A stretch of DNA of 42,355 nt, taken from contig JAJDNF010000053.1 of NCBI GenBank assembly GCA_022340805.1, positions 1 through 42,355 on the forward strand. The letters run 5' to 3'. The DNA comes from Chromatiaceae bacterium (lineage in GTDB: Bacteria > Pseudomonadota > Gammaproteobacteria > Chromatiales > Chromatiaceae). The notes beneath the pieces are model-generated. The model was not told the origin of the DNA. It ran no database searches and worked only from the letters and a program-made list of their open reading frames with translations. Shown here piece by piece: positions 1 to 42,355 of the stretch. Positions within the stretch are counted from its first letter, which is position 1. The number at the start of each line of letters is the position of its first letter. Made by a program: the position numbers and the translations under genes.

Positions 1-32
1 GCCAAAAGGACAGCGGCAGCAATTTGCTTCAT
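1..32 (-). CDS. N-terminus of an exported protein, cut by the window edge
   Basis: Reading the minus strand from 32, an ATG opens MKQIAAAVLLA and runs off the left edge. A good Shine-Dalgarno (GGGAG, 7-8 bases before the ATG) lies at about 40-45. The lysine followed by a hydrophobic alanine/leucine run is what a Sec signal peptide starts with. Only eleven residues are visible, so the product cannot be named. Confidence 0.5.
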   Translation of the reverse strand, partial: MKQIAAAVLL

Positions 33-112
33 TTATTTTCTCCCTCTTTTGAATAAAAGACGGTGTCGGACCGCTCTGCACGATTTTGACATAGGTCAGG
101 TGGATGGCATAG

Positions 113-352
113 AGCGACTCGGCTGATGAAGACCTCGCCAGGGATGGACGGTGCAGGCACGCAATCCAGAAGTCCCACACCGACTTTGTCACGACGCAGG
201 TGGCAGAGACCCACGGCCTCAATGGGCAGGTCCTAGTGGTACGCGGCGATGGGCACTACTTTAAGATGCACAAGGCAATGTTCGCCGATCACGGCCGCCT
301 GACCGCGAGCTTCACGCGTGTCGGGATCTTCGGGAATGCAGACACCAGCTGA
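113..352 (+). pseudogene. Possible remnant of a protein-coding gene
   Basis: An open frame without a convincing start codon runs from just after a TAG at 110 to a TGA at 350-352. Its second half reads like real protein (for example GQVLVVRGDGHYFKMHK, then LTASFTRVGIFGNADTS), with balanced composition and hydrophobic strand-like alternation. No ribosome binding site and no ATG/GTG near a plausible N-terminus were found, so it may be the tail of a gene whose front has been lost. I do not recognise the family, and it could be a chance open frame. Confidence 0.25.
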
Positions 353-568
353 ATCGAGATGACCATGGGTCCGGAGACGGATGACGTCTCCCTGCCCAGA
401 CCGGTAGGGTTGAACTTGGCCGGCGCGGCGGGACAAGGATGTCCCGCACGCCGGAAGAGGTCCTTCGGACCGATTGGGAGAACTTGGGCTCAGCAGCGTC
501 GGCAGCGATTGCGACCTGCTGCGAATAGCCAGAGGGCGACATTCCAGCCAGATATTTTTGCGTCGCGG
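353..568. other. Non-coding or decayed stretch
   Basis: No frame on either strand here has a plausible start, ribosome binding site and protein-like composition together. It joins the possible remnant ending at 352 to the end of the small exported protein at 569. Confidence 0.4.
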
Positions 569-826
569 CTAGTTGGCACTCGCAGCCTGTGGTTCCGCCC
601 ACAGTGCATCGGCTGACGATTTGGCGCGGCGTCGAGCGTCCATGCGGTTGGTGAAATACGACCGCCAATCCAGCTGCGAGCGCATGTGATCCTGCATTAT
701 CTCAAGCGCCTCGTTCCTACTGCTCGAAACGACGTCCTGGCCGATCAATTCCTCGGAACGATCTTCGGCGAAGACGCTATTGGTCAGTGACAAGACCAGA
801 ATCAACATCGATGTAGTCCTAAACAT
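569..826 (-). CDS. Small exported protein of unknown function
   Basis: The frame gives an 85-residue protein that starts MFRTTSMLILVLSLTNSVFA, a typical Sec signal peptide with an AxA-like cleavage site just before EDRSEEL. The mature part is about 65 residues, charged, and has no cysteine pair or recognisable domain. I chose the ATG at 826 because GGAG sits seven bases ahead of it. A longer reading from 862 would put a useless basic extension before the signal peptide. It stands alone in a poorly coding region. The function is unknown. Confidence 0.55.
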   Translation of the reverse strand: MFRTTSMLILVLSLTNSVFAEDRSEELIGQDVVSSSRNEALEIMQDHMRSQLDWRSYFTNRMDARRRAKSSADALWAEPQAASAN

Positions 827-1371
827 GATACTGCTCCGCTTAGGGATGAAAATTAAACTCATGGCAGATTAGTCATTCCCAATGTACCCGAAGTTCAATC
901 TCGGCCTGTTTGCTTGCCCATCCAGCACCAGCCCCCACCCTTCGGCATTCATGCGCCACCGTCTTGCCGACACACCCTTGGCTCCGAGTGGGGCCCGATC
1001 GAAGCCAATCTGCGGGTTTCGCATCGGGCTATGCTGCTTTATTTATGAAGCCACCAGAACGAGAGACGCCCCGCGTGACACGGGGCGCCATCCTGGATGA
1101 ACTGCCGGACAAAAAATGCTATCGCTTGGGGTCGGATGCTACCTGTCTTCGACGCCCTTCTGCATTGCGATTACGCAATTGGAATTTCAATGCATGCACG
1201 CTGCAGTCCGGAAGCTAACCACGCCAGGTCTGAGCGCCCCGCTGAGTTGCCCTCTCGTACCCGCGCGCCGACCGTCCATTCACCTCGAGTGGTTCGGGTA
1301 TTTGGCACTCGGCCCAGCCACTTCTTCGGCTGTGCTGTTGCTACACCGGTTCGGTTGGCCGATGATCCCCT
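827..1371. other. Intergenic stretch with no convincing gene
   Basis: Several overlapping open frames exist on the plus strand, but they are rich in Pro, Ser, Arg and His as frame shadows are, and none has a ribosome binding site. The only structure I see is the GC hairpin at 1067-1087. Confidence 0.4.
1067..1087. terminator. GC-rich hairpin, possible terminator
   Basis: CGCCCCG and CGGGGCG form a perfect 7-bp stem around a 7-base loop. No run of T follows on either strand, so intrinsic termination is doubtful. It may only be a structural element. Confidence 0.25.
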
Positions 1372-1692
1372 GTGACAGCACTTTATCAGGGGCTCCTCAA
1401 CATCGCCGTGGATACGCTACATCGCAAGCTCCGCCAGTTGATCGGCGACAGATTTGATTACCTCGGTGAGGTCTGGATTCTGATCGAGGTGCTGGCGGAT
1501 AGCGACAGCATCGTGCTGCGTCGATGCGAACACTGCAAGGCCAGCAGCGTGCAACGCAACGCCTACGGCGTGCCCAATCGCCGGGTCGAAGACACCCTCA
1601 CGCTACGGATCTCTGACAACAGTGGCGCCGCGTATGCCGCAGACCTGCTGGTCCTGCTCGAAGGTCGCCAGACCACCTCATCTGGTGGCTAA
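1372..1692 (+). CDS. Conserved-looking hypothetical protein with a CxxC pair
   Basis: A GTG start gives 106 residues (MTALYQGLLN...). The N-terminal half is amphipathic helix and the middle carries RRCEHCK, a CxxC pair that could bind a metal or form a disulfide, followed by polar strand-like sequence (RVEDTLTLRISDN). There is no signal peptide or membrane segment. The composition is clearly protein-like, unlike the shadow frames around it. No strong ribosome binding site precedes the GTG. It converges on kdsB and the two 3' ends overlap by 15 bp. I do not recognise the family. Confidence 0.55.
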   Translation: MTALYQGLLNIAVDTLHRKLRQLIGDRFDYLGEVWILIEVLADSDSIVLRRCEHCKASSVQRNAYGVPNRRVEDTLTLRISDNSGAAYAADLLVLLEGRQTTSSGG

Positions 1693-2445
1693 CGCCGCGG
1701 TCACCCGAATCAGGTCCTCCGCCGTATCGACGCCCGCCGGTGGTGCGCTGGCGGCGACATCAACGGCGATGCGACCGCCATTCCACAACACACGGAGCTG
1801 CTCGAGCGACTCCATGCGTTCGATCGGCGACACCGGCAGTCTGGCGTAGCCGACCAGAAAGCCTGCACGATAGGCGTAGATCCCGAGATGGCGATGCAGA
1901 CCTTCGATCCAGGCGGGCTGCGGCTCGGCGTCCGCGACGAACAGGTCGCGCTTCCACGGTATGGTTGCGCGGCTGAAATAAAGCGCGTAACCGTTGCGAT
2001 CGACGACCACCTTGACGACATTCGCATCGAATAGTTGCTCTGCTTCGGTCAACGGAACAGCCAGCGTCGCCATGCCGGCCTCCGGGTGCCCCTCGAGGGT
2101 CGCTGCAACCTGCGACACCAGTTCCGGGGGCATCAACGGCTCGTCACCCTGCAGGTTGACCACCAGGGTGTGCTCAGGCCAGCGGAGCTGGCTGACCACC
2201 TCGGCAATGCGATCGGTACCGCTGTTGTGCGCACTCGAGGTCATGCACACCTGATCGGTGAATCGCCCGACGGCAGACTGGATGCGCGCATCATCGGTCG
2301 CGATCACGACCTCGTGCGCGCCACTCTCGCAGGCCCGCTCGAACACATGCTGGATCATGGGTTTGCCGGCAATCTCCAGCAGCGGCTTGCCTGGCAGGCG
2401 CTGCGACCCGTAGCGCGCAGGGATCACGACCTTGAAGCCTGCCAT
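1678..2445 (-). CDS. kdsB: 3-deoxy-manno-octulosonate cytidylyltransferase
   Basis: CMP-Kdo synthetase activates Kdo with CTP in the cytoplasm so that it can be added to lipid A. The 255-residue product has the usual length. It opens with FKVVIPARYGSQRLPGKPL, the nucleotide-binding signature of the family, followed by a VVNLQGDEPL motif near residue 97 (the Q and acidic residues bind CTP/Mg). It is the last gene of the comEC-exbB-exbD-lpxK-ycaR-kdsB series and starts four bases after ycaR ends, so it is probably co-transcribed and works in the same pathway as lpxK. Nothing is missing from the sequence. Confidence 0.96.
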   Translation of the reverse strand: MAGFKVVIPARYGSQRLPGKPLLEIAGKPMIQHVFERACESGAHEVVIATDDARIQSAVGRFTDQVCMTSSAHNSGTDRIAEVVSQLRWPEHTLVVNLQGDEPLMPPELVSQVAATLEGHPEAGMATLAVPLTEAEQLFDANVVKVVVDRNGYALYFSRATIPWKRDLFVADAEPQPAWIEGLHRHLGIYAYRAGFLVGYARLPVSPIERMESLEQLRVLWNGGRIAVDVAASAPPAGVDTAEDLIRVTAALATR

Positions 2446-2448
2446 TCG

Positions 2449-2634
2449 CTAATCCTCGACCTCTTCGTCGGCCGGCAGTTGCCGCGCCTCCTGTTCAAGC
2501 ATCACCGGGATCCCGTCCCGGATCGGGAAGCCCAGGCGGTCGACCTTGCAGATCAGTTCTGCGGCATCGGCCTTATACACCAGCTTGCCCTTACAGATCG
2601 GGCAGACCAGGATGTCCAGCAGTTTTTTGTCCAT
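2449..2634 (-). CDS. ycaR: Trm112-family zinc-ribbon-like protein YcaR
   Basis: This is a 61-residue protein starting [18 protein letters not shown], with the CPxC pair and the later [20 protein letters not shown] segment of bacterial Trm112/YcaR proteins. The second metal-binding pair of the archaeal/eukaryotic Trm112 zinc ribbon is reduced here to a single cysteine, as is common in the bacterial branch. It sits between lpxK and kdsB, its usual place in Gammaproteobacteria, and overlaps the end of lpxK by 44 bp. Its exact cellular role is not established. Identity by family and context is firm. Confidence 0.93.
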
Positions 2635-3607
2635 CGACGATTTCCTTCAAGGCATTGCTCAAACGGTGCACGAAACCGGCGTCAGGTTGTGCCTCGATAT
2701 GCACGACCCAGCAGTCTCGACATGGTAGACGGCGACATTTTACGGCATCTTTCTCGGTCATCAGGATCGGCAGGCCGTCATCGAATTGCAGGTCCCGCGC
2801 GCGGAACAGATGGTGGTCCCGGAACGGGTGTGCCACGACCCGCAGGCCGAGGCGGGCGAGCAGGTCGAAAAACCGCTGCGGGTTGCCGATGCCGGCGATC
2901 GCATGCACCTCGCGGCCGGCGAAATCGGACGCGCGCTTCTCGCCGCCGTCACGCAGCGGGCGTATCGAGGGCTGATGCAGCTTCATCGAAAACTCGCCGT
3001 CCACACCCTGCCCGTTGATTACCAGGATGTCGACACGGCGCAGCCGCGAAGCCGGCTCGCGCAAGGGTCCGGCTGGCAACAGAAAGCCGTTGCCGAGACG
3101 TCGCGTGCCGTCGACCACCGCGATCTCGAGATCGCGTGCCAGCGCGTAGTGCTGAAGACCGTCATCCGAGATGACGATGTCAACTTCAGTGTGCGCCAGC
3201 AAGGCCTCGACGGCCGCAGGACGGTCGGGGCCTACGCACATCGGGCAGGCGGTGGCCGCAGCCAACATCACGGCCTCGTCGCCGACGCTCGAGGGGTCAC
3301 TGTCGGCACGCACCTGCTGAGGCCAATGCCGCGCGCGCCCGCCGTATCCGCGCGACACGATGCCCGGCCGCCACCCCCGGCTGCGCAGGTAATCCGCCAG
3401 CCAGATCACCAACGGGGTCTTGCCGGTTCCACCCACCGTGATATTGCCCACCACCAGTACCGGCACCGCAAAGCGGCGCATGCGCAGCAGCCCATGTCGA
3501 TATGCCAGGCGGCGCAACGCCGTCACCCCGGCAAATACGAGGGACAAGGGAAACAGCAACAGGGAGACGCCGTTGACCGTGTCCCAGTAGTGATCGAGGC
3601 GTGGCAC
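2591..3607 (-). CDS. lpxK: Tetraacyldisaccharide 4'-kinase
   Basis: LpxK phosphorylates the 4' position of the lipid A disaccharide at the inner membrane, the sixth step of lipid A synthesis. The 338-residue length is typical. The N-terminus has a hydrophobic membrane-associated helix ([18 protein letters not shown]), followed by the Walker A variant [11 protein letters not shown] near residue 55-65 and the VSRGYGG motif, both diagnostic of LpxK. The [12 protein letters not shown] motif lies around residue 150. The gene starts 15 bases after exbD stops and overlaps ycaR downstream, which indicates one transcript. Confidence 0.96.
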
Positions 3608-3622
3608 CGGGCGTGCGGCCGT

Positions 3623-4054
3623 CTATTCGACGTCTGGTTCGTCGGACTGTCGGGCGACGAAACTCAGCCGTGACATGCCAAGCTGGGCCGCCACGTCGAG
3701 TACGGTCATCATCGACTGCAGCGGCGCATTGCGATCGCCGGAGACGATAATGGGCAAATCGGGGCGACCATCGGCGATCTTGTCCATGGTCCGGCGCAGG
3801 GTCTCTGGATCATGTTTCACCAGCTCGCGCTCGTTGACATAGAAATGGCCCTGGGCATCGATGGTGATATCGATCTTGTCGGCCGTGTCGTCCGCGACCT
3901 CGCTACTCGACGCCTTTGGTAGGTCGACCTTGAGTTGCGTCTGTTTGTCGAATGTCGTCGAGACCATGAAGAAGATCAGCATCAGGAACACGACATCGAT
4001 CAGCGGCGTGATGTCAACGCGCGGCGGCTCGGAGCGGCGTGGTCGCAGGTTCAT
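3623..4054 (-). CDS. exbD: Biopolymer transport protein ExbD/TolR family
   Basis: ExbD-type proteins form, with ExbB, a proton-driven inner-membrane motor that energises TonB-like partners. The product (143 residues from the ATG at 4054) has a short cytoplasmic N-terminus, one membrane helix with the key aspartate (VDITPLIDVVFLMLIFFMV) and a periplasmic domain. A GTG at 4075 would add seven residues. I prefer the ATG at 4054 because it follows the exbB stop by four bases and a GGGAG lies ten bases ahead. It belongs to the envelope operon in front of lpxK. The partner it energises cannot be read from this window, because no tonB is adjacent. Confidence 0.92.
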   Translation of the reverse strand: MNLRPRRSEPPRVDITPLIDVVFLMLIFFMVSTTFDKQTQLKVDLPKASSSEVADDTADKIDITIDAQGHFYVNERELVKHDPETLRRTMDKIADGRPDLPIIVSGDRNAPLQSMMTVLDVAAQLGMSRLSFVARQSDEPDVE

Positions 4055-4058
4055 GCGC

Positions 4059-4670
4059 TTACTTCTCCCGCTCACCGTGCATCACTTCGACCATCTTCAG
4101 CGCCTGTTCTTCCATCTGCACGACAATGCGGTCGACTCGCCCGCTCAGGTAGCGGTGGAAGATCACCGCCGGTATGGCCACAGACAGGCCGGCTGCGGTG
4201 GTGATCAGCGCCTGGGAAATGCCGTCCGCCAGTACTGCGGGGTTGCCGACGCCGGCCGTGGTAATCGCGGCGAATACCTTGATCATGCCGATCACGGTGC
4301 CCAGCAGTCCAAGCAGCGGCGAGATGTTGGCGATGGTACCGAGGGTATTCAGATAGCGTTCCAGTTCGTGCACGACCTGGCGTCCCTCTTCCTCGATCGC
4401 CTCCTTCATGACCTCGCGCGAATGGGCACGGTTGACCAGCCCGGCCGCCAGTATCCGGCCCAGTGGAGAACTGCCGCGCACGGTCGCGATGTGTGCCGCG
4501 GTGAGCTGTTTGTTCTGATGCAGTTGCCAGATCTGCGCGACCAGGTTGGTCGGTAGCACCTTGCGCCTGCGGTAGGCCCACAACCGCTCGACGATGATCG
4601 CCATGGCGATGACGGAACAGGCAATGATTGGCCACATGAGCCAGCCACCGGCTTTCACGAGTTCGAGCAC
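4059..4670 (-). CDS. exbB: MotA/TolQ/ExbB proton channel family protein
   Basis: This is the channel partner of ExbD. From a GTG at 4670 the product is 203 residues and begins with an N-terminal membrane helix (WLMWPIIACSVIAMAIIVER). Two further helices lie around the conserved ISPLLGLLGTVIGMIKVF segment and the TTAAGLSVAIPAV segment, the hallmark of the family. The start is set by a strong TAGGAGGA ribosome site ten bases before the GTG. A longer reading from 4766 would run into comEC and add a polar tail that the family lacks. comEC ends upstream at 4729 and exbD follows four bases downstream. Confidence 0.93.
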   Translation of the reverse strand: MLELVKAGGWLMWPIIACSVIAMAIIVERLWAYRRRKVLPTNLVAQIWQLHQNKQLTAAHIATVRGSSPLGRILAAGLVNRAHSREVMKEAIEEEGRQVVHELERYLNTLGTIANISPLLGLLGTVIGMIKVFAAITTAGVGNPAVLADGISQALITTAAGLSVAIPAVIFHRYLSGRVDRIVVQMEEQALKMVEVMHGEREK

Positions 4671-4728
4671 GTCGGATATTCCTCCTATCGGGATGACAGT
4701 CTGCGCAGACAAGGTGTCGCGCGATTGA

Positions 4729-7065
4729 CTAGGGGCGCGACGATCGGTGGATGGATGATACTGCATGCGGCGGCGCGGCTGAACCGCTCGAATGCGACCA
4801 GAAGCGTTTGTTCAACAGCCGATGGGCATAGGGTCCCAGCATGGCCCCGCCAGCCGTAAAGCGGAACCTGAGCGTCCCGAGCAGCGCCGTGTTCAGCGGG
4901 ATCGCGCCTGCCGACCGCCAGCGCTGATCGACGACGCTGGCCGGGAACCCATAGCGATTCGCCCAACCGGCCGTGTAGACGACGTAAGCGGGCCGCGTGG
5001 CGTCGACGAATGACTGGCTCGAGGAACTGCGGCTGCCGTGATGTGGTGCGACGACCAGATCGCTGTCCAGCTCGACCGCGGCAGCGACCAGGCGGCGTTC
5101 GACGGGCTCTTCGACATCGCCGGTCAACAGCGTCGTGCCGGCCGCGTTGCCGATGCGCAGTACACAGGAGGCATTGTTGCCGGAATAGTCGTCTGTGGCG
5201 GCCGGATGCGTGAACCTGAACGACACCCCGTCCCAGGACCAGTGCTCACCGGCCACGCAACGCTCGGCACCGACTCCGACGCGTGCCGGTTCACCGGACT
5301 GTACCCGCACGACGTCGAGGCGTTCGACGATGTAGGCCGCATCACCGGCGTGGTCCTTGTCCCCGTGACTCAGTACCAGACGATCGATGCGTGACGTTCT
5401 GCGCGCGGCCAGAAACGGTACCAGAACAGCCTTTGCGGTCGAAAATCCGGACGGGAACTGCGGCCCTGTATCGAATACCAGGGTGTGCAACCGGGTTTCG
5501 ACCACTACGCTCAGGCCCTGCCCCACATCCAGCACCTGCACCTGGTAGGCACCATGTTCCAGTTGCGGCTCTGATGGTAGCCAGGGGACCGCGAGCAGCA
5601 CCGGTGCGAGCCCGCGAAACGGTGCACCATGCGGGGAAAACAGCAGACCGACAGCACAGCCGTAGGCAAGCAGTGCGGGCCCCGCGGTATCGGCCTGCAG
5701 CGGTCCCGACCAGGGTATCTCGCTGGCACTGATCAGCCCTTGCCGGACGAGGTCGAGCAGCAGACCGAGCGGCTGTAACAGCCAGGTTCCGGCCTGGGTC
5801 GAGAGCGCGAGCAGCGCCGTGCCCAGCAGGCTGATCGGGATCACCAGGAACCCGAACAGCGGCACCAGGAGCAGATTCACCAGTGGCGCGACGCCGCTGG
5901 CCGGCATGCCGAAGGCCGCCACGACCGGCCACAGCGCCAGGCTCAATGCCAACTGCACCCGTATCGCGCTGCGCCAGTACGCCTCCCGCGAAGCCAGGGA
6001 AAGGGTCGCGAGGATCGTGGCCACTGCGCCGAACGACAGCCAGAAGCCGGCCGACAGGATCGATGGAGGATGCCACAAAAGCACCCCGACCGCGGCCAAT
6101 GCCAGCGCCTGGGATGGTCCGCTGGCCCGCCGCGACAGCAGTGCACAGGTGAACACAGATAGCATGATCAGCGCGCGCTGCGTTGGGAGCGACATTCCCG
6201 CCAGCAGTGCATAGATCAGCGCAGCGATCAGGCCCGCCACGGCACCCGCAACGCGAGCCGGAACCTGCTCGCACAGGCGCGGGGTTCGCCGCCACAACCA
6301 GGCCACGCCGACCAGCCCCAGCCCGGCCAGCAGACCGATATGCAGTCCCGATATCGCCATCAGATGGCTGGTGCCGGTGGCGCGGAACAGCGCCTCCGCC
6401 TGCGGGCTAAGGGCTGACTGGTCGCCGACAACGAGGGCGCGGATCACGCCGCGCGAAAACCCGGACAGCGGGAGGCGGTCGATCGCGCCGGCCAATCCAC
6501 CGCGCACGCGGTTCAACCGGCAACAAGGTGTCCCGGGTAGCCGCCGCCACACCGACTCGGGATCCACGTAGCCCGTGTACCGAATCCCCTGCCAGTAAAG
6601 CCAGCCCTCGTAGTCCCAGGCCCCCGGTGCGGCATACCCATGCGCCGCCTTCAAGCGCAGTCCAAGCTGCAATGCATCACCGGGGCGCAGCTCGGGGGGG
6701 TCCCGCCAGCTCAGTCGCACCCGCCATCGGCCGGTGCGCGGTCCACTCGGACCCGCGATCGATCGCACCTCAAATACGAAGCGTGCCGTGTGCGCCGAAT
6801 GCTCCACCAGCGATATCACCCGACCGTCTGCAACCATGCGCAGCGTGGCACCGTCGGCCGGCAGAGCCGGCGGTGCCACCGCCAGCGTGTAGAGATGGGC
6901 CCAGGCGAACCCGATCGGGGCCGCGAGCCAGGGACGCAATCCCAGGCCACCCCAGACCAACCCGATGAGGACCGTGGCGAGCGCCAGCCACGGCCAGCCA
7001 GGCAATTCAGGCAGCCGGTGAAAGGCGAACGTGCCGAGTCCGAAAAACAGCGCAAACCGCAACAC
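4729..7065 (-). CDS. comEC: DNA internalization competence protein ComEC/Rec2
   Basis: ComEC carries single-stranded DNA across the inner membrane during natural transformation. The product is about 780 residues. It has an N-terminal membrane and soluble region, a multi-helix competence domain (for example SHLMAISGLHIGLLAGLGLV, then many helices), and a C-terminal metallo-beta-lactamase-like domain with VLDVGQGLSVVVE and the metal motif SHGDKDHAG near residue 565. The frame is open up to an ATG at 7131. However, a strong GGAGGG at 7069-7074 stands just before a GTG (7065) and a TTG (7062), and the sequence after these looks like the natural N-terminus, so I prefer the shorter form. It heads the envelope operon and takes the place usually next to msbA in enterics. 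Confidence 0.93.
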   Translation of the reverse strand: MLRFALFFGLGTFAFHRLPELPGWPWLALATVLIGLVWGGLGLRPWLAAPIGFAWAHLYTLAVAPPALPADGATLRMVADGRVISLVEHSAHTARFVFEVRSIAGPSGPRTGRWRVRLSWRDPPELRPGDALQLGLRLKAAHGYAAPGAWDYEGWLYWQGIRYTGYVDPESVWRRLPGTPCCRLNRVRGGLAGAIDRLPLSGFSRGVIRALVVGDQSALSPQAEALFRATGTSHLMAISGLHIGLLAGLGLVGVAWLWRRTPRLCEQVPARVAGAVAGLIAALIYALLAGMSLPTQRALIMLSVFTCALLSRRASGPSQALALAAVGVLLWHPPSILSAGFWLSFGAVATILATLSLASREAYWRSAIRVQLALSLALWPVVAAFGMPASGVAPLVNLLLVPLFGFLVIPISLLGTALLALSTQAGTWLLQPLGLLLDLVRQGLISASEIPWSGPLQADTAGPALLAYGCAVGLLFSPHGAPFRGLAPVLLAVPWLPSEPQLEHGAYQVQVLDVGQGLSVVVETRLHTLVFDTGPQFPSGFSTAKAVLVPFLAARRTSRIDRLVLSHGDKDHAGDAAYIVERLDVVRVQSGEPARVGVGAERCVAGEHWSWDGVSFRFTHPAATDDYSGNNASCVLRIGNAAGTTLLTGDVEEPVERRLVAAAVELDSDLVVAPHHGSRSSSSQSFVDATRPAYVVYTAGWANRYGFPASVVDQRWRSAGAIPLNTALLGTLRFRFTAGGAMLGPYAHRLLNKRFWSHSSGSAAPPHAVSSIHRSSRP

Positions 7066-7297
7066 ATTCCCTCCGTGGAACGCGATCCGATCATTGAGCG
7101 GGCGGCCCCCCGACCCGCAGCTGCCCGCCATCCCGCCGGGCCACCACTCGCCGGGCCACCTGCGGGCCCGCCGGCCGTCATTCTGTCACAGGAAACTGAT
7201 CAAATCCCGGTCGTTGCAGAATCGCGGCCGCCGGACGCTGTAGTAAAGCAACACCAACCATGCTTCAATTGCGGCGCACCCGAGACGCGCTTTGTCC

Positions 7298-7831
7298 ATG
7301 CCCAGGCACCTAATTAAACGCTTTATGCCGGACCCCGGAGCGCTGAAGAGGCACAAGCATCTTCGGCACCTGGGCAGCCTGTTGCATGACGATAACCTGT
7401 GGCACCTTAACCGCCGATCGGTCTCCGGTGGCGTCGCCACCGGCCTGTTCTGGGCGATGATTCCTCTGCCCTCGCAGATGGTGGCTGCGGCGCTGTCAGC
7501 GATCTTTTTCCGGGTCAATCTACCCATCTCGGTGGCGCTGGTTTGGTTGACCAACCCGCTCACGATACCACCGGTGTTCTATTTGAACTACCTGGTCGGC
7601 ACCTGGCTGCTCGGCAAGCCGTCCGGTGTGGGTGAGTTCCAGCTCTCCCTGGAATGGATCGGCAGCGAGATCGGAGCGATCTGGAAACCGCTCTACCTGG
7701 GCAGCCTGGTGTTGGGGATCCTGCTGGCCGCCGTCGGCTACGGTGCGATGCGGCTGTACTGGCGATGGCATGTGCTGAAACGCTTCCGCGCACGCACAGG
7801 ACGACGCAGCGAAAACCCGACCCGTCCCTGA
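7298..7831 (+). CDS. DUF2062 family membrane protein
   Basis: This 177-residue protein starts MPRHLIKRFMPDPGALKRHK. The family's conserved block SVSGGVATGLFWAMIPLPSQM is followed by hydrophobic segments and the NPLTIPPVFYLNYLVGTWLLG stretch typical of DUF2062. Two or three membrane helices are visible, including LYLGSLVLGILLAAVGYGAM, and the C-terminus is basic. I chose the ATG at 7298 over a TTG two codons earlier. It is divergent from comEC and has no operon partner. The molecular function of the family is unknown. Confidence 0.85.
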   Translation: MPRHLIKRFMPDPGALKRHKHLRHLGSLLHDDNLWHLNRRSVSGGVATGLFWAMIPLPSQMVAAALSAIFFRVNLPISVALVWLTNPLTIPPVFYLNYLVGTWLLGKPSGVGEFQLSLEWIGSEIGAIWKPLYLGSLVLGILLAAVGYGAMRLYWRWHVLKRFRARTGRRSENPTRP

Positions 7832-7840
7832 GAGCCGCGC

Positions 7841-8009
7841 AGGGTGCACCAGGGGCAGGCCGTATGCACCGGATGCCGTTACCTGCGGTGCAGTTCGCGC
7901 AGCCCATTGCACCCCAGGTTCTCCCATGGTGCAAACCTTGACAGCGGACATAGCTGCAACCCGCGTAGGGTGCATTGGGCGTCAGCCCTAATGCACCGGA
8001 TGCCGTTAC
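7841..8009. repeat. Cluster of three small GTGCA-type hairpin repeats
   Basis: Two related units, 7841-7882 and 7966-8009, both start AGGGTGCA and both end TGCACCGGATGCCGTTAC; each folds on its GGTGCA/TGCACC ends. Between them, 7887-7913 is a third hairpin bounded by GGTGCA and TTGCACC. The layout resembles the extragenic palindromic (REP-like, 'GTAGGGTGCATT...') elements common between genes in Gammaproteobacteria. A related unit in inverse orientation lies at 15014-15081. They occupy the gap between the ends of the DUF2062 gene and lolD. Confidence 0.7.
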
Positions 8010-8014
8010 ATACA

Positions 8015-8698
8015 CTAGAAGGCATGCAAGCTGCCGTCACGCAAGGTCACGACTCTGTCCATGCGTGCAGCGAGATCATGGTCATGGGTAACGATCACGA
8101 AACTCGTACCCTGCTCCCTGTTCAGTTCCAACAACAATTCGTACACCGACTCCGCGGTCTGGCGATCGAGATTGCCGGTCGGCTCATCCGCCAATACGCA
8201 GGACGGATTGGCGACCAGCGCGCGCGCGATCGCGGTGCGCTGACGTTCTCCACCAGACAACTCCGAGGGCTTGTGTCGCAAGCGCGCGCCGAGACCTACC
8301 CGCTCCAGCAATGCCATGGCCCGTGCGCTGGCCTCTGCCGCCGAAGTACCGCGGATCAGAAGCGGCATCGCCACGTTCTCCAGCGCGCTGAATTCCGGCA
8401 ACAGGTGGTGGAACTGATAGACAAAGCCAATTGCCTGGTTGCGCGCCCGGCCACGACGCTTTTCATCCAGCGCGCTGAATGCCCGACCCTGCAACAGGAC
8501 CTCCCCGGCACTCGGCTCATCCAGCCCGCCGAGACAATGCATCAGGGTACTCTTGCCCGAACCTGATGCGCCGACGATCGCCACCTGCTCGCCGCGTTCG
8601 AGCACGAACTCTACCTCGCTCAGCACCTCGACCCGCGTCGGGCCGGTATCGAAGGCCTTTGCCAAGCCGTGGCAAGACAGGATCTCGGGGCTACTCAT
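8015..8698 (-). CDS. lolD: Lipoprotein-releasing ABC transporter ATP-binding protein
   Basis: LolD powers the release of mature lipoproteins from the inner membrane to LolA. The 227-residue product has Walker [10 protein letters not shown] near residue 42-50, the Q-loop region [19 protein letters not shown] (the FHHLLPEF segment is characteristic of LolD), the ABC signature LSGGERQR, and Walker [13 protein letters not shown]. It overlaps the end of the permease gene by 8 bp, so the two are translated from one message. There is no sign of damage. Confidence 0.95.
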
Positions 8699-9938
8699 AA
8701 CGCAGCGCCTCCGCGGGTTGGGTGCGGTAGGCGCGCCACGCCGGCGCCAGGGTCATCAGCAGGCTCAACAGGAAAGATCCGATACCGACCATCGCGATGT
8801 CCGCCGCCTGAACGTCGGACGGCAGCTTGGCTATGTAATAGATGCTCGGATCGATGAAGCGTACGCCGAACAGCTGTTCCACTGCCGCGACCGCCGATTC
8901 GATATTCAGCGCCAAGGCCAGGCCCACTACGACGCCGACCAGCGTCCCGAAGGCACCCAGCGTGGCACCCTGCACGATGAATATCCGCATGACCTGGCCA
9001 GGGCTTGCACCGAAGGTCTTGAGGATCGCGATATCGCTCTGTTTGTCGACCACCATCATCACCAGAGTCGAGACGATGTTGAACGCGGCGATCACTACGA
9101 TGAAGAACAGCAGCAGGCCCATCATGCGCTTTTCCATCTTCAGCGCGGCGAAGAAATTGCGGTGATAGTCGGTCCAGTTGAGCACCCGGTAGCGACCGTG
9201 TAGCGATTCGGCCAGCTCGAACGCGACCTCGCGCGCCTGCCACACGTCGTCGATGCGCAGCCTGACCCCGGTGACCGCGTCGCCGAGCTGCTGCAATACA
9301 GCCGCGTCATTGATATGCACGATCGCCACGCCACGGTCGTACTCGCCCATGCCGACCTCGAACAGACCTGACACGGTGAAACGCTTGAGGCGCGGAATGC
9401 TGCCGGCGACCGTCACGGTGATCTGCGGCACGATCACGGTGACCTTGTCACCGACCGTCGCACCCAGCACCTCGGCCAGCTCGCGGCCCAGAATGATACG
9501 GAACTCACCGGGCTCGAGATCCGACAACTTGCCCGCGACCATGTGTTTACCGACGTCTACGACCTCCGGTTCCAGCGCGGGATCGATGCCGCGCACGATA
9601 GCCCCGGTAACCTCGCGCTGGTGGCTGAGCATCGCCTGGCCCTCGATGTACGGCGCAGCGCCGAGCACCCGTGGATTGCGGCGGGCCTGCTGCATCGCGT
9701 CTTTCCAGTCCGTCATGCGTCCGTCGAGCGCCTGCACGTCGCCGTGCGAGGCCATCCCGAGGATGCGCTCGCGCACCTCCTTGTGGAAGCCGTTCATCAC
9801 CGACAGCACCGTGATCAGCACCACCACGCCGAGCGCGATGCCCAGGGTCGAGATCAGCGAAATGAAGGAAATAAAGTGGTTGCGGCGGCGCGAGCGCGTA
9901 TAGCGGAGGCCGACGAATAGCGACAAGGGGTGATACAT
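8691..9938 (-). CDS. lolC: Lipoprotein-releasing ABC transporter permease (LolC/LolE family)
   Basis: This is the membrane partner of LolD, 415 residues as usual. An N-terminal helix follows the [22 protein letters not shown] motif typical of LolC/E. A large periplasmic MacB-like domain comes next, then three helices of the FtsX type at the C-terminus (for example [23 protein letters not shown]). Only one permease gene is present beside lolD. Enteric systems have separate lolC and lolE, so this could be a LolF-like homodimeric version, or a second permease may lie elsewhere. The symbol is therefore the best fit, not certain. Confidence 0.9.
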
Positions 9939-10112
9939 GGGCGAATTAGATCACAAAGCGGAGCCGATCGAGGTGTAAAGCAGGCCGCGCAGGTTTGTCG
10001 GGCATCGATTCATGGTTAAACTCAACAACAGGAGGCAGGCATTCCGAGCCGCCGCACCCGAGCGCTGCTCGCGCCCCTGCTTTGAGCGATACATTTCCCG
10101 GGAGTTCAATTG

Positions 10113-10397
10113 ATGAAACGATTTGGCCTGGCGCTTTCGTTAACGGTCGCCGCCACCCTGACGGCGCATGCCGACACCCTGTTGCTGGACGCGATTGGCA
10201 CCGCACCACCCAACAGCGCGAGCGGAGTGCCCCGGCCAAGCCGCGGTGCCAGCATGACCGACGTCAAGGCCCGCTTTGGCGAACCCGCAAGCATCAAGGA
10301 TGCGGTCGGGCAGCCGCCGATCACCCGCTGGCAGTATCCCGCCTACACCGTGTATTTCGAACACGACCGGGTGATCGACGTCGTCGTGCACCGCTAG
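10113..10397 (+). CDS. Small exported protein resembling the BamE/SmpA fold
   Basis: This 94-residue protein begins with a signal peptide (MKRFGLALSLTVAATLTAHA). The mature part has RGASMTDVKARFGEP followed by RWQYPAYTVYFEHDRVIDVV. This is the pattern 'DV...FGEP...W.Y....V.F....V' seen in small BamE/SmpA-like periplasmic domains, but no lipobox cysteine is present. GGGAG eight bases before the ATG at 10113 fixes the start. The gene stops one base before a GTG of aguA, so it probably heads the aguAB operon, though no link to polyamine metabolism is obvious. Confidence 0.7.
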   Translation: MKRFGLALSLTVAATLTAHADTLLLDAIGTAPPNSASGVPRPSRGASMTDVKARFGEPASIKDAVGQPPITRWQYPAYTVYFEHDRVIDVVVHR

Positions 10398-10407
10398 GGT
10401 GCCGACG

Positions 10408-11469
10408 GTGCCGAAGGCCCGCCTGCCTGCCGAGTGGGAGCCGCAGGCCGGCGTGATGCTGACCTGGCCGCATGAGGATACCGACTGGGGCGACCGGCTG
10501 CCGGTCGTCTACCCGGTATTCGCTGCCATCGGCAGTGCCATCAGCGCACACGAGATACTGCTGTCGGTATGCCAATCGACCGCTCATGCAGCGCGGGTGC
10601 GCCAGCTGCTGCGCGAGCGTGGCGCGGCGGTGGACAGGCTGCGGTTCTGTATCGCGCCGAGCGACGACAGCTGGGCGCGCGACCACGGCCCGCTGACCAC
10701 CGTCGCCGGCGGGCGCGCGCTGCTCAACGACTTCATCTTCAACGGTTGGGGTGGCAAGTTCGCGGGCGCGCGCGATTCGGCCATCTCAGGCACGCTGCAG
10801 GCGCAGCGGGTATTTCCGGCGACCGAGATGCACAGGCGCGAGTTCGTCCTGGAGGGCGGCGCGATCGAGACCGATGGGGCCGGCACGCTGCTGGCGAGGC
10901 GTTCATCGGTTATTACCGATACGCGCAACCCCGGTCTGCGCCAGGCGGACGTCGAACGCCTGCTCGGCGACTATCTTGGCTTCGATCGCTTCCTGTGGCT
11001 CGATCATGGTGACGTCTCCGGCGACGACACGGACGGACATATCGACACCCTCGCCCGCTTTGCCGCGCCCGACACCATTGTCTATGCCACGGCCCCTGCC
11101 AACGACGCGGACCACCCCGGGCTGGACGCGATGGAGGGCCAGTTGCGCGGGCTGCGCACCCGCTCCGGCAGCCCCTATCGCCTGCTGCCGCTGCCCTTCC
11201 CGGGCGTACATCTTGACCGCGACGGGCGTCGGCTGCCGGCCACCTACGCGAATTTTCTGCTCATCAACGACGCGGTCCTGCTGCCGACCTATGCCGTCGC
11301 CGAGGATGCCGAGGCGATCGCGGTCCTTTCCGGGGCCTTCCCCGGCCGCGATGTCATCCCGGTCGACTGCCGCGACATCATCGAACAGAACGGCAGCCTG
11401 CACTGCCTGACCATGCAGTTCCCGGCGCAGGTCGAGCTGCGCGACAGCCTGGAGTTCACCACCGCATGA
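10408..11469 (+). CDS. aguA: Agmatine deiminase
   Basis: AguA hydrolyses agmatine to N-carbamoylputrescine and ammonia in the cytoplasm. The product, 353 residues from the GTG at 10408, opens with LPAEWEPQAGVMLTWPHEDTDW, as the family does. WARDHGPL lies around residue 90, FNGWGGKF around residue 110, and the catalytic cysteine is in NGSLHCLTMQ near the C-terminus. AGGG eight bases ahead favours the GTG at 10408; a GTG at 10399 is the alternative. Its stop overlaps the aguB start (ATGA), so the two enzymes of the route are coupled. Confidence 0.95.
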   Translation: MPKARLPAEWEPQAGVMLTWPHEDTDWGDRLPVVYPVFAAIGSAISAHEILLSVCQSTAHAARVRQLLRERGAAVDRLRFCIAPSDDSWARDHGPLTTVAGGRALLNDFIFNGWGGKFAGARDSAISGTLQAQRVFPATEMHRREFVLEGGAIETDGAGTLLARRSSVITDTRNPGLRQADVERLLGDYLGFDRFLWLDHGDVSGDDTDGHIDTLARFAAPDTIVYATAPANDADHPGLDAMEGQLRGLRTRSGSPYRLLPLPFPGVHLDRDGRRLPATYANFLLINDAVLLPTYAVAEDAEAIAVLSGAFPGRDVIPVDCRDIIEQNGSLHCLTMQFPAQVELRDSLEFTTA

Positions 11470-12356
11470 ACAGACGTACCGTTACCGCCGCGTTGATCCA
11501 GCACGCCGACCAGGGCGACGCGGCCGGCAATCTGGACCTGATCGCCGCCGAGGTTGCGGCCGCCGCCGCGCAAGGCGCGCAGCTGGTCCTGTTGCAGGAA
11601 CTGCATAACGGCGCGTATTTCTGCCAGAGCGAGGACACTGCGCGCTTCGACCTCGCCGAACCGATACCGGGGCCCAGCAGTGCGCGTCTGAGTGCGCTGG
11701 CCCGTGCGCATGCGGTGGTGCTCGTCGCCTCGCTGTTCGAGCGCCGCGCGGCCGGCCTGTACCACAATACCGCCGTGGTGTTCGAACGCGACGGGGGCCT
11801 TCTCGGCCGCTACCGCAAGATGCATATCCCGGATGATCCGGGCTTCTATGAAAAATTCTATTTCACCCCGGGCGATCTCGGCTTCAGCCCGATCGATACC
11901 TCGCTCGGCCGACTCGGCGTGCTGGTCTGCTGGGACCAGTGGTACCCCGAGGCCGCGCGCCTGATGGCGCTGGCGGGCGCCGAGCTGCTGCTCTACCCGA
12001 CTGCGATCGGCTGGGACATGCGCGATTCGCAAGACGAGCGCGAGCGCCAGCGCGAGGCCTGGCTGACGGTCCAGCGCGGTCATGCCGTGGCCAATGGCAT
12101 CCCGGTGTTGGCCTGCAATCGGGTCGGCTTCGAGGCCGCGCCGCAGGCAGCCGATGCGGGCATCCGGTTCTGGGGGCATTCCTTCGTATGCGGGCCACAG
12201 GGTGAGTGGCTGGCGCGTGCCGGCGAACAGGCGCAGACGCTGCTGGTCGAGATCGATATGGCACGTAGTGAGGACGTGCGCCGAATATGGCCTTTTCTAC
12301 GTGATCGCCGCATCGACGCCTACCAGGACCTGACTCGCCGATTCATCGACTGCTGA
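11466..12356 (+). CDS. aguB: N-carbamoylputrescine amidase
   Basis: AguB is a nitrilase-superfamily enzyme that turns N-carbamoylputrescine into putrescine, CO2 and ammonia, completing the agmatine route started by AguA. The 296-residue product shows the Glu-Lys-Cys triad in its usual contexts: LLQELHNGAYFCQSED, GRYRKMHIPDDPGFYEKFYF and VLVCWDQWYPEAARLMAL. The phrase FYEKFYFTPGDLGF is characteristic of AguB within the superfamily. The start overlaps the aguA stop as ATGA. The gene ends five bases from the stop of the convergent DUF3530 gene. Confidence 0.95.
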   Translation: MNRRTVTAALIQHADQGDAAGNLDLIAAEVAAAAAQGAQLVLLQELHNGAYFCQSEDTARFDLAEPIPGPSSARLSALARAHAVVLVASLFERRAAGLYHNTAVVFERDGGLLGRYRKMHIPDDPGFYEKFYFTPGDLGFSPIDTSLGRLGVLVCWDQWYPEAARLMALAGAELLLYPTAIGWDMRDSQDERERQREAWLTVQRGHAVANGIPVLACNRVGFEAAPQAADAGIRFWGHSFVCGPQGEWLARAGEQAQTLLVEIDMARSEDVRRIWPFLRDRRIDAYQDLTRRFIDC

Positions 12357-12361
12357 TTACA

Positions 12362-13165
12362 TCAGGGCTTCCGCAGCGCCCGATCCAGCCATGTCGAGAC
12401 CGCGTCGACCAGTGCCTCGCCTCGGTCGGCAAAGTAATGCTCGGCGTCGGGGATCACGACCTGCCGGTTCAGCGGATTGCCGCCGCGCTGCATCGCCGCC
12501 TGGCGTTGTGGCGCCAAGCGCCGGACGGCCGGGAAATCCTGTTGCGCGTACACGTCGAGGATCGGGCCACCGATCTTGTCCAGCGCAAAAGGCTCGACCA
12601 TCTGCTGGCGATAATCGGTCGCCCCCATGCCGATGCCGACGAAGGCATCGAACTGGCCGACGGCCTGCGCGCCCTTGACGTTCATCCAGTGCTGCGCCAT
12701 GTGCGAAGCACAGCTGTGCGCCAACAGCACCACGGGCCCCGGCGCTGTCGAACGCGCCGTGGCGATCGCAGCCTCGATCCGCGGTCCCGCCCAGTCGAAG
12801 ATTTGGACGTAGTCGAAATACTTCGCGCTAGCGTCCAGGACCGGCATCTGGATAGACAAGGTATTCCAGCCGTGGGTGCTCAGACCGATGCGCAGCGGCT
12901 GTACGACGTCCACCCAGTCCGGATGAAAACCCCGGCCGTGCAGAATAATGACGGTGCCCCTCGCCGGCGCCTGGGTGCTGTTTGTATAGATGCCCAGAAA
13001 CAGCTGGCCGTCGGTGGCCGAGAGCTGCAACGGCTCGCCGTCCAGAATCGTATCGACGATCTCGTCGGCCATGCGCCGCTCACGCGCCAGATCGGGTTGT
13101 CGGGCAGCGGCCGCGGGCAGCACTATGCACAGCATCAGAAAAGCGCAGCAGAGTCGCATGGGCAT
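12362..13165 (-). CDS. DUF3530 family protein, alpha/beta-hydrolase-like, exported
   Basis: From the Met at 13165 the product is 267 residues with a signal peptide (MRLCCAFLMLCIVLPAAAA). The rest has alpha/beta-hydrolase features: the oxyanion-type strand GTVIILHGRGFHPDW, the predicted nucleophile elbow VVLLAHSCASHM (AHSCA instead of the usual GxSxG), and a late histidine in VIPDAEHYFADR. This matches DUF3530, whose substrate is unknown. The frame is open to 13201, but that would place a charged stretch before the signal peptide. It is convergent with aguB and has no obvious partner. Confidence 0.8.
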   Translation of the reverse strand: MPMRLCCAFLMLCIVLPAAAARQPDLARERRMADEIVDTILDGEPLQLSATDGQLFLGIYTNSTQAPARGTVIILHGRGFHPDWVDVVQPLRIGLSTHGWNTLSIQMPVLDASAKYFDYVQIFDWAGPRIEAAIATARSTAPGPVVLLAHSCASHMAQHWMNVKGAQAVGQFDAFVGIGMGATDYRQQMVEPFALDKIGGPILDVYAQQDFPAVRRLAPQRQAAMQRGGNPLNRQVVIPDAEHYFADRGEALVDAVSTWLDRALRKP

Positions 13166-13448
13166 TCGGCTTTCCCGCTTATTGTCGTTATTCCTGGCCA
13201 TTCCAGCGCGCCCCGGTGGCCGGCAGCCGCTGGCCAGGGCCGCGTTGAGTACTGAATTTATAAATCAAAATTTTGCTATCTCACAAGAATAGAAACATGC
13301 CGGCCTTCTGCGCTATATTGCGCACCGAGAGCGGCGGCTACGCGACAACACCCAGGACAGCCCGCACACGCAGCAGCAATGACCGAGGGCCGCCGAGATC
13401 CACATGGATCGTACTGTTTTGGGCACTACTATGGAGGTCGAAGCTCAC

Positions 13449-13625
13449 ATGCGTTTTGTACTTGCGCTACTGATTGCGCTGACCCTTACCATCGGCTGGC
13501 AATCCACCGTCCTGGCCACCGGCAGTGCAAGCAGTGCGCAGACCGACACCGCCAGCGACGCCGACAGGGACACCAAGAAGAAGACCGACAATGGGGCCGC
13601 TGACGACGAACCCGATTGTGAGTGA
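13449..13625 (+). CDS. Tiny exported acidic protein
   Basis: This 58-residue product starts MRFVLALLIALTLTIGW, a clear signal peptide. After an LATGS cleavage-like site comes a short low-complexity tail rich in Ser, Thr, Asp and Lys that ends DDEPDCE. GGAGG lies eleven bases before the ATG. An in-frame ATG at 13404 would bury the signal peptide behind a polar leader. It precedes the exported rhodanese by 100 bases on the same strand and may be transcribed with it. The single cysteine near the end could be reactive or lipid-exposed, but nothing defines a function. Confidence 0.6.
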   Translation: MRFVLALLIALTLTIGWQSTVLATGSASSAQTDTASDADRDTKKKTDNGAADDEPDCE

Positions 13626-13725
13626 CAGACAAACGTCGGAACACTGCTCAACAGACCGGCCAATGCCCACATCAGGACATGTTGCCGATCAGGAATGCGA
13701 TAGCGGATCAGGAGAATTTGCGCGG

Positions 13726-14382
13726 ATGAAACTGAATACCAATGCCGCCATCTCGGCAGGCGTCCTGTGCCTGGTACTCACGACTGGCGCCAGCGCCGCC
13801 GACCTCGCGGTCGGCATCAGCCGGTCCATGGACAAGTTCGAGGGTAAGCTGAATGGCAAGCCGATCACGATCATGCGTAACCAGGATCAGACCGCGACGG
13901 TAAACCCGGCATTCGCCAAGACCTCGCGTAAATGTCCGCCGTTCTGCATCCAGCCCGCGCATCTCGCCGACGGCGTAGAGACCATCGGCGAACTCGAGGT
14001 CGTTGAATACGTGCAAAGAATGGCCGGCGGCGACGAAAGCATTCTGCTGATCGACTCGCGCACGCCGGACTGGGTAACCAAGGGAAGCATCCCGGGTGCC
14101 ATCAATATCCCCTGGACCAAGCTCAATCTGTCCAAGGGCGCAGACCCGATCTCGATCGCTGAGATACTGACCGGAAAGTTCGGCGCAAAGGACATCGAAG
14201 GATTGTGGGACTTCAGCGAAGCTAAAACGCTGGTCATGTTCTGCAACGGCATGTGGTGCGGGCAATCGCCCAACAACATCGAGAATCTGCTGCGCTTTGG
14301 CTACCCGGCGAGCAGGATCAAGTGGTACCGCGGCGGCATGCAGGACTGGGAAATCCTCGGCCTGACCACCGAGAAACTCTGA
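13726..14382 (+). CDS. Exported rhodanese-domain protein
   Basis: This is a 218-residue protein with a signal peptide (MKLNTNAAISAGVLCLVLTTGASA). A linker contains a cysteine pair (KCPPFC) near residue 68-73, then a rhodanese domain begins around residue 100 (ILLIDSRTPDWVTKGSIPGAINIPW). The active-site loop is MFCNGMWCGQSPN, with the catalytic cysteine expected to be the first of the two. The ending WYRGGMQDWEILGLTT is typical. Rhodaneses move sulfane sulfur between thiols; here this would happen in the periplasm. AGGAG precedes the ATG by eleven bases. The DsrE-like gene follows on the same strand. Confidence 0.88.
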   Translation: MKLNTNAAISAGVLCLVLTTGASAADLAVGISRSMDKFEGKLNGKPITIMRNQDQTATVNPAFAKTSRKCPPFCIQPAHLADGVETIGELEVVEYVQRMAGGDESILLIDSRTPDWVTKGSIPGAINIPWTKLNLSKGADPISIAEILTGKFGAKDIEGLWDFSEAKTLVMFCNGMWCGQSPNNIENLLRFGYPASRIKWYRGGMQDWEILGLTTEKL

Positions 14383-14493
14383 TCCAGGCCGGCCAGCAAA
14401 TCGAACTTGCGCGTTAGCGTGCGCTTAGAAGTCCAGGATGCACTCATGCAGAGCCATCTCGAATAAGGGCCATTCCCTCTAGGGGTTGTTTCG

Positions 14494-14997
14494 ATGATCA
14501 GAGTCCTGTTGTCCGCGCTGCTGCTCGGGACGCTCGCCACCCAGGCCCTGGCCGGGAAGACGGTCTTCCCGGAGTACCGGGAGCCCAGGGTGGTCTTCGA
14601 CTTCTTCTTCGCCGATCCGGGCAGTATCGACAGCGGCCTGTACTGGATCCGATCGTTCATGAAACCCTTGACCGACGAGCCGTACGATATGCCACCCGAG
14701 GCGATGGATATCGTCGTGGTCGTTCATGGCACCGAGATTGTCACGCTGGCGAAACACAATTACGAAAAATACCGCGATGCTGTAGAGCGCATGCGTTACT
14801 ACGCCAGCCTCGGCGTGCACTTCAAGGTCTGCGGCATCGCCGCACAGGAATACGCATACGACGACAATACCTTCTACGACTTTGTCGAGATCGTCCCCTC
14901 GGCAATGACGGAACTAGCCCATTGGCAGCAGCAGGGCTACGGACTGGTGATCCCGCAGATCCTCGAAAAGCGCCATACCATCGAAGATATCCGCTAG
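14494..14997 (+). CDS. Exported DsrE/DsrF-like protein
   Basis: This 167-residue product has a signal peptide (MIRVLLSALLLGTLATQALA). A DsrE-like fold follows: IVVVVHGTEIVTLAKHNYEK, a helix with YRDAVERMRYYASLGVHF, then KVCGIAAQEYAYD, with a single conserved cysteine in the place where DsrE/TusD-type proteins carry the sulfur-accepting residue. The tail has QQQGYGLVIPQ. AGGGG eight bases before the ATG supports the start. Lying downstream of an exported rhodanese, it could accept sulfur from it; this is inference from context. Confidence 0.85.
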   Translation: MIRVLLSALLLGTLATQALAGKTVFPEYREPRVVFDFFFADPGSIDSGLYWIRSFMKPLTDEPYDMPPEAMDIVVVVHGTEIVTLAKHNYEKYRDAVERMRYYASLGVHFKVCGIAAQEYAYDDNTFYDFVEIVPSAMTELAHWQQQGYGLVIPQILEKRHTIEDIR

Positions 14998-15013
14998 GTT
15001 CGGACTCGGTATC

Positions 15014-15081
15014 TAACGGCGCATTGCATCGCATGCCGCGCCCCTCACGGCAGCGTGCAATAGCGCAGCGCATTGCACCCT
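15014..15081. repeat. Hairpin repeat related to those at 7.8-8.0 kb, opposite orientation
   Basis: The unit begins TAACGGC and ends TTGCACCCT, the reverse complement of the ends of the 7841-7882 and 7966-8009 units. Inside it, GTGCAAT (15055-15061) and ATTGCAC (15072-15078) form a perfect 7-bp stem with a 10-base loop. It lies between the end of the DsrE-like gene and the end of the outer-membrane barrel gene, again between two gene ends. Confidence 0.6.
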
Positions 15082-15208
15082 TTGCGACGATACCCGGTGC
15101 GTCACGACTAGCGCCTGTTCACCCTACTCGGGCCGGATCGCCCGCCCATACAGCCCCGCGCAATATGTGCCAAACAGCACGAAGCGCCACACCAAAAAGC
15201 CGCTGCAT

Positions 15209-16390
15209 TCAGAAGAATCGCGTCACTTTAAGCTCGATGTAGTCGTCGCTGCGTAATCCGAACAAGGGGTCACTGTCGACGACATCGTTCCATAGTCGCG
15301 CCTGCAGTCCGAGCTTCCAGGCGTTGCCCATCCGCCGGCTGGCCTCCAGGTTGAACAGGCGCGAACCGTTGTCCCAGTCCTGGATGACGCCGGCAAGTAT
15401 CTCGGTGCCCGCAACATCATTGGCTGCCCAGCGCAGGCCAAGGAATAGGTCACGGTTGAACGGCGAGGTCGACTCGGTGCCGCGTTCGTCCCACATCAGC
15501 TCGGTCAGCACACCGAGATCGCCGCTGCCCTCGAGGATGCCGTAGAAGGTGTATTCAAACCCACCGGTCGCAACGAAGAACGAAGGCCCCTGCCCCTGCC
15601 GATAGAGGGCCTCCAGCTTCCACAACCAGTCACCGACGGCCCCCTGAACGTCGAGGCTGGTCTGGTGAATGATTTCGTAATGCGGGATCAGCACCGGCTG
15701 CCCGTCCCTGTCCAGGTCGAACGTCAGGCTGGGTTCACGTCCGGTGCCATAAAAGTGCGCCACACCCAGATCCCAGTCGCCGAGACTGCGCGACCAGCGC
15801 AGCGCGAAATCCGGATGGTATTGCCGGCGATGGTTCTCGTAGTCGGCCAATTCAGCCGCTATGCGCGGTTGGGTGCGCGGTCGACCCTCGAGCGAGGGAT
15901 AGCGTCGTTCCCGGAACCAGGGCAGGTAGAACATATCGAGCGTGCCCCAATCCCTTTCCAGCGAGAGCTTGAGCATCGGCTGGCCGAGTTTCTGTTCGCC
16001 GTCCGGATTCTCGACCACGTCGGTCTGGTTGATGATGTCGACCAGGTGATACACCTCGGTCACGCCCCAGAATACCTTTGTCACTCCCAGCCTGATCTCG
16101 AGACCGTCATCGTGATACAGCCACACCGCCTCGCGCAGATCGGCGTGCGTGCGCTCCTCATCATGCTGGTCGAGGCGCGCGAACGGCTTCAGTGTGAAGC
16201 TCTGACGGCCTTCGTCCCAGCGCGTGTGGAACTCGATCTCGCCGCTCAACGACAGGTTGGCATCATGCTGTGCCGGGTCGACCGGTGCCTGGGTAAATCC
16301 CCGCCCCTCCAGGGCGATCTCGCCGCGCCAGTCAGCGCCCGCCAGACCTGGCAGCAACGCCGCGCACAGCACGGCGGACAGCCCCCTCAC
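15209..16390 (-). CDS. Predicted outer-membrane beta-barrel protein
   Basis: From a GTG at 16390 the product is 393 residues with a signal peptide (MRGLSAVLCAALLPGLAGA). A long run of alternating polar/aromatic strands follows (for example IRLGVTKVFWGVTEVYHLVD, later FNLEASRRMGNAWKLGLQAR), and the last residue is Phe in a YIELKVTRFF strand, the signal for outer-membrane barrel assembly. The start overlaps the stop of the LolA-like gene as GTGA, so translation is coupled. The frame is open further upstream but reads as a shadow there. It probably forms the outer-membrane component of the MMPL system. It resembles DUF1302-type barrels, but I am not certain of the family. Confidence 0.8.
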   Translation of the reverse strand: MRGLSAVLCAALLPGLAGADWRGEIALEGRGFTQAPVDPAQHDANLSLSGEIEFHTRWDEGRQSFTLKPFARLDQHDEERTHADLREAVWLYHDDGLEIRLGVTKVFWGVTEVYHLVDIINQTDVVENPDGEQKLGQPMLKLSLERDWGTLDMFYLPWFRERRYPSLEGRPRTQPRIAAELADYENHRRQYHPDFALRWSRSLGDWDLGVAHFYGTGREPSLTFDLDRDGQPVLIPHYEIIHQTSLDVQGAVGDWLWKLEALYRQGQGPSFFVATGGFEYTFYGILEGSGDLGVLTELMWDERGTESTSPFNRDLFLGLRWAANDVAGTEILAGVIQDWDNGSRLFNLEASRRMGNAWKLGLQARLWNDVVDSDPLFGLRSDDYIELKVTRFF

Positions 16391-17181
16391 TTGGCGCGTT
16401 TCAGGCTGTTGGTGGTGAAGTCTGAATCTTCGAGCCCGACCCGGAACGCGTAGTTCTGCCAGGTCAGCAGGGTGCTCTTGCCCGTCTGGTGGTTCTGCAT
16501 GAACATCTCGCGCGCGCGCCAGAAGCGCTCCAGGTAGCGTTGATAGCCGGTGAAGGTCAGGGTCTTCAGCAGACTGTCCTTGCGATCGTAGAACTCGATC
16601 TTGATCGGCCGGTATTCGGCCTGATCGATCCACACCAATTGCCGCCGGTAACCGGAATTCTCATCCACCGGGTCACGTTCGATTAGGAACATTGCCTGTC
16701 CGTCGAGGGTATCGTCCTGCACGTAGCGATAGGTGTATTTCTCGATCTCCTGCGATGCCAGGTCCTCGTACGCAAACTCGCTGCCCATAAATGGCCCCGA
16801 CTTATTGCTCGACGAGATGCGCTTTACCCGTTTCACAGCTGGCAGGTAGAGCCACTGATCGTCCGATCCGGTCTTGTGAGAGAAGGTCAGCAGCGCGGTT
16901 CCCTGCACGTCCAGCGGAGAATCGAAGATGATCATGGTCTTGTCACCATCGCCGTCCACCTCGAGGGCCTGGGTGCGCATTTGGCGCTGGCTCTCCTCGC
17001 CGTGCCGGTTGCGCAGCAGCATGGTCAGTTCGGCACGAAAGTCGTGGAAACCGGTATCACGGCGGTCCGCCTCGGTAGCGATCTCCAGGCCGCGGGCAGC
17101 CGCCTCGCCAGCCCCGTCGACCGCGGCAGCAGGCATCGCGCCCAAAAGACTAAGTGCGATCAGCAGTGACGTCGCGCGCAT
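16387..17181 (-). CDS. Outer membrane lipoprotein-sorting protein (LolA/LolB-like fold)
   Basis: This 264-residue product has a signal peptide (MRATSLLIALSLLGAMPAAA) and the pattern of the periplasmic 'outer membrane lipoprotein-sorting' family: FRAELTMLLRNRHGEESQR, TALLTFSHKTGSDDQWLYLP, VKRVKRISSSNKSGPFMGSE and a late strand TFTGYQRY. These proteins share a hydrophobic-groove fold with LolA and are found beside MMPL/RND exporters. GGAGG eight bases before the ATG at 17181 sets the start. It overlaps the MMPL gene by 32 bp and the barrel gene by 3-4 bp. It probably shuttles a lipid or acylated cargo from the transporter to the outer membrane. Confidence 0.88.
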   Translation of the reverse strand: MRATSLLIALSLLGAMPAAAVDGAGEAAARGLEIATEADRRDTGFHDFRAELTMLLRNRHGEESQRQMRTQALEVDGDGDKTMIIFDSPLDVQGTALLTFSHKTGSDDQWLYLPAVKRVKRISSSNKSGPFMGSEFAYEDLASQEIEKYTYRYVQDDTLDGQAMFLIERDPVDENSGYRRQLVWIDQAEYRPIKIEFYDRKDSLLKTLTFTGYQRYLERFWRAREMFMQNHQTGKSTLLTWQNYAFRVGLEDSDFTTNSLKRAK

Positions 17182-19462
17182 GGGAGAATCCTCCAAATTT
17201 CATCAGCAGCGGGGGCAGATAGAGAAAATCGGCCGCCAGCGCCAGAGCGATGGTGATCGCGGTGAGCAGCCCCATCCCGGCATTGAGTTCGAAACTCGAC
17301 AGCGCAAGGATACCGAATCCGACCACCAGTACGAACGAGGTCACCCACAGCGCGGTGCCAACGGTCGAAAATGCATAGCGCACGGCATCCTCCGGGCTGA
17401 GTCCCTGCTCGCGCTGGGCGCGCACATACTTGCTCAGGAAGTGCACCGTATCGTCGACCACGATACCGATAGTCACCCCGGCAACGACCGACAGGGCGAG
17501 ACCGACCTGCCCCACCGCCAGTCCCCACAGGCCAAACGCCACACCGGCAGGTACCAGGTTCGGGATGATGCTCAGCAGGCCAATGCGTATCGAGCGCAAT
17601 GCAACGAGCAGGATTGCCGAGATCAGCACCAGCGCGATGGTCGTTCCCTCCAGCATCGAGCGGATGTTGCGATGCCCGATATGCGCGAACATGATCGCGG
17701 AACTGGCGCCGTCGACCAGCAGGTAGGGCGGCGCGTTCGCCGCGAGCCACGTCTTGGCGCTGGCCTCGAGCGCCAACAGCGCCTCGGTCGAGGTGGTGCC
17801 GACCGTCACCGTCATGCGGGTCGCGGTCTTGGACAGATTGATCTGGTTGTTCAGATCCAGTCCGAACGGCAAGGAAAACTCGTAGAGCAGCAGGTACTGG
17901 GCCGACAAGGCGTTGTCGTCCGGCAGACGGTACCAGGACGGGTCGTCGCCGTGCATGTTCTTGTTGAGTCTCTTCATCACGTCGGTGATGGTATTGACAT
18001 GCATCACCGCGGGTTGGCTCCGATACCAGTTCGCGAATGCCTCGACGTGCCTCAGATACTCGGGATCCGATATCTTCCTGCCCTGTTCGGCCGGCAGCGA
18101 ATACTCGATGAGATAAATTCCGGTGAGGTTGTCCGTGGTGAAATCGGTATCGGCCCGAAACGGGACCCCCTCGTCGAAATATTTCACGAATTCATCGTTG
18201 AGCTGATTGCGTGGGATCTGCGCAATCAGGCCGACGACGATCACCGTCATCCCCCAAAACAACAGCTTGCGCCTGCGGATCACGAATTCGGCGAACGCCT
18301 CCATCAACGGGGCATGCCGCCCGGCCTGCCGGCGGATGCGCAACGGCAGGACCATCATCAAGGCGGGCAGGAAAGACACCGATAGCAGGAACGCGATAAC
18401 AACCCCCATGGACGCCAGGTTGCCGAGATCGCGAAATGGTGGCGCGTCGCTGAAGTTGAGGCTCATGAACCCGATCGCGGTGGTCAGCGAGGTCAAGAAC
18501 ACCGGCGACAGATTGATCCGCAAGCTCTCGGCCATCGCGTCGACCCGATCCATGCCGCGCCGCATGCCCTGCAGGAAGATCACCAGGATGTGCACGCAGT
18601 CGGCCACTGCCAGGGTCATGATGATGACCGGCACGCTGGTCGTCGGAGGGCTCATCCGTATGCCGATCCAACCGGTCAAGCCCATGGTGCAAACGATGGT
18701 CATCAGGATCACCAACGCCGTGGCCAGCGTCCCCGCAAACGAGCGCAGCAATACCGCCAACACGATCAGGATGAACAGGAACATCAGCGGATAGAGGGTC
18801 TGCATATCCGCTAGCGAGGCCTCGGGAAAGGCATTGTTCATGATCACCATGCCGGTCAGGCGGATATCCACACCGGGATCGCGCGCCCTCGCCCGCTCGG
18901 CCAGCTGCTCGGCAAACCTGGCGACCTCGGGCACCTCGGTCAGCTGCTTGCCCGGCAGTTGAATCGTGACGTTGACACCGGTGACATGCGCGCTCGGTGA
19001 GATCAGCCGGTTGCGCAACAGCGGTTCGGCGACAGCGATGCGTTCGGCCGCTGCTATCTCGGCATCGCTCAGTGCTTCGGCGTCCTTGACCAGGTCGGCT
19101 ACCCGCAGGTCGTCACCCTCGGCGCTGGTATGCTGAAAATTGCTAATCGAATCGACCCGGATCGAATAGGGGACCTGCCAGGCCTCTTGGGTAAGCCACT
19201 CGACGGTCGCCAGCGTCGAGCGCTTGAACACCTTGCCGTCCTTGGGCGCGACCACGAACAGCACGTTGTCGTTCTTCGTGTAGGTGTCCTGCAGGGCCTC
19301 GAATGCCTGCAGCTGCGGATTCTCCGCGCTGAAGAACATGCGGTAATCGTTGCTGAAGGTGATCCGGCCGATACCGGTGCCCAGTGCGGCCACGACCAGC
19401 ACGCTCAGCAACAAAACCGCCCAATGGGCCGCTAGCATGCGGCGAATGAAGCGTTCAGGCAT
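17150..19462 (-). CDS. MMPL/RND family transporter
   Basis: This is a 770-residue inner-membrane protein with the RND layout: one helix near the N-terminus (HWAVLLLSVLVVAALGTGIG), a periplasmic loop, five or six helices from about residue 220 (LMFLFILIVLAVLLRSFAGT), a second loop, and a repeat of the helices from about residue 610. Helix-4-like motifs are present in both halves, for example VVAGVTIGIVVDDTVHFLSKY. The absence of a membrane-fusion partner and the length fit the MMPL/HpnN-like lipid exporters, not drug RND pumps. It overlaps tetR by 8 bp. The cargo is unknown. Confidence 0.92.
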   Translation of the reverse strand: MPERFIRRMLAAHWAVLLLSVLVVAALGTGIGRITFSNDYRMFFSAENPQLQAFEALQDTYTKNDNVLFVVAPKDGKVFKRSTLATVEWLTQEAWQVPYSIRVDSISNFQHTSAEGDDLRVADLVKDAEALSDAEIAAAERIAVAEPLLRNRLISPSAHVTGVNVTIQLPGKQLTEVPEVARFAEQLAERARARDPGVDIRLTGMVIMNNAFPEASLADMQTLYPLMFLFILIVLAVLLRSFAGTLATALVILMTIVCTMGLTGWIGIRMSPPTTSVPVIIMTLAVADCVHILVIFLQGMRRGMDRVDAMAESLRINLSPVFLTSLTTAIGFMSLNFSDAPPFRDLGNLASMGVVIAFLLSVSFLPALMMVLPLRIRRQAGRHAPLMEAFAEFVIRRRKLLFWGMTVIVVGLIAQIPRNQLNDEFVKYFDEGVPFRADTDFTTDNLTGIYLIEYSLPAEQGRKISDPEYLRHVEAFANWYRSQPAVMHVNTITDVMKRLNKNMHGDDPSWYRLPDDNALSAQYLLLYEFSLPFGLDLNNQINLSKTATRMTVTVGTTSTEALLALEASAKTWLAANAPPYLLVDGASSAIMFAHIGHRNIRSMLEGTTIALVLISAILLVALRSIRIGLLSIIPNLVPAGVAFGLWGLAVGQVGLALSVVAGVTIGIVVDDTVHFLSKYVRAQREQGLSPEDAVRYAFSTVGTALWVTSFVLVVGFGILALSSFELNAGMGLLTAITIALALAADFLYLPPLLMKFGGFSHARDVTADRT

Positions 19463-20114
19463 GTCGATCGCCCACGCCGGCCGGTTCCCGCCTGCGCAGC
19501 GATTGCAGATAGGCGATCAAGCCCTTGCCGCATTCCAGCATAACGTCCCGGCGCTGGGCGTTCTTGGCCATGCCCAGGCAGCCCTCGAGCGAGGCAACGA
19601 TGAAGGCCGCCAGCGAGCGGGTATCCACTCCGGCCTCCAGGCCGCCCTGTCGCTGCAGCCGGTCCAGACCGTTCTCGATGGCCCGGCGCCACTCGTCGAA
19701 CAGGCCCTCGATGCGCGCACGAAAGCCTGCGTCGACCGCCGACATCTCCTGCGCAAGGTTGTTGACCGGGCAACCGAGTGCCACATCCTGTTCGCTCATT
19801 CCCTCTCCAACCCGGCTGATGACGCTGATGAGCGTCGTCAGGGCATCGCCCCGGTCGCCTTGCAGCGGGGCTATCCAGTTAACCCGCAACGCCGGCGCGT
19901 AATACTCGTCGAAAACCGCATACCCCAGATCCAGCTTACTTGGAAAATGGTGATACAGGGCCCCTTTGGTCACCCCGGTATCGGCCAATATGCCAGCCAG
20001 ACTGGCCGCCTGAAACCCATGCGCATGCATCTCGCGGGCGGCTGCAGCGATCAGCGCACGCCGGGTGTCGCTGCCGGCCTCGTGATGCCGGTCCGGTGCC
20101 GCTGACGCGTTCAT
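19455..20114 (-). CDS. TetR/AcrR family transcriptional regulator
   Basis: This 219-residue protein has an N-terminal helix-turn-helix of TetR type (TRRALIAAAAREMHAHGFQA, then GVTKGALYHHFPSK near residue 45-60) and a C-terminal ligand domain. The ATG at 20114 has GGGGG nine bases ahead. A Met eight codons upstream lies inside the operator and is unlikely. It is first in the minus-strand unit with the MMPL transporter, so it probably represses its own operon through the site at 20134-20157. The C-terminal domain (LGCPVNNLAQEM) resembles regulators that sense small hydrophobic or electrophilic molecules, but the ligand is unknown. Confidence 0.92.
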   Translation of the reverse strand: MNASAAPDRHHEAGSDTRRALIAAAAREMHAHGFQAASLAGILADTGVTKGALYHHFPSKLDLGYAVFDEYYAPALRVNWIAPLQGDRGDALTTLISVISRVGEGMSEQDVALGCPVNNLAQEMSAVDAGFRARIEGLFDEWRRAIENGLDRLQRQGGLEAGVDTRSLAAFIVASLEGCLGMAKNAQRRDVMLECGKGLIAYLQSLRRREPAGVGDRHA

Positions 20115-20133
20115 CCAGGCATTCCCCCGTGAA

Positions 20134-20157
20134 AACATACCAACCAGTATGTATGTT
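20134..20157. promoter_or_regulatory. TetR-type operator between tetR and mfd
   Basis: ACATAC and GTATGT flank six bases (20135-20152), a dyad of the kind bound by TetR/AcrR dimers, with a further ATGTT on one side. It lies 20-43 bases ahead of the tetR start, within the divergent region shared with mfd. Autoregulation of the tetR-MMPL operon is the simplest reading, and an effect on mfd is possible. Confidence 0.75.
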
Positions 20158-20238
20158 ACGCCGGATCTGTCAATCCGGCCCGGCCGGGCAGGCCGTGCCC
20201 AGGCGGCCAACCTGATATGCCCATCGTCTTGTGCCAAA

Positions 20239-23200
20239 ATGCCCGGCCCGAAACCGACAGTCGACGCCGTGACTTCCGCCGTACCGCCCCTTCCGACCGC
20301 CACCGACACCACCACCCGATGGGGGCATTGCGCCGGCGCCGGCGCCGGCTATGCGATCGCGCGCGCCGTCGCCAACGCGACATCACCACTGCTGGTCATC
20401 ACGCCCGACGTCCAGGCGGCGGCCCGTCTGACCGAGGAGATCGGCTTCTTTCTCGATGACCCCTCCATCGATGTCCTCGGCTTCCCGGACTGGGAGACCC
20501 TGCCGTACGACGTCTTTTCTCCGCTGCCCGAGCTGGTCTCACAGCGCCTGCTGACCCTGCATCGACTGCGTGGCCTCGCCAGGGGCATCATCGTGGTGCC
20601 GATCGCCACGCTGATGCAGCGCCTGCTCCCGGCCGATTTTCTCGACGCGCACAGCCTGCTGCTGAAGGTCGGTGGGCAGCTCGATCTGGATGCCTTCCGC
20701 CGGCGCCTTGAATTCGCGGGCTATCAATGCGTATCGCAGGTCATGACGCACGGCGAGTTCGCCGTGCGCGGCTCGCTGATCGATCTGTTTCCAATGGGCA
20801 GTGATTGGCCGTACCGCATCGACCTGTTCGACCGCGAGATCGACTCGATCCGCATCTTCGATCCGGAGACGCAGCGCACCAACGAAAAGATCGAGCGCAT
20901 CTCGCTGTTGCCGGCGCGTGAGTTCCCGGTCGACGAGGCGGCGATCGCGCGCTTCCGTAAGGCCTATCGCGAGCACATAGAGGGCGACCCGCAGCGCAGC
21001 CTGATCTATCGCGGTGTCAGTGAGGGGCAGCTGCCCGGCGGCATCGAGTATTACCTGCCGCTGTTTTTCGACCGGACGGCAACCCTGTTCGACTATGTGT
21101 CACCGACCTGCCAGGTCATCTTCGACCGCCGGCTGGAGCAGGAGGCGCGGCATTTCTTCGCCGGTGTCGGGGAACGCTACGAGCAGCGTCGCTATGACAT
21201 CGAGCGGCCACTGCTTGCGCCGTGCACGCTGTATCTCGAACCGGACGAGCTACTCGAAAAGGTGAGTGCCCATGCCCGTGTCGAGTATCAGTCGGGAGAC
21301 GCCGATTGTGGCGAATATGCCGCACCTTGTTTCAACCTGGCGAGCAGACAAGCCCCTCCAGTCGGCATCCAGGCGAAGGCGGCCAACCCGGCACTCGCGC
21401 TGCACGAGGCCCTGCGTACCACGCGCGCACGCGTGCTGTTCGTCGCCGAGACCGCGGGCCGTCGCGAGGCGCTGCTCGAGACGCTGGCCGGGTTCGACAT
21501 CCGCCCCAGCTACAGTGAAAGCTGGCACGATTTCGTCGCCGCCGGCACCTCCCCCTGCATCACGGTAGCGCCGATCGAGTCCGGCCTGTGGCTGACCGAA
21601 GACGCGCTGCTGCTGTTACCCGAGGCACTGTTGCTCGGCGAGCGCGTCAAGCAGCGCCGCCGGCGCAAGGGTCAGGACGCCGATCAGATCATCCGCAACC
21701 TGGCCGAGTTGACGATCGGTGCCCCGGTCGTGCACGAGGAACACGGCGTGGGCCGTTTCCTCGGCCTGCAGACGCTCGACGTCGGTGGCCAGAAGACTGA
21801 GTTTCTGACCCTCGAGTACGCACGCGGTGACAAGCTGTATGTGCCGGTGGGGTCACTCAATCTGATCGGCCGCTATACCGGGGCCTCACCCGAGTCGGCG
21901 CCACTGCATCGCCTGGGCAGCGACCAGTGGGAAAAAGCGCGCCGCCGCGCCGCGGAAAAGGTCCGCGACGTCGCCGCCGAACTGCTCGACATCTATGCGC
22001 GGCGCGAGGCCCGCCAGGGCACCGCGCTTCCGGCGCCACACGATGAATACCGCAAGTTCGCCGCCGACTTCGAGTTCGAGGAGACACCGGACCAGGATGC
22101 GGCGATTCATGCCATCGTGGCCGACATGACGTCACCGAGGCCGATGGACCGCGTGGTGTGCGGCGACGTGGGGTTCGGCAAGACCGAGGTGGCGATGCGG
22201 GCGGCGTTCATCGCCGCGAATGCGGGCAAGCAGGTCGCCGTGCTGGTGCCCACCACACTGCTGGCCCAGCAGCACTACCAGAACTTCTCCGACCGCTTTG
22301 CCGACTGGCCGATCAAGGTCGAGAGCCTGTCACGCTTCGCCTCTGCCAAGCAGGCCTCACAGGTGCTGAAGGGCCTTGCAGACGGCCAGGTCGACATCGT
22401 GATCGGCACCCACAAACTGCTCGGTGAAGGGATCAAGTTCAAAGACCTCGGCCTGGTCATCGTCGACGAGGAACACCGCTTCGGTGTGCGCCACAAGGAA
22501 CGCCTGAAGGCGCTGCGCGCCGAGGTCGACATCCTGACCCTGACCGCGACGCCGATCCCGAGGACCCTCAACATGGCTATGTCCGGGATGCGTGACCTGT
22601 CGATCATCGCCACGCCGCCAGCCGCCCGTCATCCGATCAAGACCTTCGTCAGCCAATGGAACGATGTGCTGATCAGCGAGGCCTGCCAGCGCGAGATAAA
22701 CCGCGGCGGCCAGGTGTACCTGCTGCACAACGAGGTCTCCAGCATCGAGAAGACCGCGCGCAGGGTCGCCGAGCTGGTCCCGGGCGCCCGGGTCGAGTTC
22801 GCCCATGGGCAGATGCGAGAACGCGAACTAGAGCGCATCATGCGCGACTTCTACCATCAGCGTTTCAACATCCTGGTCTGCACCACCATCGTCGAGAGCG
22901 GCATCGATGTGCCGAGCGCCAACACCATCATCATTGACCGAGCCGACAAGCTCGGCCTGGCCCAACTGCACCAGCTGCGCGGTCGCGTTGGGCGTTCGCA
23001 TCACCGCGCCTATGCCTACCTGCTTGCGCCGCCACCCAAGGCGATGACCGCCGATGCGAAAAAGCGCCTCGAGGCGATCGAGTCGCTCGAGGAACTGGGC
23101 GCCGGATTCACGCTGGCCACGCACGACCTGGAAATACGCGGCGCCGGGGAACTGCTCGGCGAAGAGCAGAGCGGCCAGATCCACGAGATCGGCTTCACCC

Positions 23201-23721
23201 TGTATACCGAGATGCTGGAGCGCGCCGTGCAGGCGATCCGCGCAGGCCGCCAGCCGGAACTCGACCGTCCACTCGACCACGGTGCCGAGGTCGACCTGCA
23301 TGTCCCTGCCCTGCTGCCCGAGGACTACCTGCCGGACGTCCACATGCGGCTGATCCAGTACAAGCGCATCGCCTCGGCCGAGTCGGCCGACGAGTTGCGC
23401 GATCTGAAGGTCGAAATGATCGACCGCTTCGGCCTGCTGCCCGAACCGGCACGCAACCTGTTCGACGTGACCGAACTCAAGCTGCATGCGCAGCCGTTCG
23501 GCATCCGCAAGATCGAGGCCGGGCCCGCAGGCGGCAGGATCTCTTTCGATCCCGAGCCCAAGTTCGATCCGATACGCCTGCTGACGCTGATCCAGACACA
23601 ACCCAAGGCGTTCAAACTCGACGGCGCCGAGCGGCTGAAGTTCTTCGCCGACCTTACGGATCCGGCACAGCGCATCCCGGCCGTACGGGCGATACTTGAC
23701 CAATTGCTCGGTATCCAGTGA
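20239..23721 (+). CDS. mfd: Transcription-repair coupling factor
   Basis: Mfd removes RNA polymerase stalled at DNA damage and recruits UvrA. The product is 1160 residues from the ATG at 20239, close to the E. coli length. It has the UvrB-like front part (GFPDWETLPYDVFSPLPEL), the CarD-like polymerase-binding module near residue 493 (VVHEEHGVGRFLGLQ), Walker A GDVGFGKTE near 641, DEEH near 742, ESGIDVPSANTII near 884 followed by QLRGRVGRSHHRAYAYL, and the C-terminal TRCF domain. An ATG at 20149 would lie in the TetR operator and a GTG at 20269 is possible. No strong ribosome site is visible. Complete. Confidence 0.97.
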   Translation: MPGPKPTVDAVTSAVPPLPTATDTTTRWGHCAGAGAGYAIARAVANATSPLLVITPDVQAAARLTEEIGFFLDDPSIDVLGFPDWETLPYDVFSPLPELVSQRLLTLHRLRGLARGIIVVPIATLMQRLLPADFLDAHSLLLKVGGQLDLDAFRRRLEFAGYQCVSQVMTHGEFAVRGSLIDLFPMGSDWPYRIDLFDREIDSIRIFDPETQRTNEKIERISLLPAREFPVDEAAIARFRKAYREHIEGDPQRSLIYRGVSEGQLPGGIEYYLPLFFDRTATLFDYVSPTCQVIFDRRLEQEARHFFAGVGERYEQRRYDIERPLLAPCTLYLEPDELLEKVSAHARVEYQSGDADCGEYAAPCFNLASRQAPPVGIQAKAANPALALHEALRTTRARVLFVAETAGRREALLETLAGFDIRPSYSESWHDFVAAGTSPCITVAPIESGLWLTEDALLLLPEALLLGERVKQRRRRKGQDADQIIRNLAELTIGAPVVHEEHGVGRFLGLQTLDVGGQKTEFLTLEYARGDKLYVPVGSLNLIGRYTGASPESAPLHRLGSDQWEKARRRAAEKVRDVAAELLDIYARREARQGTALPAPHDEYRKFAADFEFEETPDQDAAIHAIVADMTSPRPMDRVVCGDVGFGKTEVAMRAAFIAANAGKQVAVLVPTTLLAQQHYQNFSDRFADWPIKVESLSRFASAKQASQVLKGLADGQVDIVIGTHKLLGEGIKFKDLGLVIVDEEHRFGVRHKERLKALRAEVDILTLTATPIPRTLNMAMSGMRDLSIIATPPAARHPIKTFVSQWNDVLISEACQREINRGGQVYLLHNEVSSIEKTARRVAELVPGARVEFAHGQMRERELERIMRDFYHQRFNILVCTTIVESGIDVPSANTIIIDRADKLGLAQLHQLRGRVGRSHHRAYAYLLAPPPKAMTADAKKRLEAIESLEELGAGFTLATHDLEIRGAGELLGEEQSGQIHEIGFTLYTEMLERAVQAIRAGRQPELDRPLDHGAEVDLHVPALLPEDYLPDVHMRLIQYKRIASAESADELRDLKVEMIDRFGLLPEPARNLFDVTELKLHAQPFGIRKIEAGPAGGRISFDPEPKFDPIRLLTLIQTQPKAFKLDGAERLKFFADLTDPAQRIPAVRAILDQLLGIQ

Positions 23722-24332
23722 ACTGCATGCCCATGAACAGAACCCTCTCGCGCTGGTCCCAGTGGGGCGTCCTTCTGCTCGGCCTGCTGTTTGCCGCAGC
23801 GGCATCGGCCGACGACGATGTCTATGACTTCGAGATGATCGTCTTCGAAAGACCCTCCGCCGTGGTGGGCACATTTTCGCCGGAGACCTCGGGCGACCCC
23901 GGCGCGGTCAGCGTGGCCGGGCGCCTGGACGCGATGGCGATCGGCGACAAGAAGCTGGGACCGGTTGCCTATACGCTCAGGAAGAAGGGCATGCTGGTGC
24001 TCGAGCACATCGCCTGGCGCCAGGTCCCGCGTGGACGTGACAGCGACACCTGGTACGAGATCGGGGACGGGCGCCTTGGCGGCCTCATCCGCTTGACCCG
24101 TGGGCGCTTCCTGCATCTGGATGCCGACCTGGCGCTGCGCGAGCCCGGCTCCGATCAGCCAGTGCATATCAAATTCAACCGGCGCATGCGCAGCGGTGAA
24201 TTGCACTACGTCGACCACCCCAAGCTCGGCATCCTGATCCAGGCCGAGCGCTATACCGGCGCGGCGGACGGCGACAGCGCCGAGAGCCCATCCTCCGGCG
24301 AACCCAAACCGGCGCAACCCGATCCCACCTGA
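23718..24332 (+). CDS. csiV: CsiV-family peptidoglycan-associated protein
   Basis: This is an approximately 200-residue exported protein with a signal peptide ending FAAAASADDD. The early motif YDFEMIVFERP and the later WHI-like strands (LVLEHIAWRQVPRG, RLGGLIRLTRGRFLHLDADL) followed by FNRRMRSGELHYVDHPKLGILI match the CsiV family, described in Vibrio as a periplasmic protein for cell-shape integrity. Its position directly after mfd is the usual one in Gammaproteobacteria. Its GTG overlaps the mfd stop as GTGA; ATGs at 23727 and 23733 are alternatives. The tail is a Ser/Pro/Gln-rich disordered segment. Confidence 0.83.
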   Translation: MNCMPMNRTLSRWSQWGVLLLGLLFAAAASADDDVYDFEMIVFERPSAVVGTFSPETSGDPGAVSVAGRLDAMAIGDKKLGPVAYTLRKKGMLVLEHIAWRQVPRGRDSDTWYEIGDGRLGGLIRLTRGRFLHLDADLALREPGSDQPVHIKFNRRMRSGELHYVDHPKLGILIQAERYTGAADGDSAESPSSGEPKPAQPDPT

Positions 24333-24432
24333 GCCGGCCCCGAGCGCGCCTGACGGCACGACGGATTCGGCGATTTGCGCGGTCGGCCGACAGCATCCCG
24401 GCCGATCCTCAGCGCGCGTTCCGGCAATCTCG

Positions 24433-24450
24433 CTGACATGCGCATGTCAG
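24433..24450. promoter_or_regulatory. Perfect 18-bp palindrome ahead of a small gene
   Basis: CTGACATGCGCATGTCAG is an uninterrupted dyad, about 60 bases before the start of the 47-residue membrane protein. It could be the operator of a dimeric regulator or a cruciform/hairpin. No T-run follows. No second copy was noticed in this window. Confidence 0.4.
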
Positions 24451-24511
24451 ACTCAGCCTGCAGAATCTCCGCCACGCACCCCCTACCGACTGGATTGGAC
24501 GGAGTCGCACG

Positions 24512-24655
24512 ATGAACCTTGCAAAATATCTGCGTGAAGGGATCAAGCTGGCAGCCCTGTTCGGCGCCATTGCGCTCGTGGTATGGAGCATGCCCGAATA
24601 CCACGGCCCGGTTGCTCAGGACGCAAGCGCAGATCGACTGCCGGTCAGCCGTTAG
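24512..24655 (+). CDS. 47-residue single-span membrane protein
   Basis: An ATG with GGAG seven bases ahead opens MNLAKYLREGIKLAALFGAI, followed by ALVVWSMPEYHGPV. That gives a short amphipathic start, one membrane helix (about residues 12-26) and a short polar tail of about 20 residues. The clean ribosome site, the helix and the upstream palindrome argue that it is real. Its stop overlaps by four bases the stop of the convergent CHRD gene. The function is unknown; such proteins often modulate a larger membrane partner. Confidence 0.55.
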   Translation: MNLAKYLREGIKLAALFGAIALVVWSMPEYHGPVAQDASADRLPVSR

Positions 24656-25257
24656 CGAGCGCGAACCTGCCGACGCCGCGCCAGCCCGACCAGTCCCAAC
24701 GCCAAGAGTGTCAGCGAGGCGGGTTCCGGCACCGAGGCCGGCACAGGGCTCAGGAAGCCACGAATCTCGCCACCCGGGAACGCAGCAGTGTGGATGTTCA
24801 GGTAGGCCCTGCCCTCGGCCAGGCCGTTGAGCAGCGCGGCCTCCGCGCCGGCCGGGGTGCCGCCGCTGGCAGTGACAAAGGCCGGGTTGAAACTGCTCGC
24901 CAGCGTCAGGTCGAGCAACTTGTCGTAGGTCCCGGCGGTCACGCCCAAAGGGAAGTCCGGGAACGTCGGCATCGGCGTCGCCACCCCCGCGTTGCCGACG
25001 AACGGATCGGCCGTGCAGCAATGAATGTGCGCCGCAGTAACCGTACCGATCAGATCGGCAAAGGCGACCTCGACCCACAGCATGACCGCATCGGGATCGA
25101 CGGTCACCTTGGCGAAGCCGGTCCCCGGCGACGCATTTGGCGGGCTTGACGCTGCACCGCTCAGGTCGGCCTGGTAGACAAGCGGCATGGCGTGGGTGAC
25201 GCCTGCCAGGCCCAGCCACGCAGACACGAACAACACGACAGGCAGTTTGGATTTCAT
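24652..25257 (-). CDS. CHRD domain protein with PEP-CTERM sorting signal
   Basis: This 201-residue protein has a signal peptide (MKSKLPVVLFVSAWLGLAGVTHA) and a CHRD domain, marked by FADLIGTVTAAHIHCCTAD and, near the end, AYLNIHTAAFPGGEIRGFL, the two halves of the domain's histidine-containing strands. The C-terminus reads VPEPASLTLLALGLVGLARRR, a complete PEP-CTERM tripartite signal. This implies that an exosortase, not seen here, processes it for the surface or outer envelope. GGAG eight bases before the ATG sets the start. The role of CHRD domains is not well defined. Confidence 0.9.
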   Translation of the reverse strand: MKSKLPVVLFVSAWLGLAGVTHAMPLVYQADLSGAASSPPNASPGTGFAKVTVDPDAVMLWVEVAFADLIGTVTAAHIHCCTADPFVGNAGVATPMPTFPDFPLGVTAGTYDKLLDLTLASSFNPAFVTASGGTPAGAEAALLNGLAEGRAYLNIHTAAFPGGEIRGFLSPVPASVPEPASLTLLALGLVGLARRRQVRAR

Positions 25258-25397
25258 GGCGTTATCTCCGGATACGCGAATTCAGCACGGCTGCTCGGGC
25301 GCCGCCGGCGGCGGGCCACGCCCAGCCCGAGCAAAGACGGGGCCAACGGCACCGCGCCGGTCAATTCCCGAAGCAAATCATCACGTTTGCGCGGCAT
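25254..25397 (-). CDS. Possible 47-residue ORF overlapping the CHRD start
   Basis: An ATG at 25397 opens 47 codons that end in a TGA overlapping the ATG of the CHRD gene (ATGA). The middle reads AVPLAPSLLGLGVARRRRR. This has the order of a PEP-CTERM-like tail (Val-Pro, short hydrophobic run, arginine cluster), although the hydrophobic part is shorter than usual. There is no signal peptide and only a weak ribosome site. It may be a decayed end of an older PEP-CTERM gene, a leader peptide, or chance. Confidence 0.25.
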   Translation of the reverse strand: MPRKRDDLLRELTGAVPLAPSLLGLGVARRRRRPSSRAEFAYPEITP

Positions 25398-25406
25398 GCA
25401 TCAACG

Positions 25407-25426
25407 GCCCGGGCAGATGCCCGGGC
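25407..25426. other. Perfect GC-rich inverted repeat
   Basis: GCCCGGGCA and TGCCCGGGC are separated by two bases, so the hairpin would have an 8-bp stem and 4-base loop. It lies in the gap between the CHRD gene and the dehalogenase gene on the minus strand. The haloacid dehalogenase start is far upstream and no T-tract follows. It may end that transcript or structure the CHRD leader. Confidence 0.35.
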
Positions 25427-25567
25427 GAATTTGTAAAGAATCAGTGAAATCGATGCCGCTCACCGGGTAGCAGACGGCAAGGCGGGAGGCAGATTGTCAG
25501 GAAATTTTGCACCTCGGCGGCGGCGCTGTGCGATGCCCGCCGCCTGGTCACCTGACCGTCATTGCCG

Positions 25568-26254
25568 CTATGGCCTGGCTTGGCAATCTGTGATCCGTTG
25601 GCCAAGATCGGCAAGGCTGTGCAGCGTAACGGTCGGCTCGAATTCCCAGGGATCAAAGATGGCGTCTGGCGATCGCTGCAGCCAGGCCCCCCGCATCCCG
25701 CTCGACATCGCGCCGATGACATCGAAGGCATTACTTGAAATCAACCAGGCGTCGGCGCCGACCGCGCCGGAGCGGCGCAGGAAATAGCTGTACACCGCGG
25801 GATTCGGTTTGAACGAGCGCAGCGCATCCACGCTCACGATGCCGACGAAGAAATTGGCGATCCCGGCCGCCTCGAGCAGAGCCCCTACTGCCGCTTCACT
25901 GCCGTTGGAAAACGCGTACATCCGCAAGCCATCGTCGCGCAATGTTGCCAGCGCGTCTCTTACGTCGGCAAACGCAGGCAGGCGCCGGTACATGGCCAGC
26001 AGCTCGAGCTTTTGCTCATCACTGAGTCCGGCGCCGCTCGAGGTGGAGGTGAAATCCAGCGCCTGGCGGGTGCAGGTGGCGAAGTCCACGTAGTTCTGCA
26101 TCAGCCCCCGGCGAAACGCGTATTCCAGCTGCTTGTCCCGCCAGGCCTGGGAAAACGCCTGGGCCTTGTCGCCGACCATCGGCCGTAGCGCCGACACGAC
26201 GCCATGGGTATCGATCAAGGTGCCGTAGACATCAAAAGCCAGTGTGCTTGGCAT
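25568..26254 (-). CDS. Haloacid dehalogenase type II (HAD superfamily)
   Basis: This 228-residue enzyme probably hydrolyses 2-haloacids such as chloroacetate to hydroxyacids, or acts on a related substrate. Motif I is AFDVYGTLIDTHG with the nucleophilic Asp at residue 8. Motif II is MYAFSNGSEAAV, motif III RSFKPNPAVYSYF, and motif IV SSNAFDVIGA, where the SSN/FD pattern is specific to 2-haloacid dehalogenases within the superfamily. The ATG at 26254 has AGGA close by. The upstream extension of the frame is not protein-like. Its substrate is not proven by sequence. Confidence 0.9.
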   Translation of the reverse strand: MPSTLAFDVYGTLIDTHGVVSALRPMVGDKAQAFSQAWRDKQLEYAFRRGLMQNYVDFATCTRQALDFTSTSSGAGLSDEQKLELLAMYRRLPAFADVRDALATLRDDGLRMYAFSNGSEAAVGALLEAAGIANFFVGIVSVDALRSFKPNPAVYSYFLRRSGAVGADAWLISSNAFDVIGAMSSGMRGAWLQRSPDAIFDPWEFEPTVTLHSLADLGQRITDCQARP

Positions 26255-26395
26255 ATTTCCTGATCCTGTTGACGGGTTGCACGCTTTCGCGTTCCGCGAT
26301 CGCGCAGATATCCATGAAGAAGTCCCGATCGATACCGAACATCCATCATCCGTATCTCCAGCAGCGCAACCCCGGCGCCGGTGGCGCACAGCCAT

Positions 26396-27139
26396 CTAGC
26401 GGTCCCGTTCGAATCGACCGGTTCGCAGAAAGGCGATGGTCTGGCTCGCCACCTGCTCGTTATAGCGCATTGCGGCGTGGTTCGATTCTATGCTGACGAA
26501 ATCGACCATGCCGGCGACCTTGGTTGATGCCACGGGCACCATACCATCGTCATCCCCGGGTATCAGATCTTTCAACAACGGGACCACGGCGGTACCCGCG
26601 ATCACTCCCACCGGGTAATCCGGCGCCGGCAACGAGTTCGGGAAGCTCTCGCGATTGGTGCCCAGTTGCCTCGCGGTGGGTCCCGCGAGTTCCATCCACC
26701 AGGCATCACGGTACAGGTCTACCAGCGGGGTACCTGCATTCGGGGTGGCGATCAGCACGACCCGACCGCGTGATCGCATTGGGTGCTGCGCAAGATAGGC
26801 ACGGATGATCAAGCCACCCAAAGAGTGCCCGACGAAATGGACGGGGGTCGACAGACTTGCACAACATGCATCAATCTGCCGACTGACTGCGGCGATAATC
26901 TGTTCGGGCGGATCGCGCAACGAATCGTAACCGATGCGGATCACATCGAAGCCGGCCCTCTCGATCCGGCTGGCCAAAAGCCACATGGCGGTTTTGGTAC
27001 GCCCCAAGCCATGCAGAATCACCACCGTTTCGCGGTCTCGGCTGTGGCCCGCTTCAGGCTTCCCCTGCCCAGCACATGCGCAAACACCCAGTGCGGCCAG
27101 TATCCATACAAAACGCAATGGGCTCGGGAACCGGCTCAC
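26396..27139 (-). CDS. Lipase-like alpha/beta hydrolase, probable lipoprotein
   Basis: This 247-residue product begins with a hydrophobic leader ending LGVCACAG, in which the second cysteine sits in an acceptable lipobox (VCAC), so it is likely lipid-anchored. The fold markers are VVILHGLGRTKTAM (oxyanion loop), HFVGHSLGGLIIR with the nucleophile Ser, an acidic region PGDDDGMVPVAS, and a late histidine in IESNHAAMRY. This pattern belongs to the triacylglycerol lipase/PGAP1-like group. It starts on a GTG 37 bases after the PLD gene ends, so both may be in one transcript. Substrate unknown. Confidence 0.85.
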   Translation of the reverse strand: MSRFPSPLRFVWILAALGVCACAGQGKPEAGHSRDRETVVILHGLGRTKTAMWLLASRIERAGFDVIRIGYDSLRDPPEQIIAAVSRQIDACCASLSTPVHFVGHSLGGLIIRAYLAQHPMRSRGRVVLIATPNAGTPLVDLYRDAWWMELAGPTARQLGTNRESFPNSLPAPDYPVGVIAGTAVVPLLKDLIPGDDDGMVPVASTKVAGMVDFVSIESNHAAMRYNEQVASQTIAFLRTGRFERDR

Positions 27140-27176
27140 CGAGCTGATTCTCGTACCTTTTGATTCGAGAACCCGG

Positions 27177-28700
27177 TCAATGGTATTCCTTCGGAAGGAC
27201 CTTAAAGATCAGGTCCATAACGCGCTGTATGCCACTGCGCGCGGGCTGCATTTTTACGGTTTCCTCACTATTGACCCAATAGGGACTACCGTGTTCGTCC
27301 AACAACACCTGCCAGGCATTCTCCGGGCTCATGTCGCGCTCCATCAGTGCCGCAACATCTGCCGCCAGGGCCGGGCTGTCGACAAACGCGCCCGCCTCGG
27401 TGTTGATCGCACCCGAACGTGGATCCAAATTCATCGACCCTATGAATGTGTAGCGCCGGTCGACCACCGCCGACTTGGTATGCAGGCCGACGAACTTGCC
27501 GTGCACCGGTGGGACATCGACAAGCGACTGGATGGCGGCGTCCGCGCGTAGCTCATACAGCTCCACACCCGCATTCACCAGGTCGTCGCGCCACTCCTTG
27601 TAGTGGCTGTTCACAGCGGGAACGTCATGCGAAGCCAGCGAGTTCGTGAGGATTCGCACCCTGACACCGCGGTCGGTAAGCCTCTGCATGAGCTTGATGC
27701 CCCGTTCATAGGGGATGATGTAGGCATTGGTAATCAACAACTCCTTCGTCGCACTTTCGAAAAAAGAGAGCATCTCGCCGATCATGCGCTGTCGGATTTC
27801 CTTGCCGGTGGCCTCGTCATAGCTGATCATGCTTGTGCCAATGCGTAGCTCGGGTTCCAGCTCGATCAGCTCGGCGCGCCAATCCCGAACCTCGCGCGGA
27901 AATGCGGACAGCTCGGCAGCCGCGCGGTTCTTCGACTGGATCTGTTGCCAGATTTCCGCAGCGATGTCCGGATCCGGCTCGGCCTTCAGATTTTGTGCAG
28001 AGACCACCCACTCGCTGTTCCAGAAATGATCGAACATGCCATTCGCTTGTTGCGCGACCTGGCCGATACCGAGCAGGTCTAGATCATGGAAATTGTAGGC
28101 ATGGCTCAATCCGAAATAGTGATCGCCGATATTACGGCCGCCCACGATCGCGGCGACCCCATCGACGATCAGCAGCTTGTCGTGCATACGCACGTTGAGC
28201 CTTTCCATCTCCGCGATCAGCTCCGCTATGCGGCTCCCCGGGTCCCGGCCTCGCCAGGGGTTGAAGGCACGAATCTCGATGTTTGGGTGATTTTCCAGTT
28301 CAACGATCAGCGGGTCCATGCCAACCGTTAGCAAGTCGTCGACGATCAGGCGCACCTGCACGCCGCGCTGAGCGGCACGTATGGCGCGTTCCAGAATCAG
28401 GCGTCCGACGTTGTCCGGGTACCAGAGGTAAGTCTGGACATCAAGCGAAGACCTGGCCGAGTCGATCAGCGCCAGGCGCCATTCCAGCGCATCCTTGCTG
28501 CCGTCCAGTGCCTTGAATCCCGATGCCTCTACACCATGCCGGACCTTGATCCTGCGCGCCATCTCGGCCAGCGGTCCCTGCGTTGCCGGCGCCTTGGCGA
28601 AACTTGGCGCCGGGCGGATCAGGTCGCCGGGTGGTGACGACGTCGTCGCGCATCCTGCGACCAGGATCGCCAAGGCCATCACCAGGCCCCGTATCGTCAT
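27177..28700 (-). CDS. Phospholipase D-family lipoprotein (cardiolipin synthase-like)
   Basis: This 507-residue protein has a lipoprotein signal peptide (LAILVAGCATTSS, with the cysteine at the lipobox). It has two HxK-type PLD catalytic motifs: VRMHDKLLIVDG followed by GGRNIGDHYF, and GLHTKSAVVDRRYTFIGSMN followed by LDPRS. Domain order and length resemble the ClsC/YmdC branch, which makes cardiolipin by phosphatidyl transfer, but a hydrolase role is possible. AGGA lies nine bases before the ATG at 28700; the frame is open to 28742. Together with the lipase downstream it suggests envelope phospholipid turnover. Confidence 0.9.
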   Translation of the reverse strand: MTIRGLVMALAILVAGCATTSSPPGDLIRPAPSFAKAPATQGPLAEMARRIKVRHGVEASGFKALDGSKDALEWRLALIDSARSSLDVQTYLWYPDNVGRLILERAIRAAQRGVQVRLIVDDLLTVGMDPLIVELENHPNIEIRAFNPWRGRDPGSRIAELIAEMERLNVRMHDKLLIVDGVAAIVGGRNIGDHYFGLSHAYNFHDLDLLGIGQVAQQANGMFDHFWNSEWVVSAQNLKAEPDPDIAAEIWQQIQSKNRAAAELSAFPREVRDWRAELIELEPELRIGTSMISYDEATGKEIRQRMIGEMLSFFESATKELLITNAYIIPYERGIKLMQRLTDRGVRVRILTNSLASHDVPAVNSHYKEWRDDLVNAGVELYELRADAAIQSLVDVPPVHGKFVGLHTKSAVVDRRYTFIGSMNLDPRSGAINTEAGAFVDSPALAADVAALMERDMSPENAWQVLLDEHGSPYWVNSEETVKMQPARSGIQRVMDLIFKVLPKEYH

Positions 28701-29163
28701 CGGATGCTTTCCTTTCGCTTCTCGCACGACCTCGCGCATCATCTACCTAGGGCCTCCTGTTGTTACTTCGCTCGCATGCATCGGCCGGGAACCCGGAGTC
28801 TCGCCACTTCCCTGCCAGTCGACACACGGCCACCCGGCTTCAGGTCAATACACCGCGGGCATGCCACCGGAGCCAAGCTCGCCATCGCAGAAACCGGGCC
28901 ACTCTCCGTGCAGCCTGATCGCATCTTAGCAACGCAACACCTGATTATTCCCGCTTGTCTGCGATACGCAGCGCAGACCTGGACGGATTTGCCGTGCCCG
29001 CGAGGTCGTTGGCGGGTCTGCCGCATCGAGTTTCTCAAGCGCCTGCGCGGGCTTCGGTTTTTCCAGCATCTGTATTTGGCAATAGTAAAACGCTTGGTCG
29101 CCCGTCAACGTTCTGCAAACCCGCCCATGTCGGCGCATCCCGTTCTGCGTCTACAACGGCGTT
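28701..29163. other. Intergenic stretch with no supported gene
   Basis: Open frames here overlap one another on both strands and are short and unlike proteins in composition. It lies between the PLD gene and the end of the broken AraC gene, so it may hold the promoter of the PLD-lipase genes, but I could not identify it. Confidence 0.4.
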
Positions 29164-30132
29164 TCAGCGGCCGCCGGCGACACGTCGGAAGGATCTCGGC
29201 GACATTCCCGTCTGATGCCGGAACGCACGTGCGAAATTGGCGGCATCCGCATATCCCAGCTGGGCCGCAATCTCAGCGATAGGCATATTCGAGTCGGTCA
29301 ACCATTCGGTAGCAAGGCGCATCCGGCCCTGCTTGACCAGCTGCGAATAGCTGAGACCGGTATCAGCGAGGCGTCGCTACAGTGTACGGACGCTCACACC
29401 GGCCGCCTCTGCGGCAAAGTGGATGTCTGGATACCCGTCGCCCAACAGCGTGGCGATCAACCGCTCGAGCGATTCCTGAAACCCAATGGGAATCGACGGC
29501 CCGCTGCCATGCGGGGCGCTCACCTGGTATGGCTTCGGGCGGGACGGCCTGGATACCGGAGGCTTCAGCAGCCGGCTCGGGAAGCTAAACGACGAATATG
29601 GCTGCCCCGTGATGATCCTGGCATCACCAAAGACCGTGCGGTCGCCCAGCCACTTCTCGGCCCCGGCGAGCAGGTGAGCCTCATCGGGACTCCAACAGGG
29701 ATCGACGAAGCATGTTGATCGTCACGACCAGCGTGTAGATGTCGGCCTGACAGCGGCCCGGCCCGGGAAAAGCCCTGGCAGATACTGGCTGAAGCGTAGC
29801 CGATCTTTCTCGGTGGACAGCCAGAACTGCTTGCCGTTACTGACCGAACCGATCAATTGAATTCCGGTGCGCAGGTAATCGTAAACCGTCGACGACCGCT
29901 GCAGCGACCTCCCGAACTCGCCCAGCTCGAAGGCGGACGTCCGTTGCGAAACCACCAGCCCGAGATCCTCGATGCCCGCGCTGCGGGCCGTGAATTCACC
30001 GAATCTATGCGCCAAAAGCAGCGGCACGAGCGCTTCGGGCTCTTCGAACAGCGCCACCGGAATAATGGCCTGACGCAGAAGTCGACCATCAGCTGCGGAC
30101 CGCCTGAAAGGTTTATAGCTTCGGGCAGGCAC
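29164..30132 (-). pseudogene. AraC-family regulator broken by a nonsense codon and frameshifts
   Basis: The N-terminal part (30132 to about 29755) reads as the sensing domain of AraC regulators of the 'Arabinose_bd' type (LLRQAIIPVALFEEPEALVP, SNGKQFWLSTEKDRLRFSQY). Around 29715-29755 the protein-like reading moves to another frame (QADIYTLVVTINMLRR) and back, with a TGA at 29722-29724 in the main frame. The rest continues in the main frame to the HTH region, where GVSVRTL is followed by a TAG (29377-29379) in place of the expected Gln codon, then RRLADTGLSYSQLVKQGRM and the second HTH (IAEIAAQLGYADAANFARAF). The gene therefore ends at 29164 but cannot make the whole protein. Confidence 0.88.
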
Positions 30133-30496
30133 GATATGATTCAGGCGGCACACACAACTACCTTGACGCGTGCTGCTTCCGTTGCGGCGTCTGCGACGCC
30201 AACTGACGCACCACCAGACTTTCACTATTCGCAATCATCGTCGGCAGAAGACTTGCCGCGGGTCTTTTTCGACTGGGTTACTGGCGACCAGATCCAGGCC
30301 CCTGCTTTAGGCCCGTTCACGGTACTCTTTCGGCCATGTCTCTTGACTCGCTGTCAAGATTCTTTCCATGTCGCGTCCACCGAGGTCTCGTCGCTGCCCA
30401 CTGCTGCGAATGAAGTCTGTGTATCGGCAAGGCGCAGAACGCCACACCCTGGGACAAGGACAGCCACATCTGGCATGCGCCGATCCGGCATATGCC
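30133..30496. other. Intergenic stretch with no supported gene
   Basis: No frame has a ribosome site and protein-like sequence. It separates the broken AraC gene from the end of the phosphatase gene. Confidence 0.4.
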
Positions 30497-32002
30497 TCAA
30501 TGCAAGGGATTGACCGGCGGCGAGGACCGGGCCAAGCGCTGCTTGCCCGTTTTGCCCCTGCCGCCAACCAGTCCGTTGACCAAACCAAGCAAGGGTTCAG
30601 CAGGGTATTTCAGGGGCCACATCTCTCCGCCAATCCGGGTAAACGCACCGACCCAGCTTTCACCGGCGCTGTATAACACATGATGATTTTCGGCGCCGCC
30701 GACGTTGAGCCAATAGGTGTCGTTCTGATCCATCGGAGTGTGGCCGACGATGAACGGGGTCTCCCGCGGCAGGCCGAGGGCCTTGCGCAACCGTCGAATG
30801 TCACCCTTGGTGTATCCACCCGGCCGATCGTGCCGCTGCATGCGATTGCTGATCAGTTCTTTGACCAGGCCGGGATAGCGATGAATCTCTATCAACATAT
30901 CGACCGAGATCTTGGTCCTGGGCGGTGCCGCATGTGCGGCACAGAAGTCCGGTGAGACGACCACGTAAGGCAGCAGATCGTAATAGCGTTGCATGGCCCG
31001 GCGATAGTCCGCGCCACGCGCCTTCTTCAGGGCACGCTTCCAAAGCAGCCCCTGCAGGACGCCCCCCTTGGCGATATCCTCGGAGAAGCTGTCATGGTTA
31101 CCGCGAACGAAAAAGAAGTGCTCTGGGAAACGCAGCTTCAGACGGAAGATCAGATCCATCATCAGCATCGAATCGCCCATCTTTTCCAATGCTCCGTCGC
31201 GTTCCGAATGTACTGCGTCACCGAGGATTACCATACAGGCCTCGCCCCGCTCCATTGCTCGCAGGAAACCGTTGTGGCTGAGAATCACCAACAGGTTATC
31301 GACCTGGGCATGCAGGTCGGCGAGCACGATCGGCGTCAGCTGCGCAGGCAACTGCAGCAAACCTCCGGGTAGTCCACGACTGTCGCGGGGACGCAACGCT
31401 TCCTGTGCCATGATCGTATTGACCGCCTCGATCAGGGCCAAGGCCTCGCTGCTCGGCAGAGGTTTCAGCGGACCGCCGAAGATCTCCAACACGCGACGCA
31501 GACAGGCAAGCCGTTCGGTCTTTTCCACGTTCAGCATCGGTGAGATGCAGGTGCCGGCCGATGTCCTGTCCTTGAAAACAACCGCATCGCCATCATGAAT
31601 CAATTTCAGATGACGCGGGGCGACGGCTTCAGGGTAGTCGAACAGGACCTGTTGCTGTCGATCTTCGGTTCCGAGGGTGAGCTGTTGTCCGGGCTCGAGG
31701 CGCAGGAAGCCGCCGATAGCCGCACCGGAGGCATGATCCGGATCCTCCAGCAGAAAACTCGGCGGGCCACCGCGTTTGCCAGCCACTTGCAAGGGGTACT
31801 CTGGATACAGATGAATTCTCTTGCCGTCGTTGCCCAACAGCAGTTCCATCGGGAAGCCCTCGTACGGTACTCGCACGCTGTCGTCCACCAGACGGTAGGC
31901 CTCGCGCAGCTGCAGCAGCGGGCAGCGGCTGAGGCCCGAAAAGGCCCGACGAAGGCGCTTGAGCAGACCCGGCTTGGTCTTCTTGAGCGGCGGTTTATTC
32001 AT
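30497..32002 (-). CDS. FHA-like domain fused to a calcineurin-like (PPP-type) metallophosphatase
   Basis: This 501-residue product has two parts. Residues about 85-155 have FHA-like features (PRHLKLIHDGDAVVFKD followed by TSAGT), which would bind phosphothreonine peptides. Residues about 225-430 hold metallophosphoesterase motifs: ADLHAQ (the second metal ligand is His), ILGDAVHS, VRGNHDSF and IVGHTP, with CAAHAAPP between. This is the order of PPP-type phosphatases. There is no signal peptide, so it acts in the cytoplasm. Its ATG overlaps the stop of the P-loop gene by 8 bp, indicating coupled production. I infer a protein-phosphatase or nucleotide-phosphatase role in the phosphate locus. 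I do not know a characterised homologue. Confidence 0.82.
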   Translation of the reverse strand: MNKPPLKKTKPGLLKRLRRAFSGLSRCPLLQLREAYRLVDDSVRVPYEGFPMELLLGNDGKRIHLYPEYPLQVAGKRGGPPSFLLEDPDHASGAAIGGFLRLEPGQQLTLGTEDRQQQVLFDYPEAVAPRHLKLIHDGDAVVFKDRTSAGTCISPMLNVEKTERLACLRRVLEIFGGPLKPLPSSEALALIEAVNTIMAQEALRPRDSRGLPGGLLQLPAQLTPIVLADLHAQVDNLLVILSHNGFLRAMERGEACMVILGDAVHSERDGALEKMGDSMLMMDLIFRLKLRFPEHFFFVRGNHDSFSEDIAKGGVLQGLLWKRALKKARGADYRRAMQRYYDLLPYVVVSPDFCAAHAAPPRTKISVDMLIEIHRYPGLVKELISNRMQRHDRPGGYTKGDIRRLRKALGLPRETPFIVGHTPMDQNDTYWLNVGGAENHHVLYSAGESWVGAFTRIGGEMWPLKYPAEPLLGLVNGLVGGRGKTGKQRLARSSPPVNPLH

Positions 32003-32612
32003 CGGCGCGCTCCGAGTCAACGATATACGCGGGGGGGGACGAGGTACTCTCTCTTATATAGACCCGAACGCCGCTGCGCGACAGATGGAAGGCGCTCTGG
32101 TGAAACACCTCGAGCTGCGCCCCGACCAGCTCCAGGCTGAGATGACGGTCTACGGGATGGGTCCCACGCCGCGCACGCCGGCTGCGCTGTTCGAACAGTT
32201 CCTCGGCCGGCGGCAGCAAAAACTCGAATACGTAGCGACCCCGCCAATCGACCGACAGAAAGTGTCGCTTGGGTGGCGGCACCTGGATGCGCCGCAGGTC
32301 CAGTCGCGGATGTGGCCTGCCCAGCAACCATTCGGGGTCGAACACCGCCAGCGCCTGCACAAAACCAGTAAACGGGAATCCCAGGTGAATCTCGCGCGGC
32401 CGAACAGCGAGGGCCTGATCGGTCCACCAGCGTGGACGGCTGAGATCGAGATATCCCTCTTCCGACCAACCACCAAGCTGCCTGATCAGGGTGCTCTTTC
32501 CCGCCCCGGGTGGTCCGGTGACCAGCACGTGGCGGAATTTGACATCCACAGGGAAGGCCAGTCCCTTCATGTAATGCAGCTCGGTAAATGGCCGTGTGAC
32601 GCATTCGAACAT
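31995..32612 (-). CDS. P-loop NTPase of unknown function, next to PiT
   Basis: From the ATG at 32612 the product is 205 residues. The P-loop is VTGPPGAGKST (about residues 31-41), followed by IRQLGGWSEEGYLDLSRPRWW, a short region that could provide Mg-binding residues, and RYVFEFLLPPAEELFEQR, an arginine-rich helix. The size and the loop GPPGAGKST suggest a small kinase (nucleotide- or sugar-kinase-like) more than an AAA protein. The frame is open upstream but reads as the shadow of pit. An ATG at 32570 is possible. It lies between pit and the phosphatase fusion and overlaps the latter, so the two probably act together. Confidence 0.7.
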   Translation of the reverse strand: MFECVTRPFTELHYMKGLAFPVDVKFRHVLVTGPPGAGKSTLIRQLGGWSEEGYLDLSRPRWWTDQALAVRPREIHLGFPFTGFVQALAVFDPEWLLGRPHPRLDLRRIQVPPPKRHFLSVDWRGRYVFEFLLPPAEELFEQRSRRARRGTHPVDRHLSLELVGAQLEVFHQSAFHLSRSGVRVYIRESTSSPPAYIVDSERADE

Positions 32613-32710
32613 TTTCGCTGGCGGAACCTCGGGACTGCCGAAATTGAAGTCTTGGATAAAGGCGAAGGCGACCGGAACCTGCGATCGAGCAGGCCCCAGG
32701 CTCGCGCAGC

Positions 32711-33976
32711 CTAGCCGAAAACGCCTTTGAATATGAAAAAGAAGATCGCAGCCAGTATGCCACCGGCCGGCAGGGTGACCACCCAGGAAACCACGATATT
32801 CCCGATCACGCGCAGATCGAGGGCGCCGAGGCCGCGAGCGAGGCCCACGCCCATCACCGCACCGACCGCGATATGCGTGGTGGACACCGGCAGGCCGGTC
32901 TTGGATGCCAGCACCACGGTAGTCGCTGCCGCCAGGGTCGCGCAGTAGCCACGGGTTGGGGTCAGCTCGGTGATCTTGGTGCCGATGGTCGCCATAACTC
33001 TCCAACCCATGGTGGCCAGGCCCACCACGATGCCGACGCCGCCCAGCAGCAGGATCCAGATCGGCAGCGCCGCCTTCTGCGCTACCTCGCCGCCGCTATC
33101 GACAATGGAGATGACCGCAGCCAACGGGCCAATACCGTTCGCCACATCGTTGGAACCGTGCGCAAAGGCCATGGCGCACGCAGTGAAGATCATCATCGGC
33201 ACGAAGGCCTTCTCTACGCTGGCGTAATGGAAATCGCGATCGGCATTCTCATCTACCTGCACCCGGTTGATCATCAGTCTGCCGATGAAAGCGACCACGA
33301 GCCCGAACACCAACGCCGCGATGAAGCTCTCGGCTGTGGAGAATTCGAGCTTGAGGTGTTTCAGGCCCTTGAACATCGTCACCAGACTGACGATGAAGCC
33401 CACCAGGAACACATAGAAGGGGCCATAGGTCTTGGCCCGTGCAAAAGGGTTCTCGGCATTCAGGATCAGCTTACGGATACTCAACATCAACACCAGCGCA
33501 ATGACCCCTCCAATGAGTGGCGAGACCAGCCAGCTGGCGACGATCTGACCAATCTTGCCCCAGTTCACCGCATCCATACCGATGCCCGCTACTGCAAAAC
33601 CGACGATCGCACCGACGATCGAGTGGGTAGTCGATACTGGCCAGCCACGGTAGGAGGCGACCATCAACCAGATCGCCGCGGCCAATAACGCCGCCAACAT
33701 GCCATACACCAGCAGTTCCGGGGAACCGGCGATCGCCGACGGATCGATGATCCCCTTGCGAATCGTCGCGGTTACGCTGCCACCGGCAATGAAGGCGCCG
33801 GCGAATTCAAAGATCGCGGCGATCACGATCGCCTGTTTAACGGTGATGGCCCCGGAACCCACTGAAGTGCCCATCGCATTGGCGACATCGTTGGCACCAA
33901 TACCCCATGTCATGTAAAGGCCGAAGATGATGGCCATGACCATGAAGATCGTGCCGTATTCGGAGATGATTTCCAT
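32711..33976 (-). CDS. pit: Inorganic phosphate transporter, PiT family
   Basis: This 421-residue inner-membrane protein has about ten to twelve helices and the two PiT signature repeats: GANDVANAMGTSVGSGAIT near residue 28 and HGSNDVANGIGPLAAV near residue 270. The second WPVSTTHSIVGAIVG/LPVSTTHIAVGAVMG pair is also present. PiT proteins import phosphate (with metal) driven by cation gradients. AGGTAATAGTT before the ATG supports the start. The DUF47 gene upstream is the usual PiT partner. The gene ends about 100 bases before the P-loop gene starts. Confidence 0.95.
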   Translation of the reverse strand: MEIISEYGTIFMVMAIIFGLYMTWGIGANDVANAMGTSVGSGAITVKQAIVIAAIFEFAGAFIAGGSVTATIRKGIIDPSAIAGSPELLVYGMLAALLAAAIWLMVASYRGWPVSTTHSIVGAIVGFAVAGIGMDAVNWGKIGQIVASWLVSPLIGGVIALVLMLSIRKLILNAENPFARAKTYGPFYVFLVGFIVSLVTMFKGLKHLKLEFSTAESFIAALVFGLVVAFIGRLMINRVQVDENADRDFHYASVEKAFVPMMIFTACAMAFAHGSNDVANGIGPLAAVISIVDSGGEVAQKAALPIWILLLGGVGIVVGLATMGWRVMATIGTKITELTPTRGYCATLAAATTVVLASKTGLPVSTTHIAVGAVMGVGLARGLGALDLRVIGNIVVSWVVTLPAGGILAAIFFFIFKGVFG

Positions 33977-34068
33977 AACTATTACCTATTTTCTAATTTG
34001 GTGTACAAAGCCGCGCAGCAGGTACCGAAGACCGTCCAGCGTTGCTGACAAATCCCACCGGCCGGCGC

Positions 34069-34749
34069 TCAGCGCGCGATCAACAGCCTGAGCCGGTCGC
34101 CAACCTTTTCTGCGTAGTCCGCGAGATCGCCGATCCACTGAATCAACTGGTACCAAAACATCACCGATACCGCGGACATGCTGTCCTCCTGCGCAAACAG
34201 GCTGCGGGTCAGCGCCATGCCCATTTCGTCCGTCTCGTCCTCGATCTTGTTGAGCGCCGTCACCATCTCCTCGACCTGGTTGGCCTCGCGGCCGCGAAAG
34301 CCCATTTCCACCAATTCATCCAGCTCCTCGATGATCTTGCCTGCCGCATTGCAGGTATCGACGCAGCGGCTCACAAGGGCCATCAAAGGCTCAGCCATGC
34401 CTTGCGGCACCTCCATTCGCCGCTCTACCAACAGACCGGCGATATCCTGGGCCGTGTCCGCGATCGAATCCTGCATCGCCAGTACGTCCAGCAGGTCGCG
34501 CCGGTCGACTGGCATCAGAAGGCTCTTCGGAAGATGGCCACGCAGTTGGTTCTTGATCTCATCAGCGGCCTGTTCCTTTTCGAAAATCAGCGTCTTCTGT
34601 GCCTCCAACTTCGATTGATCGCCATTTGCCAACGCCTCAAACAATGCCGGGACTTCGGCTACGCATTCGATCACGACACGCATGTGCAACTGGATAGGCT
34701 TAAATGGCGACCTCCCGAACAGGGCGGCCAACGGGTTGGTCGATTTCAT
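34069..34749 (-). CDS. DUF47 family (PhoU-like) phosphate transport regulator
   Basis: This 226-residue, all-helical protein starts MKSTNPLAALFGRSPFKPIQ and contains KTLIFEKEQAADEIKNQLRG and LMPVDRRDLLDVLAMQDSIADTAQDIAGL, the core of the TIGR00153/DUF47 family. A second helical bundle holds VEEMVTALNKIEDETDEMG. Such proteins bind metal clusters like PhoU and control PiT transport. GGAGGAG six to eight bases before the ATG at 34749 sets the start. It heads the phosphate operon, 92 bases ahead of pit. Confidence 0.92.
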   Translation of the reverse strand: MKSTNPLAALFGRSPFKPIQLHMRVVIECVAEVPALFEALANGDQSKLEAQKTLIFEKEQAADEIKNQLRGHLPKSLLMPVDRRDLLDVLAMQDSIADTAQDIAGLLVERRMEVPQGMAEPLMALVSRCVDTCNAAGKIIEELDELVEMGFRGREANQVEEMVTALNKIEDETDEMGMALTRSLFAQEDSMSAVSVMFWYQLIQWIGDLADYAEKVGDRLRLLIAR

Positions 34750-35163
34750 AAATCTTCTCCTCCACGAGATAACGAATGGCACAAATGCGGACCCGAGCCA
34801 GTGCTACGCTCTATTGCCGCTGAATAACATGAGTTCGATTATTTGATTAAACATGCGCCCCATCGGACGCTGGGGCAATCGCTACCTGGGCTCTGGACAG
34901 CAGCATGTGAACGTTTTGTTGCGTTTTTTTGACGTCCGGCAAATAAGGGCCGGCCGATTGGGTACATGCGGTTGAAATTGCCCCCTGAACGGGCACCCCG
35001 GGCGCAGTCGGTCCCTCGGGTGGATCACCGGGTGTGGAACCCGGAAAATCCCGGGTGATCTGCACTGATCTGCGTTGCGACGCCAGGTGGACAGACCGCA
35101 TCGCCAGCCAAGGGCCTAGCTGCAGCTTTCGTCGTGGATTTACAGGCCTAGACTGGCGGCTGC
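34750..35163. other. Leader and intergenic region of the phosphate operon
   Basis: It should contain the promoter of the DUF47-pit unit. I looked for a Pho box (two CTGTCAT-like direct repeats) and did not find a convincing one. Present are an imperfect inverted repeat at 35023-35060 and a T-run (TTTTTTT at about 34923-34929) behind a weak GCAGCA/TGTTGC stem. The open frames here are not protein-like. Confidence 0.4.
35023..35060. other. Large imperfect inverted repeat
   Basis: GATCACCGGG (35023-35032) pairs with CCCGGGTGATC (35050-35060) with one bulged base, around a 17-base loop. No T-run follows. It lies between the end of the helical protein gene and the DUF47 leader, and could terminate, attenuate or serve as a binding site. 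Confidence 0.35.
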
Positions 35164-35634
35164 TCAGTAGTTGGAAAACAGCTTGTTGAGTCGGGTTCCC
35201 AGGCGCTCCAGCGCCAACAGCAGGTGGTCATAGTGGAGTTTGTCCCGCGTGAAGCCGGAGCGGCCATCGGGACCCACTTGGCGGTATGCCGCTTCGTCGT
35301 GCTCCAGGCCAGTGAAGATGGTGTTCAGGCCAGCGGCGGCTTGGTTCAGGGCCTGCGTGTATTCGAGCAACACATGCTGCAGCTCGTGGTCGGTCGCTTT
35401 GCCGGGGTCGCCCTGCGCAAGGTCCTGGGTCTGTGTCTCGAGCTCGGTCAACTCGTCCCTCAGTCGGTCGAGCGTCTGGGTGAATTCGTTGTACGCACGT
35501 CGGCGCCGCCCGCGCAATGCATCAATGATCAGGTGAAAAGAGGCGGCACCAAACAAGGCGCTATGGATCTCATGGTACCGGTGGTGCACATCGGCAACCT
35601 TGCATCCCAGATCGATGACATGGCCTCGTTTCAA
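35164..35634 (-). CDS. Helical hypothetical protein
   Basis: The product is 156 residues, mainly helix. There is a histidine-rich start (ADVHHRYHEIHSALFG), an amphipathic region ASFHLIIDALRGRRRRAYNE, and coiled-coil-like sequence (LRDELTELETQTQDL). A TTG start overlaps the stop of the preceding gene (TTGA), which implies translational coupling; a GTG twelve to fifteen codons inside is an alternative. No signal peptide or known domain. It follows the zinc-ribbon membrane gene, so the two may act together. Confidence 0.6.
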   Translation of the reverse strand: MKRGHVIDLGCKVADVHHRYHEIHSALFGAASFHLIIDALRGRRRRAYNEFTQTLDRLRDELTELETQTQDLAQGDPGKATDHELQHVLLEYTQALNQAAAGLNTIFTGLEHDEAAYRQVGPDGRSGFTRDKLHYDHLLLALERLGTRLNKLFSNY

Positions 35635-35972
35635 TGCTTGCTCGGCTCTTTACGTTGATGCAATTGATATCGGGTCTTCAGCCACATCCCGATGACCAGC
35701 ATGCCGAGTACAATCGAGCTGAGAATCAGGTTGAGTTTACCGTCGACGAACAACAGGAATCCCAGAATAGCCGCACTGACCCAGAAAGCGATCATGGTAG
35801 CCACCCATTTTGTCTTCAGACTGTCCCTGGTTCGCGCCCACTCCGACGCGCTATCCGGGATAATCTCGACCGCTTTGCCTGTGCCGCCACAGGCTGGACA
35901 GACATTGGCGTCCGCAGCATATCTGCGCCCGCAACCAGGGCAGATGATCTCTTTCTCAAGTGTGTCGCTCAT
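35631..35972 (-). CDS. Zinc-ribbon protein with two membrane helices
   Basis: This 113-residue product starts with a rubredoxin-like zinc ribbon: CPGCG (residues 11-15) and CPACG (residues 25-29). A linker of about 25 residues is followed by two membrane helices (WVATMIAFWVSAAILGFLLF and LILSSIVLGMLVIGMWL) and a basic tail. The N-terminal ribbon would face the cytoplasm. It overlaps the helical gene downstream. Function unknown; similar ribbons serve as adaptors or regulators. Confidence 0.75.
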   Translation of the reverse strand: MSDTLEKEIICPGCGRRYAADANVCPACGGTGKAVEIIPDSASEWARTRDSLKTKWVATMIAFWVSAAILGFLLFVDGKLNLILSSIVLGMLVIGMWLKTRYQLHQRKEPSKH

Positions 35973-36088
35973 CTCTTTGACCAGTGTTTACCTGAATTTT
36001 CTCGCAGCCAGCCTCATGCCACCAGAGTATCGAAACCGGGGCGCTCAGATCACCGAGGCGCTCCGCCATTTCCTTTTCGATCTATGCG

Positions 36089-37330
36089 CTAGTCCTTCCA
36101 GGAGACACGGACCTCCTGTATTGCCCTGGCGCTGCGGCGGTGTATGGTCAGGACATAACGCCCCTCTTCGATGCATGTCCCCTGGGGTGGGATGCCACCG
36201 CTGCTGTGCAGGATGAAACCCGCCAGCGTGGAGTAGGCGCCCGGGGGAAGCACGACACCGAGCCCGTCAGCGAGTTGGGTCAGCTCGGTACGACCGTTGA
36301 CGAGAAAGTCGCGCTCGCCGAGCTTGCTCACAAGCTCCTCTGAGGTGATTGGGGCGTCGTATTCGTCATGCAGATCCTCAACCACCTGCTCGACGATATC
36401 CTCCACGGTCACGATACCTTCGGCCGCCCCAAACTCATCGACTACTACCGCGACGACCTCACCGGCCTTGCGTAGATGAAGGAGCAGGTCGCGAATGCTC
36501 TTGCTCGCGGGTACGTACAGGCTATCTCGGACGAAGTCCGCGATCGGTCGCTCGTCGGCCTCACCGAGCAGATCCAATACGTAGAGCATGCCGGTCACAC
36601 GATCCACCCGCTGCTCGTAGACAGGCAGGCGGATATGCCCGGCCTCCGCGGCCAACCGCCGCGCCTCTCCACAGCTAGCCCGCCTGTCGACCATGGTCAG
36701 GTCGATCAACGGGCACATCGCGTCGCGCACCAGGGTCTCGGTAAAGTTGAAGGTCCGCCGGATCATCTCTTTCTCCACCGGTTCTATGTCACCACGGGCA
36801 GCAGCGGGCAACTGCAACATGGTTATGATCTCTTCGCGCAGCGTGAACGGATTGCGCTCGGCACCACCCGCGAGTCTGGCCAGCAGGCGGGTGATCAAGG
36901 TGAAGACCAGCAGGATCGGATAGAACAGGATGGAGAAAAACCGCAACGCGAAAATGACATAGGGCGTGACCAGGTCAGCACGCTGCTGGAACACGCTCTT
37001 GGGCACGATCTCACCGAAGATCCAGATCAGCGGTGCCGCGAGGGCAACTGCCAGCCAGCTGCCCTGATCGCCAAACAGGTGGATCATCAGGGCGGTGACC
37101 ATGGTGGTGTTGGTGACCACCGAGATGTTGGTCCCGACCAGGGTTGTGGACAGCAGCCACTCCGGCTTCTGTAACATCTCGATCGCCAGCTTCGCGCCTT
37201 TAGAACCCTTGGCCGCCTTGAGACGCAGCTTCATCTGGTCGGCGCTGACCACGCCGATCTCGGAGCCCGAGAAGAAACCCTCCAAGAGCAGACAGACCAG
37301 AATGATCAGCAGCGTGGTCAGGATGTCCAT
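36089..37330 (-). CDS. CNNM/CBS-domain (HlyC/CorC family) membrane protein, copy 2
   Basis: This 413-residue protein starts MDILTTLLIILVCLLLEGFF. The CNNM (DUF21) membrane part shows FFSGSEIGVVSADQ, VGTNISVVTNTT and FGEIVPKSVFQQ. A CBS pair follows around residues 200-320 (MCPLIDLTMVDRR, VVVDEFGAAEGIVTVEDIVE), and the C-terminal CorC_HlyC domain begins near GERDFLVNGRTELTQLADGL. Such proteins are linked to magnesium/cobalt efflux or membrane stress. The frame is open to 37444 but reads as shadow. It lies 73 bases downstream of a paralogue. Confidence 0.9.
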   Translation of the reverse strand: MDILTTLLIILVCLLLEGFFSGSEIGVVSADQMKLRLKAAKGSKGAKLAIEMLQKPEWLLSTTLVGTNISVVTNTTMVTALMIHLFGDQGSWLAVALAAPLIWIFGEIVPKSVFQQRADLVTPYVIFALRFFSILFYPILLVFTLITRLLARLAGGAERNPFTLREEIITMLQLPAAARGDIEPVEKEMIRRTFNFTETLVRDAMCPLIDLTMVDRRASCGEARRLAAEAGHIRLPVYEQRVDRVTGMLYVLDLLGEADERPIADFVRDSLYVPASKSIRDLLLHLRKAGEVVAVVVDEFGAAEGIVTVEDIVEQVVEDLHDEYDAPITSEELVSKLGERDFLVNGRTELTQLADGLGVVLPPGAYSTLAGFILHSSGGIPPQGTCIEEGRYVLTIHRRSARAIQEVRVSWKD

Positions 37331-37403
37331 GCTGCACCCGACGAGCAATGTGCGGACGCCCGAGACGGGGGCGCCAACGCTGGGCGCACCGCGGCCGGCA
37401 GTA

Positions 37404-38765
37404 TCATTGCCGCGACTCCGGTGGCGCAGCGCGTCCCGGATCACTCAGATTCACGGCCTCCTGCCGCACCTGTGCGCCGGAGGACGTCTGCCCGACCGTT
37501 GCCGACGTCAGCAACTCGACGGTCACCTCCGCGATGCGATTGACCTCTATGCGTTGAGCGCAGAAGCGGATCCCGCCCACCTCAATGCAATCACCCTGCG
37601 CCGGCAGCTCGCCAAAATAATGCAAGACAAGGCCCCCCAGGGTCTTGAGCTCCTCTATCGCAAACCGGGTCTCGAAACGCGCGTTGAAATCCTCGATCAG
37701 GATCGATCCGGGCATCGCGAAGCGGTTGCCCGGCAGTTCGTGGATCCAATCCTCCTCCGCCTCGTCCGAGGGCGTCGGGATATCGCCGAAAATGGCCTCC
37801 AACAGGTCGCCCATCGTGATCAGGCCGGTGACGCCGCCATACTCGTCCACCACGACCGCGAATGATTGCCGCCGCTCGCGGAAGCTGTCGAACAAATCTG
37901 CCGCAGACTTGGATTCCGGCACGAAATAGGGCTGCCGCAATATGCCGCTGAGTGGTCGCCGGTCGCTTCCCAGCGAGGCAAGATCCACCCCGAGGAGGTC
38001 GCGCGCATGCAGGATGCCCACCACGTTGTCGCGATAATCCGCGAACACCGGCATGCGCGACTGCCTGCTCTGGCGAAAGATCTCCAGGATCTGGGCCCCG
38101 CCCGCATCCGACGGAACGAAGGTCACGTCTGCCCGCGCGGTCATCAGGTCTTCAACGGTCAGGTTGCGGAAATCGAAGATGTGATCAATGAGCTGGGCCT
38201 CCATGTGGTCCAGGGCCCCCTCGCCGACCGCCTCATGGGCCAGGGTGCGGACCATATCCTCGGTGACGATGTTGCCTGGAGAACGCTCCGCACCCACGAT
38301 CAGGGTTGTGAACCAGTCGGCTACCTGTCGCACTACCCAGCGTAGTGGGCCTATAAGACGAGCAAAAAGATCAATCGGGCCGCTCTGGAAGGTCGCGAAG
38401 CCCACATTGTTGCGGATGGCGAGGGTCTTGGGCGTGATCTCCCCGACCACAAGCAGTATGGGCACCATGATGAATAGGTTGAATAACTTGTTTTCCTCAC
38501 CAAACAACTGGATCACCATCGCGGCGGACAGCACCGAGGCAGCCACATTGACGAATTCGTTGCCGATCAAAATGGTGACGATGAGCCGGCGTGGTTCGCC
38601 GAGCAGCTGTTCGATCAGGCCGGCACGCGGATTCCCGTCGGCCCGCATCTTCTCGATCTGCATGCTGTTGAGCGAAAACAGCGAGGTCTCCGAGCTCGAG
38701 AAGAACGCGGAGAAGCCGAGCAGAGCGACGAATACAACCAGCTCGATCCAGAAGGTGAAATCCAA
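37404..38765 (-). CDS. CNNM/CBS-domain (HlyC/CorC family) membrane protein, copy 1
   Basis: This 453-residue protein has the CNNM front (FSAFFSSSETSLFSLNS, IGNEFVNVAASVLSAAMV, VGEITPKTLAIRNN), a CBS pair (MTARADVTFVPSD, VVVDEYGGVTGLITMGDLLE) and a C-terminal transporter-associated domain (NRFAMPGSILIEDFNARFE). It has a longer C-terminal tail than its neighbour. The two are paralogues by layout, but their sequences differ at most positions, so this is an old pair. The start ATG at 38765 precedes a short hydrophobic helix. No ion-binding prediction can be made from sequence alone. Confidence 0.92.
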   Translation of the reverse strand: MDFTFWIELVVFVALLGFSAFFSSSETSLFSLNSMQIEKMRADGNPRAGLIEQLLGEPRRLIVTILIGNEFVNVAASVLSAAMVIQLFGEENKLFNLFIMVPILLVVGEITPKTLAIRNNVGFATFQSGPIDLFARLIGPLRWVVRQVADWFTTLIVGAERSPGNIVTEDMVRTLAHEAVGEGALDHMEAQLIDHIFDFRNLTVEDLMTARADVTFVPSDAGGAQILEIFRQSRQSRMPVFADYRDNVVGILHARDLLGVDLASLGSDRRPLSGILRQPYFVPESKSAADLFDSFRERRQSFAVVVDEYGGVTGLITMGDLLEAIFGDIPTPSDEAEEDWIHELPGNRFAMPGSILIEDFNARFETRFAIEELKTLGGLVLHYFGELPAQGDCIEVGGIRFCAQRIEVNRIAEVTVELLTSATVGQTSSGAQVRQEAVNLSDPGRAAPPESRQ

Positions 38766-39206
38766 TATCAGGAGACCTCTCAGGTGAGGCCAGGGCGTGA
38801 GATCAGAGCCCCCAGCACGCTGTTGTAACGAAAACGTAACAAAAAAATCGGGGGACGGCCATTGGCGCCTGAAAATGCATCGCCACGCCGAGAATGTGGG
38901 GTTGAATCGGGTTCCTGGGATATCCGATCCCAGAGGCGGCCGGCACGCTCGCTTGGGGGCCCTGACCCGGGTCGGGGGCTGGCATCGTGGGCAGGGCGTG
39001 AACTCGCTGCGTGTCTCGAATGCGCAAGGGCATCGTGCAACACGTGCAATGCTCCTCGGACCTCAGCGTCGTGTGGTGCGTCCCGGGGTCCACCGTGACG
39101 CCTGGTTCACCATGGTTGTGACGGCTAACGCCAATCAGCCCAGAAAAGCAGCCAAAAAGGCCTGTGCGGACGGGCCGTACTTGATATCGCGCAGCGCCTG
39201 GTGAAC
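38766..39206. other. Intergenic stretch with no supported gene
   Basis: An open frame of about 135 codons on the plus strand has no ribosome site and no recognisable domain, so I do not call it. The stretch lies ahead of the CNNM pair and should hold its promoter; a short A-run at 38839-38847 is the only low-complexity feature. Confidence 0.4.
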
Positions 39207-39521
39207 TCAGTCGCCTCCGGGTGACTCCGCCTCGGCCGGGTTTGCTGGATCTTTGCCGGGCGCCTCTGCCTCAGGCTTCTTTTTCAGATCTTTGAGCGCC
39301 TGCACACCCTTCTTTCTCTGCGCCCGAATGATCGCCAGATCTGTGCGGAGCCGTTCGAGTTCTTCCGGCTTTTTCTCAGTCTTGAGCTTATCTTGCAGTC
39401 TATGCTTGCGCTTTTTCAGCTTGCCGAGGATCTCCTTCAAATATTTCTTCTTTTTGCGCTGCTCAGATTTCTCGGCGCTCAGGATCTCTTCGGCCTTCTT
39501 CAACAGTTTTATTGTCTTCAT
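39207..39521 (-). CDS. Lysine-rich coiled-coil protein beside a Na/Pi cotransporter
   Basis: This 104-residue protein is mostly heptad-like helix with strong positive charge (EQRKKKKYLKEILGKLKKR, then ELERLRTDLAIIRAQRKKG), ending in an acidic, Pro/Ala-rich disordered tail. GGAG lies eleven bases before the ATG. It starts 23 bases after the Na/Pi cotransporter stops, so it is likely co-transcribed with it. It could be a cytoplasmic partner of the transporter's PhoU-like tail; that is a guess from adjacency and charge. Confidence 0.7.
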   Translation of the reverse strand: MKTIKLLKKAEEILSAEKSEQRKKKKYLKEILGKLKKRKHRLQDKLKTEKKPEELERLRTDLAIIRAQRKKGVQALKDLKKKPEAEAPGKDPANPAEAESPGGD

Positions 39522-39544
39522 ACGGAACTGCGCTCCAGAGTTTG

Positions 39545-41353
39545 TTACTTGGCTTTGCCCAAGCCGGATCGAACGTCGTCGATTTCTTCCTCGGTCAGAG
39601 CCATATCCCGCTCGGCCTGCCTGAGCCCGCTATCCCCCGTTGCGAACAGCACTTCACCCAGCTGCACCAGGTTTTTCGCAACGTCATAGGCATAGGTGGC
39701 ATCGTTCATCAGCGATGTGGCCATTGAGGGGGTGATCATCTTGTCGCGAATGAGCGATTCGAGTTTGCCGTTGCGCGTACTGTCCTCCTGCTCCATTTCG
39801 ACTCTCAGCGTATCAAATGAAAGAATCACCGACGCATCATCGCCATGCTCGCGTGCTTCACCCAGTCGACGCAACACCTCGCCGAGCTGCACGCGAATCT
39901 TGTTGTACTCATCCCGGATGCCGGCATTGTCTGCGACGATATACCGCGCCAGATTCTTGTGCATATGCTTGGTATCCTTTATCGCCTCAACGATATCGCG
40001 GCCAGCCGCACGCAACCTGAACAGCTCGTCGGACTGTTGCTCGTTCATCGTCACCTGGGCCCGGCTGATAAAGTTGACGATCTCTCCATACAGGCCCTTG
40101 ACCGTGGTCTCGTATTCGGCATCGAGATCGATCTCGATGGGCTTTCGCGTTCGCTTGACGACTTCCCGGAGGTCCGCATCGGAAAGGATATCGTGCCGAT
40201 GCAGACTGAGGCCATGAGCGATGATCGCAAACGCGTTGTCGAACAAGCGGAGCGTTTCCTTCCTTACCGCCTCGATGGCGGTGTCGGGAAGTTCGATGGC
40301 CGCGTCATTTAGGTACTTCGGCGTGGCAGCGGCAACCACTTTCTCCGGCATGATCCTGGTCAGGAAAACCACCAAGCGATTGATGAACGGAAGCATGACC
40401 ACGATACCGATGGTGTTGAACAGGGTATGGAACACCGCAAGCTTCAAAGTGTAGTCATCCGCGGCAATGCCCACCCATGAACTGATGAGGTTGACAGCCT
40501 GCCCGATCTGGTAGATCAAGCCGATGGCGATTGCCGCGGTAGCCACGTTGAAGATCAGGTGCGCGGCTGCCAGCCGTTTACCCTGCACGTTGGCGCTCAT
40601 GGAGCCGAGTATCGCGGTTATGGTGGTGCCGATATTCGCCCCGATCGCCAGGGCCAGCGCATTCTCATAGGTGACCTGTTGGGCGGCCAGCGCCGTGATG
40701 ATGATCACCAGTGTGGCGTGGCTGGATTGCATGATCACCGTTGCCGCCACACCGAGCAACGTGAACAGGAAGAGACCCGTGTATCCGCTGACCGCGAAGG
40801 CCGTCAGGTCTATGGTGTCGCGAAACGCCTCGAACCCCTCTTTCATGTGGTGGATGCCGAGAAACAGGAACCCCAATCCAGTCAGGATGTAACCGGCGCC
40901 CCTGAGATTCTTCGACTTCTGGAAGATAAGGATGACACCAAAAACCAGCATGGGCATGGCATAAGCCGAGATCTTGACCTTGAGCCCGAAGCCGGCGATA
41001 AGCCAGGCACCTGTCGTCGTTCCGAGGTTGGCACCGAATATGATGCCGATACCCGCGGCCAGTCCGATCAGGCCGGCGCTCAGAAACGAGATGGTGATGA
41101 CGGATACCAGCGAACTCGACTGCATCAGCGTCGTGCTCACAATACCGAAGCTCAGGGACTTCCACAGCCCGTCGGTCGTCTTTCGCAGCAGGCGTTCCAG
41201 AATACCTCCGGTAAACGCCTTGAATCCCTCTTCGAGGGCCAGCATGCCGAACAGAAATATCGCCACGCCAGCTGATATTTCCTTGAAGTCTGGGCTTATC
41301 CAGAAGCCATAGGCCAGCACTAATAATATTGTCGGCAGGATTGCTTTTTTCAC
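39545..41353 (-). CDS. Na/Pi cotransporter family protein with PhoU-like C-terminal domain
   Basis: This 602-residue protein has the two inverted NptA repeats: FGIVSTTLMQSSSLVSVITI and TTTGAWLIAG in the first, GVAATVIMQSSHATLVIIIT and IGANIGTTITAIL in the second. The QSSS/QSSH motifs bind sodium and phosphate. From about residue 350 to the end the sequence is helical, PhoU-like, and lies in the cytoplasm (LFDNAFAIIAHGLSLHRHDI, then RLRAAGRDIVEAIKDTKHMH). The GTG start at 41353 has only a weak ribosome site. It is the second phosphate transport system within 9 kb, of an unrelated family to PiT. Confidence 0.93.
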   Translation of the reverse strand: MKKAILPTILLVLAYGFWISPDFKEISAGVAIFLFGMLALEEGFKAFTGGILERLLRKTTDGLWKSLSFGIVSTTLMQSSSLVSVITISFLSAGLIGLAAGIGIIFGANLGTTTGAWLIAGFGLKVKISAYAMPMLVFGVILIFQKSKNLRGAGYILTGLGFLFLGIHHMKEGFEAFRDTIDLTAFAVSGYTGLFLFTLLGVAATVIMQSSHATLVIIITALAAQQVTYENALALAIGANIGTTITAILGSMSANVQGKRLAAAHLIFNVATAAIAIGLIYQIGQAVNLISSWVGIAADDYTLKLAVFHTLFNTIGIVVMLPFINRLVVFLTRIMPEKVVAAATPKYLNDAAIELPDTAIEAVRKETLRLFDNAFAIIAHGLSLHRHDILSDADLREVVKRTRKPIEIDLDAEYETTVKGLYGEIVNFISRAQVTMNEQQSDELFRLRAAGRDIVEAIKDTKHMHKNLARYIVADNAGIRDEYNKIRVQLGEVLRRLGEAREHGDDASVILSFDTLRVEMEQEDSTRNGKLESLIRDKMITPSMATSLMNDATYAYDVAKNLVQLGEVLFATGDSGLRQAERDMALTEEEIDDVRSGLGKAK

Positions 41354-41534
41354 CGCGTAATGTCCGCTGTTATAAGGAACGAGGGATCTTCGGGATTCGG
41401 GGCGACGGACGCCAGGCCGCCAATGTCAAGACGGCGAAAGTCCTCAGAGCCCAATTCCTCGGCAACGACGACAGCCTTCGTACGGCGTTGGAGGGAACCT
41501 TGACAACGGCGACAAGGGTATCACGGCGGCAGCA
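41354..41534. other. Leader of the Na/Pi cotransporter gene
   Basis: This gap should carry the promoter for the cotransporter and its coiled-coil partner. A TATAAC on the minus strand (about 41372-41377) could be a -10 box, but no -35 box fits, so I leave it undecided. Confidence 0.3.
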
Positions 41535-41938
41535 TCACGAGTGGCGCTCTATTGGCCGTTGTCGCGAGGCACGATGCATACCACTCAAGCATTGGACGCC
41601 GCCGTTTAGCGACAGGACGGTGATGTGCTCACCGTGGATCCCGTGGCCTTGTTCCGATTGCGGCAGCGCGGCGAAGGGGTCGAGGTGACGGAAAGTCGCC
41701 GTCGCCTGGACGAACAACGGCTGGCCCCTGTTCAACCCGGTGACACGGTAGAACGGCAAACCGCCTGTGCAAATCCGCGGCCGTCAAGCACCTGGATATC
41801 GGGTGTCGAATCGGCAACTGGCGGGTCCGAACCGTCAAGCGTTTGCGCCCAACCCATTCCGGGAAGGAACACGATGTAGAGCAGTAGCGAAAACCATAGG
41901 CAGTCGGGGGCAGCCGATGCAGAGACGTCAGGCGGCAT
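41535..41938 (-). pseudogene. Exported protein, apparently split by a frameshift
   Basis: An ATG at 41938 overlaps the stop of the preceding probable CBS gene by 11 bases and opens a 68-codon frame with a hydrophobic leader (CLWFSLLLYIVFLPGMGWAQ) and PDIQVLDGRGFAQA, ending at 41732. From about 41760 another frame continues with protein-like sequence (LPFYRVTGLNRGQPLFVQAT, then ATFRHLDPFAALPQ) to a TGA at 41535. Joined by a single-base shift near 41755-41765 they would give one exported protein of about 130 residues. Alternatively the first frame alone is a short exported protein. Family not recognised. Confidence 0.4.
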
Positions 41939-42355
41939 CGACATAGGATTCCATCCGCTGCGCCATACGGGCGATCTGCGCCCAGTCATAGGTAACGATG
42001 TCCTGGGCATGGGCGAGATTATTGCGCAGCGATTCGAACTCCTTGATCGCACGTTTGACTGTCGCCTTGGAATCAAAACCGAACGCCAGTACCTCTTCAG
42101 GGACATCGAGCAGTATCTGCGCGACGTCGGCAAACTGCACGCAATCCAGCAGCTGACACTCCTGGCCGCGCCTTCGCCGCTCGTCGCGCAGGGCCCTTGC
42201 CTTCGCCAGGCGTCCTGCCGACATCTGCGCAGTCCAGGACTCATCCGGCCAGCGCAGCGCCGTGCGCTCGCGCAGCAACATCTCGGTCGACGTCACAAAG
42301 CCGAACAGCCACATACGGACCAGCGGCTTTTGCATGTCCCCACGTTCGATCACAC
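41928..42355 (-). CDS. C-terminal part of a probable CBS-domain protein
   Basis: The frame is open at the right edge (the first readable codon is a GTG at 42353) and gives about 141 residues. The opening VIERGDMQKPLVRMWLFGF matches the end of a CBS domain (the 'TRADLQK' style ending) followed by a helix. The rest is helical with RLAKARALRDERRRRG, CQLLDCVQFADVAQI and LRNNLAHAQDIVTYDW, the last resembling a HEPN-like helix where an Asn-rich LRNNLAH motif sits. The stop overlaps the next gene's ATG. The full protein and its start are beyond the window. Confidence 0.6.
   Translation of the reverse strand, partial: VIERGDMQKPLVRMWLFGFVTSTEMLLRERTALRWPDESWTAQMSAGRLAKARALRDERRRRGQECQLLDCVQFADVAQILLDVPEEVLAFGFDSKATVKRAIKEFESLRNNLAHAQDIVTYDWAQIARMAQRMESYVDAA

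Follow-up and report, generated by a model that had tools for sequence, protein, structure and literature searches.

The P-loop protein and the metallophosphatase described here, which we call PLOOP and PPASE, are an undescribed enzyme pair beside a common bacterial phosphate transporter; the two are nearly always found together and are sometimes fused. We propose that they form a kinase/phosphatase unit, which would reversibly switch the flux of phosphate through the PiT-DUF47 transporter next to it, and we give this reading a probability of about 0.5.

The window, that is, the whole analysed stretch of 42,355 nucleotides from a Chromatiaceae bacterium (contig JAJDNF010000053.1), carries four genes in the order DUF47, PiT, PLOOP and PPASE, all on the minus strand. 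The cluster opens with a DUF47 / PhoU_div protein of 226 aa (34069..34749), whose membership in this family follows from matches above the cut-offs to PF01865 (E = 4.6e-55, 186.7 bits) and TIGR00153 (157.6 bits). After 92 nt comes the PiT phosphate transporter of 421 aa (32711..33976), a PHO4 member by its full-length match to PF01384 above the cut-off (E = 1.6e-123, 412.6 bits, profile positions 1-350 of 350), and after another 98 nt the translated 205 aa of PLOOP, a nucleotide-kinase-like P-loop protein of a new family (31995..32612). The PLOOP gene overlaps by 8 bases (31995..32002) with that of PPASE (30497..32002), whose translation of 501 aa has an FHA-like domain ahead of a PPP metallophosphatase, the latter indicated by a match to PF00149 and by Foldseek. 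These coordinates bear out the first-pass annotation, which had placed the four genes in one orientation with the last two overlapping by 8 bp. Comparison with the nearest relative gave dN/dS of 0.11/0.88 for the PLOOP gene and 0.12/0.82 for the PPASE gene, and both genes are under purifying selection. A single transcript for the cluster is not assured, because a terminator-like stem lies at the PiT end (32769-32749; the scan found 11 such sites, with 5.0 expected), and the promoter scan was uninformative (1 site, on the plus strand, vs 2.2 expected). Pit and DUF47 are widespread.

Database searches found 172 PPASE loci, and among the best 80, which were examined, PLOOP was present in 57. PiT was directly upstream in 51 of the 57 loci with PLOOP vs 2 of the 23 without it, and the gene order PiT-PLOOP-PPASE is far from chance. 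Nine of 369 genomes of the class have PPASE, and the same nine have a strong PLOOP (E = 1.1e-70 or better; 27 genomes had PLOOP matches at E 0.001, and 18 weak ones, with a best E of 1.9e-5 or weaker, were dropped before counting). PPASE was found in 19 and PLOOP in 18 of 398 genomes of the phylum, all 18 being shared. Of 56 near relatives, 11 have a strong PLOOP and every one of these carries PPASE; three others carry PPASE without a PLOOP match. PLOOP and PPASE form a single open frame in seven of the 57 loci (six from Accumulibacter, one from Dechloromonas), a fusion that needs two changes on the tree. The co-occurrence in class and phylum and the natural fusion show that the two proteins depend on each other. 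Of the 27 carriers sampled, 17 have PiT no more than 6 kb away, covering 10 of 15 families, vs 0.59 expected by our own estimate; the ten carriers without PiT in this range include all five genomes of one family. The co-occurrence of the pair beside PiT in other genomes, which had been put forward for checking, is thus confirmed by the 51 of 57 loci and the 17 of 27 carriers. In other classes, the gene order and orientation of PLOOP and PPASE differ, and their neighbours are PiT, DUF47, a Na/Pi cotransporter or Pst-PhoU. The magnetococcal copies sit away from PiT, and one magnetococcal locus scanned with Pfam had LPS, recO and era-like neighbours. Upstream of the cluster in the window, also on the minus strand, are two CorC/CNNM-like genes (36089..38765), relatives of which were found by BLAST beside the cluster in seven loci, and a Na+/Pi cotransporter family gene for a second phosphate transporter (39545..41353; PF02690, E = 1.9e-46), relatives of which lie beside the cluster in six loci. 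CorC/CNNM-like genes adjoin the cluster in 10 of the 57 loci with PLOOP and in 5 of the 23 without it (best 80 of 172).

The hosts named among the best 80 of the 172 loci include many Accumulibacter and one Dechloromonas, with no Propionivibrio among them, and in the Accumulibacter loci of this set the PLOOP-PPASE unit lies behind the DUF47-PiT pair, as one protein in six genomes. Such hosts would suit an alternative in which both are polyphosphate metabolic enzymes, PPASE cutting polyphosphate and PLOOP passing phosphate to or from a small acceptor, with polyphosphate or ATP as the other partner, and the adjoining transporter carrying the product. The same alternative would be consistent with the 10 basic residues among the 32 that are invariant across 35 relatives of PLOOP, with the CHAD proteins (CHAD domains are reported as polyphosphate binders, PMC6537752) that adjoin solo PPASE genes in 4 of 23 loci, and with yeast Ppn2, an ApaH-like enzyme of the PPP family reported to be an endopolyphosphatase (PMC8220851). 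However, CHAD proteins were found in none of the 57 loci with PLOOP among the same best 80 of 172, the PLOOP-bearing form tracks PiT and not polyphosphate genes, and the best matches of PPASE are PP1/PP5-type protein phosphatases. A polyphosphate-only reading is further weakened because a search for PPK1 (PF02503), the main polyphosphate kinase, detected it in just 8 of 29 carriers and not in the genome of the window (89.93% complete). We give this alternative a rather low probability.

In the alignment of PLOOP, residues G33, P34, P35, G36, G38 and K39 of the Walker A motif (GPPGAGKST, residues 33-41; 32490..32516, minus strand) are invariant in 35 of 35 rows, which makes the protein a P-loop NTPase, and the invariant motifs GWxEEGY, WW and RPRExH are its own. 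No Pfam or NCBIfam model matched the window protein above the cut-off, and PLOOP represents a P-loop family that neither collection covers with a curated model. Its assignment to a known family was rejected, the searches of Pfam, NCBIfam and PDB sequences giving Walker A matches only; in the alignments listed, similarity to solved proteins is confined to the Walker A region and is mostly to ABC and AAA ATPases. A search of 72,556 plasmid records with a limit of E 1e-5 gave no relative. The predicted structure (pLDDT 92.3) matched mostly small-molecule kinases among the Foldseek matches listed, the best being 7owe in the PDB (E = 1.1e-3, probability 0.95; TM at most 0.43 among the PDB matches listed) and a thymidylate kinase among viral models (E = 2.9e-4), with TM-scores of at most 0.47 among all fold matches listed. 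Viral structure models were also considered as a clue to the identity of PLOOP, and the fold search brought nothing specific. The predicted fold is closest to nucleotide kinases, weakly, and the earlier suggestion of a kinase fold therefore holds in part: nucleotide kinases are what the model resembles most, but the matches are weak.

The Walker A-only similarity would also suit a sensor of ATPase/GTPase type that gates PPASE and has no kinase activity, in which case PPASE would dephosphorylate a protein phosphorylated by another kinase; the PLOOP-PPASE fusion fits this alternative too. The prevalence of small-molecule kinases among the fold matches argues against it, as do the invariant R143 and R146, which we take to stand at the lid-arginine positions of nucleotide kinases, and we consider it quite improbable. 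In eukaryotes, PPIP5K joins a kinase and a phosphatase for inositol pyrophosphates. By analogy, PLOOP and PPASE might make and destroy a small phosphorylated molecule that signals phosphate status and would be read by DUF47, PhoU-like or CorC proteins. The natural kinase-phosphatase fusions, the small-molecule-kinase-like fold and the GAF-domain fusions of PLOOP seen in some genomes are consistent with such a role, and a shared signal would fit better than one protein target with a module that adjoins PiT, the Na/Pi cotransporter or Pst depending on the genome. However, no such ligand or receptor was found described in the portions of the literature searched, and the fold-nearest PPP enzymes of PPASE are protein phosphatases; a messenger appears unlikely.

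The phosphatase domain of PPASE (residues 225-470; 30593..31330, minus strand) matches PF00149 above the cut-off (residues 225-425, E = 3.4e-06). The best Foldseek match of the PPASE model (pLDDT 88.1) is the PPP phosphatase 5jpe (E = 1.4e-13), and PP1/PP5-type enzymes match best; in sequence, PPASE resembles solved PPP enzymes weakly (best profile match E = 2.3e-05). Residues D229, H231, D262, N302, H303, H357, R387 and H421 are identical in 39 of 39 rows, and the complete PPP metal site (D229, H231, D262, N302, H357 and H421) is kept, the roles of the individual residues being presumed from general knowledge of PPP motifs. Where PP1 has its substrate arginine R96, in the motif GDxxDRG, PPASE has S266, and this position is S in 24, P in 8, C in 4 and N in 3 of the 39 rows and never R.

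The N-terminus of PPASE matched PF16697 below the Pfam cut-off in the window protein (E = 0.0037), and Pfam FHA, with E values of 1 or less admitted, matched 5 of 39 rows (the best at 0.0017). The FHA-like domain (residues 34-165; 31508..31903, minus strand), compared by hhalign with 18 FHA domains of relatives, gave a probability of 90.4 and a score of 39.5, vs at most 16.2 in 30 column shuffles and 11.6 for the PPP part, and in the model it is an all-strand domain of ten strands; the first-pass prediction of an FHA-like N-terminus is supported by both results. With the full-length model as the query, the 50 Foldseek matches listed were all PPP enzymes, with no FHA structure among them. The residues of the FHA phosphothreonine site occur in 12 (R), 6 (S), 24 (H) and at most 4 (N) of the 39 rows; the domain has mostly lost its phosphothreonine-binding residues. 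A kinase is combined with a phosphatase in Pnkp/PNKP, PNKP also having an FHA domain, and the P-loop kinase fold, the PPP or other phosphatase and the FHA domain all occur there. By analogy, the pair might serve nucleic-acid end repair or dinucleotide clean-up with the transporter neighbourhood incidental; this is very improbable in view of the PiT genes adjoining the pair in the loci and carriers counted above, and the PDB sequences listed, 60 of 240 in the case of PLOOP and 59 in that of PPASE, included no Pnkp chain.

In the reversible switch that we prefer, PLOOP would be the kinase-like phosphotransferase half and PPASE the opposing PPP phosphatase half of one enzyme unit. PLOOP would transfer phosphate rather than merely hydrolyse ATP, and PPASE would undo its effect on a substrate common to both, the target being the transporter complex, i.e. 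PiT, DUF47 or a signal read by them; the FHA-like domain may dock PPASE on a partner instead of reading phosphothreonine. In bacteria with a Pit that transports phosphate in either direction, the balance of uptake and efflux could be set by the unit. The switch is supported by the gene order, the co-occurrence, the natural fusions, the intact Walker A motif and PPP metal site, and the many invariant basic residues and kinase-like fold of PLOOP. It is weakened by the weak fold matches behind the kinase reading, by the carriers without PiT within 6 kb and the neighbours of the scanned magnetococcal locus, by the near relatives with PPASE and no PLOOP, by the mostly missing FHA phosphothreonine residues and by the stem at the PiT end. 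Of the kinase/phosphatase switch as first proposed, the ties of the pair to PiT and to each other and the FHA-like N-terminus stand, and the kinase fold does so weakly, which supports that proposal in part. Phosphorylation of PiT or DUF47 by PLOOP, as suggested there, is a hypothesis, and the other role put forward, clearing a phosphorylated metabolite, may apply instead.

No settled account of post-transcriptional control of Pit activity or direction was found in the portions of the literature searched. Anaerobic substrate uptake by Accumulibacter is reported to draw on a proton motive force that comes mainly from proton-phosphate efflux via Pit (PMC12604563), and pitA is reported among the core genes of Accumulibacter (PMC12766714). 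The PLOOP-PPASE pair probably controls phosphate flow in its carriers, including phosphorus-removing wastewater bacteria. Should Pit flux prove to be set by this unit, two genes would allow tests of how phosphorus removal is controlled, and a P-loop family that lacks a curated model would gain a function. A bolder and unlikely extension, drawn by analogy, is that the pair might be a bifunctional writer and eraser of a phosphate-status signal, a functional counterpart of the eukaryotic inositol-pyrophosphate system that decides Pit uptake vs release and, in Accumulibacter, would provide the switch that is missing from the picture of biological phosphorus removal.

Compared with known systems, the first two genes of the window are ordinary members of the DUF47-PiT phosphate transport pair in the usual order, but here PLOOP and PPASE follow, an arrangement conserved across many genomes. 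The predicted P-loop fold of PLOOP weakly resembles that of adenylate and other nucleotide kinases, whereas its low TM-scores, its own motifs and, in the alignments listed, the lack of similarity past Walker A set it apart. PPASE has the fold and metal ligands of the PPP Ser/Thr phosphatases (PP1, PP5 and PPZ1) and differs from them in the missing substrate arginine, the FHA-like domain ahead of the enzyme and the weak sequence similarity; its N-terminus resembles FHA domains in the profile-profile match and the strand-rich domain, although the phosphothreonine-site residues R, S and N are mostly absent. PPIP5K, PFK-2/FBPase-2 and Pnkp carry a kinase and a phosphatase on one polypeptide, as the seven fused PLOOP-PPASE frames would, but have no sequence relation to PLOOP or PPASE among the PDB matches listed.

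The genes of the cluster lie on the minus strand of the window and are headed by those for a DUF47 (PhoU_div-type) protein (34069-34749) and the phosphate transporter PiT (32711-33976), both clear family members. These are followed by the gene for a 205-aa P-loop protein (PLOOP, 31995-32612), for which no Pfam or NCBIfam model scored above its cut-off, and the gene for a 501-aa protein (PPASE, 30497-32002), whose PPP phosphatase domain was above the Pfam cut-off. The last two genes overlap by 8 bases, and the arrangement is as described in the first-pass annotation. Two CorC-like genes and a Na/Pi cotransporter gene are located upstream on the same strand. Compared with the nearest relative, both PLOOP and PPASE have a dN of about 0.11-0.12 and a dS of 0.82-0.88, which indicates purifying selection. 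The genes upstream of DUF47 (35164-35972) encode a membrane protein with a zinc ribbon and a protein of 156 aa, both kept in the two same-genus relatives (L035 and L036). Downstream of PPASE, a remnant of an AraC-type regulator (29722-30234, continuing to about 29170) has an arabinose-binding domain (PF12625, E 3.1e-07); its frame stops at 29722, helix-turn-helix-like letters were seen by eye beyond the stop, and the gene appears broken. Another copy of PPASE and PLOOP exists as adjoining remnants, one with an internal stop, near a contig end in genome G000 (C69:91984-92271; loci L002, L034 and L053), where a second CorC-like pair adjoins them.

Among 56 genomes of near relatives, PPASE was found in 14 and a strong PLOOP match in 11, all 11 of which have PPASE; the genomes having PPASE without PLOOP were G013, G026 and G031. 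The order DUF47-PiT-PLOOP-PPASE was seen in six loci of relatives (L035, L036, L037, L039, L041 and L045). We also scanned named genomes and analyzed the best 80 of 172 PPASE relatives, a non-random sample since it was picked by likeness to PPASE. In this set, PLOOP adjoins or is fused with PPASE in 57 of the 80 loci. Of these 57 loci, 51 have the end of PiT no more than 1.5 kb upstream of PLOOP (49 of the 54 where that much sequence exists), whereas only 2 of the 23 loci without PLOOP have it that close before PPASE (2 of the 19 with room). Any match to PiT, Na/Pi or PhoU was present in 55/57 loci with PLOOP versus 3/23 without, indicating that the paired form tracks PiT and the solo form of PPASE does not. 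The DUF47-PiT-PLOOP-PPASE arrangement is a widely conserved module. Three loci from Thiodiazotropha-type genomes (L088, L093 and L131) have a second PPASE shortly downstream of the paired one, and a single gene of the ATP-cone plus AAA kinase-like type lies near DUF47-PiT-PLOOP in three other loci (L050:6066-7226, L143:5119-6267 and L145:1154-2302). Solo PPASE genes occur near CHAD-domain genes (L070, L071, L072, L077 and also L046); in the four Thiodiazotropha-type solo loci, the neighbours also include another metallophosphatase and a protein of 255 aa that no Pfam model matched.

In 7 of the 57 PLOOP loci of the best 80 of 172, a single open frame of about 690-760 aa covers both PLOOP and PPASE; six of these loci are from Accumulibacter (L060, L061, L067, L069, L076 and L085) and one from Dechloromonas sp. 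SSD3 (L064). The PPASE tree (81 rows) requires two changes for the fused state, and supported branches force two, corresponding to either two fusions or one fusion and a subsequent split. Some genomes have a fusion of PLOOP with a GAF domain (e.g. L052:518-1885 and L051), and such genes are found beside Na/Pi cotransporter or DUF47-PiT genes (L168, L186, L187 and L202).

In evenly drawn genomes, both draws including the window's own genome, PPASE was found in 9 of 369 genomes of the class, representing six families, and the identical nine have strong PLOOP matches, with E no higher than 1.1e-70, after 18 more genomes with weak P-loop matches only were dropped. In the phylum draw, 19 of 398 genomes have PPASE and 18 have PLOOP (E 1e-10), all 18 together with PPASE; the genome with PPASE without PLOOP (G513) is 75% complete. 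PLOOP and PPASE are within 500 nt of each other in 14 of 27 carriers. PiT is present in all 27 carriers, which carries little weight by itself because 10 of 14 control genomes also have it; however, 17 of the 27 have PiT no farther than 6 kb from PLOOP or PPASE, compared with 0.59 expected by a rough estimate from copy numbers and genome sizes. This proximity was seen in 10 of 15 families (the exceptions being f217, f224, f228, f233 and f236), although contig ends may conceal neighbours. Outside the class, the order and orientation vary and phosphate genes remain close; in L198 and L203, PLOOP and PPASE face PiT-DUF47, with Pst-PhoU on the opposite side. Five genomes (G426, G458, G462, G487 and G490) have five or six PiT-family genes each.

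The predicted structure of PLOOP (pLDDT 92.3, pTM 0.89) matched mostly adenylate, UMP/CMP, guanylate, shikimate and pantothenate kinases in the PDB, weakly and with none under E 0.001 (best E 1.1e-3); the best match among viral models was thymidylate kinase (E 2.9e-4). Across 35 rows, 32 of its 205 residues are invariant, including 10 basic and 3 acidic ones, a composition that would suit a strongly negative, phosphorylated ligand. The C-terminal part of PPASE (predicted structure, pLDDT 88.1, pTM 0.87) matched PP1, PP5, PPZ and calcineurin, with an E of 1.4e-13 at best. Its metal-site residues are kept in 39/39 rows, and the position of the PP1 substrate arginine is arginine in 0/39. The N-terminal part matched a profile of FHA domains from relatives (probability 90.4, score 39.5; 30 column shuffles scored at most 16.2, and the PPP part 11.6), consistent with the FHA label of the first-pass annotation. 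However, the residues by which FHA domains bind phosphothreonine are degenerate (R in 12, S in 6, H in 24 and N in at most 4 of 39 rows), so that the domain is FHA-like and, judging from these residues, more likely a docking module.

Since PLOOP and PPASE co-occur, in some genomes as a single polypeptide, and since one has a kinase-like fold and the other an intact phosphatase site, the simplest reading is that the two would act on one substrate in opposite directions, and they very probably form a functional unit. Their place behind DUF47-PiT, or elsewhere beside Pst-PhoU or a Na/Pi cotransporter, links the pair to the transport of phosphate, and a function in this transport or in phosphate homeostasis is likely. 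An involvement in polyphosphate metabolism is a less likely alternative, and the handling of a small messenger is slightly less likely still. A strict link to polyphosphate is disfavoured by the distribution of PPK1, which was detected in 8 of 29 carriers; these eight all belong to the class, and the search of the window's genome gave no PPK1. Of the kinase/phosphatase switch on PiT or DUF47 proposed earlier, co-occurrence, fusions and PiT proximity make a putative switch on PiT-DUF47 the best reading (probability about 0.5), with its chemistry and target still putative. Note that a universal link to PiT is disfavoured, because genomes of family f228 have no PiT near PLOOP or PPASE, and the neighbours in a magnetococcal locus (L111) are a Kdo-transferase-like gene, lpxK, recO and an era-like gene.

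No description of the PLOOP-PPASE module was found among the titles and abstract starts listed by searches of the open-access literature. One paper reports that Propionivibrio aalborgensis lacks pitA and that Accumulibacter derives its proton motive force mainly from proton-phosphate efflux through Pit (PMC12604563), and another shows that Microlunatus pit is under transcriptional control by PolR (PMC6754071).
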